Shown: piece by piece, positions 1 to 56,916 of the stretch
Position numbering within the stretch: position 1 is the first letter of the stretch
Layout: every line of letters begins with the position of its first letter
DNA from: Melioribacteraceae bacterium
GTDB taxonomy: Bacteria; Bacteroidota; Ignavibacteria; Ignavibacteriales; Melioribacteraceae
Reading direction: 5' to 3'
Assembly: GCA_022181065.1 (NCBI GenBank)
Contig: BQMY01000094.1
Coordinates: forward strand, 1-56,916
DNA length: 56,916 bases
Program-made: the position numbers and the translations under genes
The notes under the pieces: model-generated
Seen by the model: the letters and a program-made list of their open reading frames with translations, nothing else
What the model was told of the DNA's origin: nothing
Database searches by the model: none

Positions 1-436
1 CAATTATAACAATCCTATTGAATTTTAAATTCATTTTCTCCCTTAAGTTGACAGCATTGCTTCAAAAGGGGGACGTGAAAATCAACAACCAGGTTTTTCA
101 ACAATCTCAGTATTTATGTGTATGCAGCAGATTGAAATATTTTGGGTATAACACTTTATTATCGTAATTAAAGAATATTTTTTTAATATAGTCGGAACTG
201 AGTCTCATCAATATTCAAGAATTCGACAAATAGCTTAAATCTTAAAATTATTTTTTGCTTTTCCGTTTAAATCTTACATTTAGCAAACAATAATGAAAAT
301 AAGTTTTTGATATTTTGACCTATTAGCCTTATTTTTTAAAATAAATGATATCTAATCCATAAATCGTATTATAAAACACAATCATGTCTCAAAATTATCC
401 TGTCCATATCAGTTAATTTTAAGTAGGAGGATCTTA
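1..436. other. AT-rich leader region upstream of sdhC, no gene
   Basis: No reading frame with a ribosome binding site was found. Positions about 58-107 resemble the right part of the repeat unit seen at 4690-4734, 5135-5179 and 56528-56545 (TTCAAAAGG, then GGAC, then AACAACCAG, then TTTTTCAACA), so a worn repeat fragment may lie here. The rest is plain AT-rich DNA that must hold the sdh promoter. Confidence 0.6.
315..342 (+). promoter_or_regulatory. Possible sdhCAB promoter
   Basis: TTGACC at 315-320 is followed after 16 bases by TAAAAT at 337-342, about 95 bases before the sdhC start. The match to a sigma-70 type promoter is only moderate, and AT-rich DNA gives such matches by chance. Confidence 0.3.
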
Positions 437-1093
437 ATGTCCTGGCTTTTTCGAAGCTTGAATACTTCTATCGGTAAGAAAATCTTCATGGCGCTTACCG
501 GTATATTTCTGATACTCTTTTTAATAGTGCATCTCATCGGGAACCTTCAGCTGTTCGCCGGTGATGGCGGTGTGGCATTTAACAAATATGCCGAAACACT
601 TGGTCACCTTCCCGGTATTTACGTTCTGGAAGCTGGTCTTGGCTTACTATTTTTGCTCCATATACTTAACGGTCTGCACCTCTGGTGGAATAACCGCAAA
701 GCGCGTCCGGTGAAATATAAAGTAAACAAACCATCCGAAGGCGCTACTGTTTTTTCACGCACGATGGTTCTTACAGGAAGTATCACTTTTATTTTTCTTG
801 TTGTACATCTCAGAACATTTTGGTACGCAAGCAAAATTGAAAACCCCGGCGGGAATCTCTTCGATCTTGTTGTAGAATCTTTCAGGGATCCGATCTATTC
901 GGTGTTCTATATTATTGCGATGGTTCTGTTAGGATTCCACCTCAACCACGGGTTTCAGAGCGCATTCCAGACTTTCGGATGGAACCATTCCAAATATTTT
1001 CCGTTTATTAAAAACCTTGGTACACTTTACGCCATACTGATGGCGGTTGGTTTTGCTTCTATGCCGATTTATTTTTTACTAGGAGGTAACTGA
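437..1093 (+). CDS. sdhC: Succinate dehydrogenase cytochrome b subunit
   Basis: This is the membrane anchor of succinate dehydrogenase/fumarate reductase, passing electrons between the SdhAB head and the quinone pool through haem b. The 218 residues contain five hydrophobic helices, as in the one-anchor-protein (type B, Bacillus/Bacteroidota) enzymes. Histidines suited to ligating two haems lie in the helices: H32, H75 and H81, H124, H168 and H171. The start is firm: AGGAGG at 425-430 precedes the ATG by six bases. The stop overlaps the sdhA start (TGATG), so the subunits are translationally coupled. The enzyme probably uses menaquinone, as in related organisms; that is inference. Confidence 0.96.
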
Positions 1094-3003
1094 TGACGAA
1101 ATTAGATTCTAAAATACCGGAAGGACCCATTGCCGAAAAATGGACCAATCACAAGTTCAACATGAAACTTGTTAACCCGGCAAACAAAAGAAAATATGAT
1201 ATAATCGTTGTCGGTACCGGTTTGGCAGGAGCTTCAGCTGCCGCGACTCTTGGTGAATTGGGTTATAATGTAACCGCGATTACCTATCATGATTCCGCCC
1301 GCAGAGCACATAGTATAGCCGCTCAGGGTGGTATTAACGCCGCGAAAAATTACCAGAACGACGGTGACTCGGTTTACAGACTTTTTTACGATACAGTAAA
1401 AGGCGGTGATTTCCGCGCGCGCGAGGCAAATGTATATCGTCTTGCCGAAGTATCAAATAATATTATTGATCAGTGTGTTGCCCAGGGTGTTCCGTTCGCA
1501 AGGGAATATGGCGGTCTGCTTGATAACCGTTCTTTCGGTGGCGCTCAGGTTTCACGTACATTCTATGCGAAAGGTCAAACCGGACAGCAGCTTTTGCTCG
1601 GCGCCTACAGCGCGCTTTCCCGTCAGGTGAAAAAAGGTAAAGTTAATATGGTTACCCGTCGAGAAATGCTCGATATTGTTGTTGTTGACGGTGTAGCAAG
1701 CGGTGTTGTTGTACGTAATATGGTCAATGGAGAAATTGAAAGATACTCCGCGCACGCTGTTATTCTCGCTACCGGCGGATATTCCAATGTTTTCTTTCTC
1801 TCAACCAACGCAATGATGTGTAACGCGACCGCAGCGTGGAGAGCTCACAGAAGAGGAGCATATTTCGCAAATCCGTGTTATACTCAGATTCACCCTACAT
1901 GCTTGCCTGTTCATGGTGAAAGTCAGTCAAAACTTACACTTATGAGTGAAAGTTTGCGTAATGACGGACGTATATGGGTAAGTAAAAAACAGAACGATAT
2001 GCGCGCTCCAAATGATATTCCGGAAGAAGAAAGAGATTATTATCTTGAGCGTAAGTATCCTTCGTTCGGGAACCTTTCACCCCGTGATATTTCTTCACGA
2101 AGCGCTAAAGAAGCTATCGATGATGGTAGAGGCGCTCAGGGGCAGGATGCCGTTTATCTTGATTTCCGCGATTCAATCAATCGTTTGGGTAAAGACGCCA
2201 TAGAAGAAAAATATGGGAACCTCTTTGAAATATACGAAACAATAACTGGTGAAAACCCCTACAAGGTACCGATGAAAATTTATCCCGCTCCTCATTACAC
2301 AATGGGTGGATTGTGGGTAGATTATAATCTTCAGAGTACAATACCGGGACTTTTTGTCGCAGGTGAAGCGAACTTCTCTGATCACGGCGCAAACCGTCTG
2401 GGTGCTTCTGCGCTTATGCAGGGACTGGCAGATGGTTACTTTGTAATTCCTTACACAATCGGTAATTATCTCGCGAGCGATAAACCCGTTAAGGAAGATA
2501 CAACTCATGCTGAATATGATAAAGTTCAGACAGAAGTTGAGGAAAGGTTTAATCAACTACTCAACATAAAGGGTAAAAAGACTGTTGACGAAATCCACAA
2601 AAAACTTGGCAGAATAATGTGGAATAAAGTCGGCATGGCTCGTAACGAAGCCGGTTTGAAAGAAGCCGTCACTGAAATCCAGGAACTCCGAAAAGAGTTT
2701 TATGAAGATGTTAATGTAGTAGGTGATTCCAAATCTCTCAATCAGAACCTCGAACGCGCCGGAAGAGTTGCCGATTATCTCGAACTTGGCGAACTTATGG
2801 CTGTTGACGCGCTTAACCGAAACGAATCGTGTGGCGGACATTTCCGCGAAGAGTATCAGACCGACGAAGGTGAAGCTTTGAGGAATGATGATGAATTCAC
2901 AAACGTCTTCGCGTGGGAATATAAATCTGATTCAAACTGGGAGCTGCACAAAGAAGATCTGCAATTTGAGTATGTAAAATTAGCTCAAAGGAGTTACAAA
3001 TAA
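1093..3003 (+). CDS. sdhA: Succinate dehydrogenase/fumarate reductase flavoprotein subunit
   Basis: This is the catalytic subunit that interconverts succinate and fumarate using covalently bound FAD, on the inner face of the cytoplasmic membrane. The 636 residues begin with a dinucleotide-binding GTGLAG motif at 41-46. H73, in [11 protein letters not shown], is the expected FAD attachment histidine. The conserved IHPTCLP and [14 protein letters not shown] segments follow, as does the C-terminal domain ending near LQFEYVKL. Length is normal for the Bacteroidota-type long form. The ATG overlaps the sdhC stop and has its own AGGAGG at 1081-1086. The stop overlaps sdhB (TAATG). The three genes form one operon, sdhCAB. 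Confidence 0.97.
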
Positions 3004-3773
3004 TGGCACATAATACTATAAAACTTAAACTGAATATCTGGAAGCAGGCTAACCCCGATTCAGCCGGCGGCTTCAAAGAATACAATGTAGAAGTATCTCC
3101 CGACGCGTCTTTCCTTGAGATGCTCGATGAGCTAAATGACAATCTTGAACGGAATAGTGAAGAACCTGTTGCTTTTGAAAGTGATTGTCGTGAGGGTATC
3201 TGCGGTACTTGCGGACTTGTAATAAATGGTCTTCCTCACGGTCCGTTACCCAAAATTGCTACTTGCCAGCTTCACATGAGGCATTTCAAAGATGGTCAAA
3301 CTATCTGGATTGAACCATTCCGCGCAAAAGCGTTCCCGATCATGAAAGATCTGATTGTTGATCGTACCGCCCTTGATCGTATAATTCAGGCGGGTGGTTA
3401 TGTCTCTATCAATACAGGTGGTGTGCCCGACGCAAACGAAATAGCTATTCCGAAAGAGATAGCTGCTGAGGCTTTCGACGCTGCGGCTTGTATTGGATGT
3501 GGTGCCTGTGTCGCGGCTTGTAAGAATGCATCGGCGATGTTGTTTACCAGCGCGAAAATTTCTCAGCTTGCGCTCCTTCCACAGGGACAAACTGAACGCC
3601 ATGAGCGTGTTGAAGCAATGGTTAAAGAAATGGACGAAAACGGTTTCGGAGCTTGTACCAACACATACGCTTGTGAAGCTGAGTGTCCTAAAGGTGTATC
3701 GGTTAAAAATATCGCGAGGATGAACAGAGAGTTTTTCGGCGCGAAAGCAAAATCGAAAAATCTTACTTTTTAG
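3003..3773 (+). CDS. sdhB: Succinate dehydrogenase/fumarate reductase iron-sulfur subunit
   Basis: This subunit links the flavin in SdhA to the haems in SdhC through three Fe-S clusters. The N-terminal ferredoxin domain has the [2Fe-2S] cysteines C62, C67, C70 and C88. The C-terminal half has the [11 protein letters not shown] and [14 protein letters not shown] motifs that hold the [4Fe-4S] and [3Fe-4S] clusters. Length, 256 residues, is normal. The start ATG overlaps the sdhA stop, with AAAGGAG at 2987-2993 inside the sdhA end. It is the last gene of the operon and is followed by a clear hairpin terminator. Confidence 0.97.
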
Positions 3774-3800
3774 AAATAAACTACACAATTATAAATTCAG

Positions 3801-3828
3801 GGCGCTCAATCAGGGCGCCTTTTTTTTT
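3801..3828 (+). terminator. Rho-independent terminator of sdhCAB
   Basis: GGCGC (3801-3805) pairs with GCGCC (3815-3819) across a 9-base loop and is followed by a run of nine T (3820-3828), 28 bases after the sdhB stop. Confidence 0.8.
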
Positions 3829-4209
3829 CTGCTCCCGGACTCATATTTGAGCAATTCCCGGATAGATGCCCGCTTCTCCGAGCATGGCATATACTGCATG
3901 GTGTCATTTCCGCGGATCCGCCAAGGCGGAGGAAATCTAATCTTATAAAACTGGATTCATGTCGAAGCCGGGTATAACATAATACAAGGCTCCCGAGGTT
4001 CGCCTGTCCCGCAACGCGGGAAAGGGTCGGACAATTGAAGGCCCTTGCACACTGACGGGTCTTCGAGTGCCTCAGACAACTCTGATCATAGATCACTGAG
4101 TTTTCGCCGGTTCCACAATGAGGGAAAAGATATAAGAAAATTTCTGCATTTTCGTAACATTAACCCACGGTTTGAACCGTGGGGAACAGGACAGTGACAC
4201 AACACTTCC

Positions 4210-4256
4210 AAACCGTTTTAACGGTTTCGCGTATCATAAAACGGTTAAAACCGTTT
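4210..4256. repeat. Twin AACCGTT/AACGGTT palindromes
   Basis: Two adjacent near-perfect palindromes, AAACCGTTTTAACGGTTT at 4210-4227 and AAACGGTTAAAACCGTTT at about 4238-4256, separated by CGCGTATCAT. The pair recurs at 20757-20801 and, inverted, at 28840-28885, with the same spacing. Its function is unknown. Confidence 0.85.
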
Positions 4257-4489
4257 ATTTTCCATACATCCGGATTCCCCACGACTGAAGTCATGGGTTA
4301 ATGATTTGAAAACTCTACCTCACCTTTATTTACCGAGCCGGGTAGCACAAACCGGGTACAACGCAATTTCCCGGTTAGATGCCCGATCTGGTCGGGCATG
4401 ACAAAAAACACAATGTCATTCCTGCGAAAGCAGGAATCCAGAGATGCCGTCTTGTCGCAATGCTGCAAACCGAACCCACTCCTCTTGCA

Positions 4490-4734
4490 TAGTTATCAGT
4501 CACAAGTCGTAAGTCTGAAGTCAAAAACGAAAAACAAAAACTGGATACCCGCCTTCGCGGGTATGACAAAAATTGGATAATTGTCATTCCTGCGAAGACA
4601 GGATTCCAGAGATATCGTGTTTTCGCGATACCGAAATCATAACCCTTCAAATCATCCTCCGTCTTTCGACTATCGTCGAAATCCACCTCCTTCAAACGGA
4701 GGACTTTTACAACCAGCAACTTTTTCAACAGTCA
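4490..4734 (+). repeat. 245-bp direct repeat, copy 1
   Basis: The same 245 bases recur at 4935-5179 with about eight substitutions and no gaps, offset exactly 445. It holds ATACCCGC/GCGGGTAT (4545-4564), ATTCCTGC/ACAGGATT (4586-4605), TTCGAC/GTCGAA (4665-4680) and CCTCC/GGAGG (4686-4702) hairpins. The short overlapping frames it creates are not genes. Confidence 0.95.
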
Positions 4735-4934
4735 TTTAGGATGGGTTCCTATTGGTTGAGGTAAGAAAAACAAGATGCCCTCAGCATTTGACGAATCCAG
4801 GGGCATGACAAATACAAGGCTCCTGTGCTTCGATGTAACTCAGCAACCTTCTCTTCTGTCCCGCAAAGCGGGGAAGAACCGGTCTAAAGTCTTTGGTCAA
4901 AGACTAATAACATGATACTCGTCTATATTAATCT

Positions 4935-5179
4935 TAGTTATCAGTCACAAGTCGTAAGTCTGAAGTCAAAAACGAAAAACAAAGACTGGATACCCGCCTT
5001 CGCGGGTATGACAAAAATTGGATAATTGTCATTCCTGTGAAGACAGGAATCCAGAGATATCGTGTTTTCGCGATACTGAAATCATAACCCTTCAAATCAT
5101 CCTCCGTCTTTCGACTATCGTCGAAATCCACCTTCCTCAAAAGGAGGACTTTTACAACCAGCAACTTTTTCAACAGTCA
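4935..5179 (+). repeat. 245-bp direct repeat, copy 2
   Basis: Second copy of the unit at 4490-4734. Differences fall partly in hairpin stems. Here the ATTCCTGT (5031-5038) and ACAGGAAT (5043-5050) arms pair perfectly, whereas copy 1 pairs imperfectly. Confidence 0.95.
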
Positions 5180-5319
5180 AAAGTCCTTCCCTTTACTAAA
5201 GGGAAGGATGCTCCAGAGGCGCACAGGTTTAGGATGGGTTCGTTTTATGCTTGAATCCAGTTGTTTCTTCGTGATCATTAGTCGTAAGTCAAAAAACAAA
5301 AACATAGATGCCCAATCAA

Positions 5320-5333
5320 TTCGCCGGGGCGAA
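5320..5333. repeat. TTCGCC-GG-GGCGAA palindrome
   Basis: A perfect 6-bp inverted repeat with a two-base centre, preceded by CAA. A related element sits at 20386-20402 inside a different host palindrome (ATACCC...GGGTAT). See the findings on nested palindromes. Confidence 0.7.
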
Positions 5334-5530
5334 GAGAATGACAATTCAGTTATTTCATCCCCTTCTCCTGCTGACAGGAGAGGGGGTTGGGGGTGAGGTC
5401 AGAAAATCCAGGATTATCTTTGGCTTTACCAAATTATCCTACAACTGAAGTCATGGGTTAATGATTTGAAAAACTCTCCCGCAGTCGAATGTCGGATGTC
5501 TCAAGTCAAAAGACTTTCGACCGGCGACTA

Positions 5531-6169
5531 TTAAATCAGTCCTTTTCTGATAGCCTTTGCCACCGCTTCAGATTGCGAGTGGACGTGAAGTTTAGTGTAG
5601 ATATTTCTGATATGATGCCTTACAGTATCAACACTGATGTAAAGTACATCAGCAATTTCGTTGTAATTATTCCCTTCTGCCAGACGTGTGAGGACTTCAA
5701 TCTCACGAGGAGTAAGTTTATATTCATCCTCAACAGGCTCAGCCTGATTCTGCTGCTGAAAAACGGTTATCACCTGTCGCGCTATTCTGGAGCTCATCGG
5801 GCTGCCGCCGTCATAAACCTCGCGTATTGCTTCAAGTAATCTGCTTGGGGGTGTCTTTTTAACAAGATAACCACAAGCACCGGCGCACAACGCTTCAAAC
5901 ACAACATTACTCTCTTCATAAACTGTGAGCATAAGGATGGACAAATCGGTATCAATTTTCATTGCTCGTTTAACACCTTCAATACCATTTATACCCGGTA
6001 ACCCGATATCCATAAGTACAACATCGAGAAGATCTTCCTTCAGTTCAGCTAAAAATGATTCGCAATCACCAAAAGAGCCGATACATTTGTAGCCTTCGGT
6101 TCCGTTAATAAGGGCGGCCAGTCCCTCACGGATATTGTTATTATCTTCAACTATCGCAACTCTGATCAT
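5531..6169 (-). CDS. NarL/LuxR-family response regulator
   Basis: This is a cytoplasmic transcription regulator of 212 residues. The receiver domain (about 1-120) has the acidic pocket E8/D9, the phospho-acceptor D54 in VVLMDIGLPG and a late lysine in VKKTPP. The C-terminal LuxR-type helix-turn-helix (about 147-210) reads LTPREIEVLTRLAEG, followed by the recognition-helix segment SVDTVRHHIRNIYTKL. Its start lies 12 bases after the stop of the large histidine kinase at 6182-9409, so the two form a two-component pair transcribed together, kinase first. Its target genes cannot be told from the sequence. Confidence 0.93.
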   Translation of the reverse strand: MIRVAIVEDNNNIREGLAALINGTEGYKCIGSFGDCESFLAELKEDLLDVVLMDIGLPGINGIEGVKRAMKIDTDLSILMLTVYEESNVVFEALCAGACGYLVKKTPPSRLLEAIREVYDGGSPMSSRIARQVITVFQQQNQAEPVEDEYKLTPREIEVLTRLAEGNNYNEIADVLYISVDTVRHHIRNIYTKLHVHSQSEAVAKAIRKGLI

Positions 6170-6181
6170 ACTAACCGGGGG

Positions 6182-9100
6182 TTAAATGTTATTAAAGATA
6201 GATTTTAATCTTTTCAATTTACTGAATTTACCGCGAAAAATGATTTCGGTACCATAATTCGCCGCGGAACGGAAGGTTACTTCCCCGCCAATCAATTCGG
6301 CACGGCTCTTCATATTTTTAATACCGTTTCCGGTTGTTTCGCGAACATCATTAAGCCCCTGACCATTATCCTTTAGTGACAACACGAGTATATCACCGGA
6401 AATTTTCGCGACCAATTCAATTTTACTGCATTGACTATGTTTGATACAGTTGTGAATACCTTCCTTAAAAATAAGAAAAAGATTTTGTTTATAGTCCATG
6501 TTTAATTTTAGTTGATCAAGTCCATCATGCGATGATATCCTGAAAGCTACTCCCAGTTCTGAGAGGAGATCAGAGTACGAATCTTTCAATCGTATTAGCA
6601 GATCTTTCAGAGTATCCCGTTTCGGGTTAACCATCCATACAATATCGCTCATTGAATCAATAAGTGAACGAGCTGTATCAGAAAGAGTGCTCATTCGCTT
6701 TGAAATAGCCGGTGAATCTTTTTTAAGTTCTACGGAGGTTAATTCACTTAATATAGAGATTTCTGTTAATCCGGCTCCAATATTATCATGCAGATCGGCA
6801 GCAAGTTTTGATTTGATGCGTTCAATCGCAAGCAAATGGTCAAACCTGAGTTTGAACGCAAGTGAAATGACGCTTATCAATCCAAAAATGCCCAACGCGA
6901 TAAACCACCAGGTGTACCAAAACGGTGGATGAATTACAATACTGATATTATCTTCCTCTGTATTCCACACTCCGAACCGGTTTACCGCGCGTACTCTGAA
7001 TTTATAATATCCCGGAGCAAGGTTCGCGTAACTAACACTTCTAACTCCGGCAGCAGCCTGATGCCAGTCCTGATCAAGCCCGTCAAGTTTATAAGAATAT
7101 TTGTAATTACTTTCTTCATTGTAATCCAGCACGGCGAATTCGACCGTAAAGAAATTTTGCGAGTAGGATATTTGTATTTCCTCTTGCTGTCCAACCACAG
7201 GTTTGTTAAAAACCTTAAAACTTGTAATCGCTATCGGAACTGTCTGGAAAAACTGACTAATATTCTGTGGATAAAAATGGTTGACTCCGTTAATCCCGCC
7301 GAAAAACATCTCACCATCAGGTGTTTTGGAGTAAGCCCCACCGCTGAACTCCATACTCAGCAAGCCGTCATTCATATCAAAATAGCTGATATAATAAATA
7401 TTATAGTTGAGTTTAATTATTCCATTATCGGAGCTGAGCCAGAGATTATTGCGGTCGTCCTCAAGAATTCCGTATATAACATTACTGTAAAACCCGTTGG
7501 ATTCGTTATATCGAATAAACCTGCCGGATTCTCTGTCAAATTTATTTAATCCACCTCCGTAAGTTCCTGCCCAGATATACCCGTTCTGATCTTCGTGTAT
7601 TGCCATAACTCTGTCGTCGCTGAGACTGTGGATATCTTCGGGAATATGGCGGTATGACTCAAATTCTTCTGTTTCCCGGTTGAAACGGGTCAAACCGGCT
7701 CCAAAAGTACCTATCCACAAATGTTTGTCGGAGCCTTCCATGATAGTATAGACATTGTTACCGGGAATGGAGGTCGAATCGGATTCATTATACTGATAGC
7801 GGGTAAACGATATTTTATTATCACCATCATAGGCGTCGGAAAGCAGAAATTTGTTTAATCCTCCTCCGAAAGTAGCGACCCAGCATGTTTGATTTGAATC
7901 GATGTAAATATCAACTACCTGATTTCCACCAATCGATGAGGAATCGTTTTGATCAAATGTATATGTATAGAATTTACCTGATGCCTTATCATAGCGGTTC
8001 AAGCCACCACGATAAGTCCCGATCCATAATGATCTTCCGTCACCGGTTATAGCACGAACATGATTGTCGCTCAAAGAATACGGGTTATCAGGGTCCCGGA
8101 GGATATACTCAAACTTGTTTTCTTTTCTGTTGTATTTATTCAGTCCGCCCTTGTAGGTACCAAACCAGAAAATATTGCTATCTTCTGTATATACTTCCCA
8201 AACAACATTGTCGTTGAGTCCCTTATCGGGGTATTGCCGGTTTATCTGTTCAAACTTCTTTTCAACTTTGTAAATTTTGCTTATTCCCTGCGCGAGATGA
8301 GCGCCCACCCAGATAATTCCGGAATTATCTGCAAAGACAGATAAAATTTCATCGTCAGCAATTGTATTAGGCAATTGTGAATCATGCCTGAAAGTAAACC
8401 AGGTATTTTCATCAGGATTAAATTTTGTTAATCCTCCCCCAAAAGTTCCTAACCATAAATTCCCTGAACCATCCTCGGTTATTGATACAATGTTGGAGGA
8501 ATTTAGCCTGTTTGCCGAGTTGCTGATATTATTGTAGTGTGTGAATACCTTTGTCTGGCTGCGACCTGAGATATCAAAACTATACAAACCAACCGAGTTG
8601 GTACCAATCCATAAAAGAGAATCACCGGAAATATGCAATGTATTCAGATATAGACTTTCACCGTTACTCCTGTCGATGATAGGATCATATCTGTCGAACC
8701 TGAAAATAAACCCCTCGGAGAAGGGATCGTGATGAAGAAATATTTTATTAAGTCCACCACCAAAAGTAGCAAGAAACATATTTCCTCTCGAATCGGCGGT
8801 GATATCAAGGATTCTGTTGGAGTGGAGCCCGTCATCGTTAAAATCAGCGTTAATATGTAGTAGCTCGCCGGTGCTTTTTCTGTAGATTTTTATACCGTTG
8901 CCCCAGGTACCGACCCAGATATTACCGAATTTATCTTCCTTGAGGGAGGTAATTGAGTTTGGACCCATTCTACTGAATAATAATGGTCCGGCATAGTAGT
9001 TCGTTGTTATTGTGGGCACTTCCTCATCAGGAGAGGTGATATTTATTACATCAATCTTTGATTGTTTTCTGTCAAATTTATTCAGTTTGCCATCAAAAAG

Positions 9101-9409
9101 CCCTATCCAGATAATCCCGTCACTATCCTCGTATATATCAATTACACCTTTATCAGAAATGGAAAGTTTCTCAGTTTCACTGTCAGTATATACAGTAAAT
9201 GAATATCCATCGAATTTATTCAGACCGTTTGCTGTCGCGAACCATAAAAACCCGTCGGAATCCTGGAGGATATCCATTACCGTAGTGCGGGATAATCCCT
9301 TCTGAGTACTGATATTTTTTATACGATACTCATCGGGAACGGTTTCGGCAAAAGAAAACGAAATCACCAAAACTGTAAAAAGTAATATGTATAGCTGTTT
9401 GCCGGTCAA
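6182..9409 (-). CDS. Reg_prop two-propeller sensor histidine kinase (HisKA_3 type)
   Basis: This is a membrane sensor kinase of 1075 residues. A signal-peptide-like N-terminus is followed by some 700 residues of repeated propeller blades (GNIWVGTWGNGIKIY, NLWLGTFGGGLTKF, HLWIGTFGAGLTRF and others), expected to fold as two seven-bladed propellers in the periplasm. A Y_Y_Y domain follows (YSYKLDGLDQDW, SYANLAPGYYKFRVRA), then one transmembrane helix (WWFIALGIFGLISVISLAF). The cytoplasmic part has the HisKA_3 phospho-histidine H874 (DLHDNIGAGLTEI) and a HATPase_c domain (N box KEGIHNCIKHS, G boxes DNGQGL and GNGIKNM). Unlike the hybrid two-component systems of Bacteroides, it carries no receiver or AraC domain; these roles pass to the separate NarL-type regulator downstream. 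Its ligand is unknown; relatives sense glycans. Confidence 0.93.
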   Translation of the reverse strand: MTGKQLYILLFTVLVISFSFAETVPDEYRIKNISTQKGLSRTTVMDILQDSDGFLWFATANGLNKFDGYSFTVYTDSETEKLSISDKGVIDIYEDSDGIIWIGLFDGKLNKFDRKQSKIDVINITSPDEEVPTITTNYYAGPLLFSRMGPNSITSLKEDKFGNIWVGTWGNGIKIYRKSTGELLHINADFNDDGLHSNRILDITADSRGNMFLATFGGGLNKIFLHHDPFSEGFIFRFDRYDPIIDRSNGESLYLNTLHISGDSLLWIGTNSVGLYSFDISGRSQTKVFTHYNNISNSANRLNSSNIVSITEDGSGNLWLGTFGGGLTKFNPDENTWFTFRHDSQLPNTIADDEILSVFADNSGIIWVGAHLAQGISKIYKVEKKFEQINRQYPDKGLNDNVVWEVYTEDSNIFWFGTYKGGLNKYNRKENKFEYILRDPDNPYSLSDNHVRAITGDGRSLWIGTYRGGLNRYDKASGKFYTYTFDQNDSSSIGGNQVVDIYIDSNQTCWVATFGGGLNKFLLSDAYDGDNKISFTRYQYNESDSTSIPGNNVYTIMEGSDKHLWIGTFGAGLTRFNRETEEFESYRHIPEDIHSLSDDRVMAIHEDQNGYIWAGTYGGGLNKFDRESGRFIRYNESNGFYSNVIYGILEDDRNNLWLSSDNGIIKLNYNIYYISYFDMNDGLLSMEFSGGAYSKTPDGEMFFGGINGVNHFYPQNISQFFQTVPIAITSFKVFNKPVVGQQEEIQISYSQNFFTVEFAVLDYNEESNYKYSYKLDGLDQDWHQAAAGVRSVSYANLAPGYYKFRVRAVNRFGVWNTEEDNISIVIHPPFWYTWWFIALGIFGLISVISLAFKLRFDHLLAIERIKSKLAADLHDNIGAGLTEISILSELTSVELKKDSPAISKRMSTLSDTARSLIDSMSDIVWMVNPKRDTLKDLLIRLKDSYSDLLSELGVAFRISSHDGLDQLKLNMDYKQNLFLIFKEGIHNCIKHSQCSKIELVAKISGDILVLSLKDNGQGLNDVRETTGNGIKNMKSRAELIGGEVTFRSAANYGTEIIFRGKFSKLKRLKSIFNNI

Positions 9410-9536
9410 ATTTAAACTGAAACTTCAATTTATTAAAATAGTTCGGAATTGCTTCAAGTTGAATATATCTCTTTAAAAATTAAAGGACAGGGCAAAATTT
9501 CGCATCTATATATTTAATTTAATTGTTTATGAGCAA

Positions 9537-9950
9537 CTAGATTTTAACTTCATCTTCCGCATAAGTGTTTTCGGTCTCAAATACCTTCACCCTGATTCTA
9601 TTGATATTCTGCGGCAAGCCGGCAGACCTAATTTTATCCAGAAAATAGAGGACAAGATTTTCCGCGGTTGAGTCAAACGGGACAACCACATATTTGGAGT
9701 CCATTTCTTTAAGGAGTCGGATTAGTTTTTCATCACTTGATTTTACGAGGAAAGAATGGTCAAGTTGCTCAACCAGCGGGCCAATGATATTTTTAACGTC
9801 ATAATAATCGAGTACCATACCATTATTATCCGGCTCACCTGAAAGCTCGACCATCATTTTATAAGAGTGACCATGCAGATTTATACATTTACCATTGTGA
9901 AATGGCAATCGGTGTCCCATTTCCCATCGGAATTCTTTTGCTATTTTCAT
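9537..9950 (-). CDS. queD: 6-carboxy-5,6,7,8-tetrahydropterin synthase
   Basis: QueD converts 7,8-dihydroneopterin triphosphate to 6-carboxytetrahydropterin, the second step towards the 7-deazaguanine precursor of queuosine. The 137 residues show the zinc histidines H13, H26 and H28 (HGHSY), catalytic C22 (NGKC), the D64/H65 pair (LDHSF) and the ETENTYAE segment near the C-terminus that contacts the pterin. The start ATG overlaps the queE stop (TAATG). QueC and QueF, which would complete the route, are not in the window. Confidence 0.95.
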   Translation of the reverse strand: MKIAKEFRWEMGHRLPFHNGKCINLHGHSYKMMVELSGEPDNNGMVLDYYDVKNIIGPLVEQLDHSFLVKSSDEKLIRLLKEMDSKYVVVPFDSTAENLVLYFLDKIRSAGLPQNINRIRVKVFETENTYAEDEVKI

Positions 9951-10591
9951 TACACACCTCTTCTTTCCGGTTCCCAGATGAATTTATGCATCTGCAACTG
10001 GAATCTTACATTATTCAATTTATCTTTCAATATCCATTCTGATAATTCCAACGGTTCCAATTTACCGAATACCACTGAGAATAAAACAATATATTTTTCG
10101 CTCAGGCAATATTCTTCCACCAGTTTTTTTGACCATGTATAATCTTCGTACGAACCAATCACAAATTTAATTTCGTCGCCCGGTTTAAGATAGTTAAGGT
10201 TTTCCATATGGTTCTTTTTCATCATTCCGGAAGAGGGAGTTTTAAGATCCATTATAATCTTAACTCTTTTATCGACTTTATTCACAGGCAAACTGCCTCC
10301 TGTTTCCACGAGAACAGTATATCCTTCATCGCAGAGTCGCTCCATCAGCGGAAAAACTTCTTCCTGCATCAAAGGCTCTCCACCTGTTACTTCCACCAGT
10401 TTACAGTCATGCTTTTTAATATCTTCCAGGAGAGACTCGATTGAACTGTCATAACCTTCATAAAAAGCATATTCTGTATCGCAATATGTACATCTCAGAT
10501 TGCAGTAAGTAAGCCGTATAAATACACAAGGCATTCCGGCATATGAGCTTTCACCCTGAATGGAATAAAATATTTCGTTTATTTTTAGCAT
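9950..10591 (-). CDS. queE: 7-carboxy-7-deazaguanine synthase
   Basis: QueE is a radical SAM enzyme that contracts the pterin ring made by QueD to 7-carboxy-7-deazaguanine. The 213-residue protein has the N-terminal substrate motif IFYSIQGES and an Fe-S cluster motif with C30, C34 and C37 (CNLRCTYC, CX3CX2C). The EVTGGEPLMQ glycine-rich SAM site follows. It is the first gene of a queE-queD operon with a one-base stop/start overlap. The gap to the divergent gene at 10675 is 83 bases and must hold promoters for both directions. Confidence 0.95.
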   Translation of the reverse strand: MLKINEIFYSIQGESSYAGMPCVFIRLTYCNLRCTYCDTEYAFYEGYDSSIESLLEDIKKHDCKLVEVTGGEPLMQEEVFPLMERLCDEGYTVLVETGGSLPVNKVDKRVKIIMDLKTPSSGMMKKNHMENLNYLKPGDEIKFVIGSYEDYTWSKKLVEEYCLSEKYIVLFSVVFGKLEPLELSEWILKDKLNNVRFQLQMHKFIWEPERRGV

Positions 10592-10674
10592 TTTTGCTAT
10601 TTCTTGTTTAAAATAATTGACGCAAAAATAGCGATAAGAACCTAATTAAAAAAGTTAAGAATAAATGAGTTAAT

Positions 10675-11010
10675 ATGAACATCCAGATATTCGGTACAAA
10701 AAAATGCAGCGATACTAAAAAAGCACAAAGGTTTTTCAAAGAACGCGGAATTAAATTTCATTATCGTGAACTTACTGAAAAAGGGGTAAGTCAAGGTGAA
10801 CTGGATAACATCAAAAGAGTTTTTGATGTTGAGGAGTTAATAGATACAGAAGGCAAACAATATAAAAAACGGAACCTGGCTTTTATACTGCATGATATTG
10901 AAGAAGAATTACTTGAAGACCCGCTGCTGTTTAAAACACCGATAGTTAGAAACGGAAACAAAGTTACAATGGGAAATGATCCTGATGAATGGAAAAACTG
11001 GCTTGAATGA
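10675..11010 (+). CDS. ArsC/Spx-family thioredoxin-fold protein
   Basis: A small cytoplasmic protein of 111 residues with an N-terminal strand, a single active-site-like cysteine C11 (FGTKKCSDTKKA) and the TPIVRNG segment that carries the cis-proline and conserved arginine region of the ArsC/Spx/YffB family. There is no CXXC pair, so it is not a classical Spx redox switch. It could be a glutathione- or thiol-dependent reductase, or an uncharacterised YffB-like protein; arsenate reduction is not implied by context. Its stop abuts the stop of the convergent glycosyltransferase gene with no base between them. Confidence 0.8.
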   Translation: MNIQIFGTKKCSDTKKAQRFFKERGIKFHYRELTEKGVSQGELDNIKRVFDVEELIDTEGKQYKKRNLAFILHDIEEELLEDPLLFKTPIVRNGNKVTMGNDPDEWKNWLE

Positions 11011-11649
11011 TCATTCTATATTGGTTGCTATGCTGTCTTCCGTTTCCCGATGATATATGTAGGTTGGATAATTGACTTTGGCGATTTTGGCTTTGCCCGA
11101 AATTCTGTCAAAGAAGTCGGAGTCCTCACTATAATACACATCATTAAAACCGTTGAAATGGTGGAATAATCGCTTTACGCCAAAGAAGGTTCCACCAATA
11201 ACGCACTGATCGAGATGTATCCATTTTGATCTATCTTCTTTATCCTTTACATAGGGCGTGCCGATGATATCCACCCCGCCATGAATCAATTCAATTTCCG
11301 GGTGATTCTCCATATATTCAACACGAAGCTGCAGGTGGTCAGATTTATATTCATCGTCGCTCCCGAGGAACGTAACATATTTCCCCGCGGCTAGACGAAT
11401 TCCACTATTCATCGTAATTGGTAATTTTCTGTTTGAATGACGGATATATTTAATGTTCGGATATTCATTCTGGAGTTCGAAGACATATTTGTAACTGTCA
11501 TCGCTGCTGCCGTCATCCACAACTATTATTTCCCAATCTTTATAACTTTGTGAAAGAACAGAATCGATGGCTCTTTGGAGCAGCTTCTCACGATTGAAAG
11601 TTGGAATGATCACCGATACTGCGGGATTTTGATTTTTATATAGCTTCAT
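11011..11649 (-). CDS. Glycosyltransferase family 2
   Basis: A 212-residue GT-A fold glycosyltransferase. The N-terminal nucleotide-sugar domain shows VSVIIPTFNREKLLQRAIDS, the IIVVDDGSSDDS loop and a second acidic loop FLGSDDEY, which probably fills the metal-binding DXD role. The C-terminal part is short (EDSDFFDRI, then YPTYIYHRE), so this is a minimal family member without a membrane helix. Substrate and acceptor cannot be read from the sequence, and no polysaccharide cluster surrounds it. Confidence 0.88.
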   Translation of the reverse strand: MKLYKNQNPAVSVIIPTFNREKLLQRAIDSVLSQSYKDWEIIVVDDGSSDDSYKYVFELQNEYPNIKYIRHSNRKLPITMNSGIRLAAGKYVTFLGSDDEYKSDHLQLRVEYMENHPEIELIHGGVDIIGTPYVKDKEDRSKWIHLDQCVIGGTFFGVKRLFHHFNGFNDVYYSEDSDFFDRISGKAKIAKVNYPTYIYHRETEDSIATNIE

Positions 11650-11785
11650 AATATTAAAATAATAAAATTACCGTTTGCCCGATTACTAATCGTAAAATTA
11701 TCTGTATGAAAAATAAAACCGATTTGAATAAGAAAAAATTCCTTTCTATATTTCGATAGTTATCAAATTTATAAAGTATAAAACA

Positions 11786-12073
11786 ATGGATGCAAAAAAA
11801 GCAACGAAAATAATGAAAGCTTTATCAAATCAAAATCGATTTGAACTTTTCATGGAGATAGCGAAAAGGAATCAGAGCAGTTTTGAAGGTGAAGATTGTT
11901 TCGTTTACGATATCATGGATAAATTTAATATCGGGGCTCCTACAGTATCTCACCATCTAAAGGAATTGGCAAACGCTGATCTGATCACAACCGAACGAAA
12001 GGGGAAGCTGCTTGTGGCGAAAATTAACGAAAAAACAATGAGTGAGTTCAGTGATATTTTGAATATCAAATAA
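11786..12073 (+). CDS. ArsR-family winged-helix transcription regulator
   Basis: A 95-residue DNA-binding protein. MDAKKATKIMKALSNQNRFELFMEI is the first helix pair, and APTVSHHLKELANADLI is the recognition helix followed by the wing (TTERKGKLLVAKI). At the place where metal-sensing ArsR proteins carry the CXC motif this one has DCFVYDI with a single cysteine, so arsenic sensing is doubtful. Fifty bases downstream, on the same strand, lies the metallo-beta-lactamase-fold hydrolase, which it probably regulates. Confidence 0.88.
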   Translation: MDAKKATKIMKALSNQNRFELFMEIAKRNQSSFEGEDCFVYDIMDKFNIGAPTVSHHLKELANADLITTERKGKLLVAKINEKTMSEFSDILNIK

Positions 12074-12123
12074 TATTATGAACGTTAATTCGGTAGTTAT
12101 AAAACTATTATACTGTTAAACTT

Positions 12124-13242
12124 ATGAAAAAAGTATTTTATGTTATCCTGCTCCTTCTGGTAGCCGGAATTTTTATTAATGGAATTTTTACTTCTGCAAT
12201 TTACGATACGGATGATTTTCGCATGGCTAAAATAATTGATTCACCACAACTTCAGAATGGAGTTTTTGTTAATCCGGAAAACAATTTCGAAATGAAAATA
12301 ATGAAAAATCTCCCACTGATATTTGAGTTTCTGTTCAAAAAGAATGAAACCAAGCCTCCATACCTGTTACCGGTAAAACAAATCGATTTTGATCAAATAA
12401 TAAACGTCGGTGAGCAAGTACTTAAAGTTACCTGGGTAGGGCATTCCTCACAGATAATAAATATCGACGGTAAAATAATTCTCACAGACCCGGTCTATGA
12501 AAAAAGCGCCGCAATTGTTGGTCCCACAAGATACAACGGTGATGTACCCCTGAATATGGATCAACTCCCCGAGATTGATATTGTCCTGATTTCTCATAAT
12601 CATTACGACCACCTTAACACTAAAACGCTTACAAAGATCCATCATAAGGTGAAACATTTTATTGTTCCATTAATGGTTGGTGCAGAACTTGAAAAAGCAG
12701 GTGTTCCCGCAGCAAAAATAATTGAACTCGATTGGTGGGATGAGATAACGCTCTTCGAAAACTTTATGATCGCCCTTACACCTTCTCAACATTTTTCGGG
12801 TAGAAGTCTGTTTGACAGCGGTAAGACATTATGGGGGTCTTTTGTCGTAAGAGGTCCTTATCACAATATTTATTTCAGCGGTGATTCCGGGTATTTTACC
12901 GGATTCAAGGAAATTGGCGATAAATACGGACCTTTTGATTATACGTTTATGGAATGCGGGGCTTACGATGAACGGTGGCATACTGTCCATATGATGCCGG
13001 AAGAAACAGCGCAGGCTCATATCGACTTGAGAGGAAATATAATGCAGCCTATGCATTGGGGAACATTTGATCTGGCTCTACACGATTGGTACGATCCTAT
13101 GGTTAGAGTGTCGAAAGCTGCCGACACTCTGGGAATAAAACTTTCAACCCCGATAGTTGGTGAAACAATTACTATAGACAGCAATCTGGTGACAGACAGG
13201 TGGTGGGAACCATTTATCCATTCGTTAACAGACAACAAATAA
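12124..13242 (+). CDS. Membrane-anchored metallo-beta-lactamase fold hydrolase (NAPE-PLD/UlaG-like)
   Basis: A 372-residue protein with an N-terminal hydrophobic segment (VFYVILLLLVAGIFINGIF) that suggests export or an inner-membrane anchor. The catalytic domain starts at VTWVGHSSQIINIDG and holds the dinuclear metal motif H158-N-H160-Y-D162-H163, with later ligands in GDSGYF and PMHWGTF. This layout matches the COG2220 branch that includes N-acyl-phosphatidylethanolamine phospholipase D; a lipid or phosphodiester substrate is plausible but unproven. It follows an ArsR-type regulator by 50 bases and is probably co-transcribed with it. Confidence 0.85.
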   Translation: MKKVFYVILLLLVAGIFINGIFTSAIYDTDDFRMAKIIDSPQLQNGVFVNPENNFEMKIMKNLPLIFEFLFKKNETKPPYLLPVKQIDFDQIINVGEQVLKVTWVGHSSQIINIDGKIILTDPVYEKSAAIVGPTRYNGDVPLNMDQLPEIDIVLISHNHYDHLNTKTLTKIHHKVKHFIVPLMVGAELEKAGVPAAKIIELDWWDEITLFENFMIALTPSQHFSGRSLFDSGKTLWGSFVVRGPYHNIYFSGDSGYFTGFKEIGDKYGPFDYTFMECGAYDERWHTVHMMPEETAQAHIDLRGNIMQPMHWGTFDLALHDWYDPMVRVSKAADTLGIKLSTPIVGETITIDSNLVTDRWWEPFIHSLTDNK

Positions 13243-13252
13243 TTGTATGCTC

Positions 13253-13293
13253 ATACCCGTATTTACCCACCTGAGGTGGGCTTGAACGGGTAT
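13253..13293. repeat. Nested palindrome between convergent genes, possible bidirectional terminator
   Basis: Outer arms ATACCCGT (13253-13260) and ACGGGTAT (13286-13293) enclose an inner hairpin CCCACC (13266-13271), TGA, GGTGGG (13275-13280) and then CTTGA. A T-rich stretch follows at about 13301-13307, so it may end transcription of the hydrolase gene. The inner segment 13261-13285 recurs at 20438-20462 inside different outer arms. Confidence 0.8.
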
Positions 13294-13322
13294 TCAGTTA
13301 ATTTTTTGGTATCGACTTGATA

Positions 13323-15632
13323 CTATTTTAAAACTACAAGTTTTTTTGTAGAGCGGAATGAGTTGGTAATCAATGAGTAAAAATATATTCCGCCGGAGAG
13401 ACCGGAGGCGTTAAAAGCCACGCTGTAATTTCCGGCGTTTAACTCCCCTGATAGCAGATTTGCTATCTGCTTGCCAAGTACATCATAAACCTTTAAACTA
13501 ACATCCGTGGTCTCGGGCAGGGAAAATTTAATTCTTGTTGACGGATTAAAGGGATTAGGATAATTTTGAGATAGCTGATAATCCTCGGGAATATCTCCTT
13601 CCTCAACATCTATTCCGGTTAAATCATCAACGTGTACGAGCCATGAAAGCTCTTTATCGCTAAATCCGTTACTTACGATCACACTTACTGTATCGGTTCT
13701 CGGTGTCGGGGCAAGCGAGGATGACCTGTATTGATATTGCGCGGTTGTGACCTTGGGTGAAGAATTCAAATACCATGCGTAAGAGATATTTTGTCCCGTC
13801 GTGTCTTCTGCCTCAACAGAAAAATTCACACTCCCTTTTTTGTCAATTAAAGTATCAGTAAATGTAGGCATGTAGCTTAAAATTACTGGTACTCCCGGCA
13901 GCTGCTCGATACTAACATAATTTTCCCGGATAATCGTCTGGTTTTCCAAGGCGGTCGAAACTTTTAACGATACGGTGTAATTTCCGGTCGTTTCATATAA
14001 AAATGCCGGATTTTTTTCTTGTGAGTCTGTATTACCGTCACCGTTAAAATCCCATTCTCTTGAAATCACAGGAGACAGTGGATCGAACCTGCTCAAATCC
14101 TTAAAATTCACTTCAAGAGAGCCGTAGCCAAATACGTTGTCACCGGAAAAATTTCCCTGCAAAAACCCCGTTGTAACTTCTTCGGTAATTTCGTGGAGGG
14201 TGTTTACATCTTGATTTTCCAGAACAGTGGTCTGACCTGATGGGAAACGTACAACAACACTATCGATCGTTGTGGCGTCTGCCAGTCCGAAATGGGCTAT
14301 CATACTATTCTGACTGTTAAAACTGTTTTGACCTGAAATCTGGCGTATTTGCCACACAGGAGCACCATTGATCATTGCTTTTATTTTTATTGTTGCGCCA
14401 ATCGCGCTTCTGTTCGAAACAGTACCGGCCAGCTTAAATTTGGCAAAGTTGTTGCCGTTGGAAGTGGTGTTTTTAAAGAGTCCCTGAGCTTCCCCCTGGA
14501 TACCGGTAAAATAAAGGTCGAGATCACCATCATTATCATAATCGCCTGAAACCGCGCCGCGTGTACTACCGGATTTTGTAAACGCCGTGTTGGTCTGAGT
14601 AAAATTACCGTTTTCGTTTACAAAAAATGTATTTCCTGTTTCAGAAGTGACAACTACATCGAGGTCGCCATCGTTATCAAAATCACCCCAGGAGTTCGCG
14701 AGATGATTACCCGTTTGGGTCAGAGCGTTTGATACAAGATTATATTCACCATCTTCATTTATGTAAAATCTGTCGGAAGCCCCGCCATAGTTTGTGAGGA
14801 AAGCGTCAAGATCACCATCGTTGTCGTAATCGATGAAATTCCAAACCTGACCGTCTTGCGCATCTGTGCCGATAGCTAAATCATCAATACGTTCCAGAGT
14901 TGCGATTCCGGTCTCTTTTAGCATATTGCGATAAAGATAATCAGGCGCGGCAGTACCGGCTGGACCACTGGCGAGAAAGAGATCAAGATCTCCATCCAAA
15001 TCAAAATCATACCATGTCGGCACAGTGTAAGGAGCAAGGATGGTGGAAAATTCAAAATCATCCACACGTGTAAATCTTCCATCACCGTTTCCTTTCAATA
15101 AAAATGAAGGAGTTGCCGGAAATGAGATAAACCCGGCAGGATGAGTAATTACCACGTCAAGAAATCCGTCATTGTTGTAGTCACCAAAAGCGGCTGACCA
15201 TCCTCTGATATCGTTTTCAGGTTTAAGAGTTGCGTCTAGGATAGGAGTGAAGATGTCATCACCATCATTTCGGTAATATAGTGAAGTATTTCCGGCTATA
15301 AAACAATCGAGATCGCCGTCGTTATCAACATCACCCCACGTTGTACCGTTACCCAGATTACCGAGCTGGTTTGAGCCAAGATCCGACACAATTTTCTCAA
15401 AGTTTCCATTTCCAAGGTTTTTGAAAAGCTGGTCCCGAGTGGCAAACAGGTCTAATAAACCATCATTATTGTAATCAATCCATGCGGCACCTGAATAATT
15501 TGTCGCCGGCGGTGTATCATTAATAGGATTTGACGGATCGCTCACTTTTTCGAATGTTTGAGCGGTTAATTTTTCCGGAATTCCGGCTATTAAAAGTATA
15601 AAAGTTAGAATTATTGTTGATAATATTTTCAT
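13323..15632 (-). CDS. Secreted FG-GAP/VCBS, ASPIC-UnbV and PKD protein with T9SS sorting domain
   Basis: A 769-residue protein predicted to be exported by Sec and then secreted by T9SS. Signal peptide MKILSTIILTFILLIAGIP is followed by at least seven FG-GAP/VCBS repeats carrying calcium-type loops (DYNNDGLLDL, DVDNDGDLDC, DFDNDGDLDV, DYDNDGDLDL). An ASPIC/UnbV domain (IRQISGQNSFNSQN, DSVVVRFPSGQTTVLEN), a PKD domain (REWDFNGDGNTDS, YETTGNYTVSLKV) and a second Ig-like domain come next. The last 80 residues form the type A sorting domain (LSQNYPNPFNPSTRIKF to KKLVVLK). It is probably a surface adhesin-like or integrin-propeller protein with unknown ligand. It is monocistronic and convergent with the hydrolase gene. 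Confidence 0.9.
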   Translation of the reverse strand: MKILSTIILTFILLIAGIPEKLTAQTFEKVSDPSNPINDTPPATNYSGAAWIDYNNDGLLDLFATRDQLFKNLGNGNFEKIVSDLGSNQLGNLGNGTTWGDVDNDGDLDCFIAGNTSLYYRNDGDDIFTPILDATLKPENDIRGWSAAFGDYNNDGFLDVVITHPAGFISFPATPSFLLKGNGDGRFTRVDDFEFSTILAPYTVPTWYDFDLDGDLDLFLASGPAGTAAPDYLYRNMLKETGIATLERIDDLAIGTDAQDGQVWNFIDYDNDGDLDAFLTNYGGASDRFYINEDGEYNLVSNALTQTGNHLANSWGDFDNDGDLDVVVTSETGNTFFVNENGNFTQTNTAFTKSGSTRGAVSGDYDNDGDLDLYFTGIQGEAQGLFKNTTSNGNNFAKFKLAGTVSNRSAIGATIKIKAMINGAPVWQIRQISGQNSFNSQNSMIAHFGLADATTIDSVVVRFPSGQTTVLENQDVNTLHEITEEVTTGFLQGNFSGDNVFGYGSLEVNFKDLSRFDPLSPVISREWDFNGDGNTDSQEKNPAFLYETTGNYTVSLKVSTALENQTIIRENYVSIEQLPGVPVILSYMPTFTDTLIDKKGSVNFSVEAEDTTGQNISYAWYLNSSPKVTTAQYQYRSSSLAPTPRTDTVSVIVSNGFSDKELSWLVHVDDLTGIDVEEGDIPEDYQLSQNYPNPFNPSTRIKFSLPETTDVSLKVYDVLGKQIANLLSGELNAGNYSVAFNASGLSGGIYFYSLITNSFRSTKKLVVLK

Positions 15633-15745
15633 CTTTTCCCCGCTGGTTTAAGTGTGAGATATTGTTCGTAACAATAATAGGAATAAGATTTAGGGTATGA
15701 TATTACCCGAAAGGGGCATTTTGCAATTAGAGATTTGTTGAAAGC

Positions 15746-15761
15746 GTTTGCATACGTAAAC
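15746..15761. promoter_or_regulatory. Possible distal operator palindrome
   Basis: GTTTGCATACGTAAAC is an imperfect inverted repeat (arms GTTTGC and GTAAAC, one mismatch). Its half-site GTTTGC matches the perfect palindrome at 15851-15872, about 108 bases away centre to centre. It could be a second binding site for the same protein, which is inference. Confidence 0.35.
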
Positions 15762-15822
15762 AACGTTAAAGATGTTAAAAAAAGTCATTTAGCAGGGTTG
15801 TAAAATTTTTGTGCGATTTTGC

Positions 15823-15851
15823 TTGACAGAATTGTAAATTAATGTTATAAT
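15823..15851 (+). promoter_or_regulatory. Consensus sigma-70 promoter of the RHH-pspA-flotillin operon
   Basis: TTGACA (15823-15828), a 17-base spacer and TATAAT (15846-15851) match the sigma-70 consensus at all twelve positions. The predicted start of transcription, about 15858, lies inside the palindrome at 15851-15872 and about 42 bases before the first start codon. Confidence 0.85.
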
Positions 15852-15872
15852 ATGTTTGCGATTGCAAACATA
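15851..15872. promoter_or_regulatory. Operator-like palindrome over the transcription start
   Basis: Perfect 9-bp arms TATGTTTGC (15851-15859) and GCAAACATA (15864-15872) flank GATT. The site begins at the last base of the -10 box and covers the predicted +1, the usual place for a repressor. The first gene of the operon encodes a putative ribbon-helix-helix protein, a natural candidate for binding here. Confidence 0.7.
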
Positions 15873-15899
15873 TGCAAAACAAACAAATTGGGAGTAACA

Positions 15900-16421
15900 A
15901 TGAGTTCTAAAACAGTAACAATGAGCGTAAGGATTACCAGCGAGGATGCTGAATTTATCTCCTCGCTGAATATCAACGACGCTGCGACTCCCAGCGATAA
16001 GATCCGCGCGATAATTTCGCAATATAAGGATATGGTTCATGGCACAAAAGATTACGGAAAGGGAATTAAATTGATGAAAAATCTTGTGCAGGAGCCAAAC
16101 GAAATATTGCTTGCAGGCGGTAGAAAACTTAATTTACATTCTGATCTTCCGGGGAAATTCTCCGACTGGGTTACCGAAGCTTTGGCGTTTTATGTTACTT
16201 CGGTCCCGGCTGAATCGGGTGAAGTTACCGACGAAGTTTTACATGCCGTTGAGGAGGGAATCGCTAAACGGATTTTTTCGCTGATGGAGTACATCCTGAG
16301 AATGGGTGTGACAGAAAAATCACCTACTTACAACACTGCCATTGTAAAGGAGAACATAAATGATGTTCTTGAACTGGCAAAAGTGATTCAACTTTACAGA
16401 GAAACCAAAAAGGAGAAATAA
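15900..16421 (+). CDS. Putative ribbon-helix-helix protein leading the pspA-flotillin operon
   Basis: A 173-residue protein that I cannot place in a named family. Residues 4-45 look like a ribbon-helix-helix fold: a strand TVTMSVRIT with alternating polar residues, helix SEDAEFISSL and a second helix TPSDKIRAIISQYKDM. The remaining 125 residues are predicted mostly helical (DEVLHAVEEGIAKRIFSLMEYILRMG) and may sense or bind a partner. I chose the ATG at 15900 because GGGAG (15890-15894) precedes it; the frame is open from 15852, but that upstream ATG lies in the operator region. Two bases separate its stop from the PspA start codon. An autoregulatory role is inference. Confidence 0.8.
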   Translation: MSSKTVTMSVRITSEDAEFISSLNINDAATPSDKIRAIISQYKDMVHGTKDYGKGIKLMKNLVQEPNEILLAGGRKLNLHSDLPGKFSDWVTEALAFYVTSVPAESGEVTDEVLHAVEEGIAKRIFSLMEYILRMGVTEKSPTYNTAIVKENINDVLELAKVIQLYRETKKEK

Positions 16422-16422
16422 A

Positions 16423-17100
16423 ATGAAAGATTCTTTAGCATCGAGAGTTTCGAGGATAATAACCGGTAGTGCTCGTAAAATTGTTGATATACTTGAAAGT
16501 CAGGCACCCGAGATTGTAATGGAAGAAGCTATTCATGAAATTGACAGCGCCATTTATGACGTACGTTCCGAGCTGGGTAAGGTCGCTGCCGCAAAACATT
16601 TGGCTACCACCCGTCTGGCAGACGCCAATAAAAAACATTCAGATCTAACAGATAAAATTGAACTTGCCATCGATAGCGGCAGGGATGATCTCGCGGAGGC
16701 AGCCGTTGCGCAGCAGATGGATCTTGAAGCACAAATACCCGTGATTGAACTATCAATAAGCGAGTCAGCAGAAAAAGAGAAAGAACTTGAAAGCTACATT
16801 TCAGCGCTTCAGGGAAAAAAGAGAGAAATGCGGGAGGAACTCCGTGAGCTCAGAAAAGCGAAAGCGGAATCCACATCAGCTTTATCCGCAGGCGCCGAAG
16901 GTAATTCCGGGAATGTTGAAGATAAGGTAGCGAGAGCCGAAGCCGCATTTGACAGAATTGTCGAAAAATCAACCGGGTTAGCATCCACAGGTAAAACAAG
17001 TCTTGATAACGCAGCACAACTCGCTGAGCTGGAAGAACTTTCACGAAAAAACAGAATTAAAGAACGTTTGGCACAAATTAAAGCGAATAAAGAAAAATGA
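16423..17100 (+). CDS. PspA/IM30 family membrane-stress protein
   Basis: A 225-residue protein of the phage-shock protein A/Vipp1 (ESCRT-III-like) family, peripheral on the inner face of the cytoplasmic membrane, where family members polymerise and repair or stabilise stressed membranes. The N-terminal amphipathic helix (SLASRVSRIITGSARKIVDI) and long coiled-coil helices (about 40-155, ending GKKREMREELRELRKAK) are visible, then a flexible Ala/Ser/Gly-rich stretch and a short last helix. AAGGAG (16409-16414) precedes the ATG. The stop overlaps the next start (ATGA). The name pspA is not assigned because YjfJ-like paralogues share this layout. Confidence 0.88.
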   Translation: MKDSLASRVSRIITGSARKIVDILESQAPEIVMEEAIHEIDSAIYDVRSELGKVAAAKHLATTRLADANKKHSDLTDKIELAIDSGRDDLAEAAVAQQMDLEAQIPVIELSISESAEKEKELESYISALQGKKREMREELRELRKAKAESTSALSAGAEGNSGNVEDKVARAEAAFDRIVEKSTGLASTGKTSLDNAAQLAELEELSRKNRIKERLAQIKANKEK

Positions 17101-17801
17101 TAGACTTCTTTTTAGCCCCGGAAAATATACCCTTTTCAATTGCGATAGCTCTTATGCTGGCGATTGCGTTCCTTGAAGGCGTAGGTATGATCATCGGTTT
17201 GGGATTCTCAAATCTGATTGACTCGGTACTCCCGGAGTTTGATTCGAGCCCCGATATTGATATCGATGCCGGCATTGATATTGACGGCGTGGGTGATACA
17301 TTTGTAACTCCGTCTCCTTTTACCAAACTTATGGCTTGGCTTCAGGTGGGGAAAGTACCATTTCTTATATTGATGATAATATTTCTAACAACATTCGGGT
17401 TTGCCGGATTTGTTCTGCAATCCCTTATTAAATCGGTCCTTACGTTTTATCTGCCATGGTTCATAGCGATCATTCCGGCTATAATAATAGCATTACCAAT
17501 AGTCAGGGTGTCAGGGAATTTAATCGCGAGAATTATCCCGCAGGATGAAACCAGCGCGGTTAGCGAAAAATCATTTATCGGGCAGATTGCAACTGTAAGT
17601 ACCGGAAAAGCAGAAAAAGGGAATCCGGCTCAGGCTAAATTGAAGGATAAATTCGGACAAACACATTATATACTGGTTGAGCCCGAATCAACGGGAGAAG
17701 CATTTGAACAAGGTAGTGAGGTTCTTGTAATTAAACAGAGCGGCAGTTTGTTTACCGTCATTGCCAACCCAAGCAGTTCATTGAGTGACAATACACTTTA
17801 A
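17097..17801 (+). CDS. YqiJ-like OB-fold (NfeD-related) inner-membrane protein
   Basis: A 234-residue integral membrane protein. There are hydrophobic helices at about 10-40, 80-105 and 108-135. The loop after the first is strikingly acidic, with alternating residues (DIDIDAGIDIDG). The C-terminal soluble domain (about 155-228: SFIGQIATVSTG, GQTHYILVEPE, GSEVLVIKQSGSLFTVI) is the OB fold typical of YqiJ/NfeD proteins, which pair with flotillins. The start overlaps the pspA-family stop by four bases (ATGA). The flotillin gene follows 16 bases downstream, matching the known yqiJ-yqiK partnership. Confidence 0.88.
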   Translation: MIDFFLAPENIPFSIAIALMLAIAFLEGVGMIIGLGFSNLIDSVLPEFDSSPDIDIDAGIDIDGVGDTFVTPSPFTKLMAWLQVGKVPFLILMIIFLTTFGFAGFVLQSLIKSVLTFYLPWFIAIIPAIIIALPIVRVSGNLIARIIPQDETSAVSEKSFIGQIATVSTGKAEKGNPAQAKLKDKFGQTHYILVEPESTGEAFEQGSEVLVIKQSGSLFTVIANPSSSLSDNTL

Positions 17802-17817
17802 CAGGAGGATTAAATAA

Positions 17818-19590
17818 ATGGATTCATTGTCAGTAATTATTACGTGGGTATCAATAATACTTGTAAGTCTTATGGTAGTCGCGCTTATTTTATCAAAATT
17901 ATACCGCAGGGCATCAAAAGAAATTGCTTTTGTGAGAACCGGTCTGGGTGGTCAGAAAGTTATCATGAACGGTGGAGCGATTGTACTTCCGGTTATGCAT
18001 GAAACGATTCTGGTAAACATGAATACTTTACGTTTGGAAGTTCGCAGAGCAAATGAACAGGCATTGATCACGCGAGACAGAATGAGGGTTGACGTGACAG
18101 CCGAGTTTTATGTAAGAGTTAAACCACTCGTTGAGGCAATCGCGGACGCCGCTCAAACTCTCGGTAGAAGAACACTCGATACCAAAGCGTTGAAGGAGTT
18201 GATTGAAGGTAAATTTGTTGACGCGCTTCGTGCCGTTGCCGCTGAAATGGCAATGGAAGAACTTCATGAACAGCGGGTTCAGTTCGTGCAGAAAGTGCAG
18301 GCGGCAGTGTCTGAAGATTTGCTCAAAAACGGACTTGAGTTGGAATCAGTTTCTCTTACCGCGCTTGATCAGACGAATCGTGATTACTTTAATCCGCAAA
18401 ACGCGTTTGACGCCGAAGGTCTTACCCGATTGACCGAAGAGATTGAATCGCGAAGAAAACAGCGTAACGATATAGAACGTGATACCGAATTAAAAATCAG
18501 TCAGAAAGACCTCGAAACAGAACGCGAAAAGCTGAATATTAATCGTGAGGAACAATACGCCCGCATGATGCAGGTGCGTGAAGTTGAGGTTAAAAAAGCT
18601 GCTGAAGCATCTGAAACCCAGGTGCAGCAGGCTGAGAAAAAACGCGTCGCCGATGAAGCGGAAATTACAGCAAAGCAGCAGGTTGATCTGGCACATATTC
18701 AATCTGAAAGAATGGTTGAAGAAAGCCGAATTGAGAAAGAACGTTTACTTAAAGAAAGAGAAATCGAAAGGCAGCGCGCAGTTGAGTCGGCAGATATTGA
18801 AAAGGATAAATCGGTTAAACTTGCCGATCAGGATAGACAAATAGCAATTGCGGAAAAATCTAAAGCACAGTCACTTGCTCAGAGTGAAGCTGAGCAGGCG
18901 CGTTCAAAAGCTGTAAAAGCTTCTGAAGAAGTTGAAACTGTAAAAGAAACAGAAATCGCGAACAGATTAAAACAGATCGAACTTATCAAATCAGCCCAGG
19001 ATGCCGAGAAAGAGGCTATCAAAATCACAGTTGCCGCCGAAGCAGATAAAAAAGCGGCTCTCGATAAAGCTGAAGCTGTTAAAACCGAAGCAGAAGCCGC
19101 CGCTGAAAAAGAACGCATCACTTCAAAAGGTAAAGCCGACGCTGAAAAAATGCTTGCCGAGGCCGCGGAACTTAAATACAAAGTTGAAGCTGAAGGTAAA
19201 CGCGCTCTTAACGAAGCGGAAAATATCCTTACATCTGATGTTATGGCTATGCAGATTAAAAAAGCGATTATCGAAAATCTTTCCGATATTGTTGCATCGA
19301 GTGTTAAACCTCTTGAAAGAATTGACGATATTAAAATTTATCAGGTTGGTGGATTGGGAAATAACGGCGGAGATGGAAGTGCAAAGTCGGGATCAGGCGA
19401 AGGGAACAATCTTGCCGATCAGGTTGTCAACTCTGCTTTGAGATATCGTGGACAAGCACCTTTGATTGACTCTATTATGCGCGAGATTGGGATGGTTGGA
19501 AGTGATATAAACGGTTTAACCGCTCCGTTGAATAATCAGACGGAACAAAAAAGCTCCGATGAGAAATCAGACGAGAAAAAAGGAGAATAG
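17818..19590 (+). CDS. Flotillin, YqiK family
   Basis: A 590-residue membrane-domain organiser. An N-terminal membrane helix (SVIITWVSIILVSLMVVALIL) is followed by the SPFH/band 7 domain (about 35-200, with TRDRMRVDVTAEFYVRV). A very long charged coiled coil (about 205-480) follows, with the AEA/KAEAE repeats characteristic of flotillins. The C-terminal tail holds a short conserved part (SALRYRGQAPLIDSIMREIG) and a hydrophilic end rich in S, D, E and K. AGGAGG lies at 17803-17808. In known systems YqiK-type flotillins form membrane assemblies with the NfeD/YqiJ partner encoded just upstream. Confidence 0.93.
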   Translation: MDSLSVIITWVSIILVSLMVVALILSKLYRRASKEIAFVRTGLGGQKVIMNGGAIVLPVMHETILVNMNTLRLEVRRANEQALITRDRMRVDVTAEFYVRVKPLVEAIADAAQTLGRRTLDTKALKELIEGKFVDALRAVAAEMAMEELHEQRVQFVQKVQAAVSEDLLKNGLELESVSLTALDQTNRDYFNPQNAFDAEGLTRLTEEIESRRKQRNDIERDTELKISQKDLETEREKLNINREEQYARMMQVREVEVKKAAEASETQVQQAEKKRVADEAEITAKQQVDLAHIQSERMVEESRIEKERLLKEREIERQRAVESADIEKDKSVKLADQDRQIAIAEKSKAQSLAQSEAEQARSKAVKASEEVETVKETEIANRLKQIELIKSAQDAEKEAIKITVAAEADKKAALDKAEAVKTEAEAAAEKERITSKGKADAEKMLAEAAELKYKVEAEGKRALNEAENILTSDVMAMQIKKAIIENLSDIVASSVKPLERIDDIKIYQVGGLGNNGGDGSAKSGSGEGNNLADQVVNSALRYRGQAPLIDSIMREIGMVGSDINGLTAPLNNQTEQKSSDEKSDEKKGE

Positions 19591-19591
19591 C

Positions 19592-20305
19592 ATGTTTTCA
19601 CGTTTTAAATTCGTATTTACATTTTTATTGATGTTAAGTAGTATTATCGCCGCGCAGGATCTTCAAACTGTTATCGGTAAATACTATGATGCTGTTGGAA
19701 TGGATAAAATAAAAGAGATAAAATCTGTAAAGACTGTCTCTGATCTTAAACAGATGGGCATGGATCTTGTTGTTACCGAGATGAAAAAACGACCCTCATA
19801 CCATAAATCGATCGCAGAAGTTAACGGAGCCAGGATCATTTCAGTTTACAATGGTATCACTGCATGGATGATCAATCCCATGACCGGCAGCACTGCTCCG
19901 GTAGATGTGCAGGGAGAAGAACTGATCAGACTTAAATATCAGGCAACCATTGAAGGTCTGTTTTATGCCTATCAAAAAGATGAAAATGTAAAAACAGAAT
20001 ATATTGGTGAAGTAAAACTTGACAATAAATCTTACGAAAGTGTAAAGTTTACCCTTCCTACAGGAGATGATGTTCAGGTATTTATCAGCAAGGAAACGTG
20101 GTATATAGACAAAGTTATCCTGTCTCAGAGCATGGGTGGTCAAAAAATGAGCTCAACAATCAAGCTCGGCAACCACACCAAAACAGATGGAATGGTATTT
20201 CCATACAGCGCTGAAGTTACTGTGAATGGACAGCCAATGTTTTCATCCAAAGTGAGAACGATAGAGTTTAACCTCGATATTCCTGATAGCGAATTTTCCA
20301 AATAA
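19592..20305 (+). CDS. Periplasmic LolA-like/outer-membrane lipoprotein-sorting-like protein
   Basis: A 237-residue exported protein with signal peptide MFSRFKFVFTFLLMLSSIIAAQ. The mature part resembles LolA/LolB-fold proteins (DLQTVIGKYYDAVGMDKI at the start; strands MVFPYSAEVTVNGQPMFSSKV near the end) and related proteins with a lipid-binding half-barrel. The start at 19592 follows AAGGAG (19580-19585); an in-frame ATG at 19559 lies inside flotillin and lacks a site. One base separates it from the flotillin stop, so it belongs to the operon. It may carry lipid between membranes, which would fit a membrane-maintenance operon; that is inference from fold resemblance. Confidence 0.7.
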   Translation: MFSRFKFVFTFLLMLSSIIAAQDLQTVIGKYYDAVGMDKIKEIKSVKTVSDLKQMGMDLVVTEMKKRPSYHKSIAEVNGARIISVYNGITAWMINPMTGSTAPVDVQGEELIRLKYQATIEGLFYAYQKDENVKTEYIGEVKLDNKSYESVKFTLPTGDDVQVFISKETWYIDKVILSQSMGGQKMSSTIKLGNHTKTDGMVFPYSAEVTVNGQPMFSSKVRTIEFNLDIPDSEFSK

Positions 20306-20310
20306 ATTGT

Positions 20311-20339
20311 GGGGGCTGACTACTTTTTAGTCAGCCCCC
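20311..20339 (+). terminator. Strong hairpin ending the psp/flotillin operon
   Basis: GGGGGCTGACTA (20311-20322) and TAGTCAGCCCCC (20328-20339) form a perfect 12-bp stem with loop CTTTT, six bases after the last stop codon. No T run follows (GAATGTTG), so it is not a typical intrinsic terminator. It may block 3' exonucleases or work with Rho. Confidence 0.6.
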
Positions 20340-21050
20340 GAATGTTGTAGAGTATAATAGGCAAGCAAAAGACTGGATACCCGTTCAATTCGGCGGGGCG
20401 AAGGGTATGACAAACCTGGGGAAGTGTCATTTCCACATTTACCCGCCACAGGTGGGCTTGATTGGAAATCTATTCTATTAAAACTGGATTCATTTCGAAG
20501 CCGGGCATAACAAAAGATAAGACTCCCGAGGTTCGCCTGTCCCGTAATGCGGGAAAGGATCGGACAATTGAAGTATCTTGCACTCTGATGGGTTTTCGAC
20601 AAGCTCAGACACCTCTGATCATAGATCACTCAGTTTTCGCCGGCTCCCCTCTTACAGGAAGGGATTGGAGAGTGAGTTAAGAAAATTTTCGCGCTTTCGT
20701 CACATTAACCCACCGGTTTGAATCTTGGGGAACAGAACGAATACACAACACTGCCGAACCGTTTTAACGGTTTCGGATATCATAAAACGGTTAAAACCGT
20801 TCTGATTAAAATACTTTCTTCTTGACCCACGACTGAAGTCATGGGTTAAGGAATTGAAAACTCTCCCTCACTTTTATATACCGAGTTGGGTAGTATAAAC
20901 CGGATACAATGAAATTTCCAGATAGATGCCCGCTTCTGCGAGCATGCATAAACAGTATGGTGTCATTTCCGCGGATCCGCCGTTGGCGGAGGAAATCTAA
21001 TCTATTAAAACTGGATACCACCTACGTGGGTATGACAAATAATTCTGATT
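20340..21050. repeat. Palindrome mosaic B (between convergent LolA-like and EamA genes)
   Basis: About 0.7 kb without a gene. In order: ATACCC...GGGTAT with an inserted TTCGGCGGGGCGAA unit (20377-20408); ATTTCCA...TGGAAAT with an inserted CCCGCC/GGTGGG hairpin (20429-20469); the long unit shared with mosaic A (about 20520-20643); CCCACCGG unit (20707-20728); twin AACCGTT palindromes (20757-20801); ACGACTGAAGTCATGGGTT unit (20829-20847); ATTTCC...GGAAAT with TCCGCC/GGCGGA (20965-20996); and ATACCAC/GTGGGTAT (21015-21033). The part 20520-20960 follows the same order as mosaic A at 3986-4390. Confidence 0.85.
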
Positions 21051-21110
21051 CATCACAATTTCAGGCTGGTGTATCAGGATCTCTGGAAAAGGATTTGCCG
21101 AAATTTAACT

Positions 21111-22007
21111 TCAGATTGCTTTTCTTTTACGGAGGCGATGTGAGTTTTGTATTAGTATTCCTGTGACGATAAGCAGCAGACCAGCAACCGAGGATATCAT
21201 AATTGTTTCACCCAGAATAAGCGCGATAAAGATGAATGAAATGAAAGGGGATAAATACGCGAATGTACTCGTTTTCGCTTTGTTTGTACTTAATTTCATT
21301 CCCTTCGACCATAGGAAAAATGTGATTCCCATTTCAAAAAATCCGATATAAGCAGAACCGGCAAGGTATTGCAGCTCGGGAAAAATAAAATCTCCGGTAA
21401 AGGCAATATAAATTGCAGAATAGACCGCTCCGAAGAAAAATGAACCGAGAAGTTTTAGAGAATCATCCCCCTTGAATACCATCTTGAGAATCCAGAATCC
21501 TGCCCATATTATGGAAGAACCCGCCGCCAGTATTACCCCGAACAGATTATGAAAGCCAAGTGCAAGAATATCACCTCGTGTCGCGATTACTACAACTCCG
21601 AAAAACGCGGTTATATGTCCCAGAACAGTAACAATGGAAGCCTTTTCTTTCAGAAACATTACCGAGAAAATTGATATCGCTATCGGCCAGGTGTAGTTAA
21701 GGGGTTGTGCTTCCTGTGCCGGAAGCAGTGAATATGCCTTGAATAAAACAAGGTAATAGAGAAACGGATTTAATAACCCAAGTAAGGCGAATTGTTTTAT
21801 ACTTCCCGGAGTGAGCAACTTCTTGAAGTTAAGTTTTTTTTCAAAATACATCACAATTACAATTGAAAAAAAACTGAAAATTGAAGAATAAAACAGCATT
21901 TGCGCAAAAGTAATCCCCTCGAGGGTTAGCTTGAACACGGTTGCGACAGTTGACCAAAATAATACCGCGCTGATAGCGAATATTGCTGATTTTTTGCTGT
22001 TCTCCAT
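21111..22007 (-). CDS. EamA/DMT-superfamily permease
   Basis: A 298-residue inner-membrane transporter with about ten transmembrane helices in two EamA repeats (AISAVLFWSTVATVFKLTLEG at the start; FGVILAAGSSIIWAGFWILKM opens the second half). The basic tail NSHRLRKRKAI is probably cytoplasmic. Members export amino acids, metabolites or drugs, and no motif here fixes the substrate. It is the last of three minus-strand genes, 41 bases after the DUF2461 gene, and its 3' end faces palindrome mosaic B. Confidence 0.9.
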   Translation of the reverse strand: MENSKKSAIFAISAVLFWSTVATVFKLTLEGITFAQMLFYSSIFSFFSIVIVMYFEKKLNFKKLLTPGSIKQFALLGLLNPFLYYLVLFKAYSLLPAQEAQPLNYTWPIAISIFSVMFLKEKASIVTVLGHITAFFGVVVIATRGDILALGFHNLFGVILAAGSSIIWAGFWILKMVFKGDDSLKLLGSFFFGAVYSAIYIAFTGDFIFPELQYLAGSAYIGFFEMGITFFLWSKGMKLSTNKAKTSTFAYLSPFISFIFIALILGETIMISSVAGLLLIVTGILIQNSHRLRKRKAI

Positions 22008-22048
22008 GAAACAAAACTAAACAGGCAGAGATTAAAAGCAAAGTAAAA

Positions 22049-22723
22049 TTAACGTTGAGAGGTTGAAAAATGGTAAAGCGGGGTTAATTGAGTAAATATC
22101 TCTACTGATACCCCCAATAAAGCAGATGTGAAAATAAATGGCGAATCTTTTAAGAAGACTTTCTGAAACAGGAGTCTGTCATAATTATTCAGAAAGCCTG
22201 CATGTTTTGATATATCGAATGAGTTGACAAGTTCTACGGGAGGATCTCCCAGTTTGTAAAGGGCGTATTGTTTATTTATCCCGGTTGATAAAAAGAGGTT
22301 ATCCAGTTGCTCGGGATGATTATTGCGGTTTTTGCGGAAGAAATTATTACGCATGGATTTGTTGTTAATATCAAGCCCTATTTGAATTTCATCTTTGTTG
22401 AGATAGATGAAAAATTCAGGATCGCCTGAAAATCGCCCGAAATGAATGAGAAAGTAATCACGTAATTTTGCATCCGGATTAAATCGGGCATCAGGAAATT
22501 GCTTCTTGATAGTTATATTAATTTTTGGTTCTGTCCGGATATCGGGACTGATTGAATGTAAAAAAGGCGCAAGCTCTGAAATCAGTACCCGCGCCGGAAG
22601 AAGAAATAATTCTTCATATCTTTTTCTGTTCGAGTTAAACCATTCGGGTTTTGGGTTTTGGTTCAGTTCCGAGAGAAAATTAAAAATATCAGGATGAAAT
22701 CCCTCGAACCGGACGCTTTTCAT
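22049..22723 (-). CDS. DUF2461 family protein
   Basis: A soluble protein of 224 residues. The N-terminal FHPDIFNFLSELNQNPKPEWFNSNRKRYEEL is the signature of the widespread but uncharacterised DUF2461 (TIGR02453) family, followed by FARFNPD-like and LRDYFLIHFG segments. The function of the family is unknown. One base separates its start codon from the stop of the upstream beta-barrel gene, so the two are co-transcribed. Confidence 0.85.
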   Translation of the reverse strand: MKSVRFEGFHPDIFNFLSELNQNPKPEWFNSNRKRYEELFLLPARVLISELAPFLHSISPDIRTEPKINITIKKQFPDARFNPDAKLRDYFLIHFGRFSGDPEFFIYLNKDEIQIGLDINNKSMRNNFFRKNRNNHPEQLDNLFLSTGINKQYALYKLGDPPVELVNSFDISKHAGFLNNYDRLLFQKVFLKDSPFIFTSALLGVSVEIFTQLTPLYHFSTSQR

Positions 22724-22724
22724 T

Positions 22725-23363
22725 TCAATACATCATACCGAGATTAAGAGTTATGTAAAAAGCCCCGATATTTTTTCTTGTTCTTCCTTCAAGGTTTTCA
22801 ACCCCTGCTCCCGGGAGGACTGAATAATAATAGCGCATGTTTATTCCTACAAGATTGTTTTTACTGAGTCCGAAGTTTGCGCCAAATCCAACATAACCCC
22901 CAACGGCAATTTTGCTTTGGGTATCGCCAAAAGCGTTAAAAAATTCCTTTTCGTAGGGTGTGGTCAAGACTACTGAAGGTCCAACTCCCGCATTAATGTA
23001 AGGACGAAGATTGTCTGTAATATCATCAGCAAAAAGTCGGTATTGCACTCCAAGAGTTATTGGTATCAGGAATACCCTGTTTTTTTTGCCAATAACGTAT
23101 GTCTGACCAAAATAGTCAATATATTCAATTTCTTTATCATCTTTCGATTCCGAGAAGGAAAGATCGATAAAGCCGGTAAGATCGCGGTTAAACTGCTGTC
23201 GGTAGAAAGTACCAAGTCCGAATCCGCCTTCGCCAAACATTATATCAACTCCCCAGGAATTATCAGGGAAATTTTCGTTTGGTTTTTCGGGTGCCATTTC
23301 TCCAATTTTCTGCGCGGATAGAAGTGAAAAGGAGCTTAATAAAATTATCATTAAATATTTCAT
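22725..23363 (-). CDS. Outer-membrane beta-barrel protein
   Basis: A 212-residue protein with signal peptide MKYLMIILLSSFSLLSA. The mature chain alternates hydrophobic and polar residues in some eight strands (GGFGLGTFYRQQF, LTGFIDLSFSES, VFLIPITLGVQYRLF, IGAFYITLNLGMMY), as in small OmpA/OmpW-type barrels of Bacteroidota. It ends in an aromatic residue, as barrels usually do. It is the first gene of a three-gene minus-strand operon and is divergent from the methyltransferase gene, with about 80 bases between them. The function is unknown. Confidence 0.82.
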   Translation of the reverse strand: MKYLMIILLSSFSLLSAQKIGEMAPEKPNENFPDNSWGVDIMFGEGGFGLGTFYRQQFNRDLTGFIDLSFSESKDDKEIEYIDYFGQTYVIGKKNRVFLIPITLGVQYRLFADDITDNLRPYINAGVGPSVVLTTPYEKEFFNAFGDTQSKIAVGGYVGFGANFGLSKNNLVGINMRYYYSVLPGAGVENLEGRTRKNIGAFYITLNLGMMY

Positions 23364-23445
23364 TTTATATCCCGCTTAAATTTTTGCAATTATTAATAAA
23401 TATAGTGATTTTAAATTCATTATTTCAGTGTCAAATTTTGGTGTT

Positions 23446-24057
23446 ATGATAAACGTCAATTCTGCTACTTTTTGGGATGAACAGTACAAAAATAGTAAAG
23501 ATGTATGGAATCTAAACAATTCTGTGCCTGTTTTTGTTCAGTTATTGGAAGAAGAAAAATTTTTGCACCCCTCAAAATTACTTATTCCCGGTTCGGGAAA
23601 AGGGTATGAGTTAATTGATGCCGCCAAACGTGGTTATGATGTTACCGGTATTGATTTTTCGGCTGAGGCAAACAACTTCGCCAAAAATTTAGCCTCTGAA
23701 GAAGGTTTGAAGATAGAAGTATTGAATGAAGACTTGTTTGAGTTGGGTAAGAATCATTCTGAAGAGTTCGACTATATTTTTGAATATGTGACAATCTGCG
23801 CCGTTTTACCAGATCGAAGAATGGACTTACTACGCAATATAAATTCTGCGCTAAAACAGGGGGGTAAATTTATTTCACTACTTTTCCCGATTGATAAACG
23901 TGATGGCGGTCCCCCTTTTTCAATAGATATGTTTGACTTTTTTAAAATGGCGAAAGAGGTATTTTCACCTGTCTATTTTTCGAGAAAAATAAATTCAATA
24001 AAACCACGCAGGAACAACGAGGTGTTATTCATTTTCAAAAAGGGAGAAAATGGCTAA
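23446..24057 (+). CDS. Thiopurine methyltransferase-like SAM-dependent methyltransferase
   Basis: A 203-residue class I methyltransferase of the TPMT branch. ATFWDEQYKNSKDVWNL is the typical TPMT opening, LLIPGSGKGYELIDAAKRGYDVTGIDFS is the SAM-binding motif I with its acidic strand end, and FDYIFEYVTICAVLPD and LLFPIDKRDGGPPFSI follow. The frame is open from a GTG at 23428, but the ATG at 23446 gives the usual short lead before FW; neither has a clear ribosome site. Related enzymes methylate thiols, selenium or tellurium compounds. The stop overlaps the next gene by eight bases. Confidence 0.87.
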   Translation: MINVNSATFWDEQYKNSKDVWNLNNSVPVFVQLLEEEKFLHPSKLLIPGSGKGYELIDAAKRGYDVTGIDFSAEANNFAKNLASEEGLKIEVLNEDLFELGKNHSEEFDYIFEYVTICAVLPDRRMDLLRNINSALKQGGKFISLLFPIDKRDGGPPFSIDMFDFFKMAKEVFSPVYFSRKINSIKPRRNNEVLFIFKKGENG

Positions 24058-24556
24058 AAATCTGGAAATTAAAGTAAAAGTAGAGTCTCTGAATCAGATT
24101 GAAAATATACTCCTCTCCAATAAATTGAGGCAAATTGAAATTCTGGAACAGAAGGATATTTACTATAAAACAACTACTGGCAGGCTTAAACTCCGTATTG
24201 AAAACGGGGATGAGCGACTGATATATTATAATCGCTCCGAACAAAAAGGTGAAGAAAGATTTTCCGACTACGAGTTGCTTGAGATCTCTTCTGCAAACGG
24301 TGAAAGTTTTTTTTCAAAGCTATATGATATATTAGTAGTTGTCGAAAAACGAAGGGTACTTTATATCCGGGAGAATACAAGAATTCATCTCGACTTAGTG
24401 AAAAATCTGGGAGAATTTGTTGAGCTGGAAACAATCGTTACTGTTGACGAAGGTAGCGCTCTAAAAGAATTTGAGTTTGTGGTTCAGATGCTTGGACTTA
24501 AGCAATATGAAGAATATAGAGGATCTTATTCAGACCTAATGTTGGCGGGATTATGA
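24050..24556 (+). CDS. CYTH-domain protein (class IV adenylate cyclase/triphosphatase-like)
   Basis: A 168-residue triphosphate-tunnel protein. It opens with NLEIKVKV, the ExExK-type strand of CYTH enzymes, here with one glutamate and two lysines. RLKLRIENGD, VVVEKRRVLYI, IHLDLVKNLGEFVELE supply the further basic and acidic tunnel residues. Closest in layout to CyaB/thermophilic class IV cyclases and thiamine-triphosphatase-like hydrolases, so the substrate is a triphosphate but its identity is open. It overlaps the methyltransferase by eight bases and the AddB-like gene by four (ATGA). Confidence 0.85.
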   Translation: MAKNLEIKVKVESLNQIENILLSNKLRQIEILEQKDIYYKTTTGRLKLRIENGDERLIYYNRSEQKGEERFSDYELLEISSANGESFFSKLYDILVVVEKRRVLYIRENTRIHLDLVKNLGEFVELETIVTVDEGSALKEFEFVVQMLGLKQYEEYRGSYSDLMLAGL

Positions 24557-27500
24557 TATACAGTAACAGAGATATCCGATCGTTAAATTTCAGCAATCTC
24601 ATTGAGGATACGCTAAATTCGGGTAAACCGGAAGATACTTTGTTTCTGGTTCCTACAAACCGACTAGCGCGAAATCTCAAAAAACTTCTCATTGACAGAA
24701 TGCCCGGGAAAACTGTTTCCGTTATTAATATCGAAACACTAACCACCCTTTCATTAAAAATTCTTGAAGATAAGCTTACGTTCAGGGAGCTTAGTGACGC
24801 AGGCTCGGCAGTAATGATAAGTCATATTACTTCCGGGATTAACTTCAGATATTTCAAAAATTACAAGGGAAAATTTCCTGAAGGTTCGCTCGACCGGATC
24901 AGAAGTGTAATAGGGGAGTATAAAGAACATGGTATATCACCCGATCTTCTTCGCAAGGAAGCAGAAACACTCGAAGGTTCGGAAAAACTGAAAGCTTTTG
25001 ATATTGCGGATATCTACGAACGCTACAACGAGAAGAACAAATCCCTGAAGGTTTATGAACTCGGGGATATTTACGCTCACCTTAATAATCTTGAAGATTA
25101 TGAGATCAAAGACGCGTTTGGTAAACATTTCCCAAAAGTTGTGAGAATTATCGCCGCCGGGTTCGACGAGTTTACTTCGCCTGAGGGAAAGATACTTCAA
25201 TCCCTTTCGATGATGACCGGAATTGATTTATACATTGATTTCGATTACTACAAATTCAATCCGATGATATTTTCACATCTCGAAAGAACTGCTGTAATTC
25301 TGGATATGCTTGAATTCAAACGGGCTGAAGATATTTCACCAGATACTACTTCGGGTTTTATCACGGATGTAAAAGAACGCCTGTTTCTTAACAATGGCGG
25401 CAAAACCGACAAATACAGAGATAAATTGTTAACAATCAGGGCGTTTAACAAAAATGAAGAGATTGAGCTTATCGCTTCGGAAGTTAAAAACTTGATTGTA
25501 ACCGAAAATATAGAACCAAACAAAATTTGTGTGGCATTCAATCTGGTGTCAGAATTTACCCGTGAAATTAAGGAAAAGTTCGAGGCATACGGTATCCCCG
25601 CGAATATTACCGACCGTCCGAATGTGGATGCGTCCTTTCCCGTGATTGCGCTGATAAACTTTTTCGAAATCACAGAGAACAACTTTTATTTCAAGAGTAT
25701 ATTGCGGGCACTTAACAGCGGATTTTTATCGCTGGATAATATTAACGCGGAAAATCTGAAACGAATAGCGTCAGACCTGAAAATTGTATCGGGCAGAGAA
25801 AACTGGAAAAATAAAATCGGAGCCGAAATACACAATCTGAAGTCGGGCAACGCTGATATTTTGTCAGAAAAGAAGATTAAAGCTCTCGAAAAAGGGTTAA
25901 AAGATATAGAGCGAATTGAAAGTTATCTCAAACCTTTTGAGAAAAAACTCACCCCGGCAGCATTCTCAATTGGATTCCTTGACCTTATCACAAAACTAAA
26001 GATTAAGGATAATCTGCTTTCTGAATCGTTCGGGATGGAGGAAGATAACATCAAAGCGTTTACCGCATTCCTCGAAACTGTTAACGAAATCATGAAGCTT
26101 ATTGAGCTGGAATATGGTGCCAGCGCCGATTTTGATATCAAGTTTTATCTGGAATCGATCAGAACCGCGGCATCTAGAGCGAGATACAATATCAAGGAGA
26201 AGCAGGGGTACGGTGTAATAGTTACAAGTGTGAATGAAATACGCGGACTTAAATACGATTATCTCTTTATCGGGGGTTTGAATGACGGAATATTTCCCAC
26301 AAGATTCCAACCCGAAATATTTCTCTCCGGCTCCTATCGTAAAGCGGAAATCACACATCAGACTGAGGAAAGATTCCACTTTTATCAGGCGCTTAAGGTC
26401 TGGAAAAAGCGACTATATCTTTCTTCATCGGCAAGTGACGGGAAAAAGGAACTCGTTGAATCAAGTTTTATGAAAGACTTTACCACATTGTTCGAGGTTG
26501 AAGAGATCAGCTCTGAAAAGTACAAAGATTATCTATTTACAAATAAAGGTACTCAGATATCTATCGGGACAGGTGAAGCGACATTCAGCGACCAGTTAGA
26601 GCAGATTTTTGGAAAAGAGTTTACCCAATTTGTGCAGGATAACAAAAAAATATTCAGTTTGCGCGCCGGAAGTTTTGCCTCGGAATCAGCATATAACGGC
26701 TTTCTTTGGGACGAGTATGGTAATGTGCCCGCAGCGTTAGCCGATTATAGCTCAAAACAATATTCTATCTCCCGGCTGGAAAATTACGCCAGGTGTCCGT
26801 ACAAGTTTTTTCTCGATAGTGTCCTTAAAATTGAGGTTGTTGAAGAACCAACCGAAGATATTGAAGCTATGGAGCTTGGTACAATTTTTCATGAAATATT
26901 TTTCAGGTTCCTCACCTCTGTTAAAAAAGAGGGAGTAAAGATCAGCGGATGCGATACAAAAACATTCCGGAGACTTACGGCAAAACTGTTTGAAATAGCG
27001 GAAGAAGAGATTGAAAAATTCGGGATCAGTTCTCCAATTTCATTTTCGGAACGGGAAAAAATCCTTGGGTACGAAGGTAACAGGGAACAATCGGTTTTAT
27101 ATCGTTTCCTTGAATATGAAAGAGCTCTTGAGGGCGGTTATGAACCTTCCTACTTCGAAGTGAGTTTCGGCTCAACATCGAGAGAGAGTACAGATGAAGA
27201 TATCTCACAGCCAATGCCGGTAAAAGCGGGAAAAGTGATGCTTCGTGGTAAAATCGACCGCGTTGATATTAACACTGAAGAGCAAAGCTTTGATGTTGTG
27301 GACTATAAACTGAGTGGTAAAAAGCCGACATTAACTGAGCTGCAATCGGGTATATCGCTTCAGCTCCCTGTTTATCTTTATTCTGTGCGTGAGATACTCA
27401 AATCGAGAGATGTTGAATTGACACCTAATGATATGATAATTTACTCACTGAAATTCAGTGAAAACAATTTCGGGAAAGATCCGGTGAAACTCTCTAGAAA

Positions 27501-27693
27501 AAAGGAGTTCGATAAAAATGAACTCAACGACGAAATTGTAGAAACCACGCTCCGATATATTCAGGAGTATGTGGAGAATATTTCGAAAGGTATTTTTCAT
27601 CTTAGCAAGTACGAAAATCGGGAGAAACTTGTTTGCGGTTATTGTAATTATAAATCAATTTGCAGAGTAACAGATTTAAAAGAGGAGAATTAA
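24553..27693 (+). CDS. AddB-like PD-(D/E)XK nuclease with Fe-S cluster motif
   Basis: A 1046-residue protein of the AddB/RexB-like family of recombination nucleases. The N-terminus (LFLVPTNRLARNLKKLL) is a helicase-like domain without the Walker A lysine motif, so it is probably not itself a motor. A conserved IVTSVNEIRGLKYDYLFIGGLNDGIF region precedes the nuclease domain. That domain has a cysteine C748 (RCPYKFFL), GTIFHEIFF, RGKIDRVDI and VDYKLS catalytic motifs, and closing cysteines C1028, C1031 and C1037 (CGYCNYKSIC). These four cysteines match the [4Fe-4S] staple of AddB. No AddA helicase gene adjoins it. Start and stop overlap both neighbours. Confidence 0.88.
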   Translation: MIYSNRDIRSLNFSNLIEDTLNSGKPEDTLFLVPTNRLARNLKKLLIDRMPGKTVSVINIETLTTLSLKILEDKLTFRELSDAGSAVMISHITSGINFRYFKNYKGKFPEGSLDRIRSVIGEYKEHGISPDLLRKEAETLEGSEKLKAFDIADIYERYNEKNKSLKVYELGDIYAHLNNLEDYEIKDAFGKHFPKVVRIIAAGFDEFTSPEGKILQSLSMMTGIDLYIDFDYYKFNPMIFSHLERTAVILDMLEFKRAEDISPDTTSGFITDVKERLFLNNGGKTDKYRDKLLTIRAFNKNEEIELIASEVKNLIVTENIEPNKICVAFNLVSEFTREIKEKFEAYGIPANITDRPNVDASFPVIALINFFEITENNFYFKSILRALNSGFLSLDNINAENLKRIASDLKIVSGRENWKNKIGAEIHNLKSGNADILSEKKIKALEKGLKDIERIESYLKPFEKKLTPAAFSIGFLDLITKLKIKDNLLSESFGMEEDNIKAFTAFLETVNEIMKLIELEYGASADFDIKFYLESIRTAASRARYNIKEKQGYGVIVTSVNEIRGLKYDYLFIGGLNDGIFPTRFQPEIFLSGSYRKAEITHQTEERFHFYQALKVWKKRLYLSSSASDGKKELVESSFMKDFTTLFEVEEISSEKYKDYLFTNKGTQISIGTGEATFSDQLEQIFGKEFTQFVQDNKKIFSLRAGSFASESAYNGFLWDEYGNVPAALADYSSKQYSISRLENYARCPYKFFLDSVLKIEVVEEPTEDIEAMELGTIFHEIFFRFLTSVKKEGVKISGCDTKTFRRLTAKLFEIAEEEIEKFGISSPISFSEREKILGYEGNREQSVLYRFLEYERALEGGYEPSYFEVSFGSTSRESTDEDISQPMPVKAGKVMLRGKIDRVDINTEEQSFDVVDYKLSGKKPTLTELQSGISLQLPVYLYSVREILKSRDVELTPNDMIIYSLKFSENNFGKDPVKLSRKKEFDKNELNDEIVETTLRYIQEYVENISKGIFHLSKYENREKLVCGYCNYKSICRVTDLKEEN

Positions 27694-28313
27694 TGAAACC
27701 GGGAAAAATTGTTTGTGTTGGAAGAAATTACGCTGCTCACGCTGCCGAACTCGGAAATGAAATTCCAAAATTTCCATTGGTCTTTCTTAAACCCGCTTCC
27801 TCGGTGATTGGGGACGGGGAGAATATTGTGTATCCGGATTTTTCAGAGGAGATGCATCATGAGGTTGAGCTGGTTCTGAGAATTGGGAAAACGATTAAAA
27901 ACGGAAGCCTGGAAGAAGCCGAGGCAGTGATTGACGCCTATACAGTCGGGCTGGATATGACGTTACGAGATATTCAGTCGAAATTGAAGGAGAAGGGGCA
28001 TCCATGGACGATCGCAAAATGTTTTGATACTTCCGCGGTTATCGGTGAGTTTGTTTCGGCGCAACAGTATAAACCAAATTTTGATGAGAAAATATCGCTG
28101 AAAATCAATGGTGAAATTCGTCAGGAAGCACCCCTCAGTCTGATGTTGTTCAAACCGGCAGAGATTGTGAAATATATCTCTGAAAAAATGACACTGGAGG
28201 AAGGGGATTACATAATGACAGGTACTCCCGCCGGTGTGGGAAAAGTAGAAAAAGGTGACATCCTTGAAGCCGAGGTTGAAAATATAGCGAAATTGAAGGT
28301 TACGGTGGTGTAG
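27693..28313 (+). CDS. Fumarylacetoacetate hydrolase family protein
   Basis: A 206-residue enzyme of the FAH superfamily, which hydrolyses acylpyruvates or decarboxylates/isomerises related diketo acids in the cytoplasm. Visible motifs are IVCVGRNYAAHAAELG, FLKPASSVIG, the metal ligands in HHEVELVLRIGK, the DMTLRDIQSKLKEKGHPW stretch and TGTPAGVGKVEKGD near the end. Size matches the short YcgM/FAHD1-like members, for which oxaloacetate decarboxylase or acylpyruvase activity is known. The start at 27693 overlaps the AddB-like stop (TAATG) with AGGAG at 27682-27686. It is the last gene of the coupled operon. Confidence 0.93.
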   Translation: MKPGKIVCVGRNYAAHAAELGNEIPKFPLVFLKPASSVIGDGENIVYPDFSEEMHHEVELVLRIGKTIKNGSLEEAEAVIDAYTVGLDMTLRDIQSKLKEKGHPWTIAKCFDTSAVIGEFVSAQQYKPNFDEKISLKINGEIRQEAPLSLMLFKPAEIVKYISEKMTLEEGDYIMTGTPAGVGKVEKGDILEAEVENIAKLKVTVV

Positions 28314-28990
28314 AAAAAGACACCGTGTGGCGCTGCCCCCTTTTTCGATAGAATGCGCAACAGGATCAAAAAAGTGACTGGGCGACCTTGTATTTGTCAT
28401 GCCCCTGGATTCGTCAAATGCTGAGGGAATCTTGTTTAACATGATAGATTTCCGGTCAAGCCGGAAATGACAAACGACTGAGACATTGTCATGCCCGACC
28501 TGATCGGGCATCCGGTTTTTGTTTTTTATCTTTCGACTACTAAAGGTGCCTGAGCTCAGTCGAAGGCCCGGTCATAGGAAACCTTTTCCCGAACGCCCGG
28601 TTCTTCCCCGGTTTGCAGCATTGCGACAATACAATATCTCTGGATTCCTTCCGCCGAAGGCGGATTCGCAGGAATGACATTGTGTTTTTTGTCATGCCCG
28701 ACCAGATCGGGCGTTTAACCGGGAAATTGCGTTGTACCCGGTTTGTGCTACCCGGCTCGGTATATAAAGGGGAGGGAGAGTTTTTAAATCATTAACCCAT
28801 GACTTCAGTCGTGGGGCAAGCAGAAAGTATTTTGACCAGAACGGTTTTAACCGTTTTATGATATGCAAAACCGTTAAAACGGTTCAGAGGTTTTGTGTAA
28901 CCATTCGGCACCGCACGGTTGAAACCGTGGGTTAATTGTACGGAAGTGCCGGAAACCCCGGGAAACATATACACCATATATTTAAAAATA
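28314..28990. repeat. Palindrome mosaic C (inverted, between convergent FAH and PorV-like genes)
   Basis: About 0.65 kb with no gene. Read on the minus strand it gives the same module order as mosaic A. Units on the plus strand: ATTTCCGG/CCGGAAAT with empty loop (28448-28468); GCCCGA/TCGGGC (28493-28509); ATTCCT...AGGAAT with an inserted TCCGCC/GGCGGA (28644-28675); GCCCGA/TCGGGC (28695-28711); AACCCATGACTTCAGTCGTGG (28794-28814); twin AACGGTT palindromes (28840-28885); and GCACGGTTGAAACCGTGGG (28914-28932). Confidence 0.85.
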
Positions 28991-29020
28991 AAAAGCCCGA
29001 CAAAATTTGCCGGGCTTTTT
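28990..29020 (-). terminator. Terminator of the PorV-like gene (probably bidirectional)
   Basis: AAAAGCCCG (28991-28999) pairs with CGGGCTTTT (29011-29019), with CAAA/TTTG continuing the stem after one mismatch. Read leftwards the hairpin is followed by T-rich DNA, ending the gene at 29041-30078; on the plus strand it also has a T run. Confidence 0.8.
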
Positions 29021-29040
29021 TGTGAATCTCATTTATGCAA

Positions 29041-30078
29041 CTAATTTCCACGGAGGAAACGCGGCTCTTCAAGTGTAAGTACAAGGGAGATTCTGTGAGA
29101 ATCGGGGAGTCTTTCCAACTCACCGCTGTTCATTCTCATGAAAGAATAATCAATATTAAGTTTTGGTAATTTTACACCGGCGCCCATTGTAAACTGGTTA
29201 ACATCGTTATATCCGCCACGGATGGCGATAATATCCTGAAAATTATATTCAAGTCCGAAGTGGTGGTCAAAGCTAACCGGACCGATATTAAAGTTCGAGG
29301 CAAATTCTCTTCCTTCGAATCGGAGATCGAAATCAACAGCAGGAGTTAATACACCGCCAAGAATATCAAGCGCGTAAGCAGCACCAATTTTCATAGTTGG
29401 GGAGATCAGTTCCTGTCTGCCTGTATCCCATGCTATCAAGGTAGTGGTAACATCCTGAATATTTGCGCCAAGATAAAGATCGTCATACGGCATGTAAACC
29501 GCGCCAACATCAAACCCGATACCTGTTGCGCCAAATTCGGCGATATCTCTGCGGATAAGTTTCGCGTTTGCGCCAAAATAAAAATTATCGGAATGACGTT
29601 TCGCGAAGGTCAGGAATAACGCGTAATCGGTATTGTTAAATTCTGTAATACGTGAAGGATCGAGTCTTGCGCGCGGATTTGTAATATCGTAAATAACTTC
29701 TTTTGTAACACCATCTATTAGCGCTTCGCGCGTATCCGGGATACCATCAACACCAAGACGGATAAGTGATGCGCCAAAACTCATATCTTTTCCATAGGGT
29801 ATCGCGACAGAAGCGTAATTATAATTGACAAGGTTACCGAAATGCTCTTCGTGCATCAGGGAAATTTGCGGATAGTCCACAAAAGCCAATCCTGCGGGAT
29901 TCCAGTAACCGGCGGTAACATCTCGCACCGCGGCAGACTGTGCTCCACCCATTGCGGAAGCTCTGCCTCCAACACCAATCGCGAGAAATTCGCCAGCGTA
30001 TTTGCTTAGAACAACCTGTCCGCTGACGGTAAAAGATGACAATAATAGAAGAACTATCGGGAAAAATATTTTTTTCAT
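29041..30078 (-). CDS. PorV/PorQ-family outer-membrane protein
   Basis: A 345-residue protein with signal peptide MKKIFFPIVLLLLSSFTVSGQ. The family's N-terminal signature is clear: FLAIGVGGRASAMGGAQSA, then YWNPAGLAFVDYPQISLMHEEHF. Some fourteen alternating strands follow, as in FadL-like barrels. PorV shuttles T9SS cargo from the translocon to the attachment machinery; many paralogues in this phylum are uncharacterised. It is a single gene with its own terminator. It is less like the two plus-strand homologues at 41631 and 51497 than they are to one another at the start (judged by eye). Confidence 0.88.
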   Translation of the reverse strand: MKKIFFPIVLLLLSSFTVSGQVVLSKYAGEFLAIGVGGRASAMGGAQSAAVRDVTAGYWNPAGLAFVDYPQISLMHEEHFGNLVNYNYASVAIPYGKDMSFGASLIRLGVDGIPDTREALIDGVTKEVIYDITNPRARLDPSRITEFNNTDYALFLTFAKRHSDNFYFGANAKLIRRDIAEFGATGIGFDVGAVYMPYDDLYLGANIQDVTTTLIAWDTGRQELISPTMKIGAAYALDILGGVLTPAVDFDLRFEGREFASNFNIGPVSFDHHFGLEYNFQDIIAIRGGYNDVNQFTMGAGVKLPKLNIDYSFMRMNSGELERLPDSHRISLVLTLEEPRFLRGN

Positions 30079-30347
30079 GATCTTCCTAAATAGATAAAGT
30101 GAATTCGCAATCGAAAATTGGGAAAAATGTATATAAAATCAAGGTCAAATTTTGATGGGGACACTGATTTGTATCTATATTCAATTAGAGCAGAAAAAAT
30201 TCGATAATATTTGATATATAAACACACGAAATATAAAAATCTTGTTAGATTACTTTAAGCAGGTTGTGTTATTTTTTTATTTATCATATATTTATGCACT
30301 CTCGGGATCGGCTATATATATTTATATAATTTATCATACGGCAAAGA

Positions 30348-32540
30348 ATGAATAAGTTCCAGTCCTCTCTCTACAGACTTTCGAATCTGGTAGTCCTCAG
30401 ATTGAATTCTGAAAACAAACTTTTAGAGCACAGCGAAAATTTATCCGGCTACTTTAAACCTGATCAACTAAAATCTGAAAACTCCGTGATAAATCATCTG
30501 TTCAACAACCCTTCCGAGATTTCTTCTGCAGCTGACGAAGTGAGGAGATTAAAAGAGCCCCGCGAATTGAACAATATTTTGGTTGCCGGTTTGATACAGC
30601 CGGTAAACATCAGTTTAATTCCCGATGACAATGATGAAATTGTTGTTATTTTCCCTAATTCAGTCAATAAAGATGAAGAAAATATTGATGGCGCGCTTTC
30701 CCTGTATGCCCACACTTTTAACGCTACGGCGGAATCATTAATCATTTATGACATTGAAACGGAAACAGTGTACGATTGTAACAGCGCTGCGTTGGAATTG
30801 TTCGGTTACGAGAGATCTGAAATAGTCAACCTTGCGTCGAAGGACATCTCTGCTGAGCCGGATGAGAGTCTGGCAATCCTCCGGGAAGCGCATAAAGGTT
30901 ATAAAGTTACAATTCCCAAAAGAATTTTGAAAAAGAAAGATGGCTCCAGTTTTCCCGCCGAATTATACAGCAGCTATTTTGAGGAAAATGGTAAAAAATT
31001 ATTATGTGTTGCTGTAAGAGATATTTCAGAGCGTCATAAACAGGATGAAAAAATAAAAGAGCAGGAAATTCATCTTACATCCTTGGTGAACTCCACTCCC
31101 GATATTGTTTGTATAAAAGATGGCGACGGGAAATGGCTTCTCGCTAACGATGCTGATATCGCTCTTTTCGACTTACAAAAAATTGATTTTGTGGGTAAAA
31201 CCGACACAGACCTGGCTTTGATGTTGCCCCATTTCAAGGAAGCGTTTCTAACGTGTGTCGATTCTGATGAGAAAGCCTGGGAAGAAGGTATTTTGAGCAG
31301 GGGCGATGAAACCATCATCAAATCGAATGGTGAGAAAAAAGTTTATGATGTTATAAAAATACCAATATTCAATGAGGATGGTTCACGAAAATCCCTTATT
31401 GTTTTCGGCCGTGATATAACACGGCGTAAAGAAGTGGAAGATCGGCTTAACAGTATTGCTGAACAATACAAGTCTTTATATGAAAATGCTGTGGTCGGCG
31501 TTTACAGGTCAACGGTGAGCGGCAAACCGATACTGGCAAATAACGCTTTTCTGAATATTCTGGGATTTGAATCATTCGAGGAATTTGCGTCATTCAATAC
31601 TACTCATTTTTACAATGACAAAAAGGCACGCCGACAGTTCATTGAGCTCGCTATGAAACATGATGTAATCAGAGGGTTTGAAACCGACCTGATTAAAAAA
31701 GACGGGACTCTCATTTCGGTGAGGATGAATGCGCATGTTTTGAAAAACGAACATGGTGATATTGAATATTTTGAGGGAATGGTTGAGGATATAACTGATA
31801 AAATAAAATCTGAACAGATACTGATCAAGGCCAAGGAAGAAGCCGAAAAATCGGATAAACTCAAGAGTGAGTTCCTCGCGCAGATGAGCCATGAAATCAG
31901 AACTCCCATTAACTCGCTGCTAAATAGCGTTGGTCTGATCAGAGAAGAATTACTGCAGAAAATAAATGATGATATCCAAAGCTGTTTTTCTATTATTGAC
32001 CGTTCAAGTCACAGAATAATCAGAACCATCGACTCAATTCTTAATATGTCGGAAATTCAGACCGGTACTTATGATTTGCAGCTAACCGACCTTGATTTGG
32101 TAGAGGAAACGTTAAATCCCCTGATGAATGAGTTCAGGTTTCTCGCTGAAACGAAAGGTTTGAAGTTCAACTTTACCTGTGAAGAAGAAGATACTTTTCT
32201 AAAAGCTGATGAATATAGTGTTAAGCAGATATTCTCAAACCTTATTGACAACGCGATTAAATTCACCAACAAGGGTGAAATTAATATTCGACTCTTTAGA
32301 AATGAACACCAAAGTTTGAACGTTGAAGTTCAGGATACCGGAATTGGTATTTCACGGGATTATCTTCCGGAATTGTTCAAACCATTTACACAGGAACAGC
32401 AGGGTTATACAAGAAAATATGAAGGTAACGGACTGGGACTAGCGCTCGTTGCCAAATTCTGCGAGTTTAATCGCGCTTCAATTACAGTTGATTCGGAAAA
32501 AGGAAAAGGTTCATTATTCAGAGTGAACTTCAACAAATAG
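30348..32540 (+). CDS. Multi-PAS cytosolic sensor histidine kinase
   Basis: A 730-residue kinase without an obvious membrane helix. After about 120 unassigned residues come three PAS domains (about 122-228, 240-365 and 370-490; for example SLIIYDIETETVYDCNSAALELFGY and the closing RDISER, RDITRR and EDITDK). HisKA follows with phospho-histidine H515 (FLAQMSHEIRTPINSLLNS), then HATPase_c (NLIDNAIKF, DTGIGIS, GNGLGLALV). It has no receiver domain. A gene for a separate histidine phosphotransfer protein starts two bases after its stop, so they form an operon and probably act in a phosphorelay whose receiver partners lie elsewhere. Confidence 0.93.
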   Translation: MNKFQSSLYRLSNLVVLRLNSENKLLEHSENLSGYFKPDQLKSENSVINHLFNNPSEISSAADEVRRLKEPRELNNILVAGLIQPVNISLIPDDNDEIVVIFPNSVNKDEENIDGALSLYAHTFNATAESLIIYDIETETVYDCNSAALELFGYERSEIVNLASKDISAEPDESLAILREAHKGYKVTIPKRILKKKDGSSFPAELYSSYFEENGKKLLCVAVRDISERHKQDEKIKEQEIHLTSLVNSTPDIVCIKDGDGKWLLANDADIALFDLQKIDFVGKTDTDLALMLPHFKEAFLTCVDSDEKAWEEGILSRGDETIIKSNGEKKVYDVIKIPIFNEDGSRKSLIVFGRDITRRKEVEDRLNSIAEQYKSLYENAVVGVYRSTVSGKPILANNAFLNILGFESFEEFASFNTTHFYNDKKARRQFIELAMKHDVIRGFETDLIKKDGTLISVRMNAHVLKNEHGDIEYFEGMVEDITDKIKSEQILIKAKEEAEKSDKLKSEFLAQMSHEIRTPINSLLNSVGLIREELLQKINDDIQSCFSIIDRSSHRIIRTIDSILNMSEIQTGTYDLQLTDLDLVEETLNPLMNEFRFLAETKGLKFNFTCEEEDTFLKADEYSVKQIFSNLIDNAIKFTNKGEINIRLFRNEHQSLNVEVQDTGIGISRDYLPELFKPFTQEQQGYTRKYEGNGLGLALVAKFCEFNRASITVDSEKGKGSLFRVNFNK

Positions 32541-32541
32541 T

Positions 32542-32889
32542 ATGAGTAAACAAGTCGACCTCGAATATCTTAAAGAAATTTCTGATGGGGATAATGAGTT
32601 CCTGCGCGATTTACTGGAAAGTTTCGTTAATCAAACTCCGGAAATGGTAACCGGGTTAATACGATTCGTAAAGGAGCAGGATTGGGAATCAGCGGCGAAA
32701 AGGGCTCACAAATTAAAACCTACTTTTGAGTATGTAGGACTAATTGCAATCAGGGACAATATGGAATTCATCGAAAAGACGATTAAAAACGATGGTGACA
32801 TTTCAAAAATTCAGGGTATGACTCTTGCCATGAAACCCGAAATTGAAAGCGCGATTGATGAGGTCAAATCGATTTTGCAAACTTTGTAA
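32542..32889 (+). CDS. Histidine phosphotransfer (Hpt) protein
   Basis: A 115-residue four-helix-bundle protein. The phosphorylated histidine is H56 in AAKRAHKLKPTFEYVGL, a form of the Hpt motif common in Bacteroidota. It would pass phosphate between aspartates of receiver domains in a multistep relay. It starts one base after the kinase stop. Neither of the two carries a receiver, so at least one more protein is needed. Confidence 0.92.
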   Translation: MSKQVDLEYLKEISDGDNEFLRDLLESFVNQTPEMVTGLIRFVKEQDWESAAKRAHKLKPTFEYVGLIAIRDNMEFIEKTIKNDGDISKIQGMTLAMKPEIESAIDEVKSILQTL

Positions 32890-32897
32890 ATAAAAAA

Positions 32898-32920
32898 CCC
32901 CGCAAATGAAAATAGCGGGG
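32898..32920 (-). terminator. Terminator between convergent Hpt and phosphofructokinase genes
   Basis: CCCCGC (32898-32903) pairs with GCGGGG (32915-32920). Leftwards the hairpin ends in six T (complement of 32892-32897), so it serves the minus-strand gene; it may also slow plus-strand transcription. Confidence 0.75.
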
Positions 32921-32960
32921 CAGATGTTAGTATAACTTACCGGGAAGTAAGTTAATTCTG

Positions 32961-34070
32961 TTAATAATCTTCCGTTCCGAAACTTACACCTACAGCCTTT
33001 GCGGTATGCAATGCCTGAGTTTCTGTTGTAACCAGCTTCTGTGCGGAAATAGCTTCTTCAATTGTAACACTCGAAACTTCACTACCTTTTAACGCAGCCA
33101 TTCTTCCAAATTCTTTTCTCATTGCCATACCTATTGCGTAAGTACCGAATTTGGTGGACAATATCCTGTCATATGGTGTAGGACTACCACCACGCTGAAG
33201 GTGACCGAGTACAGTATAGCGAGTTTCCAAACCGGTATTATCGCTGATATTCCTGGCGACAACTTCTGCGATTCCCCCGAGCTGAATGGGGTCTGTTCGT
33301 TTAATATCTTTTGCTTTAACAACCATTTCACCATCGAGAGGTTTTGCTCCTTCTGCAACCGCGACAATGCTGAAGCGTTTTCCCATCATATTACGTTCGA
33401 TTACTTTGTCGTAAATATATTCCCATGTGAATGGGAGTTCGGGAAGCAGAATGATATCTGCGCCACCTGCGAGTCCACCGTTGAGAGCAATCCAGCCCGC
33501 GTAACGTCCCATAACTTCAATCACCATAACGCGGTGATGGGCCGATGCAGTTGTATGGAGCCTGTCAAGAGCTTCACTAACTACCCAAATTGCTGAATCA
33601 TGCCCGAAAGTCTGGTCGGTTGCTTCAAGGTCGTTGTCAATAGTTTTAGGAACGCCAACTATGTTCATTCCCATTTCGGAAAGCTTTTTGGATATGTGCA
33701 TTGTACCGTCACCACCGATAGCGATAAGCGCGTCGAGGTTCCAGCCGTTGTAATTGTGGAGCGCGTCTTCGCCCCTGTCGATAATTTGAATTTCCTTACC
33801 TACTTTAGTAGGCCAGTGGAAAGGATCACCTTTGTTGGAGGAGCCGAGGATAGTACCTCCGGTTGCGAGAATACCGGAAACATCTTTGTTGTAAAGTTGT
33901 ACAGCCTTACCCTCAACTAGTCCTTCAAATCCATCCTGAATCCCCAGAACTGTAAGTCCCTGATCATGAGCAGGTTTAGTTACACCGCGAATTACGGCGT
34001 TTAGCCCCGGGCAATCTCCTCCACCGGTAAGGATACCGATGCGTTTTACTTCTTTGTTGCGAGATTGCAT
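32961..34070 (-). CDS. pfkA: 6-phosphofructokinase
   Basis: This enzyme phosphorylates fructose 6-phosphate to the 1,6-bisphosphate, the committing step of glycolysis. The 369 residues show GILTGGGDCPGLNAVIRG, GGDGT (119-123) and the catalytic PKTIDND with D145, then the MGRYAGWIAL and LGHLQRGGSPTP motifs. G122 stands where ATP-using enzymes have glycine and pyrophosphate enzymes aspartate. K142 stands where E. coli PfkA has glycine and pyrophosphate enzymes lysine. This mixed pattern is known from group III (long-clade) enzymes that use ATP. Terminated at 32898-32920; rnhC lies 20 bases upstream on the same strand. Confidence 0.95.
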   Translation of the reverse strand: MQSRNKEVKRIGILTGGGDCPGLNAVIRGVTKPAHDQGLTVLGIQDGFEGLVEGKAVQLYNKDVSGILATGGTILGSSNKGDPFHWPTKVGKEIQIIDRGEDALHNYNGWNLDALIAIGGDGTMHISKKLSEMGMNIVGVPKTIDNDLEATDQTFGHDSAIWVVSEALDRLHTTASAHHRVMVIEVMGRYAGWIALNGGLAGGADIILLPELPFTWEYIYDKVIERNMMGKRFSIVAVAEGAKPLDGEMVVKAKDIKRTDPIQLGGIAEVVARNISDNTGLETRYTVLGHLQRGGSPTPYDRILSTKFGTYAIGMAMRKEFGRMAALKGSEVSSVTIEEAISAQKLVTTETQALHTAKAVGVSFGTEDY

Positions 34071-34090
34071 ATAAAAATTAACCCGATTTA

Positions 34091-34990
34091 TTATTGAATT
34101 TTATTGAATGTGCTGAAATGCAGTTTTGATATTTCGCCAAAAATATCAAGCCCCAATGATCTTTTAATTGCGGCCGCGTGCTCCTCTACCTGTTTCGAAG
34201 CCCCTTTGGGTAGTTCAAGCGAGAGTGCCGGTTCGTTATCAAACCAGTTATTGAAATTACTTCTCGCGAGAATTGATGCCGCTGCGACAGCGGGATACTT
34301 TTCGGCTTTTGTAATAAAATTTATGTTTTCCCCCAACTGCTCTTTCATTCTTTCCGTCCGTACTGAAAATTGATCAATAATAACTTCTTTCCTACCAACT
34401 TTATCGAATAATTTTCTGATAACTTTAGAATGTTCGGATGATAATATAGTATTAATGTTTTTCACTTTGCTATACAAAGGATTATATGTTTTGGGAGTGA
34501 GTATCGAAACCTCGTAATTTGAAGGAAATCGCGAGATAATTTTGTATGCAATATTATTTATTGAATTATCAGTAAGTGTTTTGCTATCCTTCACCCCCAT
34601 GGAAAGAAGTTGTTCCGATATTTCCGGGGTGGTGAAAAACGCCGCGGTTACAAGCGGACCGAAAAAATCGCCTTTGCCGCTTTCATCGGAGCCGATATAT
34701 TCTTCAGGAGGGGTAAACGCACCGGGTGAATTGTCATTAAACAAATTTTTCTGCTCTCCGAATAGTTCTTCAATATAATCATAGAAGGAAGTGTTTTTGT
34801 TTCCCTGAATTACGGTTTTTACACCCTTTTTACCAAAATAAACCAAAATTTTCAGACAATCAGAATCCCTCGAAACGGTAAACTCAAAATTGTAGTTTTT
34901 TCGGTTTATATCAGAAGAAAATAAACCCTGATTTTCAGCGATATTAATGAGCTCTTTTGTCCTCTTTAGCGCAATATTTTTGAGGTCCAT
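34091..34990 (-). CDS. rnhC: Ribonuclease HIII
   Basis: This nuclease cuts RNA in RNA/DNA hybrids in the cytoplasm. The 299 residues comprise an N-terminal TBP-like substrate-binding domain (about 1-90) and a catalytic domain opening with YIGSDESGKGDFFGPLV. In that motif D102 and E103 are metal ligands, and the further acidic residues lie in GVKDSKTLTD and IIDQF. The long N-terminal domain and the ESGKGD motif distinguish it from RNase HII. It lies 20 bases before pfkA on the same strand and is probably co-transcribed with it. Confidence 0.94.
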   Translation of the reverse strand: MDLKNIALKRTKELINIAENQGLFSSDINRKNYNFEFTVSRDSDCLKILVYFGKKGVKTVIQGNKNTSFYDYIEELFGEQKNLFNDNSPGAFTPPEEYIGSDESGKGDFFGPLVTAAFFTTPEISEQLLSMGVKDSKTLTDNSINNIAYKIISRFPSNYEVSILTPKTYNPLYSKVKNINTILSSEHSKVIRKLFDKVGRKEVIIDQFSVRTERMKEQLGENINFITKAEKYPAVAAASILARSNFNNWFDNEPALSLELPKGASKQVEEHAAAIKRSLGLDIFGEISKLHFSTFNKIQ

Positions 34991-35198
34991 AAACAGGTCG
35001 CCTTATTTCTTTAAAGTATTTAATCTGAATAACTTAGAAATTACGGTTAAGCTAAATAATAAAGAGCCAATATACCAATATTTGTTCTTTTTTTTTCATA
35101 TTTTTACTTTAATTATTAATTTAACCCTAATACGTTTTTTTCGATATTAATTTTTCAACAAAATAAATCATCAACATGAACCCTCAAGCGAGGTATTT

Positions 35199-37997
35199 AT
35201 GAAACAACTTATAAGATTTCTTACTCTTATATTACTGGTTCTTTCTTCCAACCATGCTTTTGGAGTAGGAACTACAGGTAAGATTGCCGGTCGGGTAACA
35301 GACCAAACCACCGGTGAACCTTTACCTTTCGTAAACGTTATTATCATGGGATCCAATCTTGGAGCTGCCACTGATCTTGACGGTTACTTTTCTATTATCA
35401 ACGTTCCTCCGGGCACATACAATGTTCGTGCTTCGGCGATTGGATATTCCGCAAAAGAGTATTCGAACGTAAAAGTAAATATCGATCTTACAACCAGTCT
35501 TGATTTTCAGCTTGCTGATGAATCAATTGAACTGGGTGAAGAGATCATAGTAACAGCAACCAAACCACTTGTTCAGAAAGACCAGACAGCCACTACAGCA
35601 GTTGTAGGAGATGAGCTAATCAGTGAGCTGCCTGTTACCGAAATTGGTGATGTTCTTTCACTTCAGGCTGGTGTGGTTGTATCCTCAGGCGGAGCTATCC
35701 ACGTTCGTGGTGGCCGTGCCGGACAAATTGCCTACCAGATTGACGGTGTACCCGTAACCGACGCATACGATGGCGGTACTGTTGTTGACATCAACACTAG
35801 TGCTGTTCAGGAGATGCAGGTTATTTCCGGAGCGTTTAATGCTGAGTACGGACAAGCGCTTTCGGGTGTTGTTAACATTGTAACAAAAGATGGTAGCAAC
35901 GACTATAATGGAAGTGTATCCACTTATGTAGGTGATTACGCTTCCGCGAACGATGAAGTTTACTGGAATGTTGACGACCTCAACCCTATTGCCATCCACA
36001 ATATTGAGGCGAGTTTCAGTGGTCCGATTATCAGGGACAATCTTTTCTTCTTCGTTAACGGACGCTATTATCATAACGAAGGTTATTTTTATGGAAGACG
36101 CGATTTTCTCGTGACTGATTATGCCTTCCAGATTCCAAATACTGTGGACGAGTACCTTGTTCAGGGTAACGGCGATAGTTCCTTTGTGCCGATGAACCCG
36201 AATGACAGGATTTTCGGACAGGGTAAATTAACCTATCGTTTGATGCCCGGTATGAATCTCAGTTATAACTACATTATGGAGAGGAGGAACTACAAGTTTT
36301 ATGATCATGGCTACAGACTCACTCCTGATAATAATCTTGACAGATTCCAGAACTCCGTAACAAATATCTTCACAATTAACCATGCGATAACAAATAACAG
36401 CTTTTATACTCTTAGTTTTAGCTATTACTTTAAAGATTATTACCATTATCTATATGAGGAAATATACAATGGCGACGGTTCGACGAGTTATGTAGATAAC
36501 CGCATCCACAGAACCCCTCCATACTCGTTGAATATTGGTGGTACCAATACTAACCGCTTTGAAAGAAATTCCGGTACCTACGTTGCCAAACTTGATTGGG
36601 CAACTCAGTTTACACAGGAAGTAAATATTCAGTTTGGTGGTGAATATAAACGCCACGAACTTTTTTATCACAACATAAACCTTGTGCCGATGCTTGATGA
36701 CAATAATCAGGAAGTCACACCGTTTAATGTTATGGTACCCCCGAGAAGTACTCAGAATAACGATCTTTACCTTAAAAATCCGTCAGAAATTTCCGGATAT
36801 GTTCAGGCTAAATTTGAAGCGTTCAACCTCATTTTTAACGCGGGTGTTCGTTTTGATGTCTTTGATCCGAACAGTGTAATTCTCGCGGATCCGACAGATC
36901 CGAATATCAATTCTCCATTGAAACCAAATAATCAGTTTTTTGATAATAACGGTAACGGAATTCAGGATCCCGGTGAAGCAACCAAAACTGTCGCTGACAG
37001 GGAATCTTACTGGTATAAAGACGCTTCGTTGAAATATCAACTAAGTCCGAGACTTGGTCTTGCGTTCCCGATATCAGACGCTGGTGTGATCCACTTCTCA
37101 TATGGTCACTTCTTCCAGCTACCACGTTATGAATTGTTGTACACGAACGCCGAATTTGAATTTGATTACGCTTCATCGGGTAACCTTGGTGTGCTTGGTA
37201 ACGCTGATCTTGAACCTCAGCAGACTGTCAAAGGTGAAATTGGTTTGCAGCAGCAGGTTGGTGAAAATATCGCGATAGATTTTACTGTATTCTTCGAGGA
37301 TTTCAGAAATCTTTCCGGTACACAGTCGGACGAAATTGTGATGCATAACCTTGCAACATACAGCCGCTACGCGAACTCTGACTTTGGGTTCTCGCGCGGT
37401 TTTATCATCAAGATGGCTCAAAGATTTTCACAAGGTCTTGCGATCAACCTGGATTACACATTCTCAATAACAAAAGGTAACGCGTCAAATCCTGCCGATG
37501 CGCGTAATGCTTTGGCTGGCGGAGCTCTTCCTGAAACATTTATCGCGCCGCTTAACTGGGATCAGTCGCACACACTTAATATTTCTGTCGCATACACATT
37601 ACCGGGTGATTTCGGATTTTCAATTATCGGAAATTACTATTCCGGTCAGCCGTACACACCATCGGTTAATAAAAATACCAGGGTAACACAAAACGCGTTC
37701 CCTAGAAATAGTGACAGAAAACCAAGTTTATTCAATGTTGACTTGCGAGCATATAAGGATTTGGAAATTGCCGGACAAAAATTTTCGATATTCATGAAAG
37801 TATTTAACGTGTTCGATTTCGAGAATCCTACATCGGTATACGGAGATTCGGGTGATCCGTATTTCACATTTGCGAAGTACGATGCTGAAAAGATAGACCC
37901 GGTTCTATATAACAATACTTTGGATGATCTTTATACCAATCCCGGCTTCTTCTCGGAACCACGAAGAGTTGAGTTTGGAGTTTCCTATAATTTCTAA
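35199..37997 (+). CDS. TonB-dependent receptor with carboxypeptidase-regulatory-like domain (cassette 1)
   Basis: A 932-residue outer-membrane receptor. After the signal peptide (FLTLILLVLSSNHAFG) comes a carboxypeptidase-D regulatory-like Ig domain (GKIAGRVTDQTTGEPLPFVN, about 27-110). A TonB-box-like EEIIVTATKP follows, then the plug domain (IHVRGGRAGQIAYQIDGVPV, GAFNAEYGQALSGVVNIVTK). The 22-strand barrel ends in the aromatic RRVEFGVSYNF. The layout resembles Oar-like and SusC-like receptors, but no SusD gene is adjacent. It opens the first receptor/secreted-protein/PorV cassette; the next start codon is 20 bases beyond its stop. A GCGAGG site precedes the ATG. The transported substrate is unknown. 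Confidence 0.93.
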   Translation: MKQLIRFLTLILLVLSSNHAFGVGTTGKIAGRVTDQTTGEPLPFVNVIIMGSNLGAATDLDGYFSIINVPPGTYNVRASAIGYSAKEYSNVKVNIDLTTSLDFQLADESIELGEEIIVTATKPLVQKDQTATTAVVGDELISELPVTEIGDVLSLQAGVVVSSGGAIHVRGGRAGQIAYQIDGVPVTDAYDGGTVVDINTSAVQEMQVISGAFNAEYGQALSGVVNIVTKDGSNDYNGSVSTYVGDYASANDEVYWNVDDLNPIAIHNIEASFSGPIIRDNLFFFVNGRYYHNEGYFYGRRDFLVTDYAFQIPNTVDEYLVQGNGDSSFVPMNPNDRIFGQGKLTYRLMPGMNLSYNYIMERRNYKFYDHGYRLTPDNNLDRFQNSVTNIFTINHAITNNSFYTLSFSYYFKDYYHYLYEEIYNGDGSTSYVDNRIHRTPPYSLNIGGTNTNRFERNSGTYVAKLDWATQFTQEVNIQFGGEYKRHELFYHNINLVPMLDDNNQEVTPFNVMVPPRSTQNNDLYLKNPSEISGYVQAKFEAFNLIFNAGVRFDVFDPNSVILADPTDPNINSPLKPNNQFFDNNGNGIQDPGEATKTVADRESYWYKDASLKYQLSPRLGLAFPISDAGVIHFSYGHFFQLPRYELLYTNAEFEFDYASSGNLGVLGNADLEPQQTVKGEIGLQQQVGENIAIDFTVFFEDFRNLSGTQSDEIVMHNLATYSRYANSDFGFSRGFIIKMAQRFSQGLAINLDYTFSITKGNASNPADARNALAGGALPETFIAPLNWDQSHTLNISVAYTLPGDFGFSIIGNYYSGQPYTPSVNKNTRVTQNAFPRNSDRKPSLFNVDLRAYKDLEIAGQKFSIFMKVFNVFDFENPTSVYGDSGDPYFTFAKYDAEKIDPVLYNNTLDDLYTNPGFFSEPRRVEFGVSYNF

Positions 37998-38016
37998 ATA
38001 TATGCGGGAAATAATT

Positions 38017-41000
38017 ATGAAAAACAAGTTTTCAGGTTTAATGCTATTGTTCTTGTTCATTGGAGCAGGAATAATACAGGCACAGTTCGGGGTTGATCAA
38101 TCTCTGCGCCGAATTGGATTCCATACGGGTAACCGTGTAGGGATATCATTTTACAATGACGGTCAGATTGCCGGTTTTAACACAGGAACTGATATCAGGG
38201 GTGAATGGCCTCTTGGTTCCGGTTATAACTATATCGGCGACCTGGTACCACTTATCGCCGTTGAATTTAACACTGTTGAAGGTGATACCAACCAGTCAGT
38301 AATAATTTCCAGAGGTCCGCGTAACAGACAAAGCCTCGAAAAACATCCGGTATTCGGATATTTCTGGGGCTGGAACGCAGAACCGGGATTCTTGAATCCC
38401 AACGGTGAATCAGTTGCGATGAGTCACCTTCCCGATTCATGGCCGATTGGCGGCTGGGCTGATCCCGGTGGCTTCCCGGAAGTGCCAAATTATCTTGACG
38501 AACAGGGCAACACCGAGTGGTGGGGTTATTTCGGTAGAGGAATAATCAACGCCGATCAGGAAAGTTTCTTCGTTGCGTTTGATCAGTCGGATGATGAGTT
38601 TAATATCATAGACGACAACAACAATGTAATTGGCGGATTTATCCCAGATACCACAGATCTGCTTCGTCATGGTATGGGGCTTCAGTTGAGACAACGCGGA
38701 TTCCAGTGGGCATCGTTCCTTGCGGAAGATGTTATTTTCTGGCTTTACGATATTAAAAACGAAGGTACTTATACCTTTAAAAAAGCTAACTTTGGTACCG
38801 TAGTCGGTACACTCGCCGGCGGTGACGGTGATAGCGGTGATGACCTTGGTTTCTTTGACTCGCAGGACTGGATCACTTATTCATGGGATAGTGATAATTC
38901 CGGTAACCGTGGTCAGGAAGTTGGTTATGTAGGTTATGCGTTTCTTGAGTCACCCGGTAACCCCTTTGATGGTATAGATAACGATGGTGACGCAGATGAA
39001 ATGAATGTTGAAATTTTCGCATCTGCCGACTTTGAAGAAAAAACATATAACGCCGGTGATAAAATAGTTTTGATTGACGAAACAACTTATGAAAGAACCT
39101 GGTTTACCATTGGCGCAAATACTGATACCATACTTTACTCTCTTGGTAAAGCATTTCAGGTTTTCCCCGGTATGACTGTCAGAGAAGGTCATATAGCGGG
39201 AACAACTCAGGGAGTGAATATTCCTGATGTAACTGCGGTTGATGGTTTTGATAACGACCTTGATGGTGTTATCGACGAGAACGAAGCTATACATTTTGAA
39301 GCTCGTGTGATCAACCAGCAGACTCCTTTGAAATATCATAATTATTTCAACTCCCTTACTCCAACTAACTTGTTGGTAGATGAGAGACGTGACAATGATA
39401 TCGACGAAGATGGTGACTGGGATATCAATTTTGATGATATCGGTGTTGACGGATTGGGTCCGGAAGATACCGGTTATCCGGGTCCCGACTTTGGTGAGGG
39501 CGACGGTGTACCTACGCAGGGTGAACCTAACTTTGGTAGAACTGACCCTGATGAATCGGATCAGATTGGTTTGACAGCTTTTAACTTCTTTAATATTTCA
39601 GCCGCACCTGAGCTTGATAACGACGCCGACCTCTGGGTTCGTATGACTCCGGGTCGTTTCGACGTTGTTCCGGCGAGACCTCAGGATGGTGACTTTATCT
39701 ACTCATCAGGATTTTTCCCGCTTCCTTCAGCAAATGAAGCCTTGGGAATTTCCGGTGTTGAAAGATTTTCTGTTGCTTTGCTTTTCGGTGAGGATCAGCA
39801 GGATATTTTCTCAAATAAAGAAGTTGTTCAGCAGATTTACAATGCCGGTTACAAATTCCCTCAGCCTCCTCCAAAACCTCAGGTTACTCTTGCTCAGGAA
39901 GATGGAAATGTGGTTGTTTACTGGGATGGTTCGCTTTCCGAAAATGTTCGTGACTTTATTACCAAGGAAAATGACTTCCAGGGTTATAAAATTTATCGCG
40001 CAACGGATGCCGGTTTTGCAGACGCAAGACAGATTACTAACGCAAATGGTGTGCTTACTTTTGATAAACCAATCGCTCAGTATGATATAGATGATGACAT
40101 TTCCGGTTACTTCTATCCAACTGAAGGTTTACTTGCCCAGGTTGGCGGTACTACTTATTATCTTGGTGATAACACAGGTGTAGTTAATAAATTTGTTGAC
40201 AGTACTGTTGTACCGGGACAGACTTACTACTACGCGGTTGTTTCTTACGATCACGGTAATGATTCATTGGGTATTTTCCCCTCGGAAAACAGTAAGTTTA
40301 TCTTCAGGGAAAACACAGGTGATATCGCGACCGACGACAACACAGGATATATTACACCGGGGTTAAGACCTGCAGGTTATTTACCGCCGGAAAATACAGA
40401 ATTTGTGAAAAGTGATACTTACCGCGCTACAGGTAGTTTTGCTATTGAACTTGTGGATGATGCATCTGTAAAAGATAATTATGAATATCAAGTTCAGTTT
40501 ACAGATACTACACTTGCAAGTCTTACCGAGAGCTGGTCTTTAATAGACTTGCAGAGACCTGATTCGGTTTACATTCCGATGATAAATGAAACTTATATTG
40601 TTGATCCGCTAGATTCGGTTCAGATACCGGCCGGTGAAGATACAATTTTTGTTAATGGTTACAAGTATGCGGTAACATCAGATTATTATACCGCGCCGTA
40701 TGATACACTTGTTAACAAGGCAACTAAATTTGCCGGTGAAACACCGATAGTTGACGGATTCAGAATGCAGTTCCTTAACGACTGGAGTGTAAAAATAGAT
40801 TCAGCTAACTCCGGTTGGGAAGGTGTTGATCAGGATCCTGCTCCTCCGTACACTGTTAGTATTTTCTATTACGGTCCTAATCTACCGAAAAGACTTTACA
40901 ATGGTGTTGGTGTCCCGAATGATTATGAAATAGAATTCTTCGATTCGATAGTTGATACATCGGTTATTGACTCATTGAACCGAATTGGACCCCTGTATGA

Positions 41001-41619
41001 TGTATTCCTTCCTCAGGAAGTAAACTTCAAAGTTAAAAATGTTACCACAGGTAAATATATCGACTTTATTTACTTTACATCGGGTTCAATTTCTACAACT
41101 CATGTTATCAGATTCAAAGAAAATATTGACGGGCAAATAATCCGTACATGGCAGATAAATATTGACTATGGTACAACCGGTGCTCCACTACCAACCGCGG
41201 GTACATTTAGTCTATACACGAAAAAACCTTTCAGCTCGAAAGATTCGTTTACCTTCTCTATGAAAGGCGCAAGTATCGATAACGATCTGGCAAAAACAGA
41301 GCTCGATTTAATCAAAGTTGTTCCTAACCCGTATGTTGTAACTCACGCGGCTGAGGCGAGATTGTTAAGTTCACAGACAAGCGGTCGTGGTGAAAGAGAA
41401 ATACGTTTCACCAAAATTCCGCCGGGATCGAAAATATCAATCTTTACAGTAAGAGGTGATCTGATAGCAACACTTAATCAGGAAGACCTTTATGTAGGAG
41501 ATGTTTTCTGGAATCTCAGAACTGACGAAAACCTCGATGTAGCATTCGGTGTGTATGTTTACGTGGTAGAAACACCCGAATCAGGAACAAAAATCGGCAA
41601 ATTTGCCCTGATTAAATAA
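38017..41619 (+). CDS. Large secreted protein with VPNPY-type C-terminal domain (cassette 1)
   Basis: A 1200-residue exported protein. The ATG at 38017 gives the clean signal peptide MKNKFSGLMLLFLFIGAG, ending IIQAQ; the frame stays open upstream to 37924, inside the receptor gene. The body has calcium-type loops (GIDNDGDADE, FDNDLDGVIDENE, DIDEDGDWDIN) and a fibronectin-like part (YKIYRATDAGF, VVPGQTYYYAVVSYDHG). The last 100 residues (VVPNPYVVTH, IFTVRGDLIATLNQ, FGVYVYVVE, GKFALIK) look like a variant T9SS sorting domain. A homologue of the same layout lies at 49415. I do not recognise its function; it is probably a surface partner of the adjoining receptor. Confidence 0.85.
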   Translation: MKNKFSGLMLLFLFIGAGIIQAQFGVDQSLRRIGFHTGNRVGISFYNDGQIAGFNTGTDIRGEWPLGSGYNYIGDLVPLIAVEFNTVEGDTNQSVIISRGPRNRQSLEKHPVFGYFWGWNAEPGFLNPNGESVAMSHLPDSWPIGGWADPGGFPEVPNYLDEQGNTEWWGYFGRGIINADQESFFVAFDQSDDEFNIIDDNNNVIGGFIPDTTDLLRHGMGLQLRQRGFQWASFLAEDVIFWLYDIKNEGTYTFKKANFGTVVGTLAGGDGDSGDDLGFFDSQDWITYSWDSDNSGNRGQEVGYVGYAFLESPGNPFDGIDNDGDADEMNVEIFASADFEEKTYNAGDKIVLIDETTYERTWFTIGANTDTILYSLGKAFQVFPGMTVREGHIAGTTQGVNIPDVTAVDGFDNDLDGVIDENEAIHFEARVINQQTPLKYHNYFNSLTPTNLLVDERRDNDIDEDGDWDINFDDIGVDGLGPEDTGYPGPDFGEGDGVPTQGEPNFGRTDPDESDQIGLTAFNFFNISAAPELDNDADLWVRMTPGRFDVVPARPQDGDFIYSSGFFPLPSANEALGISGVERFSVALLFGEDQQDIFSNKEVVQQIYNAGYKFPQPPPKPQVTLAQEDGNVVVYWDGSLSENVRDFITKENDFQGYKIYRATDAGFADARQITNANGVLTFDKPIAQYDIDDDISGYFYPTEGLLAQVGGTTYYLGDNTGVVNKFVDSTVVPGQTYYYAVVSYDHGNDSLGIFPSENSKFIFRENTGDIATDDNTGYITPGLRPAGYLPPENTEFVKSDTYRATGSFAIELVDDASVKDNYEYQVQFTDTTLASLTESWSLIDLQRPDSVYIPMINETYIVDPLDSVQIPAGEDTIFVNGYKYAVTSDYYTAPYDTLVNKATKFAGETPIVDGFRMQFLNDWSVKIDSANSGWEGVDQDPAPPYTVSIFYYGPNLPKRLYNGVGVPNDYEIEFFDSIVDTSVIDSLNRIGPLYDVFLPQEVNFKVKNVTTGKYIDFIYFTSGSISTTHVIRFKENIDGQIIRTWQINIDYGTTGAPLPTAGTFSLYTKKPFSSKDSFTFSMKGASIDNDLAKTELDLIKVVPNPYVVTHAAEARLLSSQTSGRGEREIRFTKIPPGSKISIFTVRGDLIATLNQEDLYVGDVFWNLRTDENLDVAFGVYVYVVETPESGTKIGKFALIK

Positions 41620-41630
41620 CGGAGATGATC

Positions 41631-42638
41631 ATGAAGAAATATATTATTTTACTCCTGGCTTTACTTTTTGCCGGTACTGCCTTCGGACAGAGTAAGGTTG
41701 GTTCCACAGCAGCTCCGTTCCTGAACGTGGCTATTGGTCCGAGAGCAATATCAATGGGTGGCGCGTTTGTCGCAACCGCTGATGATATTTCGGCTCTTTA
41801 CTGGAACCCGGCAGGTATAGCACGCTCCGGAAGAAACGGAGCAATTTTTACTCATTCAGAGTGGTTTGCCGATATCAGTTATAACTGGGCAGGCGCGGTG
41901 CTCAACCTTGGAGGTATGGGCGCGCTTGGAATGAGTATTACCTATCTTGATTATGGTGATATTGAAGTTACTACACTTTCCGAACAGAATGGTACAGGTG
42001 AGTTTTATAATCCGTCGGATATGGCAATAGCTCTTTCCTACGCTTATAATCTAACCGACCGTTTTTCGATAGGTGGTAGCGCAAAATATGTTCAGCAGAC
42101 TATATGGAATTCTTCCGCAAGTACACTCGCGTTTGATTTGGGTGTACTCTTCCATTCCGATCTGAATGGTCTTAGAATCGGCGCGTCGATTACCAATTTT
42201 GGAGATGACATGCAGATGGATGGTAAAGACTTGCTCGTTCAGCATGACGTCGCAGGATCCATTGAAGGTAATAATGATCAGATTCTGGCAAAATTGAACA
42301 CTGATGAGTTCCCGATTCCGCTTACTTTCCGTGTGGGACTCGCGATGGATGTTCTTAATTTTGAAGATCACAGGTTCACACTTGCTGTTGATGCTCTTCA
42401 TCCTAATGATAATGATGAATCATTGAACGTTGGCGCTGAATATCAGGTGATGAATGTCATCTCACTGAGAGGCGGATATAAATCACTTTTCCTTGACAGT
42501 TCTGAGGAAGGGTTAACTCTTGGTGTGGGTCTGAATTACGATTTTGCTCCTAATTTTGGTATCGTAATAGATTATGCTTATCAGGATTTTGGTATTCTTG
42601 AAAACACTCAGCACTTCTCAGTGGGAGTGAAATTCTAA
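41631..42638 (+). CDS. PorV/PorQ-family outer-membrane protein (cassette 1)
   Basis: A 335-residue barrel with signal peptide MKKYIILLLALLFAGTAFGQ and the family signature FLNVAIGPRAISMGGAFVATADD, then ALYWNPAGIARSGRNG. I chose the ATG at 41631: CGGAG (41620-41624) leaves six bases to it, while the ATG at 41625 directly touches that site. It starts 11 bases after the secreted-protein stop. Position after a T9SS-type cargo suggests a dedicated cargo shuttle, as PorV is for T9SS; this is inference. Confidence 0.9.
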   Translation: MKKYIILLLALLFAGTAFGQSKVGSTAAPFLNVAIGPRAISMGGAFVATADDISALYWNPAGIARSGRNGAIFTHSEWFADISYNWAGAVLNLGGMGALGMSITYLDYGDIEVTTLSEQNGTGEFYNPSDMAIALSYAYNLTDRFSIGGSAKYVQQTIWNSSASTLAFDLGVLFHSDLNGLRIGASITNFGDDMQMDGKDLLVQHDVAGSIEGNNDQILAKLNTDEFPIPLTFRVGLAMDVLNFEDHRFTLAVDALHPNDNDESLNVGAEYQVMNVISLRGGYKSLFLDSSEEGLTLGVGLNYDFAPNFGIVIDYAYQDFGILENTQHFSVGVKF

Positions 42639-42658
42639 CTAAAAGGTGGACCGACTAA

Positions 42659-45013
42659 ATGAAAAAATCGTTCTTAATTTATTTTCTTTTAATTAGTATC
42701 AGTTTATTAAACGCCCAGTCAGACCCTCCCAAAAGGGAATTCAGGTCTGCCTGGGTTGCTTCTGTTACTAATTTGGACTGGCCTATCAGTCCGAATAACT
42801 CAACAGCAACACAGAAGAAAAATCTTATTGAAATTCTGGATTCTTTGAAATCAGCGAATTTTAATGTGGTGATTTTTCAGATACGTCCGGAATGTGACGC
42901 TTTGTATGATTCTCCCTACGAGCCGTGGTCTTACTGGCTAACCGGCTCTCAGGGAACAACGCCTTCACCGTATTATGATCCTCTTGAGTTTGCCATAGAG
43001 GAAGTACATAAACGTGGAATGGAAATTCATGCCTGGTTTAACCCTTACAGGGCGATAAAAACTGTTGGCGCGTATTCAAATTCATCAGATCATATCACAG
43101 TTACAAATCCAGACTGGATACTTGATTTCAGTGTTATGAAGATTCTTGACCCGGGTATTCCTGAAGTTCGCCAGTACAATACTGATGTTATAATGGATGT
43201 TGTAAACCGTTACGACATTGACGGTGTGCATATGGATGACTATTTCTATCCTTATCCTCCCAATCAGATCTCAAATCAGGATCAGGCAACTTATCAGCAG
43301 TACGGCGGCGGGTTTAATAACATTGGTGACTGGAGACGCTGGAACGTTAACCAGCAGATGGTGATGATTATGGATAGCATCAATGTGGTCAAACCTCATG
43401 TTAAATTTGGTATTAGTCCGTTCGGTATCTGGAAAAATGGTGTGCCTTCAGGAATAACCGGAATGGACGCTTACAATGTGATTTTTGCGGACCCGATTGC
43501 ATGGCTTCATGAAAGTTCTGTTGATTACCTCACACCTCAGCTTTACTGGCAGATAGGCGGACCGCAGGATTATTTCGCGCTTTCACAGTTCTGGGCGGAT
43601 TCAACCGCAGCATACGGAAGACATCTCTATCCGGGGCATATATTCAGGTCAGGGTACAGTAATTCCGAATTACCAGCTCAGTTGAGAATTGACCGTAATA
43701 ATGAAAAAATTCAGGGTAGTGTATTTTTCAGAGCCGCAAACCTGAAAGTCAATACTTACAATTTTGCCGATAGTTTGAAAAACGACTATTACAGATACAA
43801 AGCCCTACCTCCGGTAATGGACTGGAAAGATGTAATTGCTCCAGACCCGATTGAAAATGTGAGATTTGAAAGACTTGCCAACATGGATATTGCCGGACTC
43901 ACATGGGATAACAATAATACAGCCGCAGATGGGGATTCATCATACCGATTTGTGATTTACCGCTTCGATAACGGAAGTGTAACTCCCGCTGATCTCGAAG
44001 ACCCCGCAAAAATTTATTTAGTCACCGGAAGTAATTATAACACTCTAGATAATGTAGCGAAATCAGCAAATAATCATTTTGTTGTTACCGGTTTGGACAG
44101 AGGCTATAATGAGAGTGGTTTTACAGGCGTGGTAAACTTTAACGCTCCGGCAGCGCCAGCATTAGTAGCTCCGGCAAATAATATGGTTGATGTAGCGGAT
44201 ATGGTTGAATTACAGTGGGAATATGCAAATCCGGCATCATCTTACATTTTGGAAGTAGCTACGGATGATAGTTTCCAGGATATTTTCACGACTGTTAGCG
44301 GACTTACAACTTTGAGCTACGAACTTTCAGCAATGGAGGGACAAACAACTTATTACTGGCGTGTGAAAGGAACCAACGCAGCGGGTGACGGCAATTATTC
44401 AGCTGTTTATTCTTTCACTACCGGTTTCCCTGTTTCACCGGCACTTGTATTTCCTGAAAATAATACCGGTGGGTTAAATCCATTGGTTACTTTCGAGTGG
44501 AACACTTCAACCGCAGCAGAGACATATCATTTGCAGGCGGCACGTTCAGCCGATTTTGCTACAAATTCAATTCAGGTTGATACAGCAGGGCTAACAACTT
44601 TAACCTTCGACGCTAATCTCGACGATGAAAACGCGTTTTATTTCTGGCGTGTGAAAGCATCAAATACACTTGGTACAAGTAACTGGAGTGATATATTCAG
44701 GTTCAAGACAGGTACACTTGGTATTGAACTTGCTGACGAAAGCGTACCGACAGATTATGAACTGTCACAAAATTATCCTAACCCGTTCAACCCGACAACC
44801 ATGATTAAATTTGGTATTCCGGAAGCTGGATTTGTTATGATAAATATTTATAATATATTGGGTGAAAAAGTAATGGTGGCGGTAAATGAATATAAAAACG
44901 CCGGTACTTACAGTGTTGATATCGACGGCAGCAGCTTGCCAAGCGGTATGTACATTTATTCATTAACTACCGGAAGCACCAATATAACAAGAAAGATGAT
45001 GCTCCTTAAATAG
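42659..45013 (+). CDS. Secreted GHL10-family glycoside hydrolase with fibronectin III and T9SS domains
   Basis: A 784-residue protein. Signal peptide KKSFLIYFLLISISLLNAQ is followed by a glycosyl hydrolase-like 10 (DUF187) TIM-barrel domain, about 25-370. It opens with REFRSAWVASVTNLDWP and carries FQIRPECDALYDS, GMEIHAWFNPYRA and YDIDGVHMDDYFYPYP, which holds the likely acidic catalytic residues. Two fibronectin-type domains (ELQWEYANPASSYILEVATD; YYWRVKGTNAAG) and the type A sorting domain (LSQNYPNPFNPTTMIKF to KMMLLK) complete it. Family members act on peptidoglycan-like or other glycans; the substrate here is unknown. AAAGGTGG precedes the start. Confidence 0.92.
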   Translation: MKKSFLIYFLLISISLLNAQSDPPKREFRSAWVASVTNLDWPISPNNSTATQKKNLIEILDSLKSANFNVVIFQIRPECDALYDSPYEPWSYWLTGSQGTTPSPYYDPLEFAIEEVHKRGMEIHAWFNPYRAIKTVGAYSNSSDHITVTNPDWILDFSVMKILDPGIPEVRQYNTDVIMDVVNRYDIDGVHMDDYFYPYPPNQISNQDQATYQQYGGGFNNIGDWRRWNVNQQMVMIMDSINVVKPHVKFGISPFGIWKNGVPSGITGMDAYNVIFADPIAWLHESSVDYLTPQLYWQIGGPQDYFALSQFWADSTAAYGRHLYPGHIFRSGYSNSELPAQLRIDRNNEKIQGSVFFRAANLKVNTYNFADSLKNDYYRYKALPPVMDWKDVIAPDPIENVRFERLANMDIAGLTWDNNNTAADGDSSYRFVIYRFDNGSVTPADLEDPAKIYLVTGSNYNTLDNVAKSANNHFVVTGLDRGYNESGFTGVVNFNAPAAPALVAPANNMVDVADMVELQWEYANPASSYILEVATDDSFQDIFTTVSGLTTLSYELSAMEGQTTYYWRVKGTNAAGDGNYSAVYSFTTGFPVSPALVFPENNTGGLNPLVTFEWNTSTAAETYHLQAARSADFATNSIQVDTAGLTTLTFDANLDDENAFYFWRVKASNTLGTSNWSDIFRFKTGTLGIELADESVPTDYELSQNYPNPFNPTTMIKFGIPEAGFVMINIYNILGEKVMVAVNEYKNAGTYSVDIDGSSLPSGMYIYSLTTGSTNITRKMMLLK

Positions 45014-45030
45014 TCTTAATAAACTACACG

Positions 45031-45050
45031 GGGTCCAACTCAGAGGACCC
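45031..45050 (+). terminator. Possible terminator after the GHL10 gene
   Basis: GGGTCC (45031-45036) pairs with GGACCC (45045-45050) across AACTCAGA, with a short TTTTA downstream (45056-45060). It lies 18 bases after the stop and separates cassette 1 from cassette 2. Confidence 0.5.
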
Positions 45051-45217
45051 TGATGTTTTAAAGACATAATTTTAACTTTAATGATTTTTATTGAATACGT
45101 GCTTTAATTAATTTAGATTTACATAGATATTATTGTCTTATAACCAAAAACCATGCATTAATATCCGATTGTGTTCTTATAATTTCGACATTTTTAAATA
45201 ACTGAGGACCGTTATAA

Positions 45218-46171
45218 ATGAAAAAAATCTTACTGCTATTGGTACCATTGCTAGTGGCTTTAGGGGGGTGTGAGCTCACCGAGGTTGAGGATGGTACGAA
45301 TGTTAGTGAATTGCAGATGAGTGTAACCGGGTTGAAACAACTCCCAGATACACTTACTTATGCAACGTGGCTGACCAGGTTCGATCTGGTATCGCAGAGT
45401 AGTGTTTCTGCGCTTATAGATCCTGTCGATGTTGGCACGGATGGTAGTTTCACACTCACTACCAGTAAGGTCTCCTTCGAACAAGTTCAGGCATCAATTG
45501 GTGTGAGTGTTACCATTGAGATGAAGAGCAGGTTCAATTTTGCCTCTCAAACCGAAGAAGACTCCCTACGAAAAATATTAAAACCGGCAGGAAGAACTAT
45601 CCTACAGGGTAAATTTGGCAGTAACGCGCTTGACCTTACAGTCAACAACGTTATTACCGATTTTACTGATGTATCAGGAATGTTTACTCTCCTTACTCCA
45701 ACTGACGGAAATAGTGATCAGAACGAAACCGGCGGTATCTGGTTTGCCGATTCTGTTGACAGAGCGGGCGGACCTTTGCAGGGGCTTAATCTGCAGGATG
45801 CTAATACCGGCTGGTCTTACTATGCCTGGGTAGAAACAGGTGGAGCCCTTCTTAAAGTTGGCGGTTTTACCAGCGCGGGCGCTTCAGATGATTTCTCTGA
45901 TTATTCCGAGACTGTTGCTCCGGGACTTCCATTTCCGGGCGAAGATTTTCTTTTGAATGCCCCGGCCGGTGTAACTTTTCCGGTGAATTTGGCAGGTGCA
46001 AAAGTTATCATCACTGCCCAGCCTGATTATCTGAGCGAACCTACAGATTATATCCGTATTATGGAAGCTGATATTCCTTCGAATGCCGCTGGAAGATCTA
46101 CTGTTCAGATGAATGTGGTTTATGAAGCAAGTGCGCCCAAAGGTAGTGCAAACATTGTTATCACACACTGA
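45218..46171 (+). CDS. Predicted lipoprotein of unknown function (cassette 2)
   Basis: A 317-residue protein with a lipoprotein signal: MKKILLLLVPLLVALGGC, cysteine at 18 followed by E. The mature protein contains two beta-rich halves. The second (QNETGGIWFADSV, NTGWSYYAWVETGG, KVIITAQPDY) resembles the C-terminal anti-sigma-K-like or anchor domains that bind a substrate or surface partner, but I cannot name a family. Fifteen bases after its stop comes the translated region of the second TonB receptor, so it probably acts with it, in the place a SusD-like lipoprotein would occupy, though no SusD motif is seen. Confidence 0.75.
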   Translation: MKKILLLLVPLLVALGGCELTEVEDGTNVSELQMSVTGLKQLPDTLTYATWLTRFDLVSQSSVSALIDPVDVGTDGSFTLTTSKVSFEQVQASIGVSVTIEMKSRFNFASQTEEDSLRKILKPAGRTILQGKFGSNALDLTVNNVITDFTDVSGMFTLLTPTDGNSDQNETGGIWFADSVDRAGGPLQGLNLQDANTGWSYYAWVETGGALLKVGGFTSAGASDDFSDYSETVAPGLPFPGEDFLLNAPAGVTFPVNLAGAKVIITAQPDYLSEPTDYIRIMEADIPSNAAGRSTVQMNVVYEASAPKGSANIVITH

Positions 46172-46216
46172 TATTAGGAAAATGTAATGAAATTTAAGTT
46201 TTCGGGAGATATAAAT

Positions 46217-49200
46217 ATGAGGAAATTATTATTCCTGCTCCTGTCTGTGATTTTTTCGATTTCAACGTTCGCCGGTACAACCGGTAAAATAGCAGGAACA
46301 ATTACCGACGCTACCACAGGTGAACCGTTGATAGGAGTAAACGTAATTTTAGAGGGAACTTCGTATGGTGCCGCTACTGACCTTGAAGGTTACTACACTA
46401 TACTTAACATCCCACCCGGTAAATACAACCTCAAGGCTTCATTTATCGGATATACACCATCAACTATCATTGATGTTAGAGTAAATATTGATCAAACTAC
46501 CCTAATCGACATTTCTTTGCAGGAAGAGAACATCGAGATGGGTGAAGTTGTAATTGTCGCTACCCAGCCTGTTGTTCAGCAGGACGTTTCTTCTTCGAGA
46601 GCGAACATTAGCTCCGAGGAGATTGAAGCGCTTCCTACTACCGAAGTGAACAGTGTTGTCGCTTTGCAGGCAGGTATCCAGTATGGTGCTGAAGGTCCAC
46701 TCATTCGTGGTGGTTCCGCAAATCAGACAGCGTTTGTTGTTAACGGTATTACAATGCGTGACGAAAGAGATAACACACCTTACACTTCTATCAGTATGAC
46801 CGCTGTTGAAGATGTTCAGGTTCAGACCGGTGGTTTCAACGCCGAGTTTGGTAACATTCGTTCCGGTCTTGTAAACGTAGTAACACGGGAAGGTAGTAAG
46901 GACAAATATACATTCAAAATGATTGGTCGTTACCGTGCGGCTAGCCCTAAACATTTCGGACCGTCATATCATGATCCTGAAGGATTTTTTATGAGACCGT
47001 ATCTTGATCCGGATGTTGCATGGACAGGTACAACTAGTGGTGCATGGGACGAATATACGCAGCGTCAGTTTGCAGAATTTGAAGGTTGGAACGCTATCTC
47101 ACAAAAAACACTTGTGGATGATGACCCGACTAATGATCTGACTCCGGAAGCCGCGAGAAGATTGTTCTTGTGGGAGCACAGAAGAGATACAGATATCGAT
47201 GAACCTGATTATGAAATGGATATGACCTTGGGTGGTCCGGTTCCGTTGATAGGTAAACAATTAGGTAACCTGAGATTTTTGGCGTCTTATCGTTTCGATA
47301 GAGAAATGTATATCATACCTCTTTCTACAAAAGATTATACTGATTACGCGGCGAATCTTAAACTTACAGCCGATATTGGTCCCGGTATGAAACTTATGGT
47401 TGAAGGATTAACAGGTGAACAAAGTGGAACCGCCAGCAGTAATTCCGGGTTACCCGGCTTGTTCAGATTCTCTTCCACAATCGCAAACTCAATAGACAGG
47501 GTAAGTTATCAGGATACAAGAGTATTCGCTCCTGATTATTGGGCGCCTTCAACAATTAAAAGAACAAGTTTGGGTGCCAAATTTACACACGTTATTAATC
47601 CGACAACATTTTATGATGCTGTATTTGCTCGTTTTTCATCTGACTACAGCACTAACCCCGGAAGATTGCGTGATGAAACTTTAATCAAGCAGTTTGGCGG
47701 CAATTACTGGGTTGACGAAGCCCCGTTCGGTTTTCAGCCTAAACCTAGCGTTGGTATAAACGGTATGCGTATGGGTGTTGGTATGAGTAACTCTCGTGAC
47801 AGTTCATTCGTTGCGGTTTACACAGGTAAATTTGATATTACAAGTCAGGTTAACAAATACAACCAGTTAAAAGCCGGTTTCGAGATTATTATTACCGATA
47901 ACCGTGTTAACTACGCGAGCTATGACGAGTTCTTGCAATCAAACAACGCTCAGTCAAAATGGGAAACTACACCGGTAAGAGGTGGTTTGTACATTCAGGA
48001 TAAACTTGAGTTCGAAGGTATGATCGCGAACGTTGGTTTACGTCTTGATTACCTTGATCCGGGTGGCGAATGGTACGTATATGATACATATACAGACGCG
48101 TTCTCGTCAGCATACTCTTATGGTATAGATACATTGCTTCCGAAAGAAGCTACAGAAAAACAGATTTCTTTAAGTCCGCGTTTGGGTATTGCGTTCCCGA
48201 TCACAGTAAACAGTAAATTGTTCTTTAACTATGGTCATCAACGCTCTATACCTACTCCGGAAAACTTGTTCTTGTTAAGAAGATCAGGTTTTAATGACAG
48301 GATTATTCGTTTAGCGAATCCTAACGCTCCACTGGAAAAAACAATTCAGTACGAGCTTGGTTATGAACACAACCTCTTCGATATGTTTTTGCTGAGACTT
48401 GCAGGTTATTACAAAGACGTATCACTTCAGAGAACTTTGGTTTCATATACCAACAGGGATAACTCTGTCAGCTATTCAATTTATGAACCTAACTCATACG
48501 CGGATATAAGAGGATTTGAGTTTACTCTTAGCAAAAACCGTGGTAAGTGGGTTCAAGGTTTTATCAACTATACTTATTCCGTTTCAACATCGGGTCGTTT
48601 CGGATTTGCTCAGTACAGCGAACTTGCTGTTCAGCAGCGTGAATACGAACGTGAATCACGCGATGCTTATCAGGAAAGACCTGTACCAAGACCTTATGCA
48701 AGGATGAATCTTCATTTCATTACTCCGGAAGACTGGGGACCTGAATTATTAGGATACAAAGTACTTGGCGACTGGAAACTTAGTGTGTTAGGTTCATGGA
48801 CTAACGGATTTTACTTCACCTGGGTTGGCGGTGGTTCAAAACCGGGTGTTGAGAATAACGTTCAGTGGAATGATTCATGGAACTTCGATATGCGCTTTAG
48901 TAAAGAGATTGATCTGGGATACTTCTCACTTGAACTGTTCGCTGATATTAGCAACGTATTCAATTACAAATATATGTCAACATACGGTTTCTACGATGGA
49001 AGTGATTACGAAAACTACATGAAGTCGCTGCATTTACCCGAATCGGTCAATCAGGATATTGATTCATACTTCACTATTCCGGGTGAAGACAAACCTGGTG
49101 ATTACCGTATCAGTGGTGATTATACGCCAATGGAAGCAAACCCGGATATATTCACAATGTCGCCAAACGAAATCAAACCTGCTATTTACTACGATTATGG

Positions 49201-49375
49201 CACACAAGGCTATTATGAATATGTAAATGGAAACTGGCAGACTGTGGATCAGTCCAGAATTGATGAGATTATAGATAACAAGCAGTATATAGATATGCCT
49301 AACTTTACTTTCCAGACATTCCTTAATCCGAGGAATATTTACTGGGGCATGAAGTTATCGTTTGAAATATTTTAA
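46217..49375 (+). CDS. TonB-dependent receptor with carboxypeptidase-regulatory-like domain (cassette 2)
   Basis: A 1052-residue outer-membrane receptor, homologue of the one at 35199. The mature N-termini nearly match (GTTGKIAG, then TGEPL, then a GAATDL turn, then IPPGKYNLKA). The TonB-box-like EVVIVATQP, plug (LIRGGSANQTAFVVNGITMRD, FNAEFGNIRSGLVNVVTR) and barrel ending YWGMKLSFEIF follow. The second ATG (46217) with GGGAGAT gives a normal signal peptide (MRKLLFLLLSVIFSISTFA); the ATG at 46187, with AGGAAA before it, would add ten residues and cannot be excluded. It lies between a lipoprotein and a secreted VPNPY protein. Confidence 0.92.
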   Translation: MRKLLFLLLSVIFSISTFAGTTGKIAGTITDATTGEPLIGVNVILEGTSYGAATDLEGYYTILNIPPGKYNLKASFIGYTPSTIIDVRVNIDQTTLIDISLQEENIEMGEVVIVATQPVVQQDVSSSRANISSEEIEALPTTEVNSVVALQAGIQYGAEGPLIRGGSANQTAFVVNGITMRDERDNTPYTSISMTAVEDVQVQTGGFNAEFGNIRSGLVNVVTREGSKDKYTFKMIGRYRAASPKHFGPSYHDPEGFFMRPYLDPDVAWTGTTSGAWDEYTQRQFAEFEGWNAISQKTLVDDDPTNDLTPEAARRLFLWEHRRDTDIDEPDYEMDMTLGGPVPLIGKQLGNLRFLASYRFDREMYIIPLSTKDYTDYAANLKLTADIGPGMKLMVEGLTGEQSGTASSNSGLPGLFRFSSTIANSIDRVSYQDTRVFAPDYWAPSTIKRTSLGAKFTHVINPTTFYDAVFARFSSDYSTNPGRLRDETLIKQFGGNYWVDEAPFGFQPKPSVGINGMRMGVGMSNSRDSSFVAVYTGKFDITSQVNKYNQLKAGFEIIITDNRVNYASYDEFLQSNNAQSKWETTPVRGGLYIQDKLEFEGMIANVGLRLDYLDPGGEWYVYDTYTDAFSSAYSYGIDTLLPKEATEKQISLSPRLGIAFPITVNSKLFFNYGHQRSIPTPENLFLLRRSGFNDRIIRLANPNAPLEKTIQYELGYEHNLFDMFLLRLAGYYKDVSLQRTLVSYTNRDNSVSYSIYEPNSYADIRGFEFTLSKNRGKWVQGFINYTYSVSTSGRFGFAQYSELAVQQREYERESRDAYQERPVPRPYARMNLHFITPEDWGPELLGYKVLGDWKLSVLGSWTNGFYFTWVGGGSKPGVENNVQWNDSWNFDMRFSKEIDLGYFSLELFADISNVFNYKYMSTYGFYDGSDYENYMKSLHLPESVNQDIDSYFTIPGEDKPGDYRISGDYTPMEANPDIFTMSPNEIKPAIYYDYGTQGYYEYVNGNWQTVDQSRIDEIIDNKQYIDMPNFTFQTFLNPRNIYWGMKLSFEIF

Positions 49376-49414
49376 TCCCGTTTGGGAAATGGAATAAAGA
49401 ATTTAGAGGAAAAA

Positions 49415-51481
49415 ATGAAGATATCGACCTTAATTAATAGAATAGCCAAACTTTTAATGGTAATGCTGTTTCTGGTCGTAACCAATTCAATTTCAAATGC
49501 CCAGACCGCGAAATGGATGGCGGTTGGGTCAATTAACAACTGGTATTCAGAAACCGGGAGTGAGATTGAACATGGTTTGGTAGCCAGGCAGCAATACGGT
49601 TTACAGTGGCCGGCGATTTATCGTTATCAGGATTCGCAGGCCGCTAAGGGATTATGGTTGGGCGCAACTGATTTTACAGATGAAAACGGAATATTCTACC
49701 CGTTCAAGGTAGTTCATATTGGTCCCCGTGTGTCAGGCGCGAATGAAATTTTCCCAATCAGACTTGAGATGGTTAGTCGTTTTGATGCACCTACTGTTAC
49801 AGTGGATGGTGTGACTACATATTTGCAGCCGGTAACGAACGATCTTGATAATGATCCGACCATGCCTTACGACAGAATGATCATCAACGAAGTTAATTCG
49901 CAGCTTGGTATTACAATGATCAGAAAAATATATGCTTTTAGTCAGTCGTTCCATGATAACTATATAGTTCATGATGTAACCTACGTGAACACAGGTAACA
50001 CAGATGATGACGCTGACATTGAACTCCCTAATAATACCGTAACCGATTTTTACGCTTTTTATCAGTATCGACTTGCGATAAACCAGAATACTCGTTATGT
50101 AATAGGTAACGGTACGGGTTGGGGAATGAACACTATGCTCGATACACGTGGTGACGGTGTGAAAAATGACGGCGACGCAAATTTCCGGGCGCAGTACGCA
50201 TGGCATGGAAAATTCCCGCCATTCACCCAATATGATAATATAGGCGGACCAATCTGGGCACCTGACGGCACTGCTTATACCACAGAAGGTGATACTTTGG
50301 GTCGTTTGGGCGCAACACAGTTTGTTGGTGTTGTTACCTTACACGCTGATACATCACCTGCGGATCAGACAGATGATCCCGGTCAGCCATCAACAACTTC
50401 TTATGTTGATAGTGATCATCCTCTTACATCAAATAATGATGCCTACAACAATGTTAAGATGGCACAGGAATATGGTTGGATGTCTTTAGGACATATGGCA
50501 CCGAGACATGCTGATAAAGTTGAACCTTCGGGTAATTTCCTTCAGCCGGTAGGTGATCCCGCTCTTGGAACATCGGGTGGTTTTTCTGCAGCAAACGGTT
50601 ACGGACCTTATACTCTAGCTCCGGGTGACAGCATTAGAATCGTCTGGGCTGAAGGGGCGCATGGTTTGAGCCGTGAAAAAAGCCTTCTATACGGTAGCCA
50701 GTATAAACGTGGTGAAATTGATGCCTTAACGAAAAACCAGTACGTTTTTCAGGGTAAAGATTCACTTTTTATGACGTTCGATAGAGCTATCGAAAACTTT
50801 AACAGCGGTTACAATATTCCTCAGCCTCCATTGCCGCCAAAGTTTTTTGAAATAAATTCAGGTGGTGACAGAATTTCACTTTCGTGGGAATTGTATGATG
50901 ATGTTGATGGTCCTCCAATCGCGGGATTCGAGATTTACAGGGCTACAGGTCAGTACGATAGTACATACTACCTTATCCGCAAGGCAACCGCAGATGAAAG
51001 AGAATATGATGATACCGACCTCGAAAGAGGAGTAAACTACTACTATTATATAGTTTCTGTAGGATTTCCCACTGACAACGATGGAACGGGAAATACTCCG
51101 GCAGGAGCACTTAAAAGTAACAGATATTATACACAAACATATGATCCGGCAAACCTGAAAAGACCGGCGGGAACTTCATTATCGCAGGTTAGAGTAGTGC
51201 CGAATCCGTATATTATCTCAAGTGACCAGAACGCTTTACTCTTCCCTGGTGAGCAGGATAAACTTGCTTTCTTTAATATTCCGGGAGATTGTACAATCCA
51301 GATATTTACCGAGATTGGTGAAAAGATCCACGAGATTGATCACAATGACGGTTCTGGTGACGCATACTGGAACTGTGTTACATCTTCTAACCAGATCGTT
51401 GTGAGCGGTATTTATATAGCAGTTATAACTGATCGTGCAAGCGGTGACAGATCAATAGTAAAATTTGCTGTAATAAGATAA
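49415..51481 (+). CDS. Secreted protein with VPNPY-type C-terminal domain (cassette 2)
   Basis: A 688-residue exported protein with the signal peptide MKISTLINRIAKLLMVMLFL and cleavage near NAQ. It shares layout with the larger protein at 38017: a beta-rich body with aspartate-rich loops (DDDADIELPNN), a proline-rich linker (YNIPQPPLPPKFFEI; the other has YKFPQPPPKPQVTL), a fibronectin-like part (AGFEIYRATGQYD) and the C-terminal VPNPYIIS, IFTEIGEKIHEI, SGIYIAVITD, VKFAVIR. The start follows AGAGGA (49405-49410); a TTG at 49382 also opens the frame. The function is unknown; it is probably a T9SS-type cargo that works with the receptor beside it. Confidence 0.83.
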   Translation: MKISTLINRIAKLLMVMLFLVVTNSISNAQTAKWMAVGSINNWYSETGSEIEHGLVARQQYGLQWPAIYRYQDSQAAKGLWLGATDFTDENGIFYPFKVVHIGPRVSGANEIFPIRLEMVSRFDAPTVTVDGVTTYLQPVTNDLDNDPTMPYDRMIINEVNSQLGITMIRKIYAFSQSFHDNYIVHDVTYVNTGNTDDDADIELPNNTVTDFYAFYQYRLAINQNTRYVIGNGTGWGMNTMLDTRGDGVKNDGDANFRAQYAWHGKFPPFTQYDNIGGPIWAPDGTAYTTEGDTLGRLGATQFVGVVTLHADTSPADQTDDPGQPSTTSYVDSDHPLTSNNDAYNNVKMAQEYGWMSLGHMAPRHADKVEPSGNFLQPVGDPALGTSGGFSAANGYGPYTLAPGDSIRIVWAEGAHGLSREKSLLYGSQYKRGEIDALTKNQYVFQGKDSLFMTFDRAIENFNSGYNIPQPPLPPKFFEINSGGDRISLSWELYDDVDGPPIAGFEIYRATGQYDSTYYLIRKATADEREYDDTDLERGVNYYYYIVSVGFPTDNDGTGNTPAGALKSNRYYTQTYDPANLKRPAGTSLSQVRVVPNPYIISSDQNALLFPGEQDKLAFFNIPGDCTIQIFTEIGEKIHEIDHNDGSGDAYWNCVTSSNQIVVSGIYIAVITDRASGDRSIVKFAVIR

Positions 51482-51496
51482 ATTAAAGTTTAGATA

Positions 51497-52522
51497 ATGG
51501 GTAAATCAATGAAACTATATAAAAACATAATAATTTTCGCGATAGCGTTGTTATTGGTTTCGTTTGGTAGCAGTTTTGCGCAGACAAAACTGGCACAGAC
51601 CGGTATGAAATTTTTAAGTGTTTCGACCGATGCCCGTGCCAGCGCTATGGGCGAAGCAAATACAGCGCTTTATACTAATTCCAGCGCGATGTTCTACAAT
51701 CCTGCGGGAATGGCGAATCTGACAAAAACACTGGATGTTTCTTTTGGTCAGACAAGCTGGATCGCCGATATCAACTATATGCACGCATCCGCGGCTTTTG
51801 TGCCTTTCGGCAACAACAACTGGGGTGTGTTTGGTGTATCAGTTTTAGCGGTTGATTACGGTGAACTGCAGGGAACAATACGCGCAAGTAACGAACAAGG
51901 TTATCTTGATGTTGGTACATTTTCGCCGGTCGGGTTTATGATTGGTCTTGGTTACGCAAAATCGCTTTCTGAGAAGTTTTCTATTGGTGGTAACCTGAAA
52001 TATGTAAAACAATCAATGGGAACCGGTATTGTTGGTTTTGCCGACAATGGAGAAATTGCTGAAGATGATCTTTCTGCTGAAGCTGCTGCGTTCGATTTTG
52101 GTGTGATATACTGGACGGGGTTTAAAAGCCTGAAAATAGGTATGAGCATCAGAAACTTCTCGCAGGAGATAGAATATATTGACGAAGGATTCCAGCTCCC
52201 GTTGACATTCAGAATTGGCGCATCGATAAACGCAGTTGATTTCACTGATTTTGATCAGGAAATGCACCAGCTTTTTGTGTCAGTTGACGCTTCACATCCG
52301 CGTGACTTTAAAGAGCAGGTATTTTTTGGTGGTGAATATATATTTATGAAAACTTTCTCTGTGAGAGCGGGTTATTCTTTCCCGCAGGATGAAAGAGGTT
52401 TTAGTGCCGGTGTTGGTGTACAACATGATATATCGGGCTTGTTCGTCGCATTAGATTACGCATACGCGCCGTTCGGTGTTTTCGATAATGTACACAGAAT
52501 CACATTCAATCTTGGGTACTAA
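51497..52522 (+). CDS. PorV/PorQ-family outer-membrane protein (cassette 2)
   Basis: A 341-residue barrel with signal peptide (MKLYKNIIIFAIALLLVSFG, ending SSFAQ) and family signature FLSVSTDARASAMGEANTAL, then MFYNPAGMANLTKTLDVS. An ATG at 51509 would remove four residues and is equally plausible. It follows the second VPNPY protein by 15 bases, the same position as the PorV-like gene in cassette 1. The C-terminus is aromatic (HRITFNLGY), as expected for assembly by the Bam machinery. Confidence 0.9.
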   Translation: MGKSMKLYKNIIIFAIALLLVSFGSSFAQTKLAQTGMKFLSVSTDARASAMGEANTALYTNSSAMFYNPAGMANLTKTLDVSFGQTSWIADINYMHASAAFVPFGNNNWGVFGVSVLAVDYGELQGTIRASNEQGYLDVGTFSPVGFMIGLGYAKSLSEKFSIGGNLKYVKQSMGTGIVGFADNGEIAEDDLSAEAAAFDFGVIYWTGFKSLKIGMSIRNFSQEIEYIDEGFQLPLTFRIGASINAVDFTDFDQEMHQLFVSVDASHPRDFKEQVFFGGEYIFMKTFSVRAGYSFPQDERGFSAGVGVQHDISGLFVALDYAYAPFGVFDNVHRITFNLGY

Positions 52523-52590
52523 ATTAATGCGTCATTTTTTAAGAGAAATTGATAAAAAAATAATTTATATTTATAATATTTGGAATTAGT

Positions 52591-53877
52591 ATGAAGGATA
52601 TAAATAAAATATTGAAAATATCTAAGCATCTGTTTGTGGTTTTTACGGTTATGCTTGGGTTTATTTATATCGCGGGTTGTACAGACGAGGGATACGACAG
52701 TGTTTATAACAGCGACTTAATTGGACCCGATGTGCCAAAACCGGTTGTTGATTCATATTCACCCGCGGATTTCGCTTACTCCGGAGTAAGTGAAGTAACT
52801 ATTACAGGTCAGAATTTAACACCTTCTACAAAGGTATATTTTACAAACGGTGTAGAAGCTCCTTTACTTTCGGCTGCAAGTAACGAATTAACAATTCTTG
52901 CGCCGGTTTTTGAGTTTGATGATACAACTTCAGAACTTTCTGTATCATTCAAAATTCATACAACATCCGAATTCCCCAGTGATTCGGTGAAAAACTACAA
53001 GTTACGCCCGGCAGCGATAAAAATTCCGAAAGCGATCACCAGAAAGTCAAACAGATTCTGGAATTTTGTTGTTAACGCGAATAATGAAATAATCGTTGAA
53101 GAATCGGATGCGGCCGGTAACTCTCCAAAATTTGTAAAAATAGTTGATGAAAACGAACCGTATCTTGACTATGCAGCCGGTGCTACTCAGCGCTACGCTT
53201 CATTAAAGTATGGTCCGGATGGTACTCTTTACGGTGTGCGCCGTGTAAGAGCGATTTTCCAGATTCCTGAAGGAGCCGGTGCGTCGCATACTGTTTATAC
53301 TACGATTGGTTCTGGATCTTTCTCAGCGATTGAATTTGATAAAGATGGTAATATGTGGTTAGGCACAACTGCTAACGATATAATATATATGATCGACGCT
53401 AACAAAACTGTCACGGAATATCCAATTGCCGGAGAAGTTAAATCTATACGTACTTATGATGGTGCTGATGGCTATCACTTATATATCTCTCTTGAGCGTG
53501 ACGGTACACAGCTTATAGTACGTGCGCCACTTGCGGGAGGAGTTATCGGAGCCGAAGAAACATATTACGATTTTAGCGCAAATTTTGAAGAATCATATCG
53601 TTTGGTTAATTTTAACTTCACTGATGACGGGACACTCTTTCTTGCAACAACAGGTGCAGAGCCAATTTGGGCAGTTGCACAGGGCGGATCGGCGGAAGTA
53701 TTTTACCCTGCACTACTCGCCGGAACGGTTTATAACCCCACACTTGAAAGCTTTGGCTGGGGTATAAATGATGAACTCTATTACGTCAGGAAAGTAATAG
53801 GCGATGAAGAAAACACTTATGATATAATCAGAGTTTCAACACAAAAACAAACTGCCCCATTTTATGGCAGAGACTAA
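52591..53877 (+). CDS. Predicted surface lipoprotein with IPT/TIG domain and beta-propeller
   Basis: A 428-residue lipoprotein with lipobox IAGC and cysteine C30. An IPT/TIG domain (about 55-145: VDSYSPADFAYSGVSEVTITG, NELTILAPVFEF) is followed by an NHL- or SMP-30-like propeller (YGPDGTLYGVRRV, IEFDKDGNMWLGTTANDI, NFTDDGTLFLATTG). Relatives of this layout sit beside SusC/SusD-type receptors and bind glycans at the surface. It lies 68 bases after the PorV-like gene and 46 bases before the secreted propeller/starch-binding-like protein, whose propeller it resembles in character. Confidence 0.82.
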   Translation: MKDINKILKISKHLFVVFTVMLGFIYIAGCTDEGYDSVYNSDLIGPDVPKPVVDSYSPADFAYSGVSEVTITGQNLTPSTKVYFTNGVEAPLLSAASNELTILAPVFEFDDTTSELSVSFKIHTTSEFPSDSVKNYKLRPAAIKIPKAITRKSNRFWNFVVNANNEIIVEESDAAGNSPKFVKIVDENEPYLDYAAGATQRYASLKYGPDGTLYGVRRVRAIFQIPEGAGASHTVYTTIGSGSFSAIEFDKDGNMWLGTTANDIIYMIDANKTVTEYPIAGEVKSIRTYDGADGYHLYISLERDGTQLIVRAPLAGGVIGAEETYYDFSANFEESYRLVNFNFTDDGTLFLATTGAEPIWAVAQGGSAEVFYPALLAGTVYNPTLESFGWGINDELYYVRKVIGDEENTYDIIRVSTQKQTAPFYGRD

Positions 53878-53923
53878 ATATTTTTCACAAAATAATATCC
53901 ACTAATTAACTTAAGGAGTAACC

Positions 53924-56311
53924 ATGCTAAAAAAACTATTCACAATTTTAAGCTTGGTAGCACTATTTGCTGCAACCGGCTTTGCGCAGTCATGGATGAA
54001 CGAGGGTAACTTTACCGCTGATAACCTGAAAGGTTCTACACATGGCTTAGCAGTTGACGGCGAAGGCAAAATTTGGGTAACTAACTTCTACGGAGATGAA
54101 AATGTAGTTACTGCTCAGGGCGATACAGTTCTTGCCCGTTCACTTCAGGTATTTAATCCTGATGGTTCAGAAGCATCATTCTCACCTGTTACTATGGTAA
54201 CAATTGATGGTGTTGCTGATACATTTTTCGCTTCTTCTCGCGGTTTGAGAGCTGACCATGAAGGTAACATTATTTATGTAACAGGTGGTCAGGAAATGTT
54301 CAGAATTAATCACCTTACCGGTGAAGGTATGAACAAAGCTGATATCTCTGCTTTGGCAACCTCTCCTACAGCTCCTGCTGTTGACGATAATGGTAACATC
54401 TTTATCGCACCTGTTGTACCGGGTAACCCGATTATTTACTTTGACGCAAACTTTAACTTCCTTGGTAATGCTGTTGAAGCTACTGTAGGTTTCTCTCGTA
54501 CAATGGAAGTTTCAGGTGATGGTAACTCAATCTATTTCGCCTCATTCACAACACATAAAGTTGATGTGTATGAAAGACCAGACGAATTTTCAGCTTATGA
54601 CTCAACAGGTATTATCTTTGTTGGTTTTGATGCTGAATCAATTGGTTGGGATACAAAAAGTGGTGCTCTTTGGGCATCTGCAGGTTCTGCAAACGATATG
54701 CCTAACAGATATGAAGGCGTTACAACTAATTGGTCACCAAACTCATGGTATGCTTATGATATAGCTACTGAAAGTTATATCGACTCTATGGCATGGACAA
54801 TGATTGACTCAGTTGACGACGCGAGCGAAAGACCAAGAGCAATTGAATTTTCACTTGATGGAAATACAGCTTACGTTGGTTGTTTCGGTACAAACACACT
54901 TCCTGCAGTTCAGAAGATTGTAAGAGATATTACTCCTCAGGAAGTTACATTCAAAGTTAACATGACTGTTGCTATTGCAAACAGTGCTTTTGATCCCGCG
55001 AATGACGTAATGAATGTTGCCGGTTCTTTCAATGACTGGTCAACTTCAGCTACACCTATGACTGATGCTGATAGTGATAATATCTGGGAAGCAACAGTTG
55101 CAAATCAGGAACCAGGTTCAAGATTGTATTTCAAATATGTTATCAACGCTGACGGTTGGGAAAATGATCCTGACAGAGAATATGTTGTAAAAGGCGGCAA
55201 CAATATGTATGAAGCTTATTACAATAATGATCTTGGCGGCGGTATTGATGTAGTTCTTTTCTTCCAGGCTGATATGGAAGTTGAAAAACTTTCAGGTCGT
55301 TTTGATCCTGCTAACGATACTCTTTCAGTTCGCGGTGGCTTTAACGGCTGGAGTGGTGATGATGTAATGACACCAAGCGCAACTAATCCTAACCTTTATG
55401 AATTCGAAACTGTTTTCGCGGTTAACCCTGGCGATGACATAAACTACAAATTCGCATATATTACTTCTATTGGTACTACATGGGAAGATGGCAGTGACAG
55501 AATTCATACTGTAACACAGGATGATATTAACGCCGGTTTCATTGAACTTTCAAGAGCATTTAACGATGCAGGTCTTGAATCAGTAACAAAATATGAATCA
55601 GAAATCGTATTCCAGGTTGATATGGCAGGCGCGGTTGATCTTAACGGTCAGTCATTCCCATCATTGGATAACATGGTAATCTGCGGTTCATCGTTCCCAC
55701 TACAGTGGCCTCAGGGCGGATGGCCTGATGAAGATTCAACATTAGTACATTATCTAAATGATGATGGTGTTGATGGTGATACACTCGCAGGTGATGATAT
55801 CTGGTCTGTTACACTTACATTCCCAAAATATTCCGCACTTAGCTTCGAATACAAATATGGTGCTAACTGGGGTCTTGCTTCAAACAACGGTACAAACGAC
55901 AACGAAAGTGGTACCGGTGTAAACCATTCAGTTACTCTACCTAACGAAATTATTTTCGGTAGAACAAATGATACATGGGCAGATATGTCTCCAACTACTT
56001 TAACCGGTGTTGTAACCGACGTTAAAGAAGTAGGTACAGGTCTTCCAACATCATTCTCACTTGATCAGAACTATCCTAACCCATTCAACCCTGCTACTAC
56101 AATCCGTTTCAGTCTTCCTGAAGCAGCTAACGTAGTTGTTAAGGTTTATGATATGTTGGGTCAGGAAGTTGCTACATTGGTTAACGAAGAACTTACAGCA
56201 GGTTCTTATGACGTTAACTTTGACGCTAGCAGACTTACCAGTGGTATGTACATCTACTCTATCCAGGCTGGTGAATTCTCAATGACCAAGAAAATGATGC
56301 TATTGAAATAA
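53924..56311 (+). CDS. Secreted beta-propeller protein with three starch-binding-like domains and T9SS domain
   Basis: A 795-residue protein with signal peptide MLKKLFTILSLVALFAATGFAQ. The first 320 residues form a propeller (THGLAVDGEGKIWVTNF, APAVDDNGNIFIAPV). Three tandem domains like CBM20/AMPK glycogen-binding modules follow (VMNVAGSFNDWSTSATPM; LSVRGGFNGWSGDDVMTP; and the third around MVICGSSFPLQWPQGGW). The final 85 residues are a type A sorting domain (LDQNYPNPFNPATTIRF to KMMLLK). The strong AAGGAG site (53914-53919) and strong terminator suggest high expression. It is probably a surface glycan-binding protein; catalytic residues are not evident. Confidence 0.9.
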   Translation: MLKKLFTILSLVALFAATGFAQSWMNEGNFTADNLKGSTHGLAVDGEGKIWVTNFYGDENVVTAQGDTVLARSLQVFNPDGSEASFSPVTMVTIDGVADTFFASSRGLRADHEGNIIYVTGGQEMFRINHLTGEGMNKADISALATSPTAPAVDDNGNIFIAPVVPGNPIIYFDANFNFLGNAVEATVGFSRTMEVSGDGNSIYFASFTTHKVDVYERPDEFSAYDSTGIIFVGFDAESIGWDTKSGALWASAGSANDMPNRYEGVTTNWSPNSWYAYDIATESYIDSMAWTMIDSVDDASERPRAIEFSLDGNTAYVGCFGTNTLPAVQKIVRDITPQEVTFKVNMTVAIANSAFDPANDVMNVAGSFNDWSTSATPMTDADSDNIWEATVANQEPGSRLYFKYVINADGWENDPDREYVVKGGNNMYEAYYNNDLGGGIDVVLFFQADMEVEKLSGRFDPANDTLSVRGGFNGWSGDDVMTPSATNPNLYEFETVFAVNPGDDINYKFAYITSIGTTWEDGSDRIHTVTQDDINAGFIELSRAFNDAGLESVTKYESEIVFQVDMAGAVDLNGQSFPSLDNMVICGSSFPLQWPQGGWPDEDSTLVHYLNDDGVDGDTLAGDDIWSVTLTFPKYSALSFEYKYGANWGLASNNGTNDNESGTGVNHSVTLPNEIIFGRTNDTWADMSPTTLTGVVTDVKEVGTGLPTSFSLDQNYPNPFNPATTIRFSLPEAANVVVKVYDMLGQEVATLVNEELTAGSYDVNFDASRLTSGMYIYSIQAGEFSMTKKMMLLK

Positions 56312-56340
56312 GATTATCTTACTTCATAGATACATTTTAG

Positions 56341-56371
56341 CAAAGGCGGGTTTTCCCGCCTTTGTTCTTTT
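56341..56371 (+). terminator. Rho-independent terminator of the surface-protein region
   Basis: CAAAGGCGGG (56341-56350) and CCCGCCTTTG (56355-56364) form a perfect 10-bp stem with a TTTT loop, followed by TTCTTTT, 30 bases after the last stop. Confidence 0.92.
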
Positions 56372-56394
56372 AAACAAGTTTTAAAAATTTTAAG

Positions 56395-56880
56395 TCCATA
56401 TGCGTTCGAGGTTCACAGGTTTAGAGAGGGAAATCACTAGTCCCGGGCGGTTATTGTGATAGGGATGAATAAAGATGAACTAAAATGCAATATTCATCCT
56501 CCGTCCTCCGACTATCGTCGGAATCCACCTCCTTCAAAAGGAGGACCTTAAAACGAAGATGCCTTTTTAATAGTTTGAGGGGTTGTCTAAAAAGGGAAGC
56601 TTCCCCTTGCAAAAACATCCATGTCATTGTCCCCCAGTAAAATCGTGAGGCATCCAGTTTTTGTTTTTTTACTTAAAATTTACAATCATAGATTAACGAC
56701 CATAATAGGTGGGTGAGGCACTCGAATCCCCCGGAACAGTATGAAATTAAAAGAACCTATCCTATTCGCCTGGGGCGGACTTCCTCCCGCATAGCGGGAT
56801 AAACTTTAGTAAAGGGAAGGACCTTTAAAACAAGTTGACAACAATATTTGTTTTTCTGTCACGTCCTAAATAGGGTTGCA
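56395..56880. repeat. Palindrome mosaic D (right end of window)
   Basis: About 0.5 kb with no gene. It shares with mosaic A the TCCGAC/GTCGGA hairpin (56507-56522) and CCTCCTT/AAGGAGG hairpin (56528-56544), and with mosaic C the GCATCC then GTTTTTGTTTTTT stretch (about 56650-56668). CCCGCATAGCGGG (about 56787-56799) and a segment around 56810-56825 resembling 5195-5210 follow. The module order is less clear than in A to C. Confidence 0.7.
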
Positions 56881-56916
56881 CGTATTATTAGTTTATTCTC
56901 TGTTTACCATACCGGT

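Follow-up and report, generated by a model that had tools for sequence, protein, structure and literature searches.

The window, by which we mean the whole 56,916-nucleotide stretch analysed (contig BQMY01000094.1 of a Melioribacteraceae bacterium, assembly GCA_022181065.1), carries REP hairpins whose tips are quantised in length. Some are empty, closing on a short tip, and others are filled with a further palindrome. The elements discussed below are the following, with positions counted from the first letter of the window.

28644..28675, plus strand: filled CGTC-type REP hairpin, arms ATTCCT/AGGAAT, with a CTGG tail before it and a GACA tag after it
28650..28664, plus strand: inner palindrome TCCGCC-GAA-GGCGGA, 15 nt, standing where GCT (3 nt) was, by alignment with 4418–4437
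28665..28669, plus strand: kept half of the old tip, TTCGC, now unpaired; the empty tip GCTTTCGC has exactly these letters as its 3′ half
4418..4437, minus strand: empty counterpart of 28644–28675 within a shared longer repeat, assigned by flank homology
5031..5050, minus strand: second empty REP of the 4418–4437 type, tip GTCTTCAC
3906..3936, minus strand: filled REP, arms ATTTCC/GGAAAT, inner palindrome at 3917–3930 with a 2-nt loop, retained half at 3912–3916
20965..20996, minus strand: filled REP, paralogue of 3906–3936, inner palindrome at 20976–20990, retained half at 20971–20975
20429..20469, minus strand: ATTTCC-type host arms with a third kind of tip, a 29-nt interior with a CCCACC..GGCGGG palindrome
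20376..20411, plus strand: REP with arm ACCC, its tip a TTCGGCGGGGCGAA-type palindrome, 20-nt interior
28448..28468, plus strand: empty REP with a 5-nt loop, of the 9-nt interior class
28620..28760, plus strand: longer repeat carrying the filled REP, with an inverted copy at about 4330–4470

The three inner palindromes, their three hosts and the empty hairpins at 28448–28468 and 4418–4437 all lie where the original prediction had placed them. The inner copies at 3917 and 20976 are not independent, since they lie within paralogous longer repeats, and one flank of the element at 20429–20469 matches that of 3906–3936 (88% over 110 positions). The DNA fold predicted for 28644–28675 (−9.6 kcal/mol) consists of an outer stem of 6 bp, an inner stem of 6 bp and a 5-nt bulge. 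The window also holds a direct repeat of 245 nt (4490–4734 and 4935–5179, 97% identical, 445 bp apart) in a REP-bearing stretch.

Both kinds of host in the window read GAT-arm-interior-arm′-ATGAC or, on the opposite strand, TGTC followed by a stem starting with AT and an ATC tail. The available part of Di Nocera et al. (2013; PMC3733652) describes CGTC-tagged REPs with an unpaired end motif CGTC, TGTC or CCTC, an 8–9 bp stem beginning with AT, a 4–5 nt loop (other loop lengths in three taxa) and a CCA tail; they occur mostly as head-to-head dimers and ‘apparently lack a dedicated transposase’. The window elements resemble these in tag and stem, and in part in loop and tail: the empties at 4418 and 28448 fold into an 8-bp stem starting with AT and a loop of 4–5 nt, the unpaired tail is CCAG in ATTCCT hosts and CTA in ATTTCC hosts against CCA in the model, and the window hosts carry TGTCAT at one end, except for the empty element at 28448, which has TTTGTCAT on the minus strand. 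Opposed REP pairs were seen within a tandem array on contig C86. In the filled window forms the outer stem is reduced to 6 bp and encloses an interior of 19–20 nt; filled tips (interiors of 20–29 nt) and empty/filled pairs, found here, are not described for CGTC-tagged REPs in the available part of that paper. Judged by these features, the ATTTCC and ATTCCT hosts, which had been taken for unrelated, both belong to the superfamily of CGTC-tagged REPs (GTCAT..ATC), as variants that differ in their arm letters.

For the filled element at 28644 and the empty one at 4418, homology extends over the right flank (95% over 120 positions) and the left (88% over 34). In the alignment the empty form reads TGGATTCCT-GCT-TTCGCAGGAATGACA and the filled form TGGATTCCT-TCCGCCGAAGGCGGA-TTCGCAGGAATGACA, an exchange of 3 nt for 15 with a net gain of 12 nt that leaves arms and flanks untouched. 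The flanks are thus intact, as had been proposed, but the proposed insertion at the tip is not a clean one, because three nucleotides are replaced. The idea that the NNN loop of the 15-mer represents the three displaced nucleotides was rejected: comparison by eye of the window pair gives GCT against GAA. That the hosts also exist empty holds exactly, and with long flanks, for the ATTCCT pair, but not for the pairing of 28448 with the ATTTCC host, since 28448 belongs to another tip class; a nearer empty counterpart of the ATTTCC host, TTTCC-GCTTTCGC-GGAAA, lies elsewhere in the genome.

Among 87 frame pairs whose flanks are homologous on either side, 79 had interiors of equal length and 8 had interiors that differed in length. 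Seven of these eight were filled against empty and one joined two empty classes; three of the seven, each involving a copy on contig C113, also differed by an arm letter. In the pair C93:42224/41883, whose flanks match at 97% over 120 and 91% over 121 positions, 9 nt are exchanged for 20 and the palindrome is of the TTCGCC type. The C113 copies provide further filled/empty paralogous pairs with flanks matching on both sides, and the tandem array on C86 has two filled and two empty units at one and the same place, the match on one side stopping at the end of the array. Since near-identical neighbours occur in both forms, hairpin tips seem to be sites of DNA rewriting. All of the pairs are paralogues; no orthologous filled/empty site at base level was seen in sets of 58 and 97 relatives, none of them from the same genus, and the window protein P0005 has 22 relatives at 63–72% identity.

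Discrete tip lengths are a feature of the whole genome (4.9 Mb scanned, in 164 contigs), where the loops fall into empty and filled states and empty hosts exist, as the original prediction required. Genome-wide there are 86 TGGATTCC..GGAATGAC elements, with lengths of 26 nt (70), 27 (3), 28 (1), 38 (5), 40 (1), 45 (5) and 50 (1). The 50-nt element holds a 26-nt element with one arm letter altered, whilst the five 38-nt elements contain the 15-mer (three), an imperfect 15-mer (one) or a 14-nt TTCGCC variant (one). A wider set of 144 REP frames was drawn from 108 merged blocks (326 kb) picked for such features, using a search that requires ATGAC and hence selects for the tag. Its interiors measure 8 nt (69), 9 (29), 10 (14) and 20 (22), and a further ten differ from all of these, a few being chance matches; the main arms are ACCC, ACCT, GCCC, GCCT, TCCC, TCCG, TCCT and TTCC. 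A sample of 400 kb at fixed positions yielded 14 REP frames, about 3 of them apparently chance matches by their letters, against 4 for a control tail.

The inner palindrome is itself strongly over-represented. The genome contains 84 copies of TCCGCCNNNGGCGGA (TCCGCC-NNN-GGCGGA) and none of the control pattern read backwards, against a chance expectation from base composition, for a 3-nt loop, of about 0.001 per window and about 0.06 per genome. A host stem of at least 5 bp surrounds the 15-mer in 75% of the 84 copies against 10.5% in the control, a figure that is not a count of events because the copies are related through duplication. In relatives, counted with L293, L306 and L308 left out as duplicates, the 15-mer often lies outside hairpins, and flanking stems of at least 5 bp were found at 24.7% of 73 copies against 12.8% in the control. 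Allowing loops of 2–3 nt, the 88 matches in the genome divide into class I (50, or 54 under a wider selection rule), class II (13), class III, the REPs (16), and others (9). The NNN loop of the class I 15-mer is hypervariable, with pairwise differences of.21,.70 and.49 at its three positions, against 0–.18 over 15 bases to the left of the 15-mer and 0–.31 over 24 to the right, where the first bases are partly set by the selection rule. Class II (CTTCCCTTT..GGGAAG adjoining the 15-mer) bears an insert of its own in 2 of 13 copies, as judged by eye. At L294, L327, L341 and L343, in other genera, adjoining pairs of 15-mers (TCCGCC..GGCGGATCCGCC..GGCGGA) appear to lie in frame inside genes, the frame having been read by eye.

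Filled tips are not confined to REPs. An unrelated repeat, ATCAC..GTGAT, occurs at 46 places and has a TCCGC-type insert in 44 (35–37 nt) and an empty form in 2 (25 nt). In its common form GTT is replaced by the 15-mer, again a gain of 12 nt, and the flanks are homologous on both sides for the one of the two empty copies that was aligned. The first hairpin of the same repeat, CCCCC..GGGGG, is present in 54 copies, of which 25 are empty, 22 filled and 7 unclassified, with an IS-like end present there in five of these seven. The 22 fills comprise 20 with a 26-nt loop type and 2 with a different palindrome at the identical place. We also noted, at L072, L074, L075, L136, L151, L162 and L172, all near contig ends, IS-like ends (..TTAAGTTGACRSCATTGC type) that abut hairpins and join CCCCCTT..AAGGGGG-type or similar hairpins at or near the tip.

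Filled and empty forms recur in a different genus of the same family. In the genome designated G016 the host is GATCCCG..CGGGATGAC, with arm variants GCTG and TCCG, and among the matches listed (41 of 117 places) 27 are empty (25 nt) and 14 filled (36–37 nt). Sixteen G016 loci, chosen around listed matches and partly for filled ones, gave 70 frames, of which 45 were empty (9 nt), 23 were filled (20–21 nt) and 2 were neither, so that 23 of 70 is no genome fraction and the P values are rough. In all 23 the fill follows the arm, CCCG or TCCG with the TCCGCC type (17, two imperfect) and GCTG with the TTCGCC type (6), a linkage with P about 1e-5 among copies that are related and non-independent. 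In G064, a genus-mate, the pattern matches at 29 places, never with the 15-mer, and 0 of 70 frames are filled at 14 loci. In one gap beside a homologous stretch (78% over 1604 positions), G016 has in tandem one filled frame, one empty frame and a further filled frame whose arm has an altered letter, and the G064 counterpart has 11 empty frames; the two are orthologous solely as a gap, not base by base. Other palindromes also serve as fills: those of CCTG..CAGG type occupy the GATCCCG..CGGGATGAC host in G048 (2 places) and G009 (1), and among the matches listed G037, G041 and G055 have one other fill apiece in TGGATTCC hosts. In G046, from another family, the 15-mer lies within what is by eye a class-II-like hairpin. 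The 3-for-15 exchange extends across three host types, the REPs of this genome, the ATCAC/GTGAT repeat and the REPs of another genus. One inner palindrome does lie in truly different hosts, as had been claimed: CGTC REPs, the ATCAC/GTGAT hairpin and the class-II-like hairpin recognised by eye. Overall, the observation behind the original prediction is confirmed and is wider than first noted, and its interpretation was partly right and partly wrong.

Small GIY-YIG genes were considered as the source of a mover and set aside, as relatives show a REP frame within 1.5 kb at 1 of 29 loci. In the genome itself a frame lies within 1.5 kb of 8 of the 13 small GIY-YIG copies, three of the eight being in the C86 array, and by eye the GIY-YIG counts per genome do not track those of one REP pattern. 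The array (C86:44900–46300, locus L129, genome G000) repeats in tandem a unit of about 419 bp that carries a small GIY-YIG gene and a pair of REPs. Three near-identical units at L242:1460–2390 in G035 also match GIY-YIG, and a stretch that resembles, by eye, the 3′ portion of a tRNA gene follows each of them.

The structure of the filled tips bears on the direction of change. Filled tips lack one half of the empty tip and retain the other half unpaired, which argues for a change from empty to filled. Of 17 retained halves, 14 correspond to a half that also occurs in empties, and the variety of the retained halves could partly reflect point mutation after one founding event. As both inner pairs are intact in 67 of the 69 empty 8-nt tips, and a single deletion would not restore tip pairing, the sequences make the direction from empty to filled the more likely one. 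We think it somewhat probable that breakage and repair at the tip swaps half a tip for another small hairpin, and that copying among repeats follows. The starting point would be an empty tip, a short paired stem with a 4–5 nt loop, on a CGTC-tagged REP. Once extruded, the hairpin may be cut at its tip, the candidate nuclease being an SbcCD-like enzyme acting 5′ of the loop, and the cut tip might then be repaired through joining to, or copying of, another small hairpin. The 3 nt beside one arm would be replaced, mostly by TCCGCC-NNN-GGCGGA or TTCGCC-NNN-GGCGAA, and the other half of the tip would stay as an unpaired bulge. SbcCD is reported to cut hairpins 5′ of the loop in the available part of PMC6265447; both strands can fold, so this rule accommodates a swap on whichever side of the tip and does not discriminate. 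A few founding replacements would have spread by duplication and by template switching between arm-matched repeats, with no transposase dedicated to the 15-mer, and the linkage of arm and fill type in G016 fits filled tips that, once formed, spread by copying within host subfamilies. The hypervariable NNN and the IS-like ends joined at or near tips suggest that hairpin tips may be hot spots of change. Tips are mostly stable, with equal interiors in 79 of the 87 flank-matched pairs, and this counts against the proposed course, as do the many 15-mer copies outside hairpin tips in relatives and the fact that all filled/empty pairs are paralogues.

The opposite course, starting from an ancestral filled form whose inner hairpin was deleted through replication slippage, seems improbable to us. 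Perfect hairpins are prone to deletion, and filled copies dominate the ATCAC/GTGAT repeat (44 of 46). However, the empties end in 3 nt that re-pair with the other half, an outcome that one deletion would not produce, no G064 frame is filled, and different inserts occupy one and the same site. Separate REP subfamilies with fixed tips, amplified without exchange and alike in their arms through shared structure only, would account for the arm-specific fill at the G016 loci, for the paralogy of the 3917 and 20976 copies and for the equal tip lengths of most flank-matched pairs. Against this, one longer repeat can occur with either a filled or an empty tip, the flanks of such copies reaching 97% identity, and both states also occur within tandem arrays; these paralogous pairs contradict fixed subfamilies unless the flanks were converted independently, and we regard this explanation as unlikely, if a little less so than loss.

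Single-strand transposition of the IS200/RAYT type, with the 15-mer as a minimal mobile element entering hairpin loops, draws on the recurrence of the 15-mer across several genera and several unrelated hosts, its 84 copies in this genome and the tandem 15-mers in relatives. It is hard to reconcile with the loss of three tip nucleotides, with the lack, by eye, of a constant tag beside the 15-mer across hosts, and with the perfect linkage of fill type and arm in G016, which fits copying within subfamilies better than free hopping. The RAYT proposed earlier as the mover is not supported either, as just two Y1_Tnp genes were found in the genome, neither with such a REP frame within 1.5 kb; with a TGTC rather than a GTAG tag, membership of the RAYT/REPIN system was rejected, and we judge transposition of this kind as improbable as loss. 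That the 15-mer and the TTCGCC variant form an independently mobile unit, captured repeatedly at unrelated hairpin tips by a fixed 3-for-15 exchange, is doubtful but deserves somewhat more credence; it would then rank among the smallest mobile DNAs known, with hairpin tips as its capture site. Selection for an RNA role in 3′ end protection or termination, with no special process at the DNA level, would suit the three filled window elements, which by the ORF list lie in apparently convergent gaps, given in the available part of PMC3733652 as a usual location of REPs. It leaves unexplained both the fixed gain of 12 nt and a 15-mer common to different hosts, and is very improbable.

Tip breakage and repair followed by copying remains the reading that we prefer. 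How REP hairpins change and spread is an open question, above all for CGTC-tagged ones, for which no transposase is known. Where empty and filled tips can be paired and the exchange between them is fixed, they offer a readable record of events at extruded chromosomal hairpins, and make hairpin-tip repair testable by simple reporters.

Nested palindromes and variable REP loops are already known. Reportedly, Elhai and colleagues described in 2008 very small dispersed repeats in Nostoc that are apparently mobile and in some cases nested; unlike the present ones, these are said not to be palindrome-tip replacements. Paired empty and filled REP tips were not found described in the open-licence literature searched, as far as its accessible text goes, including the available parts of PMC3733652, PMC2670323, PMC12306157, PMC1525189, PMC2884548 and PMC6265447. 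In the available part of PMC3733652 some species have REPs inside other palindromes, two of them without unlinked target palindromes. The E. coli type (GTAG-3) REPs treated there have coexisting tip types on similar arms, as here, and long loops that form a self-complementary second palindrome, as in our filled tips; they differ in their GTAG tag, and an inner palindrome common to unrelated hosts is not described in that part of the paper. Short palindromes inserted within other palindromes are also reported from Volvox organelle DNA, with the mechanism left open, in a text whose available part describes no fixed 3-for-15 exchange (PMC2670323); that case differs, too, in concerning organelles. 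A further likeness is to IS1397, IS621 and ISPpu9, which, according to the available part of PMC1525189, use REP palindromes as insertion targets, but which are full IS elements with transposases.
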